A DNA stretch of 64,000 nucleotides. It comes from Bacteroidales bacterium. GTDB lineage: Bacteria; Bacteroidota; Bacteroidia; Bacteroidales; ML635J-15. Below are positions 1 to 64,000 of this stretch, one piece after another. Location: the NCBI GenBank assembly GCA_003249955.1, contig QKHS01000011.1, positions 1-64,000 on the forward strand, read 5' to 3'. Each line of letters begins with the position of its first letter. The stretch's first letter is position 1. The notes under the pieces were generated by a model, which was given only the letters and a program-made list of their open reading frames with translations, did not search any database and was not told the DNA's origin. Both the position numbers and the translations under genes were made by a program.

Positions 1-1
1 T

Positions 2-742
2 GACTTTAATTTAATCTGCGAATATTTTTCAGGCATTGAACGACAAGGCCCGGGAAGTCCCGAAGTAACAATCAAAGCACTAAGCTTTATCAACAATCTC
101 AACGGCGAATCGCGTATTGCCGATATAGGCTGCGGAACCGGCGGGCAGACAATCGTTCTGGCACAGAATGCCCCGGGACATATTACCGGCATTGATCTGT
201 TTCCTGATTTTATAGGTAAATTAAACCTTAATGCAGGAAAACTGAATCTTCAGGACAGGATAAAAGGAATTACCGGTTCCATGGACAAACTTCCTTTTCA
301 GGATGAAGAACTGGATCTTATCTGGTCGGAAGGGGCAATCTATAATATAGGTTTTGAACGTGGACTGACCGAATGGCGAAAATTTCTTAAAACAGGCGGT
401 TATATTGCTGTTTCGGAAATGTCGTGGTTTACTGCAGAACGCCCGGACGAAATAGACAGGTTCTGGAACGAAGCTTATACTGAAGCTGACACTATTCCGA
501 ATAAAATTGCACAGTTGCAAAATGCGGGATATGTTCCGGTTGCTGCTTTTATACTTCCAGAAAATTGCTGGACGGATAATTTTTATACTCTGCAGGTTAA
601 GGCGCAGGAAGCATTTCTTAAGAAATACGCCGGAAATAATGCAGCCGTAGGACTCATAGAATATCAAAGGTACGAGGCTCAGTTATATTACAGATATAAG
701 GAGTATTTCGGCTATGTGTTCTATATCGGAAAGAAAATCTGA
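2..742 (+). CDS. SAM-dependent class I methyltransferase (5' partial, continues upstream of window)
   Basis: Frame is open from base 2 through the listed ORF at 281; encodes ...[17 protein letters not shown]...GIDLFPDF (SAM-binding motif I) upstream of the ORF-track start. Confidence 0.85.
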
Positions 743-810
743 CAAACAAGAGGGATTGTTCCTGTTTTTCAGGGCAATCCTTCATTTTCAACAAATTAAA
801 AACAAAAACA

Positions 811-1869
811 ATGAATAATTTATCATTATATGGCTGGAACGAATCATTATTCCGGCAAAAGCAAAAATCTGTTTATAACAATTGTATGCACGGACGGGTG
901 TCGGTTACACATAAAACCTGCTACACAGTGGTCTCGGAAGATACATTTTATTCCTGTGAACTTTCCGGAAACATGATTTACGGACGGGAATATCCGGAAT
1001 ACCCGTGCACCGGGGATTGGGTTATTTTTCAGCCTGTCGATGCCGGAAAAGGAATAATCCTCGATATGTTGGCCCGCGAAAAAACTCTTTACCGCTTAAA
1101 AAGCGGAACTGTTTCCGAAAAACAGGCTGTGGCATCGTATGTGGACAAGGCATTTATAGTGCAAAGCCTTGACGACAATTTCAACGTGAGGCGGATTGAA
1201 CGTTTTATGCTGCAACTTGCAGATGAAAATATTCAGCCGGTATTGGTTCTTACAAAAACAGATCTTGAATTTAATAAGGATGAGACAGAAGCAGCCATCA
1301 GGCATATCTCAGGTAAAATACCGGTTGTTTTCACCAGCATTTATTCGCCGGATAGTATTGAACAATTGCGTGAGCTTATATCTCCGTGCGAAACAGTTGT
1401 GTTTACAGGCTCTTCGGGAGTAGGGAAAAGTACATTAATAAATTTGCTTTGCGGACAGGAAATTCTGCAAACAGCAGCAATAAGCGATCATACAGGAAAA
1501 GGAAAGCATACTTCTACACGCCGGGAAATGGTGTTGATGGATAAATCGGGAGTATTAATAGACACTCCGGGAGTAAAGGTTTTCGGTGTTACCAATAATG
1601 ATAACGAAACTTTATCTGAGGTTCTGGACATAAGCAGTTTTGAGGGACAATGTCTGTTCCGGGATTGCCGGCATGTTAACGAAAAGGGTTGTGCCGTAAT
1701 AAAAGCTGTGGAAAACGGCGATCTTGACCCGGGAGTGTACGAGAGCTATCTTAAATTGCGGAAAGAGGCAAGTCACTATACTGCTTCGGTTCATGAGCGA
1801 AGGAAATATGAAAAATCATTTTCAAAATTAGTGAAAAGGGCAAAAAACAGTTCTTTTAAAAATTATTAG
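811..1869 (+). CDS. rsgA: Ribosome small subunit-dependent GTPase A
   Basis: OB-fold start, circularly permuted GTPase motifs (TKTD, GSSGVGKSTLINLL, DTPGV), C-terminal CxxxxCxHxxxxxC zinc site (CLFRDCRHVNEKGC). Confidence 0.93.
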   Translation: MNNLSLYGWNESLFRQKQKSVYNNCMHGRVSVTHKTCYTVVSEDTFYSCELSGNMIYGREYPEYPCTGDWVIFQPVDAGKGIILDMLAREKTLYRLKSGTVSEKQAVASYVDKAFIVQSLDDNFNVRRIERFMLQLADENIQPVLVLTKTDLEFNKDETEAAIRHISGKIPVVFTSIYSPDSIEQLRELISPCETVVFTGSSGVGKSTLINLLCGQEILQTAAISDHTGKGKHTSTRREMVLMDKSGVLIDTPGVKVFGVTNNDNETLSEVLDISSFEGQCLFRDCRHVNEKGCAVIKAVENGDLDPGVYESYLKLRKEASHYTASVHERRKYEKSFSKLVKRAKNSSFKNY

Positions 1870-1873
1870 GGGT

Positions 1874-1925
1874 GTAATAGGAAAGACCGAAGACGGAAAT
1901 TGGAAGACCGGAGACGGGAAGCGGC
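1874..1925. repeat. Dispersed GGAAGACCGRAGACGGAAG intergenic repeat
   Basis: aaagaccgaagacggaaattggaagaccggagacggga; same word occurs near 8.07, 8.27, 8.43, 8.60, 11.16 and (inverted) 2.09 and 21.74 kb. Confidence 0.7.
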
Positions 1926-2269
1926 CAATGTTCCGGCAATCATGGATTTAATCCGACAATTTTGTTTGCAAACGAGCCTAAGTTTTCACACGTCCATACG
2001 GCTGACTTCGGGTCTGCTCAGGACAGTGCTTCAGGCTCAGGGGATTTATGGTTGGGCTGAATTTTCAAGCTGAATCCGGTTTTCGGTCTCCGGTCTTCCA
2101 CCCTAACTCCATTAACAATTACCATATCTGATTAATTACAGATTTTTCTTTAGTTTATGGTCAGGATTAAAATGTTTCCGGGATCAGGATTAAATTACAA
2201 AATCAGCCGGGAGCAAAAGACATTTGGGAATAAAATGTTTTCTCTTATTTTTTGCCTTAGGTTTTTATA

Positions 2270-3733
2270 TTACTCATTCAATTCGTTAATAATATTTTCA
2301 ATTTGATTGTTACATTCATCTATTTCTTGTCTGTAGATGTTTGTATTTTCTGATATTGTTTTGTAAATTAAGTTATAGCTTTTAACACGCAAATCACAAT
2401 ATTGCAACATTTTTTTATTCCTTTCATGTATTTCTTCCGGCAAATTTAACCGATCAAGCTCATTTAATAATTTTATGCTTTCATCCCAATAATGAAGCCC
2501 GTTTTTAACTTCTGACAGAATTTTCTCGTTCGATATGTTCTCAGGCAACTTATACACTTCCATTGCCTTTTCCTCCATTGCCGAAAATTCTTTCATTCCG
2601 CTTTCATATTTTCCGATATCATTAGGAATTTGATTATATGTTATAACTGAAACCGAGAGAATAACGACCGAAAGTATCCCGATTGTAATATATTTGAGTT
2701 TTATATCTTTTGCTTTTTTAAGACCCGGGAAATAAGCATATCCTATTACCAGACCACTAATTAAACCACCAATATGAGCAGCATTATCAATTCCGTCTTT
2801 AAATCCGTTAAATAAATTATAACCAACAAAAATAACAATACTTGTCATCAGTGCTTTTCTTGCGGATTTTTCGATCAGATTTGTTGTCAACATGGCAAGG
2901 AAAACTCCATACATTCCAAATATTGCTCCGGATGCACCTGCACTAATAGTAAGGTCATGCCAACATAAACTGGCTACACTGGCAAAAATTCCGGTTAAAA
3001 GATATGCTGCTGCAAACCGCGCTTTGCCCAAATAAGGTTCTAACAACAATCCTATGTAAATTAATGCATACATATTCATTAAAAGATGCAAAACCCCGAT
3101 ATGCAGAAAGCAGTTTGTAATCAAACGCCACCATTCTCCATCCAAAGTTGAAGGCCGAAAATTTGCTCCCCATTTTACTAAACTTTCACCGTCAGGAAAA
3201 AAGGCATTTACGCCCATAAGAATCATCAAAATAAAGACAGCAATATTAATATTTATTATAACCGGGGTTACAAAATATCCTTTTGTTGGCTTAAATACAG
3301 AAAGGAATCCTGTTAATTTTTCTTTCGCAGACAGCGGAGATTTACTTAAAGCATCTTTTTCTTCATGGGCTAATTTCGGTTTGATTTCTTCATATTTTTG
3401 TTCCAATTCTTCATGAGTGTATTTATCTTTCAACTCATTAAACATATAAATAAAATCATTAATATTCTCTTTGTTTTTACCCCAGTCTATTATCTGACTA
3501 CCTGTACATTCACTTTTCAAACTGGCAACATTGCCGTCAATCTTCACTCTAACTTCTTCACTCCATGAACTCATTGAGAATTCTGTATATGCAATAAACC
3601 CCGCCTCACTGATATGGCCTATATCCCAATTTAATTTTTCAGCAGTCTCAATAGCAATTATCAAAAATTGTTCAGAAGTCATGTTTTCAACCGGAAAATC
3701 CTTATTGTGCTTTGGTGTCAGTCCGAATCCCAT
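2270..3733 (-). CDS. Rhomboid family intramembrane serine protease with ~150-aa N-terminal cytosolic extension
   Basis: GASGAIFGMYG catalytic Ser motif, AAHIGGLISGLVIG catalytic His TM, multiple TM segments. Confidence 0.9.
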   Translation of the reverse strand: MGFGLTPKHNKDFPVENMTSEQFLIIAIETAEKLNWDIGHISEAGFIAYTEFSMSSWSEEVRVKIDGNVASLKSECTGSQIIDWGKNKENINDFIYMFNELKDKYTHEELEQKYEEIKPKLAHEEKDALSKSPLSAKEKLTGFLSVFKPTKGYFVTPVIININIAVFILMILMGVNAFFPDGESLVKWGANFRPSTLDGEWWRLITNCFLHIGVLHLLMNMYALIYIGLLLEPYLGKARFAAAYLLTGIFASVASLCWHDLTISAGASGAIFGMYGVFLAMLTTNLIEKSARKALMTSIVIFVGYNLFNGFKDGIDNAAHIGGLISGLVIGYAYFPGLKKAKDIKLKYITIGILSVVILSVSVITYNQIPNDIGKYESGMKEFSAMEEKAMEVYKLPENISNEKILSEVKNGLHYWDESIKLLNELDRLNLPEEIHERNKKMLQYCDLRVKSYNLIYKTISENTNIYRQEIDECNNQIENIINELNE

Positions 3734-4035
3734 AAAATCAATGTTTTAAATTATAATATTGTGGTGTCTCCTGTATTTGAACTAAATCCATTCCTGAAAT
3801 ATGACTAAAAATCATATCTGAAATTTTGCAGTCCAAAGATAATTGTAATATTTTAGAATTATAAATATTAATTACATTTTCAACAGCTATCGTTACGCAT
3901 TATATAAAAAATTATATTCTGATTGAAAAGATTTCATTTTTCAGGGTATGGCTAAAACGTTCAGTCATGGAGTTTTCACAACAAGAGATATCTTAGTCTT
4001 GCTGATTTACAGGTTAAATGTAAATTTATTTTCAC

Positions 4036-4464
4036 TCAATCTTCTATTGCTTCGATTCCAAGTTGCTTAAGCCTTTCAAGATTATCCTTCATTGCTTTTA
4101 GCTGTTCGGGTGCATGTCCCTGCCATTCCGTAATTTCACCAATAACCCTGAACGGGTACAAAGAACGGTATGACTTTGTAGGATTTCCCGGGAACTTTTT
4201 GTCGGTTAAATTTGGATCGTCTTCTATCGGGCCCGTCGGCTCTACTATATAAATTCTTTCACGTCCTTCGCCCGATGCAAGTTCGGCACCCCATACAGCA
4301 GCATCGAGAGTGGCTGTGAGGTAAATGTATTTTGCTTTATTTCTTTGCCCGTAGTTTGAATTAAACCCGGGTTCTATAAGGTCTCCCTGTTTCAGATCTG
4401 CCTTTGTCCCATGATAGAAAGTCTCTAAACTGATATTTTTTGCCGTTTCTGCCGGTTTGTTCAT
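4036..4464 (-). CDS. arr: NAD(+)--rifampin ADP-ribosyltransferase (Arr family)
   Basis: FYHGTKADLKQGDLIEPGF...KYIYLTATLDAAVWGAELASGEGRERIYIVEPTGPIEDDPNLTDKKFPGNPTKSYRS matches the recalled Arr-2 family signature. Confidence 0.93.
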   Translation of the reverse strand: MNKPAETAKNISLETFYHGTKADLKQGDLIEPGFNSNYGQRNKAKYIYLTATLDAAVWGAELASGEGRERIYIVEPTGPIEDDPNLTDKKFPGNPTKSYRSLYPFRVIGEITEWQGHAPEQLKAMKDNLERLKQLGIEAIED

Positions 4465-4480
4465 TTGCTTGTTGGTTTTG

Positions 4481-4786
4481 TCACATTTCCAGACTTAATT
4501 TAAGGTGTCCACCCAAACCTTCTCTTATAATTCTCATAAGTGTTGAAAGGCGAATATCACTTGCATCATTTTCAATCCGGGAAATATAATTTTTAGTTGT
4601 TCCGACTTTATTTGCAAGTTCTTCCTGAGTCATTTTCTTTTGTTTACGAGCTTCCTGAATCACAACTCCAATTGTAAAAGCCTCAAGCGATTCTTCAAAT
4701 TTTTCGCGGGTATCAGTTCCTTTTTTGCCGTATTTCCCGTTTAAATGATCGTCCCAGTCAATAATATTATTTTGTTTTGTCTTCAT
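4481..4786 (-). CDS. XRE/HigA-like helix-turn-helix antitoxin
   Basis: KMTQEELANKVGTTKNYISRIENDASDIRLSTLMRI HTH; overlaps 3' end of toxin frame. Confidence 0.88.
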   Translation of the reverse strand: MKTKQNNIIDWDDHLNGKYGKKGTDTREKFEESLEAFTIGVVIQEARKQKKMTQEELANKVGTTKNYISRIENDASDIRLSTLMRIIREGLGGHLKLSLEM

Positions 4787-5119
4787 AGTATCTATTTTTT
4801 AATTTTAACGCTTTTTCTATTTCATTCCGGGGAGTTTTTTGCGTCTTTTTCTGAAATCCATTTAATAAAATTACCAGCTTTCCTTCATCAAAAAAACAGA
4901 ATATCCGAAATATGTTTGCTCCTGCTTTTATTCTGATTTCGTAAAGAGCATCTTCCCCCTCTCTATGTGTTTGAAGAACTTTTCGGGTATTATTTTTAGA
5001 GTTTGAACCAACCCAATTACCCAATCAATCTTTTCCTGAACCTTTTTCTTCTGATTATTATAAAAATCCCAGAAGTCAGACCCATAAACAATTACCTTTC
5101 GTTTAAATCCTTCATTCAT
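4767..5119 (-). pseudogene. HigB/RelE-type (phage Gp49-like) toxin, split over two frames by apparent 2-nt AG expansion
   Basis: ORF 4928..5119 (MNEGFKRKVIVYGSDFWDFYNNQKKKVQEKIDWVIGLVQTLKIIPEKFFKHIE) and ORF 4767..5024 (GEDALYEIRIKAGANIFRIFCFFDEGKLVILLNGFQKKTQ) together form one full toxin; join lies at CACATAGAGAGGGGGAAGA (minus strand). Confidence 0.75.
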
Positions 5120-5238
5120 TTTGCAAAGTTACCTATTTAGACAACATATATCAAGTTTTTTCATTTATTTTTTGTGACACTTCCATTTTCGCCTTACCTA
5201 TAACCTATCTCTCCTCACACAAATATACATTTTATTTA

Positions 5239-5367
5239 CATGAGTACCCGAAAACAAAACCCCCAACTCTCTTAATAAAACTCATAAGCAACAGCCCTGA
5301 AGAACAATTCTTTTAATACGCCGGTTGGTTCTTTTCCGTCAATAAGAATTGAATAGATTGCCTGTGA
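5239..5367 (-). pseudogene. Partial duplicate of gpsA 3' end and downstream intergenic sequence
   Basis: 5277-5367 aligns to 7051-7141 with 5 mismatches in 91 bp; encodes SQAIYSILIDGKEPTGVLKELFFRAVAYEFY. Confidence 0.85.
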
Positions 5368-5531
5368 GAAAAAAAGAATGACAGACTTAAGTGCAATATC
5401 TTCCTCATTCTCCACATTAAATATAGGTTGCTGTTACCGTTTCGTTGTTTTTCGACCATTTATCCGGCAAGTTTTAGTTTTTTACCAATTTATAAACATA
5501 CAAATGATTAAATAGCAGTGCAACTATGATG

Positions 5532-5580
5532 CAATTGGCTCAATTATGGCTCAATTGGCTCAATTATGGCTCAATTGGCA
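5532..5580. repeat. 20-bp tandem repeat CAATTGGCTCAATTATGGCT (2 full copies plus partial)
   Basis: Copies at 5532-5551 and 5552-5571, partial 5572-5578; overlaps stop codon of the AlbA_2 ORF. Confidence 0.9.
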
Positions 5581-6892
5581 GTTTATAAAAAGACCCGGCT
5601 CCTTTAATTTCAGATGGTTTTAATATTCCTTTTTCAGCCAACTCCGCTAAATCTCTTGTTGCTGTTCTTCTGGCAACGCCAAACATTGTCTGATATTCCT
5701 TATTTGTTATTTTGCCTCTTTCCTTAACAAATAAAACCGCTTTTATCTGTCGTTCATTTAATTCAGATTTTAATAGATTTTCTTCAGTATATTTGTTTTT
5801 ATACAAAGTTACAGAAATACCTCCGAATTCAGAAGCAAATCTTGGCTCAGACAAATTCGCTTTCAAACATTCATTTATAATGTTTATTGTTCCTCGTCCC
5901 CATGCTTCAATCAGGCCACCTTTAAAAAACACAGAGGCAATCAGTGGATTATGAGGTTTAGATGAATGTTGTCTTTTCAGGTCTTCCACCGAGTAGCCTT
6001 CGGGAAGCTTGCCTTCGTTCCAAATAATTATTTTATCGTCATAAACACTGATTTGTATTGGGGCTCCGAAATAGTCACGATGAACAATCGCATTGATAAT
6101 TGCTTCGCGAACAGCTTTGTATGGATATTCCCAACTTTCAACACGATTCAGTCCTTCATATGAGATTGGCGATATAAAAAACTTCCTGTCCAGAATTTCC
6201 AATGTTTTATTGGCAAGTTCAAAAATGTTTGATTCAATAACTTCCTGAAAAAGTAGCTCATCTTCAGTTTTTCCAAAACGACCAATTTTCACAAATGCAT
6301 TGATAAAAAAACGACAGGGATTTTTCCCAAAAAGCAATATCCCGGAACGTTTCATTTTTTTGTTTTCAAGCAGCAACAAATTTTCTAGAATTAACGGAAT
6401 ATTCTTTTCATCTTCAATGAAAGGAAGTCTTTTACTTTTTAATGCAGCTTTTTTGAATGCTTCAATAGCATTAGTGTCAATGTCCTCAAAACTTGCTCTT
6501 GGTTCAATTACGTCATCCCATGTCTTACCGGATTTTTTCAATAAGAAATCATTCAGAGCCTTTCCTTTAAGTTCTTGTTTTGTACTTCCGCTACGATAAT
6601 GATACTTTCCTTGATATGAAATAGCTATATCATAAGGTTTTACAACAATTTCAATGTAGTGTTTTTTATTGTTTTCCTGCAGATTAATGTCACAAATAAT
6701 GCCTAAATGATTTTGAATCTTATTTGGAACTTCTTCGAGTAATTCTTTGTAATTGAAAACTCCGGTAATTTCCCCTTTATCATTTTTTCCAATAACCAGC
6801 GTTCCTCCCTGAGCATTTGCAAAACCACATATCCATTTCAAATACTCATCTTTCCAGATTTCTTTCCATTCAATATTTTGGTTTTCTGTCAT
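5564..6892 (-). CDS. AlbA_2 (Schlafen-like) / ATP-binding domain protein, putative transcriptional regulator (COG2865-like)
   Basis: N-term NIEWKE...ICGFANAQGGTLVIGKNDKGEITGV; EAIINAIVHRDY...GTINIINECLKANL HATPase_c_4-like region; C-terminal winged-helix region. Confidence 0.88.
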   Translation of the reverse strand: MTENQNIEWKEIWKDEYLKWICGFANAQGGTLVIGKNDKGEITGVFNYKELLEEVPNKIQNHLGIICDINLQENNKKHYIEIVVKPYDIAISYQGKYHYRSGSTKQELKGKALNDFLLKKSGKTWDDVIEPRASFEDIDTNAIEAFKKAALKSKRLPFIEDEKNIPLILENLLLLENKKMKRSGILLFGKNPCRFFINAFVKIGRFGKTEDELLFQEVIESNIFELANKTLEILDRKFFISPISYEGLNRVESWEYPYKAVREAIINAIVHRDYFGAPIQISVYDDKIIIWNEGKLPEGYSVEDLKRQHSSKPHNPLIASVFFKGGLIEAWGRGTINIINECLKANLSEPRFASEFGGISVTLYKNKYTEENLLKSELNERQIKAVLFVKERGKITNKEYQTMFGVARRTATRDLAELAEKGILKPSEIKGAGSFYKLPIEP

Positions 6893-6908
6893 TTCTGAAT
6901 ATTTTTAA

Positions 6909-6916
6909 CAAAGATA
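6909..6916 (-). promoter_or_regulatory. Putative Bacteroidota -7 element TATCTTTG upstream of AlbA_2 ORF
   Basis: TAnnTTTG on minus strand 17 bp upstream of the ORF. Confidence 0.5.
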
Positions 6917-7048
6917 ATAAAACTTGATTTATAACTTATTCTTCTTTTTTACAATGAACGGGAACTTCTTTATCCCCTAACTAAAAGCAATTATTGTCTA
7001 CCTGAGTAACCCGAAGTTTCTACAAAACAAAAAAGCCTTACTCATTAA

Positions 7049-8008
7049 CTAAAACTCATAAGCAACTGCCCTGAAAAACAATTCTTTTAGTACGCCTGTT
7101 GGTTCTTTTCCTTCAATAAGAATTGAATAGATTGCCTGTGATATAGGCATGTCGATATTATATTTTTTGGCAAGAAACAAAATAGATTCTACAGTGGAAA
7201 CGCCTTCGGCTAATTTATCAAATTTACTGTGCTTTATGAAATTCTCGCCAAAAGCTCTGTTATTGCTGTATTCCGAAAATAAAGTAGCTTCGTAATCGCC
7301 TATGTGACTTAATCCATAAACAGTAATTTCATTGCCGCCCATAGCTTTTACCAATCGGGAAACTTCTCTGGAACCACGGGCCATTAATGCTCCTTTAAGA
7401 CTTGAATAATTCATTCCGTCCAGCATACCGGCAGCAATTCCGATAACATTTTTTGCAGCCGCCCCTATTTCAATTCCTACCAGATCTTCGCCTATGTATA
7501 AACGTATAAGTTCACTGTTGAAATTATCTATTATTTCTTTTGTAAGTCCGGTATTCTCTGAACTTATAAGCATGCAATTGGGGACTGAATTAAAATAAGC
7601 CTGAACATGCCCCGGGCCAACCCAAATCGCGAGCTCTGCATCCTGTTTTATTTCTTCTTTTACTACTTCGGAGAGTCTTAGTCCTGTAATTTTTTCAATT
7701 CCCTTCATCGCGAGAATTATTTTTTTACCGGTTAAAGTAAACTTATTCAGGTTTCCTGATAATTCACGCAGATTTTGTGAGCTTATGGAAACAATAATAT
7801 AATCGGCATGATTTACAGCTTCTTCCAGCGAATCTGTAAGTATTACATTATCCTGCAGGCTAAGAAATTCATTTTTTCTTTCCTTTTTAAGTTGAATAAG
7901 ATTCTCCGAACTTTCTCTTCCCCAGAGCAAAGTATTATGCCCGAGTTTGCATGAATACCAGGCCAGAAAACTTCCCCATCGTCCACATCCCAATACAGAT
8001 ACATTCAT
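7049..8008 (-). CDS. gpsA: NAD(P)H-dependent glycerol-3-phosphate dehydrogenase
   Basis: VSVLGCGRWGSFLAWYSCKLGHNTLLWGRE Rossmann start; GAAAKNVIGIAAGMLDGM; family length. Confidence 0.93.
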   Translation of the reverse strand: MNVSVLGCGRWGSFLAWYSCKLGHNTLLWGRESSENLIQLKKERKNEFLSLQDNVILTDSLEEAVNHADYIIVSISSQNLRELSGNLNKFTLTGKKIILAMKGIEKITGLRLSEVVKEEIKQDAELAIWVGPGHVQAYFNSVPNCMLISSENTGLTKEIIDNFNSELIRLYIGEDLVGIEIGAAAKNVIGIAAGMLDGMNYSSLKGALMARGSREVSRLVKAMGGNEITVYGLSHIGDYEATLFSEYSNNRAFGENFIKHSKFDKLAEGVSTVESILFLAKKYNIDMPISQAIYSILIEGKEPTGVLKELFFRAVAYEF

Positions 8009-8058
8009 TTCTACTGTCGTTTTTATGTTTTTAATTCGTCAGCTAAACTGAGTAATTG

Positions 8059-8066
8059 CAAAAGTA
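8059..8066 (-). promoter_or_regulatory. Putative -7 element TACTTTTG upstream of gpsA
   Basis: TAnnTTTG on minus strand about 50 bp upstream of start. Confidence 0.5.
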
Positions 8067-8070
8067 GTAA

Positions 8071-8775
8071 AAAAGACGGAAGTTGGGAGACGGAAGACGG
8101 AAGGGGGCTGGCGCATGTTTGTTTTTTAGCAACTTATTTCAAAATATTATAAAACCAAAACATTTGAGCATCTCTGCAAACTTAATGAATTGCAAAAGAA
8201 GGAAGAATTCAATAATCAATATCCAACATTCAATATTCAACACTCAACATCCAACAAAGTCGGAAGTTAGAAGACCGAAGACGGAAGGGGCTGGCGCAAC
8301 CAGAGGCTTTGAAATATACCAGCAAAGCATTGCAAGAGAAGGAAGAATTTTCAATACTCAATGTCCAATATTCAACATCCAATACTCAACATTCAATGTT
8401 CAACACTAAATATCCAACAAAGTCGGAAGTTAGAAGACCGAAGACGGAAGGGGGGCTGGCGCAACCAGAGGCTTTGAAATATACCGGCAAAGCCAAAGAA
8501 TTGTATGTGAAGGAAGAATTTTCAATACTCAATGTCCAACATTCAACATCCAATACTCAACATTCAATGTTCAACACTAAATATCCAACAAAGTCGGAAG
8601 TTGGAAGACCGGAGACGGAAGGGGCTGGCGCAACCGGGAGTTTCTGAGTATTCCGGTAAATATAAATATCTAAAGTGAAGGAAGAATATTCAATAAACAA
8701 CATTCAACGCTCAATACTCAACATTCAACACTCAATAATCAACATCCAATATTCAAATCCAATATCAACATTCGC
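8071..8775. repeat. Imperfect ~165-bp tandem repeat array (CAAYATTCAA-rich plus GGAAGNCCGAAGACGGAAGGGGCTGGCGCAACC modules)
   Basis: ccaacaaagtcggaagt modules at 8251, 8414 and 8585 (periods 163 and 171 bp), each followed by ggaaggggctggcgcaacc. Confidence 0.9.
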
Positions 8776-8824
8776 AGAGATAACTGCGAACTCAGAAAGA
8801 AGTCAGGTTCACTCGGCTTAGTAG

Positions 8825-10288
8825 CTAGAAAGAACGAATAGCACGAACATTGTAATACCCGTTCTTACCTCCGTTACCAAGATATCCGTTAACAAAATCC
8901 CTTACCCATGCAAAACTGCCATCGGTATTATTGTACTCTGTTGAACTCCAATAATAGCCATTGTAGGTTGAAGTGCTAAAACCACCAATTGCTGCTCTGT
9001 TCAGGTACAACTTGTTTAATTCGTCTTTACTTGGCAAATACCAATCGTCGTAGCCATTTAAAACCAGATTATAACAAACCCGTGCAGCTATAGATGAGCC
9101 TCCGCAACCATTCATTATATCCAGCGTATTTTGTAGGCCTGAGCCAATTGATGCAGCGTCAGCTCCTGTAATTACTGTGCCGCCACAACCCCATTGTATA
9201 GCACTGCCCTGATCGTAAGGAGCTGCAATTAATCCATGTGTTACACCAGCTTCGTACCCGGGATCTGAAGGTTGTAATATATAAGCTAAAATTCCGCCCT
9301 GATATTCTTCGCCAATTGCAGGAAAAGCTGTTATTGTAAGATCCAGTATCTCGGTAACACAATCAGTTGTTGTTCCTGTATAGATTCCAGATTCTGTATA
9401 AGTCTGTCCGTTGTTTGCCCAGGTATATGATCCGGAAGCAGAAATTGTTGTTGTGTTTGTAGTACTGGGGATAATTGTCAGATCCAATATCTGAGCAGCA
9501 CCACCAACAGGATTACCTGTGTATGTGCCGGAAACTGTGTAAGTCTGTCCATTATTTTCCCATAAATAAGTGTCGCATGCATTTACTACCGTGATGCCAT
9601 CGTCAGGACATGGCCCCCAGGTAGGAATACCGTTACAGAAAGTCAGGGTTTGACCGGTAATGCCGGGAGAAATTGCCACCCAGTCTGTACCATCCCAATA
9701 CATCATTTCGCCTGCAACTGTTCCTGCCGGAAAAGTTCCTGCCGGGCCTGCCGGACCGGTTGCCCCAATATCTCCCTGTGGACCCTGAGGACCGGGATCT
9801 CCCTGTGGACCTTGCGGGCCTGTATCTCCTTGCGGGCCTTGCAGACCTGTGTCTCCCTGAGAACCTTGAGGACCCTGTGGACCAGGTGTTCCGTTTGCAC
9901 TAAACAGAGCATAAGGGACACTCATCAGCTCACTGGTTCCGGAAATTGTGTAAACTGTGCCTCCCAACGGATCGGTTTCGGTCTTAATAAAATAAGGACC
10001 CGATGCCCAATCAATATTTGAAAAGGTACCAACCTGAACATTTCCGGTTCCAATTTCGATACTTACCAATCCGTTTGCATTTGTGACCGGCTCATGCGTT
10101 TCTACATAAACTGCTGTTCCATTATCCGAGCCTTGTAAAATGCTTATTTTCATTCCTATTTGTGCAGATGTAATCAAAACATTACTGCTGTTTCTAATAA
10201 CTGCCTGATAACTGATTTTTTGAGGCGGTTGAGCAAATACACTTACAGTTAGCAAAAGAACTGTCAAAATTGTAAATGTCTTTTTCAT
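8825..10288 (-). CDS. Secreted collagen-like (Gly-X-Y) repeat protein with C-terminal DUF1566/FISUMP-like domain
   Basis: Signal peptide; about 18 uninterrupted GXY triplets ([15 protein letters not shown]...GPAGPAGTF); two YxWxNNGQTYTxSGxYTG repeats; C-term [18 protein letters not shown]...YWSSTEYNN...VRAIRSF. Confidence 0.85.
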
Positions 10289-10356
10289 TGTTTTATTTTT
10301 TTAATTCATTTATTTTTTGATTATACTTTCCCATTTCGTGAATAACCCAAACTGTC

Positions 10357-10848
10357 TTATCGGGTTTTAATGATTTTAAACACTTTTACGTCCTTCCCGT
10401 CATCTGCGAGCTTTAAAAAATAGGTTGCAGGCGGCAAATCCAGCATAGAAATTTCTGTATCAGAAAATGTAACTTTATTTTCCCTGATAATAGTTCCGTT
10501 TATGTCATACAGAATAAAAAACAAACTTTGATATTCTGCAGGATCTGCTGTTAATGTTATAAAATCAGTTGCCGGATTCGGGAAAACCGAAATCATTACA
10601 TTTGCTTCATCTGTTTCTTCTGATGAGCTTACTACCGAAATTTCATAGGCTTGTTGTACTCCGTGTGAAACCGAGCCATTTGTCCCGCTGATAGTTGTAT
10701 AAACAACTTGTCCGACAGAATAGCCGGCAGAGCCTCCGATACCCGACGCATCACCTCCTGAAGCATTAACACTTTCTTGTGCACGAAGCCCGGTTAGACC
10801 AAGTCCTAAGGAAATAACAGCAGTTAATAAAATTTTTTCTTGTCTCAT
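10357..10848 (-). CDS. Small secreted protein with T9SS type A C-terminal sorting domain
   Basis: Signal peptide; ISVFPNPATDFITL...YDINGTII...LPPATYFLKLADDGKDVKVFKIIKTR. Confidence 0.85.
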   Translation of the reverse strand: MRQEKILLTAVISLGLGLTGLRAQESVNASGGDASGIGGSAGYSVGQVVYTTISGTNGSVSHGVQQAYEISVVSSSEETDEANVMISVFPNPATDFITLTADPAEYQSLFFILYDINGTIIRENKVTFSDTEISMLDLPPATYFLKLADDGKDVKVFKIIKTR

Positions 10849-11040
10849 TTTGACCTCTTTTTAATTGTAATTTTTCACTCCATTCATCATGCAATCTCAA
10901 TGTGTTAATACAATTCAGGCATCTTCAAATGAGCACTAAAATCTGTCGTTCGGACATTGGGCAGATGAATCCGGAAAACATACAAAAATAAAATATTTTT
11001 TAGAATCTTATTTTTTTTGTAATTATTTTAGGGATTATGT

Positions 11041-11108
11041 CTGTAGTCGGTAATCTGCGGAGCGGTAATCTGTAATCTGTGGGTCGGTAATCGGTATGTC
11101 GGGGGTTG
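11041..11108. repeat. GGTAATCTGTAATCTGTGGGTC-type intergenic repeat, copy 1
   Basis: 11063-11092 matches 15863-15892 at 29/30 positions. Confidence 0.75.
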
Positions 11109-11137
11109 GTAAAATTTGAGAACCATATTCTGGCATT

Positions 11138-11260
11138 GACAAATGTTCAATATCCAACAAAGTCGGAAGCCGGGAGTCAGGAGACGGAAGTTGGCTGGCG
11201 CAAATAATCAATATCCAATATCCAACAAAGGCGGAAGACCGAAGACGGAAGTCGGGCGGT
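11138..11260. repeat. CAATATCCAACAAAGTCGGAAG...GGAAG dispersed repeat (same family as 8.1-8.8 kb)
   Basis: caatatccaacaaagtcggaagccgggagtcaggagacggaagttggctggcgcaa...caacaaaggcggaagaccgaagacggaag. Confidence 0.85.
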
Positions 11261-11461
11261 TTGAAGATACTGAACTCAGAGCATTTGAATCCGCCACAGC
11301 GGAAACATCAAAAGCGATGCAACAATAAGCCCGTGCATATTCCATGACATTCCAACGTATGATCCAAGGAAGATCCAGATGCAAAACCGGGACAGTCAAT
11401 GGAAACTTCAAGGGGAACCATTGAGCCGACATACCGATAAACCGTTTAACCAATTAACCAT

Positions 11462-14400
11462 CTATCCCCACATAACCAATCCCGAGTCGTGCTGATATGG
11501 CAACATTTCGTTTTTGGCGAAGATTCTGATAGCATAATTATAGAATCCCGGCTTTGTAGGAGCTCCGGTAATCACAAATTTTGCAATTTTGTTTTTTACG
11601 CTTACGAGTTCTGCCGTGTATTTTTCGTAGATTTTGGTAGATCCGTTTTCAACTACATTTGTAATTACAATCTCCACCCCAATATCTTCTGCACTTAAAA
11701 GATTAAGATTAATCTCTATCTCACCCGTGAAGGTCTCGTTAAGATTCATAGGATTTTTCTCGTAATCGGGAAATTTAGCACTTACAATTTCCAGCTCTCC
11801 CCATGCACGTTTTACATTACGTTTCCACTCAGCGATTTTAATAGCCATACCATAACCGTTCTTTTTCATTTCTTCGGAACGGCTGTACAGCTTACTGTAG
11901 AATCTTTCCTTATAATCGTCAATCATTCGCTTGGTAGTAAACTGAGGTGCAATTTCGCCGATGGATTTCTTTATAAACTGAATCCAGTCATGAGGAATTC
12001 CGTTTTCGTCACGTTTGTAAAACAAAGGAATAATTTCGTTTTCCAGAAGATTATAAATAACCTGTGTGTCAAGCTCGTTCTGGAATTCCTGATTTTGATA
12101 AGTACGCTCGGCCGGAAGTGCCCAACCTGCATTTTCGCGGTATCCTTCTACCCACCACCCGTCAAGAACACTGAAGTGCAGGGCTCCGTTCATCACAGCC
12201 TTCATACCGCTGGTCCCCGATGCTTCCTGCGGACGTGTAGGTGTGTTAAGCCAGATATCGACACCCTGAACAAGTTTTTTTGCAAGGTTTATATCATAAT
12301 CTTCAATAAAAATAATCTTACCCAGAAATGCATGGCGTTTCGAAATGTCCACAATTTTTCTGATCAGATCCTGACCGGCTTTATCGTTAGGATGTGCTTT
12401 ACCTGCAAATAAAATCTGAACCGGCATTTCTTTATTATTGAGAATTCTCGAAAGTCTGTCGAGATTGCGCAAAAGCAGATCACCACGTTTGTATGTGGCA
12501 AAACGACGGGCAAAACCTATTGTCAGAACATGCTCATTTACATTCTCCAGTATATCAACTATATTTTTCGGGTCTTCGTAACGGCGAATCCAGTTCTGAC
12601 GGACTTTGTCACGTACATAAGTAATAAGTTTGGCTCTTTGTTTCTGCCTTATTGACCAGATTGTCTCATCGCCTACATCATATATTTTACTCCAGTGGGC
12701 TTTATTTGACAGATCTCCCAAAAAGTCTTTACCAAAAGTCTTTTCGTAAAGCAGTTTCCATTCTTTTGCCGTCCATGTCTGATAGTGAACGCCGTTTGTA
12801 ACGTAACCGACATGATTTTCTTCAGCAAAATATCCTTTCCACAAATCGACAAACATCTCCTGAGAAACCAATCCATGAAGCATTGACACTCCGTTAACTT
12901 CCTGAGACACATTTGCTGCAAGGAAACTCATAGAGAATTTGTCTTCCGGTTTAAGCTTGCCGAGACTCATCATTTCTTCCCAGGTAATTTTTAATCTTTC
13001 GGGATAATGCGACATGTAAACACGCATCATATCTTCGTCAAACACATCGTGGCCGGCAGGAACCGGAGTATGTGTTGTAAACAAGGTTGAAGACCTGATA
13101 ATTTCGAGTGCTTCGTCAAATTTAAGATTACGTTTGGTTCTTAAAATTCTCAGTCTTTCGAGACCGATAAATGCAGCATGTCCTTCGTTACAATGATAAA
13201 TATCGGCATGTATATCCAAAGCATGTAACGCCCTTATACCACCGATTCCGAGAATCATTTCCTGTTTGAACCTGAATTCAATATCGCCGCCATAAAGCTG
13301 TGATGTGATGTATTTATCCTGTTCCTGATTTTCGTCAACATCGGTATCAAGCAGGTATAAATTTATACGGCCCACATTTACTTTCCATATCTTGGCGTAA
13401 ACGTTACGACCCGGAAAATGAACCATAATCTTATGCTGTGCCCCGTTTTCGTCACGAACGGGAAGAATCGGCATTTTATCAAAATTCTGCGGGATATATT
13501 CTGCATTCTGATCGCCGAAAGAGGTGATTTTTTGTTTGAAATATCCAAAACGGTAAAGCAGTCCCACACCAACAATATCAGTATTGGTATCACTTGCTTC
13601 TTTAAGATAATCACCTGCAAGAATTCCCAAACCTCCCGAGAAAATCTTGATGTTGTCGTTAAATCCGTACTCCATGCTGAAGTATGCAATTTTCGGGGAT
13701 TTTTTATTTTCTCCTTCTTTCATATATGCCGAAAACTCTGCACATACCTTGTCGTACATTTCGGTAAAGCATTTGTCCGACTCCAGTTCAATCATTCTTG
13801 AAAGCGGAATATCTTCGAGGAAAGTCACCGGATTATACAGATTCTCGCGCCACTGTTTAGGGTCTATATACTTAAACATCTGGCTTGCATTGTAGTTCCA
13901 TGTCCACCAGATATTAAGCGACATGTTAAGCAAACATTTAAACCTCTCGGGCATTGTGGTCTGTACCTCGATTTTGCGCCACAACGGAGACTGAACTTCT
14001 TTGTTAAGAACTTCGCTGGTAGGGCGTGTCTGAGGTTTGCTTATAATAATATCGTGTCGCTCATCAACTTTTTGCAAAGCAATTGAATATGCCTGAACGT
14101 ACTCCTCAATAAGATTTGTCCAAAAAGCTTTTTCGGATGCTGCAAATGCCGCTTTCGAAAGGTTTTCACGGTCTGATTCGGTAAGGCTTAAAAAATTCTT
14201 CACATAATTCACAATGCTGCCAGTGACATAATCCGAATTATCTTCGTCGCGGTAAATAACTTCAACGCACTTGTCATTTTTATCCAGAACAGATTGCATC
14301 CACTTTCCAAAACCTGCCAGAACTGTGGTAATTGTAGGAATTCCGAAAGCCACTGATTCCAAAGGAGTGTATCCCCATGGTTCGTAATATGAAACAAAGG

Positions 14401-15700
14401 CAGTTAAATCAACTCCCGGCAACAAGTCGTAATATTTTGCATCAAAAATGCCATCGTCACCGTTAAGATATGACGGAACAAAAATCACTTTTACCTTATC
14501 TTCGGCTCTGTTAAGCAATCCGTTGGCTTTAATCCTGTTAAGAATCGGGTCGTATTCCGCCTCATGAAGATTATGTGTCAGGACATTGTTTTCGATATTT
14601 TTTTCGCCGTCGCAATCGTTCAGGATATTGCTGAGAGCTTTTGCCGGTCCGTAATTATTGCCCGGAACAAGAATATAAGCAAGAACCTCCTGTTTCAGAG
14701 ATTTGTCTTTATTTAGTTCCCCGAGTGCATCCACGAACAGATCATATCCTTTGTTATAAAATTCGTAACGTCCCGAAGTTGCCATTATCACTGGTTCTGT
14801 TTCATATTTGTACCCGCACAGGCATCCTGCAATCTTTATAAATTTTTCGCGTGCAAGTTTCCGTTTCTCATCAAACATATTGCCTTTAGGGACAAAGTCG
14901 TTTTCGAAACCATTTGGTGTTACAACATCAACTTCCTTGCGCAAAAGCTGCGCACATTCAAGGGCAGTAATATCGCTCACGGTAGTAAAAACATCAGCAT
15001 GTTGGGCACTTATTTTTTCCAGACTTTGTTTTGACGAAATATTAAAATCGCGGGCTACCAGATCACCGTTATACTGACTTAAGTTTTTGTAAAGAGGAAG
15101 TCTGTTACCTGCAATGCTGCGTCCTACAACCGTGGCATGTGTTGTAAATGCTGTAGCAATCTGCGGCATATTTTTTTTCAGGTGCAGAATTCCTGTTCCG
15201 GTCATCCATTCGTGAAAATGTGCAATTATTTTGTCGTGAACAGAAAGATTAAAATTTACAAAACTTTCTATTACTTTTCCGGCAGCATACCCGAACAATG
15301 CAGGTTCTATATAATCCCACTGACCGGTAAGAGAATCCAGTTTATATTCTTCCCAGAAACTGAAAAGAATAGCATCTTTCTGACTTATATAATTTGAAAA
15401 ATCGATAAGCAATACCTTGGGATTTCCCGGAATTTTCCACCTGCCCGTTCTTACTCTTATTCCTTCCGATTCGGCTTTACGGTGCCAGTCTGCAAACATA
15501 GAGTTATCTTCTGTAAATTCGGGATGTTCTTCCGAATCGCGCCATGTGTCAGGGCCTATAAGAATCAGTTCTTTGCAGTTTTTTTTCAATGCTACCGACT
15601 TGGTAGATATTACCGTGTGAATTCCGCCTACTTTATTACAAACTTCCCAACTAACCTCGAAAACATAATCGGGCTTAATTGTTTTAATCTTTTCCTGCAT
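11462..15700 (-). CDS. Bifunctional GT3-type glycogen synthase / alpha-glucan phosphorylase (GT35) fusion, 1412 aa
   Basis: N-term FEVSWEVCNKVGGIHTVISTKS...YYEPWGYTPLESVAFGIPTITT; C-term AYFSMEYGFNDNIKIFSGGLGILAGDYLKEASD...ASGTSGMKAVMNGALHFSVLDGWWVEGY. Confidence 0.93.
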   Translation of the reverse strand: MQEKIKTIKPDYVFEVSWEVCNKVGGIHTVISTKSVALKKNCKELILIGPDTWRDSEEHPEFTEDNSMFADWHRKAESEGIRVRTGRWKIPGNPKVLLIDFSNYISQKDAILFSFWEEYKLDSLTGQWDYIEPALFGYAAGKVIESFVNFNLSVHDKIIAHFHEWMTGTGILHLKKNMPQIATAFTTHATVVGRSIAGNRLPLYKNLSQYNGDLVARDFNISSKQSLEKISAQHADVFTTVSDITALECAQLLRKEVDVVTPNGFENDFVPKGNMFDEKRKLAREKFIKIAGCLCGYKYETEPVIMATSGRYEFYNKGYDLFVDALGELNKDKSLKQEVLAYILVPGNNYGPAKALSNILNDCDGEKNIENNVLTHNLHEAEYDPILNRIKANGLLNRAEDKVKVIFVPSYLNGDDGIFDAKYYDLLPGVDLTAFVSYYEPWGYTPLESVAFGIPTITTVLAGFGKWMQSVLDKNDKCVEVIYRDEDNSDYVTGSIVNYVKNFLSLTESDRENLSKAAFAASEKAFWTNLIEEYVQAYSIALQKVDERHDIIISKPQTRPTSEVLNKEVQSPLWRKIEVQTTMPERFKCLLNMSLNIWWTWNYNASQMFKYIDPKQWRENLYNPVTFLEDIPLSRMIELESDKCFTEMYDKVCAEFSAYMKEGENKKSPKIAYFSMEYGFNDNIKIFSGGLGILAGDYLKEASDTNTDIVGVGLLYRFGYFKQKITSFGDQNAEYIPQNFDKMPILPVRDENGAQHKIMVHFPGRNVYAKIWKVNVGRINLYLLDTDVDENQEQDKYITSQLYGGDIEFRFKQEMILGIGGIRALHALDIHADIYHCNEGHAAFIGLERLRILRTKRNLKFDEALEIIRSSTLFTTHTPVPAGHDVFDEDMMRVYMSHYPERLKITWEEMMSLGKLKPEDKFSMSFLAANVSQEVNGVSMLHGLVSQEMFVDLWKGYFAEENHVGYVTNGVHYQTWTAKEWKLLYEKTFGKDFLGDLSNKAHWSKIYDVGDETIWSIRQKQRAKLITYVRDKVRQNWIRRYEDPKNIVDILENVNEHVLTIGFARRFATYKRGDLLLRNLDRLSRILNNKEMPVQILFAGKAHPNDKAGQDLIRKIVDISKRHAFLGKIIFIEDYDINLAKKLVQGVDIWLNTPTRPQEASGTSGMKAVMNGALHFSVLDGWWVEGYRENAGWALPAERTYQNQEFQNELDTQVIYNLLENEIIPLFYKRDENGIPHDWIQFIKKSIGEIAPQFTTKRMIDDYKERFYSKLYSRSEEMKKNGYGMAIKIAEWKRNVKRAWGELEIVSAKFPDYEKNPMNLNETFTGEIEINLNLLSAEDIGVEIVITNVVENGSTKIYEKYTAELVSVKNKIAKFVITGAPTKPGFYNYAIRIFAKNEMLPYQHDSGLVMWG

Positions 15701-15754
15701 ATTTTAAAACTTAATATGGTTTCTTTAGTGTATTCCTTAATGTAAAATTATTTA

Positions 15755-15762
15755 CAAAGATA
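15755..15762 (-). promoter_or_regulatory. Putative -7 element TATCTTTG upstream of the synthase/phosphorylase fusion
   Basis: TAnnTTTG on minus strand 55 bp upstream of start. Confidence 0.55.
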
Positions 15763-15856
15763 ATTTTTAAAATTCTTTTAGCTCAGATTATGGGGTTATT
15801 AATTGGTTAATTGTTTGGGGTATTCTGTCAGAACTAAAATGTAGTTTTTGTAACCG

Positions 15857-15917
15857 GGGTGTCGGTAATCTGTAATCTGTGGGTCAGTAATCTGTAATCT
15901 GTAGGTAATTAGTAATC
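15857..15917. repeat. GGTAATCTGTAATCTGTGGGTC-type intergenic repeat, copy 2
   Basis: ggtgtcggtaatctgtaatctgtgggtcagtaatctgtaatctgtagg. Confidence 0.75.
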
Positions 15918-16367
15918 TTTTATTGTTCCGACCAGTTTTACAACTTTATAAAAATCAGGTTCGGACTCTTTTTTATCTATATGGTATGATATAGTCAAAT
16001 TCTTATTAAAGCCTCCCATCCTGTTTTCTGTATTAAATTCAAAAGTAACAACAGAAGACTCATAAGAATTTAATTTCCAATACTGGCAATTCTTAAAATA
16101 AAAACCTCCATCACCAGTCGTTATCCGGGATATACTTATAGGATATTCTGTATTATTTACAAGTAAAAAATAAAAATCCCTGATTTCGCCTTCGTTAAGT
16201 TCCAACATATCATATTTTATATTTTCAGATTTATCATCTAAAAATATTGTGTCAAATTTATCATAATTTGAACCAATTACAGTATTGTAACGCCTTGCCG
16301 TTTTGCAACCGGCTCCAAATATAAAACATCCAACGGCAATTGTTAAGTATATAATAGTTAATTTCAT
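15909..16367 (-). CDS. Hypothetical lipoprotein (DUF1573-like Ig fold?)
   Basis: Signal peptide with GAGC lipobox; FYFLLVNNTEYPISISRITTGDGGFY. Confidence 0.6.
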   Translation of the reverse strand: MKLTIIYLTIAVGCFIFGAGCKTARRYNTVIGSNYDKFDTIFLDDKSENIKYDMLELNEGEIRDFYFLLVNNTEYPISISRITTGDGGFYFKNCQYWKLNSYESSVVTFEFNTENRMGGFNKNLTISYHIDKKESEPDFYKVVKLVGTIKDY

Positions 16368-16487
16368 AATTAAGTTAATGGGATCATTTATTTAAATGCT
16401 CAAAGTAATAAGTGCTACATCCTTTTTGTAATTTAAAGATTCTATCTGCTTCAAATTTATTAAAAAAAATAATATGCATTTCTTCTT

Positions 16488-16967
16488 TTACCCGAAATAA
16501 ACACTAAATGATAATGAAATTAATCTTTGATTTGCCTTATCGCAATTTTTATTTATTAAATAAATATAAAATTCTGTTCTTACTTGTTGATTAGCCTTGT
16601 ATCTGTATTTTGTATCAAAATAATAGTAGTTCACAGAATAGGATTGTGGTGAGACAAACCTATTGTATTCAGGATATGTCCAACCTCCGCTTGATTTGAT
16701 CTGTATCTCCAGAGTGTCTGCTGAATTATTATAAAATACCTGACGAACAACCTTGGTTTCTTCGACAGAGGTTGCATGAATCGGGTCCATTATTATAACA
16801 GTGTCTTTCGTAAACCCGCCTAATACAAGTGTGTCTATAGTAATACAACTAATATCATTGAATTTCCCGGATTTGAATACATCATTATTTATTTGAACTG
16901 TATTAAAACATGAATAAAACGGGAGTAATGCCAATGCATAAACAAGAATAATTAAGTATGTCTTCAT
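16488..16967 (-). CDS. Hypothetical lipoprotein, similar layout to neighbour
   Basis: N-term hydrophobic segment ending PFYSC; RQVFYNNSADTLEIQIKSSGGWTYPEY. Confidence 0.55.
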   Translation of the reverse strand: MKTYLIILVYALALLPFYSCFNTVQINNDVFKSGKFNDISCITIDTLVLGGFTKDTVIIMDPIHATSVEETKVVRQVFYNNSADTLEIQIKSSGGWTYPEYNRFVSPQSYSVNYYYFDTKYRYKANQQVRTEFYIYLINKNCDKANQRLISLSFSVYFG

Positions 16968-17031
16968 AAATTATTAGTTTTAGATATAATGGAAAGTGTT
17001 TTATTTCAAGGTTTCCACGAGACACATGCTA

Positions 17032-17304
17032 TTATTTCTTTCTTTTTATTATCAGCCACAAAATTACCGTAAATGCCCAGGTTGCAAATGCATCCTTTAT
17101 GAAATTAATTATATCTGAACCATGTTGCACTTCACAATCTATTAGAAACTGATAATAAAAAGTCCATGGCAAACCAACTTTAAAGTTAACCCGGTATTCA
17201 AGATGTAAAAAGTAACTTAATACTGTCAACATAAAGAAAAGAATAATCGAAATTCCAGTCGCGATCAGAGCTTTTACTATTAATCTGTTATTCTTCAAAA
17301 CCAT
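17032..17304 (-). CDS. Small two-TM hypothetical protein
   Basis: Two hydrophobic segments; overlaps start region of the pentapeptide gene by 17 bp. Confidence 0.5.
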   Translation of the reverse strand: MVLKNNRLIVKALIATGISIILFFMLTVLSYFLHLEYRVNFKVGLPWTFYYQFLIDCEVQHGSDIINFIKDAFATWAFTVILWLIIKRKK

Positions 17305-17662
17305 AAATATGTTTAAATTCCGTAATATTTAAAATATTTCCATAAGCGAAATTGTTCTCAAATTTTAAGTCGGTAATTACCGCCCCGTTATATTCAGTAC
17401 TTTCAACTGAGCATCCTTTTATTTCTGCCCTGGTCAAGTTCGAATTACTAAAGTTCGAGGTCTTAATGTTGCTATCAATGAATTTACAATCGGTAAGAGT
17501 TGATTTTGAAAAGTCTGCACAAAACCAACAATTTTTAAAAGTAGCTCCACTAATGTCTAAACCACTAAAACTTTCGCCATTTTCAAATTCTAAGCCAATA
17601 AATAATCGTTGTCCTTTTTTATAATGGTCAATAAATTCTTCTATAGTTTTTATGTTTGTCAT
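17288..17662 (-). CDS. Pentapeptide repeat protein
   Basis: A(D/N)LXX-like repeats: SGLDISGATFKNCWFCADFSKSTLTDCKFIDSNIKTSNFSNSNLTRAEIKGC. Confidence 0.8.
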   Translation of the reverse strand: MTNIKTIEEFIDHYKKGQRLFIGLEFENGESFSGLDISGATFKNCWFCADFSKSTLTDCKFIDSNIKTSNFSNSNLTRAEIKGCSVESTEYNGAVITDLKFENNFAYGNILNITEFKHIYGFEE

Positions 17663-17838
17663 AAACTTTTTAATATGTTCAATCCTTAAAACCAGCCATT
17701 ACGTTTTATTTACAGTTTTGTGTTTTCGTGCTTTATTCTAACTGTCATCCTGGGCATTGGGGAGACATGTTCTTTAAGCAAGTTTAGTTGTGTGGCTGAT
17801 ATGTGTGTTTGCTTAATGTGCATGGCTCTTGTTCCGGG

Positions 17839-18837
17839 TTATACTCGTAAAAGTTCATTTGCTTCCTTAAAACTCAATTCTCCATTCTGCCACTTAAGAA
17901 TCATTTCTTGATAATATTTTTTGTCATATTGTAGAATATTTAAATCTAATCTTGCGTCCTCTTGAAGTTTTACGTTTAAATAATTCATCAATTGCCTTAA
18001 TCCATTCAATATTTCATGAGTACATGAAATTGACATATAAGTAAATCTTAATGCACTTAATTCTTGATAAAAATCTGTAATATCTTCAATTCTATTTGAT
18101 GCACCCCAATCAGATACTATCTTATTAAATTGTTTGTCCCAGTTTTTCATATGATTTAAACTATTTCCAGGATTTTCCGGGTAATTAAATTGACTCCCAA
18201 GCTTTTTAATTTTTTTTTCTTTACCAATAAATCCTATATAGCCCCCCAATTCATCTGGAAATTCAATTATGATACATTTATCCTTCGGAATTTTTACTTT
18301 TTTGAAAATTTCTTTTTCTCCATCTAATTTAAATGGTGCTTTATAAATTACATTTCCCCTTTTTATCGTACAATAATCAATGTCTAACTGTCTTAATTCA
18401 AAACCATAAAATTGTGATGAATTGTTATCAAACCATCCTATTATTTCAAATATCATTCTACCATGATGACTATAATTTTCACCCCATTCTCCTAATCTAT
18501 GCAATAAGTCTTCCTTTTTATAGTGATATTCATTTGTGAAATACTTTAGTAGGGTTTTATAATAATTTTCCGAACAGTTGTTTATTTTAAGTCCTTCTTC
18601 AAATTTGTCCTTACGGCTGAGACTAGGATTGATGTAAAGTCCCAAATCTCTCAGATATATTGAATAAAAACTACTATAATGTAATTCTTCATCAAATTCC
18701 TTTCTGGGACGAAAGGGGATTCTCCATGAAATTTCATCATTATAACCATTCCCATTATTTGGTTCAGTAGTACCAATCAATGGAAATTTTTGATTATTCA
18801 GTATCTCTTTCCACGTATCGTCTGAGATTGGTACCAT
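17839..18837 (-). CDS. Hypothetical protein (332 aa), coupled to upstream membrane protein
   Basis: Long ORF overlapping the 3' end of the 850-aa ORF by 44 bp; no recognised family. Confidence 0.75.
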   Translation of the reverse strand: MVPISDDTWKEILNNQKFPLIGTTEPNNGNGYNDEISWRIPFRPRKEFDEELHYSSFYSIYLRDLGLYINPSLSRKDKFEEGLKINNCSENYYKTLLKYFTNEYHYKKEDLLHRLGEWGENYSHHGRMIFEIIGWFDNNSSQFYGFELRQLDIDYCTIKRGNVIYKAPFKLDGEKEIFKKVKIPKDKCIIIEFPDELGGYIGFIGKEKKIKKLGSQFNYPENPGNSLNHMKNWDKQFNKIVSDWGASNRIEDITDFYQELSALRFTYMSISCTHEILNGLRQLMNYLNVKLQEDARLDLNILQYDKKYYQEMILKWQNGELSFKEANELLRV

Positions 18838-21346
18838 ATCTTGTCTCTTTAATATTTAATTCTTTCAATGCAATTCTTGTTCTGAGGTAATATTCAATAA
18901 AAACATCAGACAGGTCATCAAAGTTCAGACCACTAAAACCATCCACACGAAGTCGTCTGACAATATCTTTAAAATAAACATCCTCAACATCTGTCACATA
19001 GTGCTGTATAAAAGATATAAAACCCCCTTTTACCTCTTCTAATCGCACCAAATCACTTTCTTTCAAAAATTTTTCCAAACGCACCCTTCTTTTATGTTCT
19101 CTCACATAAGATGGAGTTGACATACTAAATAAAGGTTTATTAAAATATTCATAAATTGGTAATATTATACTCCAAAAACTTTTTTCATCTTTATCATCTT
19201 TCTTGAAAGCGTTATCCCAAAAGTCAAAGAAACTATTCTTCAGTTCATCATTGTTGTAAGCTTTAAACATAATTATAGCAAGTGCGGAAATCTCAAATAA
19301 GTCAACAATAACTGGAAACAATTTTGACGCGGTAAAATCAAATCGTTTACTATCAATTTTTTCTCTTAAACTTTCAATATATAGAAAATTATATGTGTAA
19401 AACTGAGGCAGGAACTTTATTAAATCATTTGCCTTGTTTTCAAATGCTTTATCTAGGATGTCCTCGCCAATAAGTTGATAAAAATTTCCATAGATATCAG
19501 GTAAATCTTTATTCTTAATAGTATAGCTTGACCAGCCAACTTGCCAAATTTCATTTATTATATTTTTTCGAAAAATTTCATTTCGTTCAAGTAGATTATT
19601 TCTATCGGAGAAAGAAAAATCCTCTTCTTTTTTTAGGTTTAAGGTATTAATTTCATTAGTTATTTTATTTTCAATAATTCCAGAAAAGAATTTAACTTTA
19701 TTATAAACGTCAAGCGTTTCACTTAAAAATTCAAGTGATTCCAAGTTTAACTTTGATCTACGAAGATAATTAGAAAAGGCTAATATTCTTTTATGCATAT
19801 CATTTATGACTTTCTCAAAGGATGTTTTCAATAAATTTTGAAACTGATATGCAAGTTCAAATTCTGTGTAAAAAAGCGGAGTTAAAGTTTTTTTCTCATT
19901 GAATTTTTCATTTAATAATTTCTGCTGATATTTATCTACCCAAATTCTAATACTATAAGGGAATTGCATTATGGCATCTGTATCATCTAAATTATGGATT
20001 GCTTTTGCCAATCTTCTTAATTGTTTTTCAGTAATAATTATTTCAAGATTGTGATTTAGCCCTACTAGATATTGGATTAGAAGATTCGCATATAGTGATA
20101 TAAGTTGTAGGGTTTCTTCATTTTCTTTATCTTCTGTTACGTTAAGTTTATCCTTTACATAAGATTCTAATTGGTCAAAAAACGTTTCAAACAAATCAAC
20201 CTCACACTGAAATGAAATAGTCTGTAAATATTTAAATTGATTGTGTATTAATTGAACTATTCCGTTTGGATTTATAATATTTCTAAAGATGAAAAATTGT
20301 GTGTTTATTATCTGTTTTTCTACATATAAGTAATCATCTATTGTTTCAGGGAAAAGAGATGAGCCGATCCTACTGAACATTTCAAATTCACTACTTGATG
20401 CCTCATCCCAACGTTTATGTTTTTGAGTTCTTGGATGCCAACCTTTATCCGATGGAAATGTATGTTTGAATGAATTATACCGAATTGCAAAAGACAATAA
20501 TTCATCAGAAATGCTATCTAATGCAGTATTGGATAGTTGCGGTTTTGTACTTTCTTCAACAATTATTTTAATTTTTTCAATGTTGCGTATAATACTTAGC
20601 AACGTATTCTTTCCCCTCTGATTTGCATAAAAATACTTTTTATTTTTATACACCCTATTCAATGTTTGATTACAGGAATTTATTAAATCAAATACAAGAT
20701 TTCCAGCGTTGAAATAAATTAGAGAATATCTACCAAAAAATATAAATGATAATAATGTAACAATAACTATTAATGCGAATAAAAATGCACTAATAAAAGT
20801 TGGATTATAGCCTATGACTAAAAGAAACTGGAAAATTATAGACGACGAAACGAGTATTGCTAATAATTTAAAATATCGATTGATTACTTTCTGCTCCAGC
20901 AATTGGCTTATAATGGTGCTATTGATATTTGAATATTTTGAAGTAATTATATTTAGAAAAGTAGTGAAAAATAAACCAAGTATTACCCCAAGTACTCCAG
21001 CTACAATTACAATAACGTCTTTAAAGTAATCTAAAAATTTGACACCAATAAAATCATTTACTTTATAAAGAAAATCAGCACAAAAATTAAGTGTATTGTT
21101 GGTTGAAGAACAGAAGTAAACTGTTATTTCCCTTGCTCCATAATCTAAACCAAGTAAAAAACCGATAAAAAGAATTGAAATTAAAAACCCTTGTTTACTT
21201 GAACTAAACAATTGTTTTAAGAACCCTATATTTTCTATGGTGCTAATCTTTTTGTCGTAATATGATAATTTTAACTTTTTCAACTCTATTTCATTTTTTT
21301 GTAAGTATCTCCGAAAAGATTGGCTCTTTTGCAGGTTTAGGTTCAT
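18794..21346 (-). CDS. Hypothetical membrane protein (850 aa): ~4 N-terminal TM segments plus ~600-aa soluble region
   Basis: Hydrophobic segments GFLISILFIGFLLGL, VIVIVAGVLGVILGLFFTTFL, YFKLLAILVSSSIIFQFLLVIGY, FISAFLFALIVIVTLLSFIFFG; no recognised family. Confidence 0.75.
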   Translation of the reverse strand: MNLNLQKSQSFRRYLQKNEIELKKLKLSYYDKKISTIENIGFLKQLFSSSKQGFLISILFIGFLLGLDYGAREITVYFCSSTNNTLNFCADFLYKVNDFIGVKFLDYFKDVIVIVAGVLGVILGLFFTTFLNIITSKYSNINSTIISQLLEQKVINRYFKLLAILVSSSIIFQFLLVIGYNPTFISAFLFALIVIVTLLSFIFFGRYSLIYFNAGNLVFDLINSCNQTLNRVYKNKKYFYANQRGKNTLLSIIRNIEKIKIIVEESTKPQLSNTALDSISDELLSFAIRYNSFKHTFPSDKGWHPRTQKHKRWDEASSSEFEMFSRIGSSLFPETIDDYLYVEKQIINTQFFIFRNIINPNGIVQLIHNQFKYLQTISFQCEVDLFETFFDQLESYVKDKLNVTEDKENEETLQLISLYANLLIQYLVGLNHNLEIIITEKQLRRLAKAIHNLDDTDAIMQFPYSIRIWVDKYQQKLLNEKFNEKKTLTPLFYTEFELAYQFQNLLKTSFEKVINDMHKRILAFSNYLRRSKLNLESLEFLSETLDVYNKVKFFSGIIENKITNEINTLNLKKEEDFSFSDRNNLLERNEIFRKNIINEIWQVGWSSYTIKNKDLPDIYGNFYQLIGEDILDKAFENKANDLIKFLPQFYTYNFLYIESLREKIDSKRFDFTASKLFPVIVDLFEISALAIIMFKAYNNDELKNSFFDFWDNAFKKDDKDEKSFWSIILPIYEYFNKPLFSMSTPSYVREHKRRVRLEKFLKESDLVRLEEVKGGFISFIQHYVTDVEDVYFKDIVRRLRVDGFSGLNFDDLSDVFIEYYLRTRIALKELNIKETRYGTNLRRYVERDTE

Positions 21347-21845
21347 GTCGACTTGTGTGACCTACGAATGTGCAAATTGTGTGTCAGGTTTACAATGGAC
21401 ACTATCCCATTTCTCCCACACCAAAAGCAATCTCCATCACTAAATCCCACCATATAAAACACTTTCAACATGGCTCAATTTCCCACACAAATATAAATTT
21501 TATTTATCTAAGTAATTTAAGATCAGGATTTATTTTACAAAGTTTTACAAAGATCTTTAAATAACATGATATTGCTGTAATCTGAGTTTTCTATAACGCA
21601 ACAACAATCTGCCTGCCACCTGAAACCCACAACGAAATGTACGGTTGATTAATACTGTGCATAGCAGAAGTAAGCCAAAGGTACACATTAGCCACCCATG
21701 TTATTACGCCAAATTTCCTGTTTTATCGGGAGCAACCCGTCTCCGGACTTCCGTCTTCCGACCCCATAAGCATAAAATTGTGTAAATTTCCTATTGCAGC
21801 ATTTTAAATTTATCATTATCTTTACATTTATAAATTTTGTCGAAG

Positions 21846-22112
21846 ATGAAAAAAGCAAAAACATATTTTTGGTTAAAAACCGCCGGGTTGCTTTCTGCTC
21901 TTATCGTAATGCTTATCGGCACACCGGGATGCAAAGGAAAACGCCATCAGACAAAGTACGGCCCGCCACCGGCTGATTACGATCAGTCCATAACAAAATA
22001 TGGGGTACCGGTTGATTATGATTCCACCTATTATGACCAGACTGTTACAAAATACGGCGTTCCGGCTGATTTGGAAATAGAAGAAATACCGGATACTACA
22101 AAAACTGAATAA
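21846..22112 (+). CDS. Small lipoprotein with three KYGxP(x)D repeats, putative radical SAM substrate/partner
   Basis: MKKAKTYFWLKTAGLLSALIVMLIGTPGCKGKRHQTKYGPPPADYDQSITKYGVPVDYDSTYYDQTVTKYGVPADLE...; 24 bp upstream of rSAM gene; ATG at 21846 preferred over TTG at 21837. Confidence 0.8.
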   Translation: MKKAKTYFWLKTAGLLSALIVMLIGTPGCKGKRHQTKYGPPPADYDQSITKYGVPVDYDSTYYDQTVTKYGVPADLEIEEIPDTTKTE

Positions 22113-22136
22113 AACAGGAGCCTGAAGACATCTTTA

Positions 22137-23222
22137 ATGAATAAACCTGCAAGCAAATTCCGCACTGGTATTGCACAAAAGTTGCATAACCGCTACGTAA
22201 AAACACAATCAAACCTTCACGAGTTAAATTATTTCTTTTGGGAATGTACATCGAACTGCAATCTTGCATGTTTGCACTGCGGAAGCGATTGTAAAATAAT
22301 TCCCGATGTAAAGGATATGCCGGCAGAAGATTTTCTGAATGTCGCGAAACAGGTAGCAACCCGATATAACCCCAAAGAAGTTATGATAGTTGTTACAGGC
22401 GGCGAACCGCTCATGCGCAAAGATCTTCCCGAAACCGGCAAACAACTTAAGTCCATGGGATTCCCGTGGGGAATGGTAAGCAACGGCTATAACCTGAGTC
22501 CTGAACTTTTCCGTAAACTCCGCGAAAGTGGCCTGCGCTCCGCCACAATAAGTCTGGACGGGATGGAAGCAAATCACGACTGGATGAGAGGGAAAACCGG
22601 TTCTTTTGAGCGTGCCGTTAAAGCAATAGAATTGCTGGCAAATGAACCGGGAATGATTTATGACGTTGTTACCTGTGTTAACCGCAGAAACTTCAGCGAA
22701 CTTGAACAGATAAAAGAACTGCTGATAAGCCTCGGGGTAAAAAACTGGCGTTTGTTTATGATTGACCCGATAGGACGTGCTGCCGAGAATCCCGAATTAT
22801 TTTTAAGCCACGAACAGTTCCGGCAAATGCTGGATTTTATAGTTGAGAACCGTAAAGGCGGAAAAATAAAAGCTTCTTATGGTTGCGACGGTTACCTTAA
22901 CGAATATGAAACCAAAATACGGGAAGGATTTTTATTCTGCCGTGCAGGAATTCATGTAGCATCGGTTTTGTCAAACGGCGATATTGGTGCCTGCCCCAAC
23001 ATTAACAGGGGTTTTGTACAGGGCAATATTTACAAAGATGATTTTCTGGATGTGTGGAATAATAAATTTGAAATATACCGTAACAGAAAAAGCTTTAAAA
23101 CCGGTATTTGCAAAAATTGCAAAGAATGGAAAAACTGTCGCGGCGACGGTATGCACCTGCATGAACCGGGAAATGAAAATCCGGTTTTGTGTTATAATGG
23201 ATTATTAGAGGGAAGAGTTTGA
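22137..23222 (+). CDS. Radical SAM/SPASM enzyme, resembles the rSAM/lipoprotein-system family (TIGR04133-like)
   Basis: CNLACLHC (CxxxCxxC) cluster motif, TGGEPL, SPASM Cys set FCRAGIHVASVLSNGDIGACPN...GICKNCKEWKNCRGDGMHLH. Confidence 0.88.
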   Translation: MNKPASKFRTGIAQKLHNRYVKTQSNLHELNYFFWECTSNCNLACLHCGSDCKIIPDVKDMPAEDFLNVAKQVATRYNPKEVMIVVTGGEPLMRKDLPETGKQLKSMGFPWGMVSNGYNLSPELFRKLRESGLRSATISLDGMEANHDWMRGKTGSFERAVKAIELLANEPGMIYDVVTCVNRRNFSELEQIKELLISLGVKNWRLFMIDPIGRAAENPELFLSHEQFRQMLDFIVENRKGGKIKASYGCDGYLNEYETKIREGFLFCRAGIHVASVLSNGDIGACPNINRGFVQGNIYKDDFLDVWNNKFEIYRNRKSFKTGICKNCKEWKNCRGDGMHLHEPGNENPVLCYNGLLEGRV

Positions 23223-23285
23223 TTTATTTTTTCTACGGGCTGATAGTTACGTGTCCAGAATTTAAAAAAGCACTAAAATATTCTT

Positions 23286-23312
23286 TTTCTTTTGTCATTG
23301 CCACAAAAGAAA
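23286..23312. repeat. 10-bp perfect hairpin TTTCTTTTGT-CATTGCC-ACAAAAGAAA
   Basis: Arms 23286-23295 and 23303-23312, 7-nt loop. Confidence 0.8.
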
Positions 23313-23349
23313 CAAAAAGGCTAGGAAAAACAATGCTTCACCCCACCTC

Positions 23350-23475
23350 AATCAAAACGACAGAATTGCACGGCAACCAGGCCTAAAACAAAGCTCCATC
23401 ACACATTCCTTTAAAACTTTGTTTTAGAGAATGACATAATAATGTCAGCTTGCCTAAATTCTAGTCGTTTTGATT
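23350..23475. repeat. ~126-bp nested inverted-repeat element (candidate structured RNA or mobile repeat)
   Basis: Outer arms 23350-23367 / 23457-23475 (one bulge), GGCAA/TTGCC 23372-23376 / 23450-23454, CTAAAACAAAG/CTTTGTTTTAG 23383-23393 / 23417-23427, side hairpin TGACAT-AATA-ATGTCA 23432-23447. Confidence 0.75.
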
Positions 23476-23868
23476 TTACTCACAGGTTATTTTATTTTCA
23501 ATGGTGTTCGTTAGCTGCTTCGCAGGTTCACCTCCGGAGCTGGCCCGCTGTTTTTGCCTTTGGCGAACTTGCCCTCCGGGCTGCGGTTCCATGGCCTGCC
23601 CGCGTCGCTTTTCTGAATATTTATTGCTATGATTTTTTTTACGCAGAAAAACGCTTCCCCCCCAGAATTTTTGCTTGATCCCGAATAAGATAAGAAGTCA
23701 AACATTCATGAATTACAAATACTATTAAGGCCCGAGAGAGAATAAGGTTCAAAAATACAATCCAAAAACCTTATTCTTTACATAACCTTAACAGAACAAT
23801 AAAGAAAACGTTTCACAAACCTTATTACCTTATTTACCCGGAAATATTACAATTATTTTTCTACAAAT

Positions 23869-25053
23869 TTACTTCTTCTCCAGCCTGATAATAAAGTCAC
23901 TAAGAATATTCATAAAGTTCACAAAGGCTTCGTATGGGGAATCGTATGGATTGAAGTATTTATGCACATCGCCGTCGGAAAACCATTTTGTACACATGTA
24001 GTAGAAATGATCGGAAGTTTGCAGGTAGAGCCAGTCTTTCCATACATCCGGATCGTTTAATTCCTTAACCCTGTCGTATAATTTGTAAAGGTTATTAAAT
24101 GCTTCGTCCTGTAATTCATTTCCAAGCCAGGCAGTTAAATCTCTTTCTTCATCAGCCCATGAAATTGGGTGCGGAACATGAATTGCTCCCACAGGGTCAA
24201 GATTTTCCACAATTTCGGACGGAGTCGAAAACGTGAAGTTTGAATATTTGAAAACGGCATTTGGCAAAGCTTTGAGAAACTCAAAAATTCCGGTTTCCGC
24301 CCACTGATGCTCTCCAAATGTTTCATAATCCATAAACAAATTGACGATTTCTTCTTTAGGATCGAGAGCATTTAACCATGAAACAAATTTTTCTGTAGTG
24401 AGAGGAAATTCTTCCCAGTCCCGGTTCGAGAATCTGAAAGCGATATCGTCTGACAATTTAAAATTCTTAAGCAGTACTTTTAGTTTCGGATTTATTGCAT
24501 TGCAATAAAGATAATTCGGACTCTTCCATCCAAGAATGTGTTTTGCTCCTTCTGTAATCATTCCTTTATATCCCATATCGGCAACATATTCGCCTATCCA
24601 GTCGGCATAAATAAGCTCCGTATTACGGAATACTTTTGGTTCAACACCAAAAACCTCTTTTACTTTATCTCGGTGCATTTTAACCTGACGCTCGAATTCT
24701 TCGCGGCTTTTTAAGGCAGAAAGTGAATGCGAATAGGTTTCCTCCAGAATTTCTACTTTACCGGTTGCAACAAGTCTTTTAAAACTCTCCAGCACATCGG
24801 GAGCGTACATCTCGAACTGGTCAATTGCAACACCGGAGATAGAATACGCGATTTTAAAATTATCGCCATACTCGTTAATCAAATCCAGAAAAGTCTGATT
24901 TGCAGGCAGATAGCACTTCTCAGCTACTTTTCGCATAATTGATTTATTCTCAAAATCGTTAAAGTAGTAATGATCGTTGCCAATATCAAAAAACCTGTAT
25001 CTCTTTAACCTGAACGGCTGGTGCACCTGAAAATAGAAACAAATTGTACGCAT
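23869..25053 (-). CDS. Glycoside hydrolase family 57 (alpha-amylase-like)
   Basis: ICFYFQVHQPFRLKRYRFFDIG...VFRNTELIYADWIGEYVADMGYKGMITEGAKHILG...LFMDYETFGEHQ. Confidence 0.93.
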   Translation of the reverse strand: MRTICFYFQVHQPFRLKRYRFFDIGNDHYYFNDFENKSIMRKVAEKCYLPANQTFLDLINEYGDNFKIAYSISGVAIDQFEMYAPDVLESFKRLVATGKVEILEETYSHSLSALKSREEFERQVKMHRDKVKEVFGVEPKVFRNTELIYADWIGEYVADMGYKGMITEGAKHILGWKSPNYLYCNAINPKLKVLLKNFKLSDDIAFRFSNRDWEEFPLTTEKFVSWLNALDPKEEIVNLFMDYETFGEHQWAETGIFEFLKALPNAVFKYSNFTFSTPSEIVENLDPVGAIHVPHPISWADEERDLTAWLGNELQDEAFNNLYKLYDRVKELNDPDVWKDWLYLQTSDHFYYMCTKWFSDGDVHKYFNPYDSPYEAFVNFMNILSDFIIRLEKK

Positions 25054-25117
25054 AGTAAATATTTTATAAAATATTAAAATTCAAATTACAATCCGCGGCG
25101 GCGGACAAATCAAAAAA

Positions 25118-25150
25118 CCCCGGTGCCGGTTGACTGAGCGCAGTCGAAGG
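25118..25150. repeat. Dispersed hairpin motif GGTTGACTGAGCGCAGTCGAAGG
   Basis: Minus strand reads CCTTCGACTGCGCTCAGTCAACCGGCACCGGGG; GACTG-AGCG-CAGTC hairpin. Confidence 0.5.
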
Positions 25151-25218
25151 CAACAAATCACAAATTACAAAACTAAATTTTAGCAGTATTCATTGTTATT
25201 TGTTTTTGTTTCATTAAT

Positions 25219-26502
25219 TCACTTTATCAGTGATTTATAAACTTCATTCACCTTATAAGCCGAATTTTCCCATCTGAGATTTTCGACTTCCTGTTTCCCG
25301 TATTTCTTAAACATTTTCGACAGGCCTTCGTAATGCAACATTCCATAAATTGCATCGGCCATATCGTCAACATCCCAGAAATCAACTTTTAAAGCATGCC
25401 TCAAAACTTCGGAAACTCCCGATTGCTTTGAAATAATTACAGGGACATCGGACATCATTGCTTCCAGAGGCGAAATCCCGAAAGGTTCACTAACCGAAGG
25501 CATTACATAAACATCACTCATAGAGAACATTTCGTAAACTTCCTGTCCTTTTAAAAATCCGGCAAAATGGAATTTTGTTGCAATTCCCAACTTTGCCACC
25601 CGCTTTATCATTTTATTAAGCATATCGCCGCTACCTGCCATAACAAAACGGACATCAGGATCGCGGTCGATAACTTTTTTAGCTGCTTCTATAAAATAAT
25701 CGGGGCCTTTCTGAAATGTCACTCTTCCGAGAAAAGTAACTATTTTCTCATTAAAGCCTTTATTTATTTTAAATTCTTCCGGCAAACTTACCGGTTCAAC
25801 GGAATTATGCACAGTAACTACTTTGTCGGGATGAATTCCGTATTTTTCAATAATTATCTTTCGTGTAAGGTTACTTACTGCTATAACCCTATCGGCAGCT
25901 TCCATGCCTGCACGTTCGATATCGTAAACTTTCTGATTTACATTATCTCCGCTGCGATCAAATTCTGTTGCATGCATATGTACAACCAGTGGTTTTCCCG
26001 ATACATTTTTTGCAGCTATCCCGGCAGAGTATGTAAGCCAGTCGTGAGCATGAATAACATCAAATTCATTGGTCGCAGCGATATACGCGGCAATAAGGGC
26101 ATAGCGGGCTACTTCTTCGTACAGGTTTTTTCCGTAGCTTCCCGAAAAAGTAAATTTACTTGCAAAAACCTGCTCACTAAACTCAGTATGTGAAAATATT
26201 TTGCCTTCAAATATTTTTGCAAAGTCCTCAGGGTCCATATAAGGAATAAGGTTTGATCCTACTTCAAAATATTTAAAATTATTCCAGAACTCATGTTCTT
26301 CTTTTTTTCTTTCGGTAATAACAACGTCTCCGGCATTCTGTAAACGCACATGTGTTAAATCTTCATCTCCGTATGCTTTAGGAACGACAAAAATAATTTC
26401 GGTGCCAAAATGAGACAATCCCTTTGTCAACCCGTAACAGGCTGTTCCGAGACCTCCGGTTATGTGTGGCGGGAACTCCCACCCGAACATTAGTACTTTC
26501 AT
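25219..26502 (-). CDS. Glycosyltransferase family 4 (starch/glycogen synthase-like)
   Basis: MKVLMFGWEFPPHITGGLGTACYGLTKGL; FLGRVTFQKGPDYFIEAA; SVSEPFGISPLEAMMSDVPVI. Confidence 0.92.
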   Translation of the reverse strand: MKVLMFGWEFPPHITGGLGTACYGLTKGLSHFGTEIIFVVPKAYGDEDLTHVRLQNAGDVVITERKKEEHEFWNNFKYFEVGSNLIPYMDPEDFAKIFEGKIFSHTEFSEQVFASKFTFSGSYGKNLYEEVARYALIAAYIAATNEFDVIHAHDWLTYSAGIAAKNVSGKPLVVHMHATEFDRSGDNVNQKVYDIERAGMEAADRVIAVSNLTRKIIIEKYGIHPDKVVTVHNSVEPVSLPEEFKINKGFNEKIVTFLGRVTFQKGPDYFIEAAKKVIDRDPDVRFVMAGSGDMLNKMIKRVAKLGIATKFHFAGFLKGQEVYEMFSMSDVYVMPSVSEPFGISPLEAMMSDVPVIISKQSGVSEVLRHALKVDFWDVDDMADAIYGMLHYEGLSKMFKKYGKQEVENLRWENSAYKVNEVYKSLIK

Positions 26503-26578
26503 ATTTTTGTCTTTATCTTTTTTATTTTCAATCTTTTTCTTTTTACCGGCTGCTTAATAAATTTACTTTCAGCCTTCT

Positions 26579-28522
26579 TTACTTCTTAAACTTACTGATC
26601 ATGTCATAGATTCTTATAAGTTCGGACACGCTCCATGCCTGTGAAATGGCTCCGCGCGGAGCATGCGGCGGATCACCGTCGTAAATTTCCGAAATTGTGC
26701 CTATCCCGTGAACAGTCATTTCTTCTTCAAATGAGTTAAATATTTTTTCGACAAGTGCCAATCCGCATTTATCGTGTATTTTAAGATATGCTTCGCAGAA
26801 ATGTCCCAGTAACCATGGCCATACGGTTCCCTGATGATATGCACTGTCACGCTGTTCCTGATTGCCTTCGCAAACTCCGGTATAATTAGGATTATCGGGA
26901 GAAAGTGACCTTAATCCGCGCGGGGTCAGCAATCCTTTACGGACAGTTTCGAGAACTCTCTCTTTCTTAGAATCTGATATAGGTGAGTATGGCAACGAGC
27001 AGGCAAAAATCTGATTTGGCCTTACAGTGCAATCAACATAATCGTAAGTTACATAATCGGCAAGAAATTTACGTTCTTCGCACCAGAATTTCTCAATAAA
27101 TGACAACTGGGTAATCTCGGGAACATTAATCCAGCGGTTTACAAAATCAGTGTCCCCGTTTTCTTCCGCCAGTTCAAGTGTAAACAATACAGCATTGTAC
27201 CACAGTGCATTTATTTCTACATCAAACCCATGTCTGGGGGTTACGGGTTTTCCTCCCACAACGGCATCCATCCATGTAAGGGCTTTGCCCGTGTCTCCTG
27301 CCCAGATAAGCCCGTTGTCATGCATTTTAATGTTATAATGTGTCCCCTGACGATAGTTTTCAAGTATATGCTTCATTTTTGCCCCGAAGTCCTGCCATAT
27401 TTGCTTTTTATCGCCGGTAAATTTCAGATATTCCTGCAAGGTCCAGAAAAACCACAAAGGGGCATCAACAGAGTTCATGGCAGTAAACTCTCCGGTTCCG
27501 ATATTCGGGAACAGCCCGTCTTTAAGTTCCGATGTCATTGTTTCAAGAACATCCTTACAGGTTTTTATATCGCCGTTATATAGTGTTAATCCGGGCAATG
27601 CTATAAATGTGTCACGTCCCCAGCGGCCAAACCACGGGAAACCTGCAATTATTTCCGTTCTTCCGTTTCTTTTATAAATAAATTGCTGAGCAGCACTTCT
27701 TAGACAATCTATGTATGTTTCTCTCGGCAGACGTTTTTTAAGTTCCGAATTAAACTTTCTGGTTATTGCAGCCGGGCTTATTTCTTTAAGCGCTGCTGTA
27801 AAAATTATACTTTCTCCTTTTTTAATATCCAGATCAAAAAAGCCGGGAACAAAAAGATCTTCTTTAAAATCGTAACCGCGGTTTTGTTCTTCCTGATATT
27901 CTACGTTGTAGTACCAATCAGGAACATGAACATATTCCGGCTCTTTGTTAAACTGCATGTACAGGGATTTATAACCGTCGTACATACGAATTTTAATCCC
28001 GTTTTCGATTGATGTGTATTTTGTATTTACAAATAAATTTGCTTTACTCAGCTTGTGAACATTTCTGAATGCCAGAAATGGTTTAAAACGGATCTTTGTA
28101 TCGGAGTGAGCATCGGCCAGGGTGTACTTTATCATTATGCGGTCGTCCTCGCTTAATATTCTTTCCATTTGCAGAACAACTCCTCCTACACGGCATGTAA
28201 GTTTAGGGATTGTATCAATCTCAAAATCACGCACGTATTTATGCCCTTTGGGTTCATAAACATTACCCGGATATTTTCTTACCCCGAAATTAAACGTGGC
28301 TTCGTGTTGAATTACAGACACATCAAGACCTGAAAGAAGGACATGGTTGTCGTTATCTATGTCTTCCATGGGACAAACCAGCAAACCATGATATTTTCGC
28401 GTATTACAGCCGATAATGGTAGTACTTGCATAAGATCCGGCACGATTTGTACGCAGCAGTTCTCTGCTAAGCGAATATTCAAGATTTATCAATTGTAATT
28501 TGTCGAATTTAATGTATCCCAT
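26579..28522 (-). CDS. Glycogen debranching enzyme (amylo-alpha-1,6-glucosidase type)
   Basis: LLRTNRAGSYASTTIIGCNTRKYHGLLV; GFPWFGRWGRDTFIALPGL; QRDSAYHQGTVWPWLLGHF; start trimmed to MGYIKF. Confidence 0.92.
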   Translation of the reverse strand: MGYIKFDKLQLINLEYSLSRELLRTNRAGSYASTTIIGCNTRKYHGLLVCPMEDIDNDNHVLLSGLDVSVIQHEATFNFGVRKYPGNVYEPKGHKYVRDFEIDTIPKLTCRVGGVVLQMERILSEDDRIMIKYTLADAHSDTKIRFKPFLAFRNVHKLSKANLFVNTKYTSIENGIKIRMYDGYKSLYMQFNKEPEYVHVPDWYYNVEYQEEQNRGYDFKEDLFVPGFFDLDIKKGESIIFTAALKEISPAAITRKFNSELKKRLPRETYIDCLRSAAQQFIYKRNGRTEIIAGFPWFGRWGRDTFIALPGLTLYNGDIKTCKDVLETMTSELKDGLFPNIGTGEFTAMNSVDAPLWFFWTLQEYLKFTGDKKQIWQDFGAKMKHILENYRQGTHYNIKMHDNGLIWAGDTGKALTWMDAVVGGKPVTPRHGFDVEINALWYNAVLFTLELAEENGDTDFVNRWINVPEITQLSFIEKFWCEERKFLADYVTYDYVDCTVRPNQIFACSLPYSPISDSKKERVLETVRKGLLTPRGLRSLSPDNPNYTGVCEGNQEQRDSAYHQGTVWPWLLGHFCEAYLKIHDKCGLALVEKIFNSFEEEMTVHGIGTISEIYDGDPPHAPRGAISQAWSVSELIRIYDMISKFKK

Positions 28523-28817
28523 TTTGCAAAATTTTAAATTCAAAAATATTTATACCTGCCAATATTCTTTTAAAAAGAATATTAAATAATTATAAAGTTT
28601 CCGGAAATTCCGAAAACCTTAATATCGGTAAAAATCTGAAAATTCATACTCAGCCGCGTTGACAGGTTGCAACAAAAATAATAAAATAAATGTTAACAAC
28701 AATGCAATTCTTTGCTGTTTACGTACAAAGTTTAAAAAAGGATTTATTTCCCTGAGTTTTTTATTAAAACAACAGCAAGGTTTTTCTAAAGTGCTGGGAT
28801 TTAAGGAATTCTAGATA

Positions 28818-29132
28818 CTATATCAATCCCAGATCGAGTTTTGCCTCATCGCTTAACATGTCTTTTGACCAGGGCGGATCAAAAACTATGTTTATACTTA
28901 CTCCGCGGATGTTTTTTACTGACTGCACGGCAGCTCTTACGTCTTCAATCAAATCATCAACCATGGGACAGTTAGGCGCTGTTAATGTCATATCTATTTC
29001 AACGTCGTATTTTTCGCTGACATCTATTTTATAGATTAAGCCCAGATCATATACATTAACGGGTATTTCGGGATCGAAAACCTGTTTAAGTGCTGCAACT
29101 ATTTCCTGTTCGGTTTTGGTAATTTCGTCCAT
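28818..29132 (-). CDS. Fe-S assembly protein, DUF59/MIP18 (SufT/PaaD-like)
   Basis: VFDPEIPVNVYDLGLIYKIDV...LTAPNCPMVDDLIEDVRAAV. Confidence 0.92.
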   Translation of the reverse strand: MDEITKTEQEIVAALKQVFDPEIPVNVYDLGLIYKIDVSEKYDVEIDMTLTAPNCPMVDDLIEDVRAAVQSVKNIRGVSINIVFDPPWSKDMLSDEAKLDLGLI

Positions 29133-29557
29133 TATTTTTGATTTAAAGATTTATATGCCATAGCATAAAGTTTTAACTGCTTAACCATAGACATAAGTCC
29201 GTTTGATCTTGTCGGGGACAAATGTTGCTGCAATCCTGTTTTTTCAATAAAATATAAATCGGCATTTAATATTTCATCGGGGCTTTTTCCCGACAGAACT
29301 CTTATCAGCAATGAAGCTATTCCTTTTGTTATAATAGCGTCGCTATCGGCAATAAAATCAATTTTACCATCTGAATATTCTGCATTAAACCAGACTTTTG
29401 ACTGGCATCCCTCAATCAGATTCTGATCGTTATGGTGTTCTTCGGGCATTTCTTCCAGCTCATTGCCTAATTCAATAAGATAGGAATATTTGTCCATCCA
29501 GTCTTCGAATGCAGAAAATTCCTGAATTATTTCATCCTGAATTTCGTTTATCGTCAT
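29132..29557 (-). CDS. sufE: SufE family protein
   Basis: YLIELGNELEEMPEEHHNDQNLIEGCQSKVWF...GIASLLIRVLSGKSPDEI. Confidence 0.92.
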   Translation of the reverse strand: MTINEIQDEIIQEFSAFEDWMDKYSYLIELGNELEEMPEEHHNDQNLIEGCQSKVWFNAEYSDGKIDFIADSDAIITKGIASLLIRVLSGKSPDEILNADLYFIEKTGLQQHLSPTRSNGLMSMVKQLKLYAMAYKSLNQK

Positions 29558-29569
29558 AAAATAAAAATT

Positions 29570-29592
29570 AAAGGGGAGAAACCTCCCCTGTG
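29570..29592 (-). terminator. Rho-independent terminator downstream of thioredoxin
   Basis: AGGGGAG-AAAC-CTCCCCT hairpin with T-rich tail on minus strand. Confidence 0.65.
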
Positions 29593-29595
29593 ACT

Positions 29596-29913
29596 TTACA
29601 ATATGCTGTCCAATTTTGCTGTAAGTGTAGTCTTTGGAACGGCACCAACAACTTTGTCAACAACTTCTCCTTTTTTCAGGAACAAAACTGTAGGAATGTT
29701 TCTTATTCCGTATTTTACTGCAATTTCGTTGTTATTGTCAACATCAACTTTGCCGATAACTGCTTTATCACCATATTCATGATGCATTTCTTCAATAATC
29801 GGAGCAATCATTCTGCATGGTCCGCACCATACTGCCCAAAAATCAAGAACTACAGGTTTTTCTGTATTCATTACCAATTCTTCAAAGTTTGATTCGTTAA
29901 TTTCGAGTGCCAT
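29596..29913 (-). CDS. trxA: Thioredoxin
   Basis: VVLDFWAVWCGPCRMIAPIIEE; IRNIPTVLFLKKGEVVDKVVGA. Confidence 0.95.
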   Translation of the reverse strand: MALEINESNFEELVMNTEKPVVLDFWAVWCGPCRMIAPIIEEMHHEYGDKAVIGKVDVDNNNEIAVKYGIRNIPTVLFLKKGEVVDKVVGAVPKTTLTAKLDSIL

Positions 29914-29957
29914 AATATTCTGTTTTTATAATTAATTATTCTGCTAAATTATAATTT

Positions 29958-32900
29958 TTAATTTAAACTAACATTTTCCACATAGGGATTGTTTTCAATA
30001 AATTCAACAAATTCATCTGTAAGCCCAACTCTTTCCGTTCTCGAAAACATACGCACCAACGTGTTATCAACGGAATTAAAGAGTGCAAAATTAAGATTAA
30101 TTTTCCCTTTATTCTTCTTAATAAGTGCTGAAAGGTCATTTATAAACTCATCATTTACATTCTCAACAGAAATTTGTAAAGTAAGTTTTGAAAATGAGGT
30201 TTCTTTTACTTCGGACAGTAGTGATACTTTTGAAACGGAGAAAAACATTTTTGTTTTATCGGATAATCCTTCTTTAAAACCGGCATAAATCATTATTGAA
30301 TATCCTTTTACAAGCAGGTTTTTATTATCTGTATAATCTTTACCGAAAACCATAAAACTGTACGATCCGGTATAATCAATCATTGATATTTTGCCATACG
30401 GTTTTCCGTTCTTTGTCATACGCTCTGTAACATCTGTAACAAAGCCAACTATTTTAATATCTTTGAATCTGGCTATTTTTTCTTCATCATCCATATCCCG
30501 CAAAGGTGTTATCTTCATTGTATTGATGATAAATTTAAACGGGTCAAGGGGATGTCCTGACAGATACATTCCGATATGTTCTTTTTCCATATCAAGGAAT
30601 TTTAACAAATCGTATTCGGGAAGAGCCGGAATCACAGGTTTTGATATTTCCATGCTCTGCATTTCTCCAAAAAGTGTCATTCCCGCATTCGACGATGATT
30701 GTACATTGTTGCCAAACTTTATAAGTGATTCTGTAAATGAATCATTTTCACCGTCAGAAGTAAAAAACTGTGGCCTTGAAAGTTCTTTAAAGCAATCAAA
30801 TGCTCCTGCAAAAGCCAATGCTTCAATATTTTTTTTGTTTACTGCATTGAGGTTAACTCTCGATACAAAATCGAAAATATCGGTATAAGCGCCGTTTTTC
30901 TCACGTTCTTCAATTATATTTTCAACGGCATTCATTCCCACACTCTTAATACCTGCCAGTCCGAAACGGATATTCCCTTTTTTATTTACTGTAAATCCTT
31001 TATAACTTTCGTTTACATCGGGACTAAGGACTTTAATTTTCATCCTTTTACACTCTTCCATTTGTACGGATATTTTATCCATATCGGAAATGTTCCGGGT
31101 TAAGTTGGCAGCCATAAACTCTGCCGGGAAGTGTGCTTTAAGATATGCTGTCTGGTAAGCTATATAAGCATAACAAACCGAATGTGATTTATTGAACGCA
31201 TACTTTGCAAATGCTGTCCAGTCTCTCCATATTTTCTCTATAAGTTCTTCAGGATTCTTGCCGGTTGCAGTACATCCTTCAATAAATTCGGGGTTGTTTT
31301 TGCAGCCTTCGATAAACTTCTCCTGAAGTTTCTCCATGGTTTTAATATCCTTTTTACCCATTGCCTTACGCAAGGTATCGGATTCACCCCTGGTAAACCC
31401 TGCCAAAGCACGGGACTGAAGCATCACCTGTTCCTGAAAGACTGTAATACCATAAGTATCTTTCAGGTATTTTTCCATTATGGGATGATCGTAAGCGGTT
31501 TTTTCCTTACCGTTTTTTCTACGCACATAATCCGGAATATATTCCATTGGTCCCGGACGGTATAAGGCATTCATGGCAACCAGATCGTTAAAATGGTTTG
31601 GCTTAAGGGAACGAAGGTGCGACTTCATTCCTTCAGACTCAAACTGGAATATTGACGTTGTTGCTCCGAATTTAAACAGGTTAAGTGTTTTTGCATCGTC
31701 AAGCGGTACGGAGTCAATGTTGAGATCAATATTCCTTGACAATTTTATATTTGAAAGACATTCCTTAATAATTGACAGCGTTCTCAAACCAAGGAAGTCC
31801 ATTTTAAGCAGACCTATAGACTCTACAAAAATACCCTCATACTGAGTTGCAGCGAGACCTCCGTCTTCCTTGGTCCTCATCAGCGGAATATTGTTTTCGA
31901 GCTTGTCTCTTCCTATAAGCATACCGCAGGCATGCACGCCGGTCTGGCGCACAGAACCTTCGAGTGTACATGCAATAGAAATGGCTTTGAGCATTGTCTG
32001 ATCATTGTTTTTATATGCTTCCTGCATTTCCTCTGCAATGATTTTGCGTGTCTCAAGTGATGTAGCTTCTTTTTCGTTTTCTTCTTTTTTTGCAGCAAGA
32101 ATTTGTTTATCAAGGGTTGCAATAACTTTTTCTATGCTGCCCTGTTTTTTTTCTTCTTCAAGAATAATGTTGTATGCATTTTCGAGAGCCCCGGTTGCAC
32201 TTATCTTTTTTGTAAGAGCATTTACCTGCTGAAGCGGAACACGCAAAACCCTGCTTACATCCTTGAGCGAGCCTTTGGCTTTCATTGTTCCTATTGTGCA
32301 AATATGAGCAACTTTATCCTTGCCGTACTTTTGTGTTACATAGTCAACAACCAATGCCCGGCCGTCATCATCAAAATCTATATCCACATCGGGCATGGAG
32401 ATACGGTCAGGATTAAGAAAACGTTCGAACAGAAGATCGAATGCAATAGGATCGACATCGGTGATTTTTGCACAATATGCAACTGCCGACCCGGCAGCCG
32501 ATCCCCTGCCTTTACCTACCAAAACTCCTATTTCACGGGCTTTCGCGATAAAATCCTGAACAATAAGGAAGTATCCCGGAAAACCCATTGTTTTTATGGT
32601 GTTCAGTTCAAAATCGAGACGCTCGCGAATATCAGCGGAATAATTTTCCCCATATCTCTCAATTGCTCCTTTATCAACAAGAAATTTAAGATAGTCCGAT
32701 TCAAATTTAATTCTGAGAACTGCATTATACCCGCCTAACGCGTAAAATCGTTTCTCGGTAAATTCTTCTATCAGTTTCTGTTCTGTATATTCTTCACGCC
32801 ATTGCTCCATTGTACCGAAATCCTCCGGAATAGGGAATTCAGGCATAATAGGATCTTTATCAATATCGTAAATTTCAACTTTATCAGCAATCTCCATTGT

Positions 32901-33716
32901 GTTGGCAAGTACTTCGGGATGATCGCCGAAAAGTGCAAGCATTTCGTCCGGGGTTTTCAGCCATTCCTGTTTTGTGTACCGCATTCTGTTCGGGTCATCA
33001 ATATCGGCATTTGTGGTAAGACACACCAGAACATCATGAGCCTCGGCATCTTCTTCGTTTACAAAATGTGAATCATTTGTAGCTATAATTTTAACCCCGT
33101 GTACCGGCCCAAGTTCAAAAATCTTTTCATTGACAATCTTCTGTAAATCAGATACTTCCTGCTTTTGTCTTGCCTCATCGCTGGGATGATACATTACTTC
33201 AAGATAAAAATCTTCTCCGAAAATTTCTTTGAACCATTCTATAGTTTTTTCTGCTTCTTCAATATTTCCGTTTGCAATATGTTTGGGTATTTCACCGCCA
33301 AGACAGGCGGACGAAACTATAATTCCTTCGCTGTGTTCTCGAAGCATATCCTTGTCAATCCTTGGTTTCATGTAAAAACCATCCAGGTTCGCTTTGGAAA
33401 TCATCTTAACCAGATTGTGATATCCTTTTACATTTTTGGCAAGTAAAATAAGGTGATATCCTGATTTATCCGTTGGTTCTGTTTTATCATAGATAGTTCT
33501 TCTCGAAATATATGCTTCACATCCTAAAATAGGTTTCAAACCTTTCTTTTTACATTGAGAATGAAATTCTTTTATTCCCAACATTGTACCATGATCGGTT
33601 AATGCGAGTGAAGACATGCCCGATTTCTGCGCTTTGGAAATAAGTGCATTAATACTGGCTGCGCCATCCAGAATAGAGTATTGAGAGTGAACGTGTAAAT
33701 GAGTAAATTCCGGCAT
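29958..33716 (-). CDS. dnaE: DNA polymerase III subunit alpha
   Basis: MPEFTHLHVHSQYSILDGAASI PHP domain; GRGSAAGSAVAYCAKITDVDPI; PDVDIDFDDDGR; start trimmed to MPEF. Confidence 0.95.
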   Translation of the reverse strand: MPEFTHLHVHSQYSILDGAASINALISKAQKSGMSSLALTDHGTMLGIKEFHSQCKKKGLKPILGCEAYISRRTIYDKTEPTDKSGYHLILLAKNVKGYHNLVKMISKANLDGFYMKPRIDKDMLREHSEGIIVSSACLGGEIPKHIANGNIEEAEKTIEWFKEIFGEDFYLEVMYHPSDEARQKQEVSDLQKIVNEKIFELGPVHGVKIIATNDSHFVNEEDAEAHDVLVCLTTNADIDDPNRMRYTKQEWLKTPDEMLALFGDHPEVLANTMEIADKVEIYDIDKDPIMPEFPIPEDFGTMEQWREEYTEQKLIEEFTEKRFYALGGYNAVLRIKFESDYLKFLVDKGAIERYGENYSADIRERLDFELNTIKTMGFPGYFLIVQDFIAKAREIGVLVGKGRGSAAGSAVAYCAKITDVDPIAFDLLFERFLNPDRISMPDVDIDFDDDGRALVVDYVTQKYGKDKVAHICTIGTMKAKGSLKDVSRVLRVPLQQVNALTKKISATGALENAYNIILEEEKKQGSIEKVIATLDKQILAAKKEENEKEATSLETRKIIAEEMQEAYKNNDQTMLKAISIACTLEGSVRQTGVHACGMLIGRDKLENNIPLMRTKEDGGLAATQYEGIFVESIGLLKMDFLGLRTLSIIKECLSNIKLSRNIDLNIDSVPLDDAKTLNLFKFGATTSIFQFESEGMKSHLRSLKPNHFNDLVAMNALYRPGPMEYIPDYVRRKNGKEKTAYDHPIMEKYLKDTYGITVFQEQVMLQSRALAGFTRGESDTLRKAMGKKDIKTMEKLQEKFIEGCKNNPEFIEGCTATGKNPEELIEKIWRDWTAFAKYAFNKSHSVCYAYIAYQTAYLKAHFPAEFMAANLTRNISDMDKISVQMEECKRMKIKVLSPDVNESYKGFTVNKKGNIRFGLAGIKSVGMNAVENIIEEREKNGAYTDIFDFVSRVNLNAVNKKNIEALAFAGAFDCFKELSRPQFFTSDGENDSFTESLIKFGNNVQSSSNAGMTLFGEMQSMEISKPVIPALPEYDLLKFLDMEKEHIGMYLSGHPLDPFKFIINTMKITPLRDMDDEEKIARFKDIKIVGFVTDVTERMTKNGKPYGKISMIDYTGSYSFMVFGKDYTDNKNLLVKGYSIMIYAGFKEGLSDKTKMFFSVSKVSLLSEVKETSFSKLTLQISVENVNDEFINDLSALIKKNKGKINLNFALFNSVDNTLVRMFSRTERVGLTDEFVEFIENNPYVENVSLN

Positions 33717-34009
33717 TTTTCTATTAATTATCTGATAAAAATATGGACTATAAAAATACGCCAAATAAACAAGTGGGGGGACAAAAGTTATCAGAAAATA
33801 TCACAAAAGAAATTAACATGCAAAAGTTTAAAAAAGTTAATCGGTTAGTTAGTCAGACAATTCAAAGGCTAATGATTCGTCAGTCAGATAGTTACACAGT
33901 TGCATGGTTCGTTAGCCTTTAACCAGAATTTATAAATAAGTGCGACTTCTCTTTTACCTGCGATAACGAACCTATTAACTGATAAACTGATTAACCGTAA
34001 AACCGTCAC

Positions 34010-37000
34010 CTATCTCAACAAATACATTTTCCCGATTTCTTTTTTAAAGTATTTATCTGCTTCGGTAGCACGCAAATCTATATCTTCTCCGTTGATTTTT
34101 GCTTTAACCTGATAGAAATAAACTCCGTTAGCCAGTTGATCGCCATACATATCTTTACCATCCCAGGCAAATTCTGTGATATTTTTTCCTATTCTTACCG
34201 GTCCGAGTTCTGCCATAAATATTGTTCTTACAAGTTTGCCGGTAATTGTAAAAATATCAATCTGCATTTCGTCGGGAATTTCGCTGCCGGTAAGCTCGAA
34301 TACAAATCTGGTACTGGTACTGAAGGGGTTGGGATAATTTAATAATTTTGTAATTGTTGACTGTGTAATAACCTCAAAATCAACAACATAATCATTGCTG
34401 CCGGATTCATTTTCTGACATATCTTTTGCCTGAACCCGCAATCTGTATGTTCCGTCGGTAGTAAAAACCGGATTGTAAATTATTTTACAGGAGTTCTCCG
34501 GTAAGCTTGCCGGAATCCATTCTATTGTTTCAGGCGGATTATCCTGTGTTCCGAAATATACACGTCTTTCGGTTCCTGAAAGTAAATCTGTCAGATAAAT
34601 TCTGAATACAGATGTATCATTTAAAGCCAGGAACTGATTTTCATCTTTTAACTTAATCTGTATTTCAGGCTTTGCAGAAACAATTTCCCCGTTCATAATA
34701 TACCTGCCGTCAAAGCTTACATCAAGCAATGGGTTTGTTATGTCGCCCTGTACATAAAAATATTTTACCGCAATGTTGTTAAAATGATGCTGCTCATTCT
34801 GAAAATAAGTTCCGGTTACGCTGCTCACAGGATTATATTCGGCCCATATGCTGTTAACTCCTGTCATGTTAAGACTTGAATAAACAATTGTATCTATAAT
34901 TACATCTCCGGCCGGGTGAGGTCTTAATTTCTTTTCGTCAATAACTGTTATTTCATTGTTATTGTCCTGAATCCAGAACTTAACAGCCAGGCTGTCCATA
35001 TCGAACGTACTTATATTTTTTGTGGCAACGGCAAATTTTATTTCATCGCCTTCCTGCAAAGTATCGCAGCAAAAATAGTATCCCGATTTGGGATCTACAG
35101 CAGTTTCGGGAACTCCTGCAAATCTGAGTTGCCATTTTGTCAACTGTGCTGCGGTTTTATCAGTAGCGTCTTTTGAATAAAATTCAAGCTTAAGATTCGG
35201 ATAAACGGTGTAATCGATTGAGTCTTCCAGTCCATAAACTTCATAAGTATCGGGAACTATATCCTGCATAAGCTGTGTTTCCTGCCCCAGATTATCTATA
35301 CCGAAAACTCTCAGCCGTAATTCATCATCCGAAGGATCTTCAAGTGACCGATACTCCCATTTAAGCGACTGCCATGTATTTGACGGACCAACAACAACAC
35401 TCTTTATTGTTCCGTTATCAAAATCCCTGTACAGGTCAACATTCAGATCTATAACATCTGCCTGACTGCTTCCGTACAAGTCCTGAGCAGAACTTAAAAC
35501 TCCTTTTTTTGCAAAGAAAATATATGGACTTCCGTTGGCGACATTTCCAAGGTTTGAAGCTCCCAGGTTTGTAAAAGTGGTTTTAAGTTCATCCGGCCAA
35601 TTGGAAAAATTCCCGTTTCCCCACGAGTAAGCAAGAATATAATAGCCATCAGGAACGTAATTGATAAAATTGTTCATTGAATCCAGGCCTACAGTATCTG
35701 TAGTATTAAAGGTAAAATAGTAACTTGCCCTGTTAGCTGTAGGACACTGAGGATAGTTTCTGTGCCCGAAATCCTGAATATCTGACGGCCATGCCAGAAT
35801 TGTTTCAGGATCAATCACAGCAACAAGCATAGATGCTCCGGTACCGCAATTACCAAAATCGCCCAAACCGTTTGCTATGGAACCGTCCAGCGACCAGTTT
35901 ACCGCAGTGTAACTTTCAGCCCAATAATTTCCGGTATTATGACAGTGTAGTTCTTTAGGATAATCAACATAGCTGAATTTTCTGGAAGGACGGTCATAAA
36001 CAATAAAACTGAAATCATCTTCTTTAAACTGGAAAAAATGTGCCTGAGACCAACCTTCTTCTCCCTCTATATAAACAAAAGAAGATTCCTTCCATACCAG
36101 ACTGTCTGCATTGCTGTGGTCGCGTGCAATACGCCAGAAATAAACCCTGTTTTCGGTAAGATCAAAAGGCAGATCCCATGAAACAATTCCTCCGTCGCTG
36201 TAAACAGTTGTCTGATTCAGCAACGGGCTGTTAAACAGATCGGTTGTATCTATCTGAAACCTGTATCCGGCTCCTTCAAGAAAAGGATCGCCGGTTGAAG
36301 CAATAAGGCTTGCATTTTTTGACGGATAAATAGCGTATTTATATGGGTATATAGGAAACAAATCTCCTGTTTTTACTAAAAATGAAAGCGTTACCTGATT
36401 ATTATTTTCATCAAGCTCTTCAATCTGTGCGGCTGCATCCACGAATATTCTCAATGAATTTAACCCGGGCCCTTCAAGCCTGTTAACAGGAAGCTTAATA
36501 TAAACAGTGTCAAGGTAATTGCATCCGTAAACCGGGATATTGTATTCGTTTGCAGTTCCGTCCGGTAATGTTCTGGAAACGCTGACCAAAAAAGTATCAC
36601 TGGTTGCACGCCCTATATTTTTAATAACTATTCTGACATCAAAACTATCAATAAGTGTTGTAATGTTATCCGGCTGAAAACTTACCAAAGAAGGGGTTAT
36701 TGTCAGATCAGGCTTTTCTTGTGTATTTATAACCAACCCGGGATCTCCATGTAATGTAAATTCGTGGCATGTGATTTCCATTCTGACATTATCCGGGTAA
36801 AGAGTCTCTATATATTTCATTGTGTTAACCATCTGCATAGAGATTGGCTGACCATATGTTTTATAAGCAAAATTGCGGTAAAGTTCAGATGAATAAATAT
36901 TAAGATAAGTCGCAATACCATCACCGACAGAAGCTAAGAACCCGATTGATCCTTTTTCGGAATTAACCCAGTTTTCACTGATACTTGAAGAATATCTCTG

Positions 37001-39034
37001 ATGAATATCGCCGGAAAAACATGAATTCGCAAGTATAAAAGGATATTTCCCTGTGTTATTATAGTTCTCGGGATAGTCAATATCCTGATCAAAACCGGAT
37101 GCCGAGGCATGTCCAAAAAATGTCATAAGGCTGGCTCCGTTGTTTATCAGATAACGTATGGAATCTGACTGGGTTATCTGAATCGGTTCTGATGAATTTT
37201 TAAGAAATGTACTTACTCTGCCGCCAAAAAGAGTATCTTCTATTGTTGTTTTGTAATTATTGAGATAACCGGCAAAACTGGTTTGTTCCGAAGATGTTAT
37301 TCCTCCTCCGAAATGTAATATGGTTTTCATCCATTCTTCCGCAGGATTTGACTCATATTCAATAATTTTACCCAGATAATTAAGTACCTCCTCTCCTGAA
37401 GAAACACTAAGACGACCGGTACCGTAAAGCGGCTCATAAATAGTTGTACCCAAACCGGCAGTTATTAAATTATCACTCGATGGGTTTCCGGCAGAAGGGA
37501 CAAGGCATTCTGCATAAATTTCCGGCGAATTTCTGATTAAACGGTAATGTATTGATTTACCTAACAAAAATAAGATTCTGGGTTTTGTTGATATGGAATA
37601 AAGCTCCATGCAGTAACGCCTTATGGCGGCAGGATGTTTACATATTCCGTATGCGTACTGATCATACAATTCATCAACATCTACAAGTGCAACATTATAT
37701 CCTGTTGAACTCCGGTAACCGGCATATTGCTGTGCTTCCGGCAAAAGACTGTTATGTGTAACTATAAGGTAATCGGCTGTAGGAAATAAGCTTGCATAAT
37801 CTGTAAACCTGTTATCCTGACTTACTTTGGTTATACGGTCAACAGATTTGATCCCGGACTGATTACTCATTATCAAAAGCCTCTCTGCTCCGGTATAGTT
37901 TACCAAAGTTTTCAATATTCCTCCGGAATTTTGCACTGTTATTCTCTCATGATTTGTAATATCATACAGATATACGGAAGAGGTTGAAATAAAATTGCTT
38001 ATTTCCAGATAATCTTTGGTTGCAGACGGGTTGGCAGACAGATAAAACTCAAAATAATTCTGATTCTCAAAGTCCCATGTATGCGGATATTTAATATTAA
38101 TGTATGAAACTGCATTCCGGTCCGGGACATCCGGCTGAGTATTATCGTCAGATGAAAAGCCAAACAGGATTGAACTGCTTAACTGTGAAGACGGCAAACT
38201 TATATTTTCGCGAATAAACTCATATCCTGTGTATGTCCTGTCAATACGTGTTTCTCCAAGGAATGTAACTTTAAGATTATGCGGCACATAAGATGTGACC
38301 AGATTTGCTGGAACTCCTGCTACTGCTATTTCGAAGTATGCATTTGCAGAACCTGAGAAAAAATTCGGGACAGAAATAGTTTTTGACACAGGAGAATCTT
38401 CTGTAATTACAGATGCATCAAACCAACCTTCACCCTCGGTAAACATGCTTTGGGTTGATCCCCAGAAACATGAACCTGTGTAATTTACCCGGATATTTTT
38501 ATAACAAAACGATTGTGCAGAACTTAAATATGGAGAATAATCCGTAGAATTCTGAGAAGTCATCCTGCGATGCGTTGTGGAAAAATCCCATGTAAGAAAA
38601 TAAGCAGATGTGTCACTGTAAAAACTGTAATCAGGATTTACCTGATTTGAAGGATCGTCAAAAAACTCAAGATCAAGCTCGCCTCTGTTTCGTCGTCCGT
38701 AAAACTCTACATATCCGTTTGGATCAAATATTCCTGTAGAACCTTCGCCCTGAATATAAATATATTGTTCTTCCCCGTTATGATAAATCTGAATTCCCCT
38801 TGGATCAATAAGGTTCACCGGCACTCCGGCGGCAAGCAATGCAGAGTAGGATATACGATAAATTCCATCTTTGCTTACATGAATTTTAAAATACTGCTGA
38901 TCATAATTTATCCACTCGTTTCCGACAGTCTGAGCATTTAAAACAAAGACATAAGCAAACGAAAACAAAATTAATGTGAAAAATTTTTTAACCGCCTTTT
39001 TCATTTGATAAAGATACAAAAAATAATGAAACAA
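34010..39034 (-). CDS. C25 (gingipain-like) cysteine peptidase, PorU/PorU2-like T9SS sortase family, with T9SS-type tail
   Basis: MTFFGHASASGFDQDIDYPENYNNTGKYPFILANSCFSGDIHQ catalytic region; C-term YPNPFSTSTRFVFELTG...DQLANGVYFYQVKA. Confidence 0.87.
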   Translation of the reverse strand: MFHYFLYLYQMKKAVKKFFTLILFSFAYVFVLNAQTVGNEWINYDQQYFKIHVSKDGIYRISYSALLAAGVPVNLIDPRGIQIYHNGEEQYIYIQGEGSTGIFDPNGYVEFYGRRNRGELDLEFFDDPSNQVNPDYSFYSDTSAYFLTWDFSTTHRRMTSQNSTDYSPYLSSAQSFCYKNIRVNYTGSCFWGSTQSMFTEGEGWFDASVITEDSPVSKTISVPNFFSGSANAYFEIAVAGVPANLVTSYVPHNLKVTFLGETRIDRTYTGYEFIRENISLPSSQLSSSILFGFSSDDNTQPDVPDRNAVSYINIKYPHTWDFENQNYFEFYLSANPSATKDYLEISNFISTSSVYLYDITNHERITVQNSGGILKTLVNYTGAERLLIMSNQSGIKSVDRITKVSQDNRFTDYASLFPTADYLIVTHNSLLPEAQQYAGYRSSTGYNVALVDVDELYDQYAYGICKHPAAIRRYCMELYSISTKPRILFLLGKSIHYRLIRNSPEIYAECLVPSAGNPSSDNLITAGLGTTIYEPLYGTGRLSVSSGEEVLNYLGKIIEYESNPAEEWMKTILHFGGGITSSEQTSFAGYLNNYKTTIEDTLFGGRVSTFLKNSSEPIQITQSDSIRYLINNGASLMTFFGHASASGFDQDIDYPENYNNTGKYPFILANSCFSGDIHQRYSSSISENWVNSEKGSIGFLASVGDGIATYLNIYSSELYRNFAYKTYGQPISMQMVNTMKYIETLYPDNVRMEITCHEFTLHGDPGLVINTQEKPDLTITPSLVSFQPDNITTLIDSFDVRIVIKNIGRATSDTFLVSVSRTLPDGTANEYNIPVYGCNYLDTVYIKLPVNRLEGPGLNSLRIFVDAAAQIEELDENNNQVTLSFLVKTGDLFPIYPYKYAIYPSKNASLIASTGDPFLEGAGYRFQIDTTDLFNSPLLNQTTVYSDGGIVSWDLPFDLTENRVYFWRIARDHSNADSLVWKESSFVYIEGEEGWSQAHFFQFKEDDFSFIVYDRPSRKFSYVDYPKELHCHNTGNYWAESYTAVNWSLDGSIANGLGDFGNCGTGASMLVAVIDPETILAWPSDIQDFGHRNYPQCPTANRASYYFTFNTTDTVGLDSMNNFINYVPDGYYILAYSWGNGNFSNWPDELKTTFTNLGASNLGNVANGSPYIFFAKKGVLSSAQDLYGSSQADVIDLNVDLYRDFDNGTIKSVVVGPSNTWQSLKWEYRSLEDPSDDELRLRVFGIDNLGQETQLMQDIVPDTYEVYGLEDSIDYTVYPNLKLEFYSKDATDKTAAQLTKWQLRFAGVPETAVDPKSGYYFCCDTLQEGDEIKFAVATKNISTFDMDSLAVKFWIQDNNNEITVIDEKKLRPHPAGDVIIDTIVYSSLNMTGVNSIWAEYNPVSSVTGTYFQNEQHHFNNIAVKYFYVQGDITNPLLDVSFDGRYIMNGEIVSAKPEIQIKLKDENQFLALNDTSVFRIYLTDLLSGTERRVYFGTQDNPPETIEWIPASLPENSCKIIYNPVFTTDGTYRLRVQAKDMSENESGSNDYVVDFEVITQSTITKLLNYPNPFSTSTRFVFELTGSEIPDEMQIDIFTITGKLVRTIFMAELGPVRIGKNITEFAWDGKDMYGDQLANGVYFYQVKAKINGEDIDLRATEADKYFKKEIGKMYLLR

Positions 39035-39046
39035 GCAGGAGTAAAA

Positions 39047-40138
39047 TTATTTTGATGATGCAAAAAACCCTGCCGAATTAAATCTGTAACTCAGAGAAAA
39101 TATGTGTGAATAAAGAGCAATACTCTGGTTCCCGATATCTGTCAAAGCATAATCCAGTCTGAAACCGTAGAGATTAAGCCCTACTCCTATGTTGGGTTGC
39201 CATGAGAAAGTGCTGGTATTATCATAGTCAGGTATTTGCTGGAAGTTGTTTACACCTGCACGGGCATATACCATATTTTTATATCCGAATTCCAATCCTA
39301 ATGAAGGATCTATGCTTACAACATCTGTTTTGATAAGAGTATTTCTCTTTCCGTCAGTAGTCGTTTGCAATCCTAGTTCGGAATACAATGAAAATTTATC
39401 ACTTATATTGTACATATATCCGGCACCAAGTAAAAGTCTGGGTAAAGTAAGTTCCAGCCCGTTTTCGGGAACCTCATTACCTGTTGCTTCAAACACATCG
39501 CGCAATAGTTCCTGATTAAACTGCCAGGCGTTAAAAGTAGATGTTGCATCGCGCAGGTTTGCTCCGAATTTCCAGTTTTTTAACTGATATTGTGCTGCCA
39601 CATCAAAACCAAATCCCCATGCATCAGCAAAATCACCGGCATTACGGCGAATAAGTTTCACATTACCGCCGATACTCAATCCGTCAACCGGTAAAACTCT
39701 GGAATATGTGAACAAAAACGCATAATCTGCAACAGAAAATGACGAAATCCTGTCGTAACGGATATTTCCGTCACTGTCAATAAGGTCAAGGGTATTGGGA
39801 ATATCATCAACACCGAAACGAATCATTGATATTCCGGCTGCCGACTTATCATCAATTTTGTAGGATGCTCCCAGAAAATCGTACTTGGCAATTCCTGCAA
39901 AATATTCGGAATGCATCGCCCCGATTTCAATCTTTTTATCAAGTTTATAAAGGCCTGCCGGATTCCAGTAAACAGCATTTATGTCATCAACAGATGCCAC
40001 TACAGAACCACCCATCCCAAGACCGCGGGCACCAACACCTATTGCAAGAAATTCGTTACTATATTTGGGGGCAACCTGAGCAAATAAAGAATTTGATGCA
40101 AATAAAATAAATATTAGTATTTTTGTCGTCAGTTTCAT
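39047..40138 (-). CDS. PorV/PorQ family outer membrane beta-barrel protein
   Basis: NEFLAIGVGARGLGMGGSVVASVDDINAVYWNPAGLYKL. Confidence 0.88.
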   Translation of the reverse strand: MKLTTKILIFILFASNSLFAQVAPKYSNEFLAIGVGARGLGMGGSVVASVDDINAVYWNPAGLYKLDKKIEIGAMHSEYFAGIAKYDFLGASYKIDDKSAAGISMIRFGVDDIPNTLDLIDSDGNIRYDRISSFSVADYAFLFTYSRVLPVDGLSIGGNVKLIRRNAGDFADAWGFGFDVAAQYQLKNWKFGANLRDATSTFNAWQFNQELLRDVFEATGNEVPENGLELTLPRLLLGAGYMYNISDKFSLYSELGLQTTTDGKRNTLIKTDVVSIDPSLGLEFGYKNMVYARAGVNNFQQIPDYDNTSTFSWQPNIGVGLNLYGFRLDYALTDIGNQSIALYSHIFSLSYRFNSAGFFASSK

Positions 40139-40344
40139 ACTTGAATTTTTTCAATTAACAAAATAACAGTATTAATTGTTAAATATTGCTAAAATACGGA
40201 AAAAAGTTTAACGAAGCTCATATATTTATGTCAGAACAACTTATTTAAATAAATCGGGATCAAACACAAAAAGTAAGAAAAATCCGGCAATTTTACAGGA
40301 TTAAAAAGTTCTGCAGAAAACCGGACAAAAAGCTAAAAATAAAA

Positions 40345-41073
40345 ATGACAAAAATAACCAAAGCCATACCATCAGTAATAACCTCTCTGAATCTTGCCTG
40401 TGGCACAGCCGCATCGGTATTTGCATTAAACGGAGAAATCAAAACAGCAGTATTTCTTATTCTGGCGGCTTCGGTTTTCGATTTTTTTGACGGTTTCGCT
40501 GCCAGAATGCTTAAAGCTGTTTCTGAATTTGGCAAACAACTGGATTCTCTTGCCGACTTAATAAGTTTCGGGTTTGCACCTGCTGCAATTTTGTATTATC
40601 ACATAGAATCAAACAATATTTTCCCTGAATACTTTGCTTTTTCAGTAATTTTAATTGTTGTTTTTTCGGCCTTGCGTCTGGCAAAATTTAATATTGACAC
40701 TGAGCAAAAAACAGAATTCCGCGGATTACCCACACCAGCATCTGCATTGTTTATTGTTTCTCTGTTATTCCCTGCCGGCAACAGTTTTATCGACCTGGCC
40801 CAGATAATTAACAATCCGGTTTTTGTTGCTGCAGTAATAATATTATTACCCTTGCTAATGGTTTCGCGCATAAAATTATTCTCTTTAAAAATAAAATCTT
40901 TCAGCATCAAAGAAAACATATGGCAAACAATACTTGCATTTTTTGCGATAAGTTTGTTAATAATATTCGGAATTTCGGGATTGGCATTAACAATAATTTT
41001 ATATCTTGGCCTTTCAATTTTGAAACAAAGTTTTAAGACAAAAGACAATGCTCAAATAACAAAAAACAAATAA
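40345..41073 (+). CDS. pssA: CDP-diacylglycerol--serine O-phosphatidyltransferase
   Basis: CDP-alcohol phosphatidyltransferase motif DFFDGFAARMLKAVSEFGKQLDSLADLISFG; TSLNLACGTAA. Confidence 0.93.
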   Translation: MTKITKAIPSVITSLNLACGTAASVFALNGEIKTAVFLILAASVFDFFDGFAARMLKAVSEFGKQLDSLADLISFGFAPAAILYYHIESNNIFPEYFAFSVILIVVFSALRLAKFNIDTEQKTEFRGLPTPASALFIVSLLFPAGNSFIDLAQIINNPVFVAAVIILLPLLMVSRIKLFSLKIKSFSIKENIWQTILAFFAISLLIIFGISGLALTIILYLGLSILKQSFKTKDNAQITKNK

Positions 41074-41077
41074 AAAA

Positions 41078-41329
41078 ATGAAATTTCTTGCACAGATTAA
41101 CATTATGCCGTTAAAGGCATTACTTGACCCTCAGGGGAAAGCTGTAATGAATTCAGCTCAGAAAACAGGTTTTGATTACATTTCAAATGTTCGTATAGGC
41201 AAACACATTGACGTAGAACTTGAAGCTGATTCAAAGGATTCAGCAGCGTCACGTATTGACGAAATGTGTAAAAAAATCCTTACAAACCCTATTATTGAAT
41301 CTTACGATTTCAACATTTACGAAATTTAA
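41078..41329 (+). CDS. purS: Phosphoribosylformylglycinamidine synthase subunit PurS
   Basis: INIMPLKALLDPQGKAVMNSAQKTGFDYISNVRIGKHIDVELEAD. Confidence 0.9.
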   Translation: MKFLAQINIMPLKALLDPQGKAVMNSAQKTGFDYISNVRIGKHIDVELEADSKDSAASRIDEMCKKILTNPIIESYDFNIYEI

Positions 41330-41337
41330 AAAAAACT

Positions 41338-41369
41338 TTTGCAGAATAAAAAAACAGGTTGTATATTTG
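41338..41369 (+). promoter_or_regulatory. Canonical Bacteroidota promoter for tRNA-His: TTTG-N20-TATATTTG
   Basis: TTTG 41338-41341 and TATATTTG 41362-41369. Confidence 0.75.
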
Positions 41370-41381
41370 CAGCCTCAAAAT

Positions 41382-41456
<75 letters not shown>

Positions 41457-41460
41457 CTCA

Positions 41461-41493
41461 AAAAAGGCTTTACGAAAGTGAAGCCTTTTTTTG
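41461..41493 (+). terminator. Rho-independent terminator after tRNA-His
   Basis: AAAAAAGGCTT...AAGCCTTTTTTT. Confidence 0.8.
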
Positions 41494-41663
41494 TGAGCAG
41501 TTGCTTTCGGATAAAGAAAAATTTCCGGGGGATTACTCAAATCCAGGAATAAAAATATTTCATAAAAAAACTAAAATCTGCTTACTCCTGTTTTGGATTT
41601 TGTTAACCAGAACAATTTTGTTTGCAGACTTTCTATAGATAGTATCATGCAAAATCAGACAAT

Positions 41664-41700
41664 AAAAAAAGCCGCTTAAAAAGCAGCTTTTTTTTATTTT
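41664..41700 (-). terminator. Terminator downstream of 41715..42773
   Basis: AAAAAAAGCCGCTTAAAAAGCAGCTTTTTTTT. Confidence 0.65.
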
Positions 41701-41714
41701 ATAACAGATTCAAA

Positions 41715-42773
41715 TTACATTTTGTATTCGAAACCTAAAACATTACCTGTAGTTGCAGAACGTTGTCCAAATTTGTAGTGAACTAATTTGTAAGTTGTTC
41801 CGATTTTAGCAACAAAATATTTTTCTGCATAAGCTCTTTCGTCAACCAAAAGGTCAAGTTGAGTTACAGGTGTTCCTGCGTTATAAGCAACAGCAATATC
41901 AGATACTGTTGTAATTGAATTAATATCATCAACTAATACCCAACCTGTACAGTTTGCAGTAGTAGTAATTCTACCGATACCAGCATCAGTGTATGTGAAA
42001 GCAACACCAATTTCGTCTGATTGATAGATTGTAACAGGAGTTCCATTATAAGAAGCCCATGATATCTGTGTTTGCAATGCAATAATAATAGGACCAGTCC
42101 ATGTAGAAGCAATATTTAATGCTAACTCAACACTAACAGTTGTATCATTTGCAGGCATTACAAAATCAGAAACGCTTACACCGGTATAACCGTCTTTTGT
42201 TACTGTATAAGCATAAGTTTCGTCAGCAGGAATGTAGTTAAACTCATAAGGAGCAGAAGTCATTTCAACACCACCAAAAGTTACAGTAGCATCAGTAATT
42301 GCATTACCCTGTTCGTCTTCTACTTCAAAGGTAACAGTATAAACTTCATTTGATACGATTAAAGAATATTCTTTACTTTTTGTCTGAGGAGTTTCGCTTG
42401 CATCAGTTACTTCGAATTCATAAACTATTTTGGTTACGCCTCCGCTGAAATCATCAGCAACATTTGATGTAACAAAATTATAATCAAAAGTAGTTAATGC
42501 ATCATATCCTGTAGGTGCATCAAGAATTGTAGAAACCGGAGTTGTTTCTTCTGAATGGTAAACATGTTTCCAGATCACTATTTCTGAAATTCCTGCTTCA
42601 GCAGCAAAAGTGATATTGAGGTCAATGTTAAAAGTAGTTGCATCTTCAAAAACAACAAAATGTGATAATTTGTCCGGGGTCCATGTAATAGTTGGTTCAG
42701 CGTAATCTTTCTTACAACTGTTGAAAATTACTACTGCGGCAAGTACTGCCAATAAAATTTTTACTGTTCTCAT
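41715..42773 (-). CDS. Hypothetical lipoprotein with PEGA/carboxypeptidase-regulatory-like domain
   Basis: Signal peptide with FNSC lipobox; VEDEQGNAITDATVTFGGVEMTSAPYEFNYIPADETYAYTVTKDGYTGV. Confidence 0.65.
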   Translation of the reverse strand: MRTVKILLAVLAAVVIFNSCKKDYAEPTITWTPDKLSHFVVFEDATTFNIDLNITFAAEAGISEIVIWKHVYHSEETTPVSTILDAPTGYDALTTFDYNFVTSNVADDFSGGVTKIVYEFEVTDASETPQTKSKEYSLIVSNEVYTVTFEVEDEQGNAITDATVTFGGVEMTSAPYEFNYIPADETYAYTVTKDGYTGVSVSDFVMPANDTTVSVELALNIASTWTGPIIIALQTQISWASYNGTPVTIYQSDEIGVAFTYTDAGIGRITTTANCTGWVLVDDINSITTVSDIAVAYNAGTPVTQLDLLVDERAYAEKYFVAKIGTTYKLVHYKFGQRSATTGNVLGFEYKM

Positions 42774-42887
42774 AAATTAATTTTTTTTAAGTTTAACATA
42801 GTTTTGAGATTTACAAAAATAACAAAATATTAAATAGCAAAACAAAAAATATTTTGTTTTGTTTAAAAATCCCACCGCTTAATACAA

Positions 42888-42919
42888 AAAAGGAGCCAGA
42901 ATAAATTCCGGCTCCTTTT
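42888..42919 (-). terminator. Terminator downstream of M16 peptidase
   Basis: AAAAGGAGCC...GGCTCCTTTT 10-bp stem. Confidence 0.75.
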
Positions 42920-42945
42920 ATTTTATAAAATTATCTTTTTATTTC

Positions 42946-45870
42946 CTAGTAATTAAAAACTTCTTCAAGTGTAAGCTCCTTGACATTACCATATTTACTG
43001 AGCAAATTGAAATCAATATCAGATTTATTTCCTACTATTAAAATATCGTAATTTTTATTTTTAATGTGTTCTTCAAAAAACTTATTCACATCATTAAGCG
43101 AATAATTCTTAACGTTTTCATACACATCTTTACGGATATCATAATCTATTCCTCTCTTTTTATTTGATTCATAGGTCCAGAAAATATCTTCTTTAACTAA
43201 TCTTTCCGTGCTCATTTGTTTTATGAGAGCGTCCTTTGAATTTGCAAATGCTTCATCCGATTGGGCAAGTTCATTAAGTAAACCTGTTAAAGCATCAAGA
43301 GCTTCTTTCATTTTGTCAGGCTGTGTGCTTAAAAATCCTGTTACAAAATTTGGTTTTCCTGCTTCTGAAGCCTGACGATATCCGGCATAACAGGAGTAAG
43401 CCAGACTTTTTGCTTCACGGATTTCCTGGAAAACAATACTTGACATTGAGCCTCCGTAATATTCGTTAAACATTGCTGCCGACGGCATCAGGTTTTTATC
43501 AAACTGAACATCTTTGGAAACAACTGCAATCATAGCCTGAACCATATCATAATTGACAAACAAAATCTCGGGTTTGGTGTAATCTTTCTCTTTATAAGTA
43601 ACAGCCTCCGGAATAGCTTTGTAATTACCGGATACATTATGGTTGGCTTTGATTAAATCAGCAACATCTCCTGATTCGCGCGGTCCGTAATAAAATACTT
43701 TATGCTGATAGTTATTCAGATCTTTAATCAATGCTGTAAGTTCTTCAGGATTTGCATTCTTTAAATCCTCTGCACTTATAATGTTTGTAAAAGGAGAATT
43801 TTCTCCATATACTGAATAATTGTAAAGCCCTCCCCAAAGAATCGAATTTTTGTCCAGCTTGCTGTTTAATCGGTTTTTGATAATTCCGTTAACATACTCA
43901 TCGTAAACAGGCTGCTCGGATTTTACTCCCTTGAAAATCTCTTCCATTAGTTTCATTGCAGGCTCAAGATTTTCGTCCAGACCACTGATATAAACATAGC
44001 ATCTGTCTTCTCCTGCAAAAACATTAAAGTCAACACCAAGACGATACCATTCTTTCTGAAGATCGTCGAGGGATTTGTCGTTTGTTCCCAGATATTTAAG
44101 ATAATTTACTGCTATCGGTAAATCGGCATTGTGCTTTTTACCCATCTCAAATATGTAGTACAAGCTGAAAAGGTCATTTGATTCATTCTTAATATAATCA
44201 TACTCCAGTCCTTTTGCCAGTTCTTCGGTTTTAATTTTTTCTTTAAAATCGATAAACACAGGAGAAACGGCTTCCGGTTCTTTTTTCTTGAGTTCTTTAA
44301 CAAATGCCGATTCGGTAGTTCTGTTAATGTTTAAAGGCGTAATTTTAGGTTTCTCAATATGGAAAATATTTTCGTCAACACCTGTTCTTTTATAAACAAC
44401 AACATAATTCTGAGCAAAAAATTCGTTTGCAAAATCAACTAGTTCCTGTTTTGTGATTTTTTGCAAATCATCAATTTCATAAACCCAGTTCTCCCAAGGT
44501 TCACCACTGATAAAATTATTAACAAATGAATAAGCCACATAGTTTCCTTCGATATCTCTTATACGGTTTATTTTCATCTCGTTTATTATAGCTTCAAGCA
44601 ACCACTCGTCAAATTCGCCTTTTTTGATTTTATCAATTTCCGACATAAGCAAGCTTTCTACTTCTTCGAGAGTTTGTCCCTCGCGAGGAGTACCGCCCAT
44701 CTGGAACATTCCGTAATCATTCATTGCCCATGCATAAGCATACGCTGACATAACTTTTTGTTTCTTGACAAGATCAAGGTCCATCAAACCTGCTTTGCCG
44801 TTAGAAAGAATTCCTCCTATAAGTGACAGATAATCTGCTTCTTTCGATTTATTATCCGGAGTACGGTATGCAATAGAAACAAATTCGCGTTCCGGTCCCA
44901 TAACGTCAAATTTTTCAACTTTTGTAACGGGCTCTTCTTGTTCAAATTTAAATTCCGGAATTTCAGGATTTGGTTTCATATCGCCCCAAATCTTATCAAT
45001 CATCTTAACGGTTTCTTCCATATCAAGATCTCCAGACAGACAAATTGCCATATTGTTCGGCACATAGTAATTATCCTTAAACTTCATAATATTTACCATG
45101 GAAGGATTTTTAAGATGCTCGGCTTTACCCAAAACCGAAACTCCGTAAGGATGGTTTTTAAATAATGTTTCCATTATCTTTGTACTGACTTTTCTGCCGT
45201 CACGATCCTGACTCATATTAAATTCTTCAAAAACTGTTTCAAGTTCTGTATGGAAAAGTCTTAATACGAGATTTTCAAATCTTTCTCTTTCTGTAGTAAG
45301 CCAGCGTTCCATTTCGTTTGAAGGAATTTCGTTTACGTAAACAGTTTCTTCGTAAGATGTCCATGCATTGGTTCCTGTTGCCCCGATAAGTGAACATATT
45401 TTGTCGTACTCATTAGCAATTGCATAACCTGATGCAACCTGGGAAACACTGTCAATCTGTGCATATATCCTTTCTTTCTCAGCCGGGTCATCAGTAGCAC
45501 AACGCTCTTCGAACAAATCAGAAAGTTCTGCAATTAACACCTTCTCTTTATCCCAATCCTGTGTTGCAATTTTGTCTGTTCCTTTGAACATCATATGCTC
45601 AAAATAATGAGCAAGTCCTGTTGTTTCACGGGGATCATTTTTTGCACCTGCTTTAACTGCGATAAAGGTTTGAATTCGTGGCTGATCTTTGTTTACTGCA
45701 AGATAAATCTTAAGACCGTTTTCCAGTGTGTAAATTCTCGCATTTGTCGGATCTCCTTCTACATATTCGTATGAGTATCCGTTTTTATCTTTTGCTGTTT
45801 TAGTCCGTGTTTTATTTACACAACTTGCCAGCAAAATAACTCCAAGAAAAAGAATCAGAATTTTTTTCAT
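42946..45870 (-). CDS. M16 family zinc metallopeptidase (insulinase-type), lipoprotein
   Basis: GLAHYFEHMMFKGTDK (HxxEH motif), lipobox LLASC, second M16 domain in C-terminal half. Confidence 0.93.
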   Translation of the reverse strand: MKKILILFLGVILLASCVNKTRTKTAKDKNGYSYEYVEGDPTNARIYTLENGLKIYLAVNKDQPRIQTFIAVKAGAKNDPRETTGLAHYFEHMMFKGTDKIATQDWDKEKVLIAELSDLFEERCATDDPAEKERIYAQIDSVSQVASGYAIANEYDKICSLIGATGTNAWTSYEETVYVNEIPSNEMERWLTTERERFENLVLRLFHTELETVFEEFNMSQDRDGRKVSTKIMETLFKNHPYGVSVLGKAEHLKNPSMVNIMKFKDNYYVPNNMAICLSGDLDMEETVKMIDKIWGDMKPNPEIPEFKFEQEEPVTKVEKFDVMGPEREFVSIAYRTPDNKSKEADYLSLIGGILSNGKAGLMDLDLVKKQKVMSAYAYAWAMNDYGMFQMGGTPREGQTLEEVESLLMSEIDKIKKGEFDEWLLEAIINEMKINRIRDIEGNYVAYSFVNNFISGEPWENWVYEIDDLQKITKQELVDFANEFFAQNYVVVYKRTGVDENIFHIEKPKITPLNINRTTESAFVKELKKKEPEAVSPVFIDFKEKIKTEELAKGLEYDYIKNESNDLFSLYYIFEMGKKHNADLPIAVNYLKYLGTNDKSLDDLQKEWYRLGVDFNVFAGEDRCYVYISGLDENLEPAMKLMEEIFKGVKSEQPVYDEYVNGIIKNRLNSKLDKNSILWGGLYNYSVYGENSPFTNIISAEDLKNANPEELTALIKDLNNYQHKVFYYGPRESGDVADLIKANHNVSGNYKAIPEAVTYKEKDYTKPEILFVNYDMVQAMIAVVSKDVQFDKNLMPSAAMFNEYYGGSMSSIVFQEIREAKSLAYSCYAGYRQASEAGKPNFVTGFLSTQPDKMKEALDALTGLLNELAQSDEAFANSKDALIKQMSTERLVKEDIFWTYESNKKRGIDYDIRKDVYENVKNYSLNDVNKFFEEHIKNKNYDILIVGNKSDIDFNLLSKYGNVKELTLEEVFNY

Positions 45871-45961
45871 AATGCTTAGTTTTAATTTAGGATTTAAAAT
45901 TAGAAAAAGTTTTAATTACCGTCCGAAAATCTGTGGGTATTAACAAAAGATTAACAAAACA

Positions 45962-45991
45962 ACAGCCGGAAAGTTTCCTCCCCGGCTGTTG
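45962..45991 (-). terminator. Terminator downstream of C10 peptidase gene
   Basis: AACAGCCGG...CCCGGCTGTT. Confidence 0.6.
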
Positions 45992-46011
45992 CGAACAAAA
46001 AGCCAAAACAG

Positions 46012-49000
46012 CTATATTTTAATGAATTTAGATTTTATGGTCTTTTTCCCGACAGTGGTAATTATAAAGTAATATTCCCCTTTGGCCCAGTTGTCAACAT
46101 CAATCAATATCCTGTCTGATTCTTTGTCAAGCTTATAAACAACTTTTCCGTTCAGGTTAAATATTACAAGATCTTCAACAATATCCTCAGCTTCAAAATA
46201 TACTTTATCTGAAACCGGGTTCGGGTAAACACTTATATTGTAATTTTCTGCAAGATCGACAAAATCGCAGACTTCAAAATAGACATTCATGGTATCGGCA
46301 TAAAAACAATGGTCGTCATGTGCGAATAGTGCGACTTCTACCGGATTTAATCCTGTGTAGGTTATTTCAACATGGGTATCTGTATAATGCCAGATGTCCA
46401 CAAACCAGTCGTATGAATTATATGTATAATCAGTACCAAGGTACAGAGTCTCATCAAGGCAAACAGTAGTATCTTCCGGCCATTCAAATCCATGGTCTTC
46501 ATAACTCATTACAATAAGTGAATCTACATCAAAACAACCGATACTGTTGGCAACTGTAAGATAATAAAGCCCGTCTGTTCCGGTGTTAAAATGACTTGTA
46601 TTTTGTCCGTCAGACCAATGGTAGGTATCATAACCTGAAGGGGCATCAAAAATTGCATATGATTGCGGACAATGATATATTGTGTCAAATATATCTATTT
46701 CAGGATTTACTCCTGTAATATCAATAGTACTTGTAACGCTGTCGTGGCAACCGTTAACATCAAAAGAATAAACTGCAACCTGAATATGATTTGTTACCGG
46801 CATAAAGCAATGAGGACCGGGTCCATAGTAGTGGCTTTCCATGCCATCCAGAATATCCCATTCTATTGACACAACACCGGCAGTTTCTCCTGAATAAGTA
46901 AGGCATATTTCATCTCCCTGACAAACTCCGCCTGTTGCAATCATATTGGCCTGAGGCACATCATAAACATCTGTAAACATGTGGTTTGATTCTGCAGTAG
47001 AACTGGTTGTACAACTTAAATCATTTGTTACAATCACATAAATTTCTTCATTATTCCCGGCATTAACAGTAGTATAGGTATCTGAATCCGTTCCTACAGG
47101 CACTCCGTTATGATACCATTGATAAACAGGATTTGAGCCACAATTTACCGGATTAGCAGTATAATGAACAGTAGCCCATTGACAATAAGTACCGGTTTGA
47201 TCGCTTGTTATTGATACGGACGGAGTTATAGCTGAATTCAGCAAAGGATTGTAAAAAGTAACGGTATCGGCACATCCGTCAGAATTATATGCCCAAACAG
47301 ATATCTGCAAAAGGCTTCCCGAAGGGGTAAAACAATGAGGACCTGGACCTGTCAGAATTGTAACAGGACCTCCTTCTGATATTTGCCACTCAACATGATC
47401 GAGCCCATCCGTTTCGCCGGTATATGTAACACATACTTCTTCGTCGATACAATGCCCACCGGTAATATGCATACCGGCTTGCGGAGGTATTGAAACATAT
47501 GTATAAAGGGAATTCGAGACTGCCGTTGCTGAGTTACTGCAATAATAGTCTGAACTTACGACTACGTAAATTTCTTCGTTATCATCAAAATCGTTATCCG
47601 AATAAGTTTCCGAATCTGTTCCGGCCGGCAAGCCCTCCCTATACCATTGATATGACGGATTTGCCCCACAGTTTACAGGTGTAGCCATATAAATAACAGG
47701 ATTCCCCTGACACACAAATGTTGGCTCACTGCCAGCAATGCTTACAGATGGATCAGTTAACGGCAGAACAGTGTGGACAATTTCGTTTGAAGTATCGGAA
47801 ACAGGATTTGCACAATAATAATCGCTGATAACAATAGCCCGAACCGTATCGGTATCAATAAAGCCGTCAAAGCTGAAGTTTTCTGTGTGAACGCTCTGTA
47901 AAATACCGTTAAAATACCATTCTATATATGGATAATAGCCCGAATCTGAAACCGTTGCTGAAAAATTAATAGTAGTCCCTTCGCACATTGGCTCAACACC
48001 GTCTGAACTGATTGTAATTACAGGGCTTAATGTTGGATATACGCTGACTGTAATGCTTGTATCAAGCAGTGTTTCGCACAGTGTAACAGGATCTACGGCA
48101 TAGAAAAGAAATTCTGTAGTTTCATTTATTACAGTTCCGCCTATAGAAATATTTCCTCCGTTTCCTGTTCCAGAAGACGGATGCCATGCTGACAAAGTAT
48201 TATTCCAGACTTTATACTCTATGCCGTTTTGAGAATTTTCAACATTGAAATAAACCAGACCCGAATCGCAGTATAATGTATCTCCGATTACCGAAATATT
48301 AAGTTCCGGGGCATCGTCAAGATAATTTCTTAATAAATATTTTGATTCGTTTGCACAAAGGATATCATCCATAGCTCCATTAAAATACTGAGAAGTTGGC
48401 ATAGAGGAAACAGTTGCCGGTATAACAGGCCCTGCAAATGTCCAATAGCCGTTAAAATCCTGATGTGTTACTGTTGTTGCTATGCTTAAAAACTCCGATC
48501 CGTTGTCAATTTCCATTAATATCCCGGTATCATGTGTGATTAAAATACTGTGCCAGTTTCCGTCATTATACGAATCCGCAGAAGTAAGCTCTGCATCACT
48601 TCCGCCATTGCTCATCCAGTAATGAATTTTTCCGTCATCAGACATATAGACTACTGCTTCCTGAGATGCCGGACTCCACGGATTATTCACAAATGAACTC
48701 AGCATTCCGCCTTCATCTGTCCCGGTTTTAAACCAATATTCCAGGGTAAACTCAGATGGCATCATATCATAATTTGCAGAATATCCCATAACATTAGCCG
48801 AAGTAAAATCTCTTGCCTGCCAGAAATTTCCGTTTCTGTCGTCAGCAGGAAAGAAATCCCAGCAATTAAAAGCATAGTTATTAATTACATCAGTGTTATT
48901 TTCGTCAAATGTGTAATAAAATGATACAGAGTCAGAGGGAACCGGAATTTTCTCTCCGATATCTACGGGAAGAGCATTTACACTAACTTCTATATTGTTT

Positions 49001-51690
49001 AAAGATTCAACTGAACATGAGCCGTTAATGGTGTTAAGCGCATAAATTCCGGGTTCTGTTGCCGGGTATGTATTTCCGTTTGCTCCAGGGATATCTTCTC
49101 CGTTAAGCGTCCACTGAAGAGGATATAAAACGGTATTATCCAGTTCCAGCATCACAGAACCGCCATCGCAGAATTCGGTAAGACCACTGCTCACAATTTG
49201 TGCCGTATCCGGCGGAAAGCTCATACTTACCGTAACGGGATCTGATTGTCCGGCACAGGAATTTTCGACAATTTCCACATAATAAGTTCCGGGAGAATCA
49301 GGAATGAAACTACTCGTATTTTCACCTGAAATTGCAAGTCCGTCTTTGTACCATTGATAATTAGAAAAGCCCCATGATGTCCAGAAGCTCGGGAAGGGAT
49401 CTCCGTCACACAACCCTGTTCCTCCCGAAATATGAATTTCCGGCTCCGGGCATTGAGCAGGCAGGTCTGCTTTTACTCCGTATTCTCCCTGAACCGGTAA
49501 TTTTGAATCCACAACTACAAAATATTCTGTACCTGCAGTAACATAAAAATCTGTAGTGGCTAAAGTGTCTGTTAAATTGGCAAACCAGGTTGAAGCAAGC
49601 CATGTATTCTCGTTGCAAACCGGATAAACCATACATTTCATTTCTCCTGCAATCTTTTCTGTAAAAGAAATTGTTGCCATACCATTATAAGGTGCAACAA
49701 AGCTATGGATTATTTCAGGAGCTGTCATGCCGGTTGCCGTCCAATGATCTTCAACATTGTTTACTCCGTTGAGTTCTGTATTATCATAATACCATACGCC
49801 ATCGGCAAGACTTACTGAAGAAGAACAATCCAGAAGACCGGCAACCGGGACTGTCACCCAGCTAAAGTATTCGTTTTGGTTATCTGCCTCAGGGACAATA
49901 TCGGCTTCATCAACAACATAAATAATGTTTTTGCTTCCGGGAGTCAACCCTGCCGGCATGTCAAGAATTGTGGTAATTACTGCAGAAGACCCGGGAGTAA
50001 GTTCCGGCACAAGGTCTGTGCCCAGATAAGTATCAAATCCCACATCATAAACATTATCATCTGATAAATAATAATTGATAGTATTTGCAACTGCAGTAGT
50101 GTTGCCTATGTTTTTAACCTGACACAGAAAGTTTACATTTTCCTGTTCTGAAACGAGATACTGCGGTGTAACGCTTGCCCCTGTAATTATTAATTCGGCA
50201 TCAATTGTAGGACAAATAACCTCAATATCAAAAACCGGTTCTGCTGCCGAACTACTTTCCACAGCAAGCCAATATGTCCCGGGTTCGGTATCGTCAAGTA
50301 TAAATCCGTTTGTTCCATAAGTAATTAATGAATCCTGATGGGGATGGCTCAAAAGAAATGCATTCAGGCTTCCATCCGAAACATTATTTATTTTCACTCT
50401 GATTCTTCCCGGCAATGTTGTTGTAAAATAATAAACAAGCTCTTTGCCCGGGGCAACCGGATAAGTATTTTTGTAATAGTTTATATAATCATTTCCTGTA
50501 GCAAGATCCTGATTTAAAGGAGCAGCACAACTCAATTCAATTGCCGAAGAAACATCAAGATCTGTAAATAAAGGCGAAGGTATCGCTCCTATTACTGCTG
50601 TCTGGCTGCTATTATAGTTATATGAGCCGGGAGTTAAATCGTTACAATAAAAATATCCGTTGTATGAGCCTCCCCACCCCCAGTTAATGTGAAAATAGTC
50701 AAGTCCCTGATACCCGTCAAACACAAAAGCATGTCCGCTGCTGCTATTGCTTCCTGAATAATAGAAAGGCCGGTTATTATCAATTTCATGCCTTAGTATC
50801 CGGTTCCAGTTATCATTTGAATAGGAGCCTTTTGACAGTAATACAACATTTTTGTAATCAAAATAGTTTTTCATAGCTGTAACCACGTTGTGAGAATATG
50901 CACCTGAGCCTGTAGGTGAATAATTCATACTTACCGAGACTCCACAATGATACATCAATTCTGCAACTTCGGAATTTCCGCTACTGTTTGTCATTGTTGA
51001 ATAACTGTATGTTGCTGCAGAAAAATCGGCACATTGTTCTCCATAAACATAATGGGTATAGCATTTATTTCCAACTCCGACTGACGGGTATTCCATATAA
51101 CGCAGCACCTGAGCCATAGCGGTGGCAACGCATCCTGTATAAACCCTCCCGCACGGGCCTGCGGCATCAACAGGACATTGGGCATTATATCCGCATCCCT
51201 GACTCCATGTGGTTGACAACAACGGAGCAACATCTTTAGCCGGTCTGAATCCAAGATCCCCGCCACTCTGAAATTTTCCGCGCTGTTCAACTGCATCGGG
51301 TAAAGCTGCCAGATCATTTTCTCTTATATAATCAATCTGACCAAAATAATTCTGCATCCAATATGCAAACTCAGGATTCCAGTTTTCTTCTTCAACTACA
51401 GCATATTCATCATAGGAATAAGCAAGAACCGGGACAGTACGTTCTTCTCCTGAAACAATTACAAACCCGCCGTCTGATTCGTTAAAAATATAAACCACAG
51501 GTTGATTGTCTTTCGTTTTCACATAATACTGATTGTCTATGCTTACACTCTTTAAGTCTTTTGAAAGAATTTCTCCGAAGGATTTCTGTGCAATTAATCT
51601 TGCTTCCTCGTAGCTTATCGGTTGGGAATACGTTTTACATAAGGCTCCAATCGTAAGCAATATTGTGATAATTAAAATACTTTTTTTCAT
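46012..51690 (-). CDS. Secreted C10 (streptopain-like) cysteine peptidase with Ig/CARDB/LamG-like repeats and T9SS sorting tail, 1892 aa
   Basis: Spi-like propeptide; VYTGCVATAMAQVLRYMEYP catalytic Cys; GHAFVFDGYQGLDYFHINWGWGG catalytic His; C-term NISVYPNPVSDKVYFEAED...KGEYYFIITTVGKKTIKSKFIKI. Confidence 0.9.
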   Translation of the reverse strand: MKKSILIITILLTIGALCKTYSQPISYEEARLIAQKSFGEILSKDLKSVSIDNQYYVKTKDNQPVVYIFNESDGGFVIVSGEERTVPVLAYSYDEYAVVEEENWNPEFAYWMQNYFGQIDYIRENDLAALPDAVEQRGKFQSGGDLGFRPAKDVAPLLSTTWSQGCGYNAQCPVDAAGPCGRVYTGCVATAMAQVLRYMEYPSVGVGNKCYTHYVYGEQCADFSAATYSYSTMTNSSGNSEVAELMYHCGVSVSMNYSPTGSGAYSHNVVTAMKNYFDYKNVVLLSKGSYSNDNWNRILRHEIDNNRPFYYSGSNSSSGHAFVFDGYQGLDYFHINWGWGGSYNGYFYCNDLTPGSYNYNSSQTAVIGAIPSPLFTDLDVSSAIELSCAAPLNQDLATGNDYINYYKNTYPVAPGKELVYYFTTTLPGRIRVKINNVSDGSLNAFLLSHPHQDSLITYGTNGFILDDTEPGTYWLAVESSSAAEPVFDIEVICPTIDAELIITGASVTPQYLVSEQENVNFLCQVKNIGNTTAVANTINYYLSDDNVYDVGFDTYLGTDLVPELTPGSSAVITTILDMPAGLTPGSKNIIYVVDEADIVPEADNQNEYFSWVTVPVAGLLDCSSSVSLADGVWYYDNTELNGVNNVEDHWTATGMTAPEIIHSFVAPYNGMATISFTEKIAGEMKCMVYPVCNENTWLASTWFANLTDTLATTDFYVTAGTEYFVVVDSKLPVQGEYGVKADLPAQCPEPEIHISGGTGLCDGDPFPSFWTSWGFSNYQWYKDGLAISGENTSSFIPDSPGTYYVEIVENSCAGQSDPVTVSMSFPPDTAQIVSSGLTEFCDGGSVMLELDNTVLYPLQWTLNGEDIPGANGNTYPATEPGIYALNTINGSCSVESLNNIEVSVNALPVDIGEKIPVPSDSVSFYYTFDENNTDVINNYAFNCWDFFPADDRNGNFWQARDFTSANVMGYSANYDMMPSEFTLEYWFKTGTDEGGMLSSFVNNPWSPASQEAVVYMSDDGKIHYWMSNGGSDAELTSADSYNDGNWHSILITHDTGILMEIDNGSEFLSIATTVTHQDFNGYWTFAGPVIPATVSSMPTSQYFNGAMDDILCANESKYLLRNYLDDAPELNISVIGDTLYCDSGLVYFNVENSQNGIEYKVWNNTLSAWHPSSGTGNGGNISIGGTVINETTEFLFYAVDPVTLCETLLDTSITVSVYPTLSPVITISSDGVEPMCEGTTINFSATVSDSGYYPYIEWYFNGILQSVHTENFSFDGFIDTDTVRAIVISDYYCANPVSDTSNEIVHTVLPLTDPSVSIAGSEPTFVCQGNPVIYMATPVNCGANPSYQWYREGLPAGTDSETYSDNDFDDNEEIYVVVSSDYYCSNSATAVSNSLYTYVSIPPQAGMHITGGHCIDEEVCVTYTGETDGLDHVEWQISEGGPVTILTGPGPHCFTPSGSLLQISVWAYNSDGCADTVTFYNPLLNSAITPSVSITSDQTGTYCQWATVHYTANPVNCGSNPVYQWYHNGVPVGTDSDTYTTVNAGNNEEIYVIVTNDLSCTTSSTAESNHMFTDVYDVPQANMIATGGVCQGDEICLTYSGETAGVVSIEWDILDGMESHYYGPGPHCFMPVTNHIQVAVYSFDVNGCHDSVTSTIDITGVNPEIDIFDTIYHCPQSYAIFDAPSGYDTYHWSDGQNTSHFNTGTDGLYYLTVANSIGCFDVDSLIVMSYEDHGFEWPEDTTVCLDETLYLGTDYTYNSYDWFVDIWHYTDTHVEITYTGLNPVEVALFAHDDHCFYADTMNVYFEVCDFVDLAENYNISVYPNPVSDKVYFEAEDIVEDLVIFNLNGKVVYKLDKESDRILIDVDNWAKGEYYFIITTVGKKTIKSKFIKI

Positions 51691-51837
51691 ATTCTCTGGT
51701 TTTTGGGGATTTTTAATCTTATTCGTAATTATGACGAAATGATTTTGCTTTGGTTGCCAAAAACCTAAAATCTGAAGCAGCCTGATATGATCAGAAACTG
51801 ATTAAATTATTTGCAAATACATAAACTTCTGAGAAAA

Positions 51838-52752
51838 TTAATTTGTCTGAATTTTTTTTCTGAAAAGGAAAAAACCTGTTAATACGGCAAACAACAGACC
51901 TGTTATTACAAAATAAATATCCGAAGATTGTGTTCCAAAAGTGTTTGCATCACTGCCAAGCTTGCCTGTATTTGTAAAATACATTGCCACAACTGCCATT
52001 GAGTTATTGAAGAAATGAGCAAAAACAGCCGGCCATATAGATCCTGAAAAATAAACAAGATAGCCGAAAATCATACCCAGAATAAGCCGTGGAACAAACC
52101 CGTAAAACTGAAAGTGTATGGCTGAAAAAACAAATGCTGCCAAAAATACTGATATGTGAGGATTTTTAAACCATTCGCCGAAATGTTTCTGCAAAACGCC
52201 TCTGAAAAGTAACTCCTCTCCCACAGCAGGTAACATTCCTACCAGCAAAACATTAATAAAAAGATCGAATCCGGTAGTTCCTGAAATCATTAATTCAATA
52301 AGATTTTTTGAAGACTCCTCCATACTTTTCATTTTTTGTTCTATTCCGGTCATACTTTCGGGAAGAGACAAAGACTCATTCCATTGAATAATAATATTCA
52401 TTAATGGCATAAGCGAAAAAAGAAAGAGCGGTATAAGAACATAATACCACAAAGGCGGACTTTTTTTAAGATTTAAAAAAGACTTACCGCTCTGATTAAA
52501 AACAAAACCTATAATTAACGAGGGAATAATAAAACTAAATAAAGAAGAAACGAACTGGAGTATCTTTAAAACATTGATTTCGGCAATATCATTTTTTGTC
52601 AGAGTTCCTGTTCTTTCGAAAATCCCAGGGGCAAAATTCTGGGAAATAACAACATTTATAAATTGACCTGCAACAAAGCATATGAAAATACAAAATATAA
52701 TAATGGCAGATTTCTGGTGAAGCTTCAGGTTATATTGCTGAAATAAACTCAT
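51838..52752 (-). CDS. CPBP family intramembrane glutamic endopeptidase
   Basis: PAVGEELLFRGVLQKHF; FSAIHFQFYGFVPRLILGMIFGYL; AHFFNNSMAV. Confidence 0.92.
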   Translation of the reverse strand: MSLFQQYNLKLHQKSAIIIFCIFICFVAGQFINVVISQNFAPGIFERTGTLTKNDIAEINVLKILQFVSSLFSFIIPSLIIGFVFNQSGKSFLNLKKSPPLWYYVLIPLFLFSLMPLMNIIIQWNESLSLPESMTGIEQKMKSMEESSKNLIELMISGTTGFDLFINVLLVGMLPAVGEELLFRGVLQKHFGEWFKNPHISVFLAAFVFSAIHFQFYGFVPRLILGMIFGYLVYFSGSIWPAVFAHFFNNSMAVVAMYFTNTGKLGSDANTFGTQSSDIYFVITGLLFAVLTGFFLFRKKIQTN

Positions 52753-52785
52753 TGTTCTGTTTTAAAAATGTTTTCAATAAGGTAA

Positions 52786-52793
52786 CAAAGTTA
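52786..52793 (-). promoter_or_regulatory. Putative -7 element TAACTTTG upstream of CPBP protease
   Basis: TAnnTTTG on minus strand 34 bp upstream of start. Confidence 0.5.
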
Positions 52794-52864
52794 ATAAAAC
52801 CATGTAACAAAACCTCTTTCTGAGAATAGATTTTCCGGCAATAATTTTTTTTAATAAAAATACA

Positions 52865-52872
52865 TATATTTG
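52865..52872 (+). promoter_or_regulatory. Putative -7 element TATATTTG upstream of 52902 ORF
   Basis: TAnnTTTG 30 bp upstream of start. Confidence 0.55.
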
Positions 52873-52901
52873 CAGGTCATTTTAAAAAATATCAACTGGT
52901 T

Positions 52902-53270
52902 TTGAAACGAACACAAAAAGCGATATTATTTTTATTAACTATGTGGATACTGCTTGTAAGTGTATCTGCCTATCGCTTTACAGGTTCAGTTTCCGGCCTT
53001 TCTGACAGTTTCGGATCAGAAGAAGTTTTACTTGCCGGCGATCTTTACAATGGCATATATGTATCAACTCCCAAAATCACATATCCTGATTTATCCAGAT
53101 TAAACAAATTCGATTTTAAATATACCTTTGCTCCCCAATGGCTGAAGGATTTTCACATAAGCATCGGAATTCCCGGTGGGTTATCTTTAAAATCTTATAC
53201 TACAATTATTGAAAGCAGGAACATTTTTAAAGAATCTATGCGGATTTTTCCTTTCCACTTTTTTTTCTGA
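52902..53270 (+). CDS. Hypothetical protein with N-terminal hydrophobic segment
   Basis: ORF with promoter-like element upstream; no recognised family. Confidence 0.5.
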   Translation: MKRTQKAILFLLTMWILLVSVSAYRFTGSVSGLSDSFGSEEVLLAGDLYNGIYVSTPKITYPDLSRLNKFDFKYTFAPQWLKDFHISIGIPGGLSLKSYTTIIESRNIFKESMRIFPFHFFF

Positions 53271-53348
53271 GTCTGACAATACTTCCCGACTCAAAAGGAG
53301 ATTTTCTCCCTCTTAACATTTTTTATTAATAATAAAATTCAAAATATT

Positions 53349-53459
53349 ATGGACAGCACCAGTTTAATAATGGGTCTGGTGATTTTTCTAATGCTGGCAA
53401 TCCCGGTAATAATACTTGCAAGGTTAGGTAAGTCAGACCCCGATGATAAAAAAGATTGA
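53349..53459 (+). CDS. 36-aa single-TM small protein
   Basis: MDSTSLIMGLVIFLMLAIPVIILARLGKSDPDDKKD*; not in the ORF track because of length. Confidence 0.5.
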   Translation: MDSTSLIMGLVIFLMLAIPVIILARLGKSDPDDKKD

Positions 53460-53516
53460 TCTGTAATCGTGACAATACCAAATAATTTTGTTACAGATCT
53501 TTGTAGTGATGTGTTA

Positions 53517-53551
53517 ATATCCCCGGCAATTGTCGGGGATATTTTTTTATT
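53517..53551. terminator. Rho-independent terminator (ATATCCCCG...CGGGGATAT + T7)
   Basis: Perfect 9-bp stem followed by ttttttt, between convergent genes. Confidence 0.8.
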
Positions 53552-54009
53552 TACTCCGTCCTTGGCGGTTTTTCTCCTTTAGGAGGTTCCGGTCTTGTAG
53601 TTTTCTCCAACTTAAGATACTCCTGATATAATTCAGACGGGATAGCCTTTTTCACTTTCTCGTTTCTGATTTTTTCCAGTGCCTCTGTTTTTGTTTTATT
53701 GAACACTCCCGGGCCTCCATGATTATCAGGTCCGTCTCCCGGAACAGGTCCGGCATTTTCACCATCAGGTTTGGGCCCAGGTCTCATAACTTTATCCATT
53801 TCCACAAAAAAATCTTTAAATGCGGCAAGGACTTCTTCTGTCTGGGTCTCGCTAAGTTCAAGCGGTTTACAAACCTTATCCGAGATCATTTTCAATCTTT
53901 CTTCTATAGATGGCGGCTTTGGCTCATTCCGGCCTTTGTCCGGCTGGGCAGACACATTAATGCTAAAAAAAACAAGCACAACGGGAAACAATAAAATCCT
54001 GGTTTTCAT
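53551..54009 (-). CDS. Hypothetical secreted protein (Spy/CpxP-like helical layout)
   Basis: Signal peptide ...INVSAQ; IEERLKMISDKVCKPLELSETQTEEVLAAFKDFFVEMDK. Confidence 0.6.
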   Translation of the reverse strand: MKTRILLFPVVLVFFSINVSAQPDKGRNEPKPPSIEERLKMISDKVCKPLELSETQTEEVLAAFKDFFVEMDKVMRPGPKPDGENAGPVPGDGPDNHGGPGVFNKTKTEALEKIRNEKVKKAIPSELYQEYLKLEKTTRPEPPKGEKPPRTE

Positions 54010-54211
54010 AACTTAAAAAATTTAATTTCAACAAAGTTATTTTTTGAATGTCCTTTATCAAAAAGTATTAAGCAGAACCATGCTTTTATCCTGCAAAAAC
54101 AGCAATTATTAAAACAAAAGAAAAACAATCAGGCACATAATCTTTTGCTTTGCAAAAACAAACTTCAGTAACAGGTACCCGAAACCCGTTTTTTATTTAT
54201 CATTTTTTCTT

Positions 54212-57028
54212 TTAATGGGCTTCGAGCCAGTTTCTGCCGGTTCCGGATTCAACAAGTAAAGGAACATCAAGGCTAACAGCATTCTGCATTTCATCAGTAA
54301 CAATAGTTTTTACAACATCAAGTTCTGATAGTAATACATCAAAATTTAGCTCATCATGAACCTGCAAAATCATTTTAGACTTTATTCCTTCTTTTTCAAA
54401 ACGGTGTTGAATATTGACCATTGCAAGTTTGATAATATCTGCTGCTGATCCCTGAATAGGTGCATTGATTGCATTCCTTTCCGCAAAACCACGTACAACG
54501 GCATTTTGTGAGTTAATGTCCGGCAAATACCTGCGACGTCCGAAAATTGTCTCTACATATTCTTTTTCCCGGGCAAGCTTAATACAATCGTCCATAAAAG
54601 TCTTTACCCCCGGAAAAGTTTCAAAGTAATTATCTATAAGCAACTTCGCTTCTTTTGGAGGAATATTAAGGCGCTGTCCCAGACCAAATGCCGATATTCC
54701 GTATATTATTCCGAAGTTGGCTGTTTTCGCTTTCGACCTCATTTCCCTGGTAACCTCCGTCTCACCAACCTTAAAGATTTTTGCAGCCGTAGCGGTATGA
54801 ATATCCAGACTGAATTTATTAAACGCGTCAAGCATATTTTCATCCTTGCTGAGATGTGCCATTAATCTAAGTTCAATCTGTGAATAGTCGGCAGATAAAA
54901 ATGTATAATCTTCTCCTCCTGCTACAAAAGAGCGTCTTATTTCGCGTCCTCTTTCATCGCGCACAGGAATATTCTGCAAATTAGGATTATTTGAGCTTAA
55001 TCGTCCTGTCGATGTAATTGTCTGGTTAAAGCTGGTATGTATCTTACCTGTTTTTAGATTAACCAAATCCGGCAAAACATCCACATACGTGTTAATCAAT
55101 TTGTTAACCCCCCGGTATTCAAGTATTTCATTAATTATAGGATGCTTATCCGCCAACTTAACCAACTCCTCTTCTCCGGTACTGTATTGCTTGGTTTTAG
55201 TCTTTTTGGGATTACTTATAACCTTTAGTCTTTCGAAAAGAACCACTCCCAACTGTCGCGGCGATGCAATATTAAATCTCTCTCCTGCCAACTCAAATAT
55301 TTTTTCTTCAATGTCAACAAGCTCTTTCTTAAGATTTGCAGAGTGTTCCCTTATTGTGTCACTGTCAATGCTAACGCCGGTTCGTTCCATTTCTGTCAAA
55401 ACACTCACCAAAGGCATTTCAATTTCAAAAAACAATTTTTCAAGGTTATCCTCCTGTAGTTGCGGGGCGAAGATATTTTTAAGCCTCAATGTAATGTCCG
55501 CATCTTCGCAGGCATAATCGCAAATTATTCCCGGATCAATATCCCGCATGTTTTTTTGTCCCTTACCTTTTGCCCCAATAAGGTCTTCGATAGGAATCAT
55601 TCTGTAATTAAGATATTTTGATGCCAGAAAATCCAGGTTATGTTTTTGTTCCGGCTGCAAAAGATAATGGGCAATCATAGTATCAAAAAGCCTTGCCTTT
55701 GGTTTTATTCCGTAATTAAGAAGAATTCCGAGATCATACTTAAGATTCTGACCTATTATCAATTTATCCGGATTATTAAAAATGTCTGTAAATAATGACA
55801 ATAAAGATCCGGCTTCTTCAAAATCTTCTGGCATCATTACATAATAGGCTTCCTTTTCTTTAAATGAAATTGAAAGTCCTACAATCCGGGCATCTAAAGT
55901 ATCTAAACCTGTTGTTTCAGTGTCTATACATATTTCATTTATTTCTAATAACTTACCAACCAATACTTCAACTTCTGCTTTTGTTTCTATAAGGTGATAT
56001 TGTACGTTTTCTTTTTCAAATATGTCTCTTCCGTCCTGAACAACAGGAGTGGACTCTGCTCCTTCGACATTACCAAAAAGATCGAATTGTAACTGTGCCT
56101 GGGGTGCTGTATTTTTTACAGCAGCATTCTGAGTAGTTGAAGTTTCTGTTTTAATATTATCTCCCAACACCCTGGTTTTAAGATTTTTAAATTCCAGTTC
56201 ATCAAACAATTGGTTTAATTTATCATAGTTGGGTTCTTCATGAATAAGTTCTTCGAGTTTGGTATCAAGCGGCACGTTAACATCTATTGTAACCAGTTTT
56301 CTTGACAGGTACAACTGATCTTTGTTTTGTTCTATGGCCTCTTTCTGTTTTCCCGCCAGTTTGCCTATATTATTGTAAATATTGTCAATGCTGCCGAATT
56401 TCTCTATAAGTTTTGCCGCAGTTTTCTCTCCTACTCCGGGAACCCCAGGAACATTATCAGAAGCGTCTCCCCATAAAGCGAGAATATCTATCACTTTAAG
56501 AGGATCGTCTATTCCGAATTTTTCGTTTACTTCTTTAACACCCAGAATTTCTGCAGCATTACCTGAACGTGCCGGTTTATACATCAGAATATTATCCTCA
56601 ACCAACTGTGCATAGTCTTTATCCGGAGTCATCATATAAACTACAGATTCTTCATTGGCAAAAGTTTTAGCCAATGTTCCTATGACGTCATCAGCTTCAA
56701 AACCCGAAACCTGAATTACAGGAATTCTGTATGCCTCAAGTATCTGTTTAATATATGGCACAGCAAGTTTTATGTCCTCAGGGGTTGCATCGCGGTTTGC
56801 TTTGTATTGAGGATACATTTCGTGACGGAAATTCGGCCCCGAAGGATCAAAAGCGACACCAATGTGTGTAGGTTTTTCTTTGGAAAGAACCTCTTCAAGA
56901 GTGTTTACAAATCCGAATATTGCAGATGTATTGAGTCCTTTTGAATTTACCCTAGGGTTTTTTATAAATGCATAGTAAGCCCTGAAAATTAAGGCATAAG
57001 CATCAAGAAAGAAAATTTTATTTTTCAT
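54212..57028 (-). CDS. polA: DNA polymerase I
   Basis: 5'-3' exonuclease N-term FFLDAYALIFRAYYAF; 3'-5' exo ICIDTETTGLD; polymerase SADYSQIELRLMAHLS, QVHDELNFDV; start trimmed because a -7 element overlaps the longer start. Confidence 0.95.
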   Translation of the reverse strand: MKNKIFFLDAYALIFRAYYAFIKNPRVNSKGLNTSAIFGFVNTLEEVLSKEKPTHIGVAFDPSGPNFRHEMYPQYKANRDATPEDIKLAVPYIKQILEAYRIPVIQVSGFEADDVIGTLAKTFANEESVVYMMTPDKDYAQLVEDNILMYKPARSGNAAEILGVKEVNEKFGIDDPLKVIDILALWGDASDNVPGVPGVGEKTAAKLIEKFGSIDNIYNNIGKLAGKQKEAIEQNKDQLYLSRKLVTIDVNVPLDTKLEELIHEEPNYDKLNQLFDELEFKNLKTRVLGDNIKTETSTTQNAAVKNTAPQAQLQFDLFGNVEGAESTPVVQDGRDIFEKENVQYHLIETKAEVEVLVGKLLEINEICIDTETTGLDTLDARIVGLSISFKEKEAYYVMMPEDFEEAGSLLSLFTDIFNNPDKLIIGQNLKYDLGILLNYGIKPKARLFDTMIAHYLLQPEQKHNLDFLASKYLNYRMIPIEDLIGAKGKGQKNMRDIDPGIICDYACEDADITLRLKNIFAPQLQEDNLEKLFFEIEMPLVSVLTEMERTGVSIDSDTIREHSANLKKELVDIEEKIFELAGERFNIASPRQLGVVLFERLKVISNPKKTKTKQYSTGEEELVKLADKHPIINEILEYRGVNKLINTYVDVLPDLVNLKTGKIHTSFNQTITSTGRLSSNNPNLQNIPVRDERGREIRRSFVAGGEDYTFLSADYSQIELRLMAHLSKDENMLDAFNKFSLDIHTATAAKIFKVGETEVTREMRSKAKTANFGIIYGISAFGLGQRLNIPPKEAKLLIDNYFETFPGVKTFMDDCIKLAREKEYVETIFGRRRYLPDINSQNAVVRGFAERNAINAPIQGSAADIIKLAMVNIQHRFEKEGIKSKMILQVHDELNFDVLLSELDVVKTIVTDEMQNAVSLDVPLLVESGTGRNWLEAH

Positions 57029-57043
57029 TTTTTTGAGTTTGGT

Positions 57044-57051
57044 CAAAGATA
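57044..57051 (-). promoter_or_regulatory. Putative -7 element TATCTTTG upstream of polA
   Basis: TAnnTTTG on minus strand; supports start at 57028. Confidence 0.5.
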
Positions 57052-57152
57052 GAAAAAATACGCAAAGAGCATTTCAGAATTCTTCTTCAATTTAGAAAAG
57101 GTTGATTAAAAGACAATTCTGAGAGACAACAAAGATATTGTTTTAACAAAAA

Positions 57153-57194
57153 ACATCTGCCGGAATTAAAATTTTCGTTTTCTCCGGCAGATGT
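57153..57194 (-). terminator. Terminator-like hairpin downstream of 57225..58775
   Basis: ACATCTGCCGGA...TCCGGCAGATGT 12-bp perfect stem. Confidence 0.6.
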
Positions 57195-57224
57195 AAATTC
57201 AAACCCCTACTCAAACAAAAAACT

Positions 57225-58775
57225 CTATTTCACCGGATGACGGTATTCAATTTTGTCAAGTTCTGCAGCAAATTCATTAATATGTGATTTAACAAAAGCT
57301 GCCACATTAACTTCTTGTGTTTTTATTCCTGCGATAAGCTCTTCTTTTGTAGCAATAGTCTTGTTTTCAACTGTAAGTTTTTTAGGTTGAGCCCTGACAT
57401 CGCCATCATATGTTTCAACTGTTTTAGAATCAGTTCTTTTTTGATAAAGTTCAATCTGGAATACTTTTACAGGTTTTTCCGGATTACGCAAATCCCATAT
57501 TTCGACAGGAATATCGGCTGTAACACTTGCAGACTCTACGGTTCTGGTTAACTCACCTGTATAAATAAACACTCTGTCACCGGGATCGGCATTATTATTA
57601 ATCCCGAAATCAATTATCTTTTTAGATGCTTTGTAAGTTTGTTCGTCTATTTCTTCTTCTTCCTTTTCATCTCTTTTTTTCAAGGTGTAATAGTTCTTTG
57701 TCTCAGTTGTCACTTTAGGTGCACCTGCCTGATAATCATATTTAACAGCACTAATATCTGCTTTAATAATTACAATGCCTTTACCATATTTTTTAACTGC
57801 AGCAGAATAATTTGCCGGATTGTTCATGTCAAGACCTTCAAAAGCACTGATTTCGCCCGGAGTAACAACATGTTTTTTTGTTTTGCTCTGAAGCTCATAC
57901 TCAAACTTTTGCGGCAAAAACACGGTTCCGTTTTTATCAACCACAAAAACATGGATTTCCATTCCTGCAGAAATCATATCTGCCTTTTCGCGGGAATCTT
58001 TATAATCTTTAACCCACTGCCCCGATTCAATAAACAGATCATATGCTTTTTGCTGTGCTTCCAGAGTTTCTGTCTGAGATTCAAGCACAGCCTGCTGATA
58101 AACAGCCTCGGCAACTTTTGGGGATAACTCTTCACGTTTTGCTTTATTATCCTTGTAACCATCAACCATTTTATTTGAATCATAAAAAAGATTAACAGAT
58201 TTCTTTAAATCTGTAAGATCTGTTGATGACGATAATCTTACAGCCTCATTGTAATAAACCTCAGCACGCAGATTTAAAATCTCGTCTTTATGATGATCCC
58301 CGTATTCATTTGCTTTTAAAAACATTTTAAAAGATTCGTACTGACCGTCATAATCAGAAGCACTGCTCAATATTTTTTTGCCTGCAGCAAAATAAGCATC
58401 GCAGCTTTTTATCTTTGCATCAGCCAGAACAGGCTTATAGTCAACAACATGCAGATCAATGCTTTCTTCTTTAAATACAATTTTACCTTCCGGGAATGTT
58501 GCAAGTATATTGTTTAACTCTATCCAGTCCGGAGCATTTGCAGCAATTGCATCATAACCGAATTCACTATTTGGGGCATCGGCAATTATTTTGTCTATTT
58601 CCGCAATTGCTTTAACATAAACTTCCTTAAAGTCGTTAAAGGTCCCCTTCTTCACTTTATTGCTTAATTTATCCGCAAGTTCAACAGCTTCTTTTACCGA
58701 TTCCTGAGCAAAAACTCCTGTGAAAATACCAGCGAAGCAAAATATTAACAAACAACTAAAAACTTTCTTCATCAT
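57225..58775 (-). CDS. Hypothetical secreted protein
   Basis: Signal peptide MMKKVFSCLLIFCFAGIFTGVFAQ; long ORF; no recognised family. Confidence 0.7.
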   Translation of the reverse strand: MMKKVFSCLLIFCFAGIFTGVFAQESVKEAVELADKLSNKVKKGTFNDFKEVYVKAIAEIDKIIADAPNSEFGYDAIAANAPDWIELNNILATFPEGKIVFKEESIDLHVVDYKPVLADAKIKSCDAYFAAGKKILSSASDYDGQYESFKMFLKANEYGDHHKDEILNLRAEVYYNEAVRLSSSTDLTDLKKSVNLFYDSNKMVDGYKDNKAKREELSPKVAEAVYQQAVLESQTETLEAQQKAYDLFIESGQWVKDYKDSREKADMISAGMEIHVFVVDKNGTVFLPQKFEYELQSKTKKHVVTPGEISAFEGLDMNNPANYSAAVKKYGKGIVIIKADISAVKYDYQAGAPKVTTETKNYYTLKKRDEKEEEEIDEQTYKASKKIIDFGINNNADPGDRVFIYTGELTRTVESASVTADIPVEIWDLRNPEKPVKVFQIELYQKRTDSKTVETYDGDVRAQPKKLTVENKTIATKEELIAGIKTQEVNVAAFVKSHINEFAAELDKIEYRHPVK

Positions 58776-59001
58776 AAAATTAATTTTAAATTTAATCATC
58801 GGACATATAGTTGATTGCGGAATGAAAAAATGAAAAAGAAAATTTAACAAAAATGAAAAGACGTTAAAAATATCATTTAACAATTATTCACAATTTATGA
58901 TTTACCAACGGGCATAGCAAACCATATAATATAATAAAGCGGAATTTTTAAAAGAATATCCTGGGATAAAACAAAGCCTTTAATTTAAACACAAGTTTTT
59001 A

Positions 59002-61932
59002 CTATAAGCCTATAAGCACAATCCCTGCCCAATCCAAAGGTAATTCGCCGTTTTTAATCTGCTGCAGTTTTGCAAGCCTCAAAGCCTCTGAATACGATTT
59101 CCCGTCAAGAATATTTTTATAAAAATCAATCATCAGATTTTTTGTTTTGGCATCATGAATCTTCCACAAAGATGCCACAATATTCGGAACCCCGTTAAAA
59201 GCAAAAGCTCTCGGCAATGCCAGAGTTCCCTCACCCTGAACAATTTTGCCGCTACCGGACTTGCATGCGCTAAGAACGACCAGATCGGCATTTAAATCCA
59301 GATTGTATATTTCTCCGGCAAACAGGAATCCGTCATCTGTAACTGGAATATCTGTGCCATAATCCGGGGCTTTATCTTCTTTATACAGAAATAATCCTGA
59401 CAGTTCCGGATTTGTTGAAGAAGAATAACCATGTGTTGCAAAATGAAGAATGGAAAATTCTGAAATATTTGTTTTAAGATTTCTTTCATTGGCATCCTCA
59501 TAGGTAAAAACTTTTGACTTAAGTTTCTTATTCTTAAACAACCTGCCTATTTCATTAACTTCCTGTTCCGATTTAGGCAATGGTTTTAGTCTGGAAGCAT
59601 CCATTATATCGGAATAATTACTCCTTAGCCCGCTGTCATATGCCAAAGGATTGGTATCACTTATATCTGTATTTTTTTCACCGAATACCGGAGCAAGAGC
59701 AAGAAAATTATAATTTTTATTCCCGACAAAATCTGCAGCCCTTTCTTTATTCCTGGACCAGATGCTTATAGAGAAATTGTACGACACTTCAAACTTCTCA
59801 ATTAAAAAACGTTCTTCACTTTTGTTTTCAGTTACCAATGCCTCAAAAGGAATCTGGTTTAGTTCTCTGTCAGGAATTATTACCAGTTTTTTAATATCAT
59901 CAAGCTTATCGGCTACCGGTTTTATAAGATAATCGTATAAACGGGCGGATGTAACGGAGAATTGCCGGTCTGCAATTTTTATTTCCTTATAAAAATCTGA
60001 AACAACTGAGAAAAACTCATCATTAATATCTGTAACCACAAGCTCCTGATCATTACCTGAGATAAACAAACAAAACAGCTTTGTATCAGAATAATGATAA
60101 GCCAGAATTGCTTCATCATCATTTAACAAATTCCCTATATGAGCGATATCCGGATGCGAATTGATATCTTCCTTGTACATCAGGGTTTTATTCTGCTGCA
60201 ATTCGTGAGATAACTCGAACGACTGCAGGTTTAATTTAAACAATTCTTCTTTCTTTGCTAAAGATAAATCTTTATCCCCGGAATTTTCAGCCACGAACAA
60301 ATCATTTTGTACTTCTCTGGTTTGTTTATAAAGCGACAACTGCTTTTCTGTAAGTTCGTTAGTATTGGTTTCCGAATTAAGCTTGACAGATGTAGATTGT
60401 GAAATAAACTCCAGAATATTATTCAGATATTTAACATCACCGGTTTGGGTCCAGGCAAGGTATGAAGCATCTATTGCTACTCCGGCAAAATCATGATATT
60501 TACTTGCAATTGTCTGATCGTCTGCTCCTGATATCGTAGTTTCAATCTGCTTTAATATTAAAGTATCAGCAAGAAGAGAGTAATTAACAGCCAACTGAAG
60601 ATACTCAGGATTATTTTCCGACTTTGCCAGTTCAAAAAAGTACCCGGTTAGCAGAGCCGTTGCCTCAAATCCGGTTTCGTTGTGACTTATGCTTTTTGCA
60701 CAGGGAACGGCAATACTCAAAACTCCTTCATCATTATTACTGCTTATAGTGTTAAGCACATTCTGTAAATATGCAATTGCTTCCGGATAGTTATTTACAG
60801 CTTTTAACACTTTTGCAATATCTATCTGATAATTTACATTCTCAGGATTCAGTTCAATTGCTTTACGGTAATATAATAACGCAGAGTCCGGCTCATTACG
60901 GTCATAATAATTTTCGGCAAGTTTAACAAACGGAGATGCCATTGATTCATTATCGCCCTGATAATATTCTTCTGTAAGCTGAATAAGCTCTCTGAATTTA
61001 GCTTCGGCAGAATCAAAGTCCCCGAGTTTTGACCTGGCAGTACCTGACTCCGACAAAATATAGTAATACACCATAAACATTTCATCGATGCTGTAATCTG
61101 CTTTAAGAATTGAATCAGCCTTATTTGCATAATAGTCTGCCTCTTTGTAATTTCCCATACGGTTACAGGCAGCACTTATATTAATTGCAGTAACCACAGT
61201 ATTTACAGATTCGGGATAATATTCGCAAAAGATTTCAAAAGCTTTTTTATTAAAAAAATATGAAAACTCATCCTGTCCCGTCTCCTCCATAGCAAGAGCA
61301 ATTCCCATTTCAACAGTCGCAATATCGTGTTTCTTTTTCCAGACAAAGCTCTCATAAGATGATGTGTCTGAATTATAAATATCAAGTGCTTTCTGGTACA
61401 TCTGATATCCGGTCCAGAAATCACCGGAATAGACATAAAGCGGAGCAAAACTTTGATAAATACTGCTTAAATGCAAAGCGGGAGTTTCGGTTTTTTCATA
61501 AATAGCAATTGCTCTCTCAAAGTACGGGACGGATTCTTCAATTTCGTTGTAATACTTATACCCGAAAGCCAGAATATGCAATGTTGTAGCATAATGTATG
61601 TTAAGTGTATCTGTTTTGCTTTCCAGAAATTCGACCTTGTTTAACATTGCCGGCATTGTAATATCCGAAAACCCCATTGCCGTGGGGAAATACATGCACA
61701 CATTGAATAAATATACAGCACGGTCTGTTTCTCCTCTTTCAAAATAGTAATCAAATGCCGGTTCTGCCAGATTTACGACACTGTCATAATCACCGTTACC
61801 GAGATATTTATCAATCAGCGGATAATACTTGTCATCTTTTAAGTCATTAAATGAGTCTTCGTAGTAATTTTGAGAAAATGCTTTAACAACAAGCAATACA
61901 CACACAATAACAAGAACATATTTTTTACTCAT
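59002..61932 (-). CDS. Secreted TPR-CHAT domain protein (caspase-like peptidase fold)
   Basis: Signal peptide, TPR-like repeats, CHAT catalytic dyad ILHFATHGYSS and VVLSACKSGSG, C-term LWKIHDAKTKNLMIDFYKNIL...SYSEALRLAKLQQIK. Confidence 0.92.
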   Translation of the reverse strand: MSKKYVLVIVCVLLVVKAFSQNYYEDSFNDLKDDKYYPLIDKYLGNGDYDSVVNLAEPAFDYYFERGETDRAVYLFNVCMYFPTAMGFSDITMPAMLNKVEFLESKTDTLNIHYATTLHILAFGYKYYNEIEESVPYFERAIAIYEKTETPALHLSSIYQSFAPLYVYSGDFWTGYQMYQKALDIYNSDTSSYESFVWKKKHDIATVEMGIALAMEETGQDEFSYFFNKKAFEIFCEYYPESVNTVVTAINISAACNRMGNYKEADYYANKADSILKADYSIDEMFMVYYYILSESGTARSKLGDFDSAEAKFRELIQLTEEYYQGDNESMASPFVKLAENYYDRNEPDSALLYYRKAIELNPENVNYQIDIAKVLKAVNNYPEAIAYLQNVLNTISSNNDEGVLSIAVPCAKSISHNETGFEATALLTGYFFELAKSENNPEYLQLAVNYSLLADTLILKQIETTISGADDQTIASKYHDFAGVAIDASYLAWTQTGDVKYLNNILEFISQSTSVKLNSETNTNELTEKQLSLYKQTREVQNDLFVAENSGDKDLSLAKKEELFKLNLQSFELSHELQQNKTLMYKEDINSHPDIAHIGNLLNDDEAILAYHYSDTKLFCLFISGNDQELVVTDINDEFFSVVSDFYKEIKIADRQFSVTSARLYDYLIKPVADKLDDIKKLVIIPDRELNQIPFEALVTENKSEERFLIEKFEVSYNFSISIWSRNKERAADFVGNKNYNFLALAPVFGEKNTDISDTNPLAYDSGLRSNYSDIMDASRLKPLPKSEQEVNEIGRLFKNKKLKSKVFTYEDANERNLKTNISEFSILHFATHGYSSSTNPELSGLFLYKEDKAPDYGTDIPVTDDGFLFAGEIYNLDLNADLVVLSACKSGSGKIVQGEGTLALPRAFAFNGVPNIVASLWKIHDAKTKNLMIDFYKNILDGKSYSEALRLAKLQQIKNGELPLDWAGIVLIGL

Positions 61933-61967
61933 AAAAAATCAATTTGCCTCTTATGGCAAAAACGATG

Positions 61968-61975
61968 CAAAAATA
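61968..61975 (-). promoter_or_regulatory. Putative -7 element TATTTTTG for CHAT gene
   Basis: TAnnTTTG on minus strand, 36 bp upstream. Confidence 0.6.
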
Positions 61976-62126
61976 CAAAAATCATATTATACTTAACTAT
62001 TTTATTACTTCCCGCCAAATTTTAAAAAAAGTCTGAATCCATATTCAGGACCATATTCTGACAAGTAAACGGATAATAATTTTTCGTTTTCGTTTTACAC
62101 ATGCAACTAATTAGGCATAGAAGTTG

Positions 62127-62134
62127 TATTTTTG
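62127..62134 (+). promoter_or_regulatory. Putative -7 element TATTTTTG for sigma-like gene
   Basis: TAnnTTTG 18 bp upstream of ATG 62152. Confidence 0.6.
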
Positions 62135-62151
62135 CACACCAAATTTTAAAA

Positions 62152-62883
62152 ATGCAACTTGTTCAAAGCAATAACATCCACAATTTCTCATTGGATAAAA
62201 CAATGAAGATAATGGATATTATGATTAAGAAATTTATTAAAAACAAACAGATAGAACGGGAAGATTTTAATGAAATAAAACAAATTCTGGTCGAAAAATA
62301 TTTAGGTAAACAAAACTCAATAAAAGATGCGTTTACTTATAAATCGAAAATAGAAACTTATCTTTCGGCTGTTATTTACAGAATGATTCTTGAAATTATA
62401 AGAGAACAATATAGTTATAAAAACAGAGTAAAAAGAATTGAGAATGTTATTAATGATGACAACAGGCAAACAACTTTAAGTCCGGAAGAAATTCTTATAA
62501 TTGAAGATGAGAAAATATATCTTAAAAGAGTTATAGAAACTTTCGGGGCAGAAAAGGATAAGGTTCTCCTGTTTTTAAAAATTTATTTTCAGATTAATTA
62601 TACGGCTGAAGATATTAATAATTATTGCAGTGGAATAAATGCAGACATATTGCCGGACTATTCAGGTACGGATAAAAGGTTGACGGATAAAGAAACCTAT
62701 GAATATTTGTGCAAAATATGTCTTTATGCTGAAAATAAGGAAATTTTTCCGGATGCAATAAGAATGTATTTGAAAAAAATAACAGACAAACTGATAGCGA
62801 GGATGAACGGAAAGTATAACAGAGCTTTTTACACAAAAGAGAGTCTCGGGATATTAATGGAGATGGTATATCAGAAAAATTAA
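62152..62883 (+). CDS. Sigma-70-like/ECF-like regulatory protein (divergent)
   Basis: Region-2-like IETYLSAVIYRMILEIIREQYSYKNRVKRIE; sits directly upstream of zf-HC2-like anti-sigma ORF; start chosen downstream of -7 element. Confidence 0.6.
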   Translation: MQLVQSNNIHNFSLDKTMKIMDIMIKKFIKNKQIEREDFNEIKQILVEKYLGKQNSIKDAFTYKSKIETYLSAVIYRMILEIIREQYSYKNRVKRIENVINDDNRQTTLSPEEILIIEDEKIYLKRVIETFGAEKDKVLLFLKIYFQINYTAEDINNYCSGINADILPDYSGTDKRLTDKETYEYLCKICLYAENKEIFPDAIRMYLKKITDKLIARMNGKYNRAFYTKESLGILMEMVYQKN

Positions 62884-62909
62884 TTGTAATATGTTTTAAG
62901 TTACCGGCC

Positions 62910-63635
62910 ATGAAAAGACACTTAACCGCTGAAGAACTGGCACTCTATGCAGAATATGTTCAGAGTGGGGAAAAAACAGAAATAGCTGAAGATATCCTGA
63001 CTCACATTAATGAATGTGACGAATGTGCATCCGAAGCTGTTGAATTCAGCATGCTTAGTAAAAACATTTTAACCGGACTCTCGGATAAAAAACCTGTCGC
63101 AAAAAAAAGAAGTTTGCTTTTTGCCATTGCCGGAATTGCAGCAACACTACTGCTTATTTACGGAGTATGGCAAATATTTGAACTCCGGATAAATAAAAAC
63201 GACATAAAAATTGCCGGTAAAAATCCTCCTGTAATAAATGATACTGCCATTGTTTCGGACACTTCTGTTCAGGAGATACAAAATCCTGTTGACAATAAAC
63301 ATGAAATGCTGGCTTCAAATTTTGCTAAAGATCCTGAAACAGAAAAGATTATAGAAAATCTTAAAGGAAATATGAGATCTGATGAGATTGAAGTCATTTC
63401 AGGGTTTGAAATCAGGTCACAAACCGGCATGGATATTTCTTTAGAATGGGAAAACAATAACGGAAATAAACTAAATGTTGAAATATACACTAATGTACTT
63501 GTTAAAACAGAGTCCGCAGAAATTTCCGGGAGCTCTTATATTATAAAATCAAAACTTAATCCGGGCTTGTATTACTGGAAGCTTTTTAATGAGGACTTTG
63601 ATCTCATTTTCTGCGGAAAAATTATTGTTGAATAA
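62910..63635 (+). CDS. Putative anti-sigma factor, zinc-finger (HC2-like) N-term plus single TM
   Basis: LTHINECDECASEAVEFS (HxxxCxxC) and LLFAIAGIAATLLLIYGVWQIF TM. Confidence 0.75.
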   Translation: MKRHLTAEELALYAEYVQSGEKTEIAEDILTHINECDECASEAVEFSMLSKNILTGLSDKKPVAKKRSLLFAIAGIAATLLLIYGVWQIFELRINKNDIKIAGKNPPVINDTAIVSDTSVQEIQNPVDNKHEMLASNFAKDPETEKIIENLKGNMRSDEIEVISGFEIRSQTGMDISLEWENNNGNKLNVEIYTNVLVKTESAEISGSSYIIKSKLNPGLYYWKLFNEDFDLIFCGKIIVE

Positions 63636-63875
63636 GCAGTTTGCATATAACTGAAAAATTTGTGGCAATTGTAAAACCCGGCTGTTGTAGGACAAGGGTT
63701 AGCCACATTTATCAATCTATTCGTATTATTTCCGGAGCAGATTGTAAATTATCATAATTAATAAAAAAATATTTTTTCATTTTTAACCGTGAAATTCAAC
63801 TATATGTTTGTGACATTCTTTTGAATGCTTACCAATGTTAATATTTTAAATTACTAATTGATTAAATTGTATTAA

Positions 63876-64000
63876 ATGAACAGAGTTAAAGTTTTTTTGT
63901 GGGGTCTTATGGTATTAATCTCCGGGATATCTTTTTCACAGGAAATGGATTTATCCTACGATGCCTATTTAATTACAATGCGCGACATAAGCATCAGTAA
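63876..64000 (+). CDS. Secreted protein N-terminus (3' partial, runs off window)
   Basis: MNRVKVFLWGLMVLISGISFSQEMDLSYDAYLITMRDISIS signal peptide; frame open to window end. Confidence 0.65.
   Translation, partial: MNRVKVFLWGLMVLISGISFSQEMDLSYDAYLITMRDISIS

Follow-up and report, generated by a model that had tools for sequence, protein, structure and literature searches.

A repeat-only lipoprotein and its adjacent TIGR04133 radical SAM/SPASM enzyme as a candidate splicease system in Bacteroidales

Genes at the locus

The window, by which we mean the whole 64-kb stretch of Bacteroidales DNA analysed here, carries an 88-aa precursor lipoprotein gene (21846..22112, + strand), whose product is the candidate substrate, and, after a gap of 24 bp on the same strand, the gene of a 361-aa radical SAM/SPASM enzyme (22137..23222, +), a predicted splicease acting on the upstream product. 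The lipoprotein ORF starts with ATG, with an in-frame TTG at 21837, and comprises a signal sequence (residues 1-28), a predicted lipidated cysteine (Cys29, 21930-21932), and a mature part of about 60 aa. A preliminary description of this DNA had reported both ORFs and their spacing, three KYGxP motifs, and the CxxxCxxC and SPASM cysteines of the enzyme, and we recovered all of these; the lipobox-like signal that it also proposed stands in part, in that Cys29 is present in TPGC while the -3 position is non-canonical. The 60 mature residues contain TKYGPPPADY, TKYGVPVDY, and TKYGVPADL, with little beyond the motif. The predicted splice sites are XYG site 1 (K-Y-G-P-P, followed by PADY; 21954..21968, +; Tyr codon 21957-21959), site 2 (K-Y-G-V-P, followed by VDY; 21996..22010, +; Tyr codon 21999-22001), and site 3 (K-Y-G-V-P, followed by ADL; 22050..22064, +; Tyr codon 22053-22055), and the same architecture is found in close relatives.

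Across six frames of the window, KYGxP occurs only in these three lipoprotein copies. When the 60-aa mature part was shuffled, two or more motifs arose in 1 of 100,000 shuffles and three in 0 of 200,000. The copies differ in their synonymous codons and lack a DNA-repeat signal, indicating that the protein sequence has been kept rather than recently duplicated. As a DNA pattern, KYGxP was found genome-wide at 39 sites compared to 33 in reversed controls, which is near background, and occurrences elsewhere in the genome were therefore rejected as signal; of the genome sites listed, three stand clustered together in the window alone.

The enzyme clears the TIGR04133 cut-off of 425 with 479.9 bits, residues 9-354 aligning to positions 2-346 of the 350-position model, which bears out the earlier suggestion that it is TIGR04133-like. 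The adjacent lipoprotein gene that characterizes this family is also in place, as the ORF with the lipobox-like signal. Pfam domains are Radical_SAM and SPASM, and the cysteines comprise C41-C45-C48 (CxxxCxxC) and, in the SPASM domain, C268, C286, C325, C328, C334, and C352; all nine were invariant in an alignment of ten relatives. An AlphaFold2 model built from eight sequences from genome loci had a mean pLDDT of 72.8, and its nearest folds in the PDB were the RiPP maturases SkfB and SuiB, which form a thioether and a Lys-Trp crosslink, respectively. A search of plasmid DNA for the lipoprotein/enzyme pair gave no match. Downstream, at 23869-28543 on the minus strand, genes resembling a GH57 amylase, a glycosyltransferase, and a glycogen-debranching enzyme (by eye) make up an ordinary glycogen locus that is probably unrelated to the pair.

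TIGR04133 enzymes and lipoproteins are already known as a named pair. The expectation that the window lipoprotein would match the partner family, TIGR04134, failed: it had nothing significant in Pfam or NCBIfam and no NCBIfam match to TIGR04134 even at E up to 1 (cut-off 39.8), and it was absent from the list returned by a genome search with TIGR04134, in which a protein on another contig (C71) rose above the cut-off. The TIGR04134-type XYGxP motif after the lipobox is nevertheless present in it, in three copies. The genome encodes three TIGR04133 enzymes, namely that of the window and two paralogues. The C71 paralogue has as its partner the canonical TIGR04134 protein (46 bits), with the motif CYGTP, and the C65 paralogue (L003 1480-2929, minus strand) has a neighbour with YMAIRP and no YG, reflecting either a change of target or decay of the site. 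Further TIGR04134 matches on contigs C17, C37, and C10 were rejected as substrates because the proteins lack YGxP.

Conservation of the XYG motif in partner lipoproteins

The comparison covered 209 distinct TIGR04133 enzymes, drawn from the genome's own family, order, and phylum as well as from plasmids and named genomes; most belong to uncultured Bacteroidales, and the set also includes Treponema/Spirochaetaceae, Persicobacter, and one Elusimicrobia. The TIGR04133/TIGR04134 pair was present in 89 of the 393 sampled genomes of the order. Partners were assigned by a motif-blind rule, the nearest upstream lipobox-like ORF, which found one in 175 of 206 loci; an earlier rule that took the longest upstream ORF chose wrong genes (130/205) and was dropped. 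YGxP is present in 154 of the 175 partners and YG in 171, compared to a mean of 2.6 partners with YGxP (maximum 10) when the mature parts were shuffled and 4 of 124 lipobox-like ORFs read from the other strand at these loci. Homologues thus do carry an adjacent motif-bearing lipoprotein, as the preliminary description had anticipated. Most exceptions to YGxP lack the Pro and retain XYG, with Pro at +3 kept in 88% of partners, and some of the 31 loci without an upstream lipobox-like ORF under this rule carry a partner downstream (IIAQYGAP, CEYGTP, and similar).

The residue X preceding YG is variable (C 75, V 33, E 30, K 23, M 14, L 6, A 4, N 1). The lipobox Cys itself serves as X in 74 cases, roughly half of the partners with the motif, which places the motif at the membrane-proximal end. 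Next to enzymes at least 60% identical to that of the window, X is Lys at 17 of 17 YGxP sites, and two or three copies are present in seven of nine partner proteins. What is nearly invariant is X-Y-G, mostly with xP after it, and X = Lys marks the clade of the window; the KYG(P/V)P core that had been put forward as the target motif is therefore upheld as a conserved motif and narrowed in its extent, the Lys being clade-specific. This core appears in three unrelated scaffolds: a repeat-only, disordered-looking type, to which the window lipoprotein belongs, Ig-like/CarboxypepD proteins with the motif at the lipobox, and a coiled coil (CVYGSPEV...KVYGPPEM).

Copy number of the motif varies from one to three per partner protein, and in neighbouring clades a single TIGR04133 enzyme is preceded by three to five distinct XYG lipoprotein genes in tandem (L177, L178, L179, L125), which suggests that a single enzyme serves several substrates. 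A copy number that varies around a fixed XYG core looks like that of a substrate, and by this comparison of sequences the lipoprotein is very likely the substrate of the adjacent TIGR04133 enzyme. The earlier proposal of a multi-site substrate gains support from the same comparison, with the repeat as the probable target at its Tyr.

Enzyme relatedness and the putative reaction

The XYG motif is the splice motif of PlpXY (PMC10533398), a splicease with natural sites MYG and LYG that does not need a RiPP leader (PMC10533398; see also PMC11002830 and PMC10373908). Published splice tags are GPIRPLYGLPI and GAVAAGYGVVFPG, which contain LYGLP and GYGVVFP (PMC10533398), and spliced residues and products have been reported as protease inhibitors (PMC10373908). 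Among the loci examined here, a TIGR04103 enzyme on a Nostoc plasmid adjoins a Nif11 precursor with the C-terminal end ALYGLPPELF, and TEYGVVFPYD lies beside the L177 enzyme, a relative of the window enzyme.

Outside its own family the window enzyme scores highest against AhbD (heme b synthase, 142.7 bits), TIGR04053 (138.9), and TIGR04103 (135.1, the third-best other family), with NirJ2 also within 130-143 bits, values so nearly equal that HMM scores alone are not decisive. An unrooted phylogeny of 44 enzymes placed TIGR04133, TIGR04103, TIGR03913, and the PlpX-like type found on contig 51 of the same genome (C51-type) apart from NirJ, AhbD-like, TIGR04053, TIGR04347, and MftC enzymes with support of 98.7/100, a split that is no proof of a clade, with the exact sister group unplaced, given that the tree is unrooted and TIGR04133 lies on a long branch. 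In an earlier tree that included a sulfatase maturase and lacked any AhbD-like sequence, the corresponding split had support of 87.6/84. The TIGR04133 and PlpX-like groups both carry CxxxCxHCGS, W204, G252, E258, C268, and C286, and G49 is found in 100% of both groups and 0% of the outgroup. The neighbours of the PlpX-like group also bear XYG, including MPYGVAIR in DUF1843 proteins beside GDL enzymes, PVMYGTGVRM ending a small Agathobacter ORF, and LLYGTPPVPLY (L288). In the DUF1843 peptides beside TIGR03913 enzymes, XYG (PYG, LYG) lies near the N-terminus in L285, L286, and one of three in L174, so that the GDL/TIGR03913 system may be a splicease system as well.

From the motif and the enzyme comparison together, we consider it probable that the window pair is a PlpX-type splicease with its XYG substrate, each K-Y-G(-x-P) being a modification site, and the chemistry that the preliminary description left open would most likely be tyramine excision. 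We infer that the TIGR04133 enzyme would act on the motif in the cytoplasm, ahead of lipoprotein export, cutting the tyramine portion (C8H9NO) out of each Tyr, with a mass change of about -135.07 Da at every site and about -405 Da for three, and rejoining the backbone, whereby each Lys would be turned into a ketoamide (alpha-keto-beta-amino) residue adjoining Gly. The spliced product would then be exported, lipidated at Cys29, and displayed as a short, flexible chain whose three ketoamides are electrophilic and bear Lys side chains. In the largest class of partners, in which X is the lipobox Cys, splicing would yield a lipidated ketoamide residue, for which we know of no precedent. We go no further than probable for splicing because the enzyme falls below the TIGR04103 cut-off, has no obvious PlpY, and would have an odd product at CYGTP, a ketoamide on a lipidated Cys.

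A different radical reaction at X-Y-G(-x-P), with the lipoprotein still the substrate, is the strongest competitor and in our judgement rather unlikely. It could be a Tyr/Pro crosslink (cyclophane or ether), an epimerisation, or a reaction of the oxidative decarboxylation type, and SPASM enzymes do catalyse many reactions, including the crosslinks formed by the two nearest folds, SkfB and SuiB; the MftC, AhbD, and NirJ-type families are close by HMM score, and the +3 Pro is retained in most partners. The same families (NirJ, AhbD-like, TIGR04053, and MftC) nevertheless lie across the well-supported split in the tree, and partners that lose the Pro keep XYG, the triplet by which splicease sites are defined, in which X is free to vary (C, V, E, K, M, L, A), as is compatible with splicing.

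Possible function and comparison with known systems

Ketoamides are transition-state mimics for serine and cysteine proteases. The likeliest use of the spliced lipoprotein would be to inhibit, in a covalent but reversible way, proteases that cut after Lys, which a lipid-anchored chain with Lys-ketoamides would suit; we regard such an inhibitor function for the window lipoprotein as a serious possibility, at somewhat less than even chances. Two loci outside the window are relevant to this idea. On contig 51 of the same genome (L278 3394-6890), a PlpX-like radical SAM-TPR protein (227 bits to TIGR04103) is encoded directly downstream of a 284-aa protein with a chagasin domain (Inhibitor_I42, PF09394; 37.3 bits, cut-off 27.2; PDB match to amoebiasin-2, E = 3e-4), whose tail has eight XYG repeats, LYYGIPC among them, and the locus resembles a protease-inhibitor cluster. 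In a second genome from this order (L291 1468-3599), a C51-type enzyme lies beside a 214-aa protein with six (L/M/V/F)KYGYP repeats (KYGYPC-type); this protein had no Pfam match and a single-sequence AlphaFold2 pLDDT of 37.6, and its chagasin-like domain accordingly denotes BLASTP similarity to the contig 51 protein only, partly through the repeats. Proteins adjoining the other radical SAM loci of the same genomes (L267-L277, L279, L280) had no repeated XYG.

The chagasin-XYG gene on contig 51 is also adjoined by a DUF1842 protein and a 95-aa ORF with a cystatin-like QLVAG; the latter had no Pfam or PDB match and is not claimed as an inhibitor.

If splicing does occur, the ketoamides might instead crosslink or anchor the lipoprotein to nucleophiles on the cell surface, in adhesion or envelope attachment, an alternative that concerns function only, overlaps with splicing, and appears unlikely. 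Ketoamides are general electrophiles, and the membrane-proximal motif in partners whose X is the lipobox Cys would be poorly placed to meet external proteases. The relatives that combine a chagasin domain with XYG or KYG repeats, together with the protease inhibition reported for spliced products (PMC10373908), argue against anchoring. Least probable by far is that the motif serves for docking or structure, with the modified residue or molecule elsewhere and the lipoprotein a helper or sensor of the enzyme, since, although the literature searched reports no modification for any TIGR04133 system and 4 of 175 partners lack YG, the mature window protein holds little except the motif, and both the copy number per protein and the tandem arrays of up to five lipoprotein genes per enzyme are substrate-like rather than those of a stoichiometric helper.

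Our best reading of the window protein is thus a leaderless, surface-anchored, multi-site splicease substrate that may well be a protease inhibitor. More tentatively, TIGR04133 as a whole may represent a large branch of leaderless, PlpY-independent spliceases in which the signal sequence replaces the leader and the products are protease inhibitors of the cell surface, anchored by lipid and carrying ketoamides at multiple sites; X (Lys, Glu, Val, Met, or lipidated Cys) would set the protease that is trapped, and tandem lipoproteins would form an adjustable inhibitor set. If correct, the splicing proposal would say for the entire TIGR04133/TIGR04134 family which reaction takes place and where, would carry backbone splicing beyond RiPP clusters to lipoproteins of the cell surface, and would offer studies of mechanism and protein engineering a minimal substrate of 60 aa in which the site spans 5-9 residues; it comes with a sharp predicted mass shift at each site. 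The literature searched, whose reach did not extend to Scott et al. 2022, contained no account of the motif, the chemistry, or the repeat-only form, and no paper with TIGR04133 or KYGVP as its subject. That study (Chem) is said to be a splicease survey and may already list TIGR04133.

Compared to known TIGR04133/TIGR04134 (rSAM_w_lipo/lipo_with_rSAM) systems of NCBIfam, the window has an enzyme above the curated cut-off and a lipoprotein gene immediately upstream; the lipoprotein differs in lacking an Ig-like/CarboxypepD domain, in giving no score against TIGR04134, and in having three XYG motifs rather than one at the lipobox. The GDL-motif radical SAM (TIGR03913)/DUF1843 and PlpX-like/chagasin-XYG (C51, L291) systems have enzymes on the TIGR04133 side of the tree and, like the window, XYG in their neighbours (MPYGVAIR, LYYGIPC, LKYGYPC), whereas their partners lack a lipobox and their enzymes have TPR or longer C-terminal parts. 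PlpXY of the Pleurocapsa plp cluster differs in that the window substrate is an exported lipoprotein with X = Lys and no Nif11/nitrile-hydratase leader seen, and the window enzyme's score against TIGR04103 (IPR026482) is far below the cut-off of 725; no Nif11/NHLP-like protein or obvious PlpY-like ORF was seen next to it, PlpY being tiny and divergent. The likeness to PlpXY lies in a SPASM radical SAM enzyme with X-Y-G sites in its partner, here three KYG, in the CxxxCxHCGS and other residues common to TIGR04133 and TIGR04103, and in the YGxP context that the window sites share with the splice tag LYGLP and with the Nostoc TIGR04103 precursor, which, like KYGPPPADY, has YGxP and, four positions beyond its Pro, an aromatic residue.
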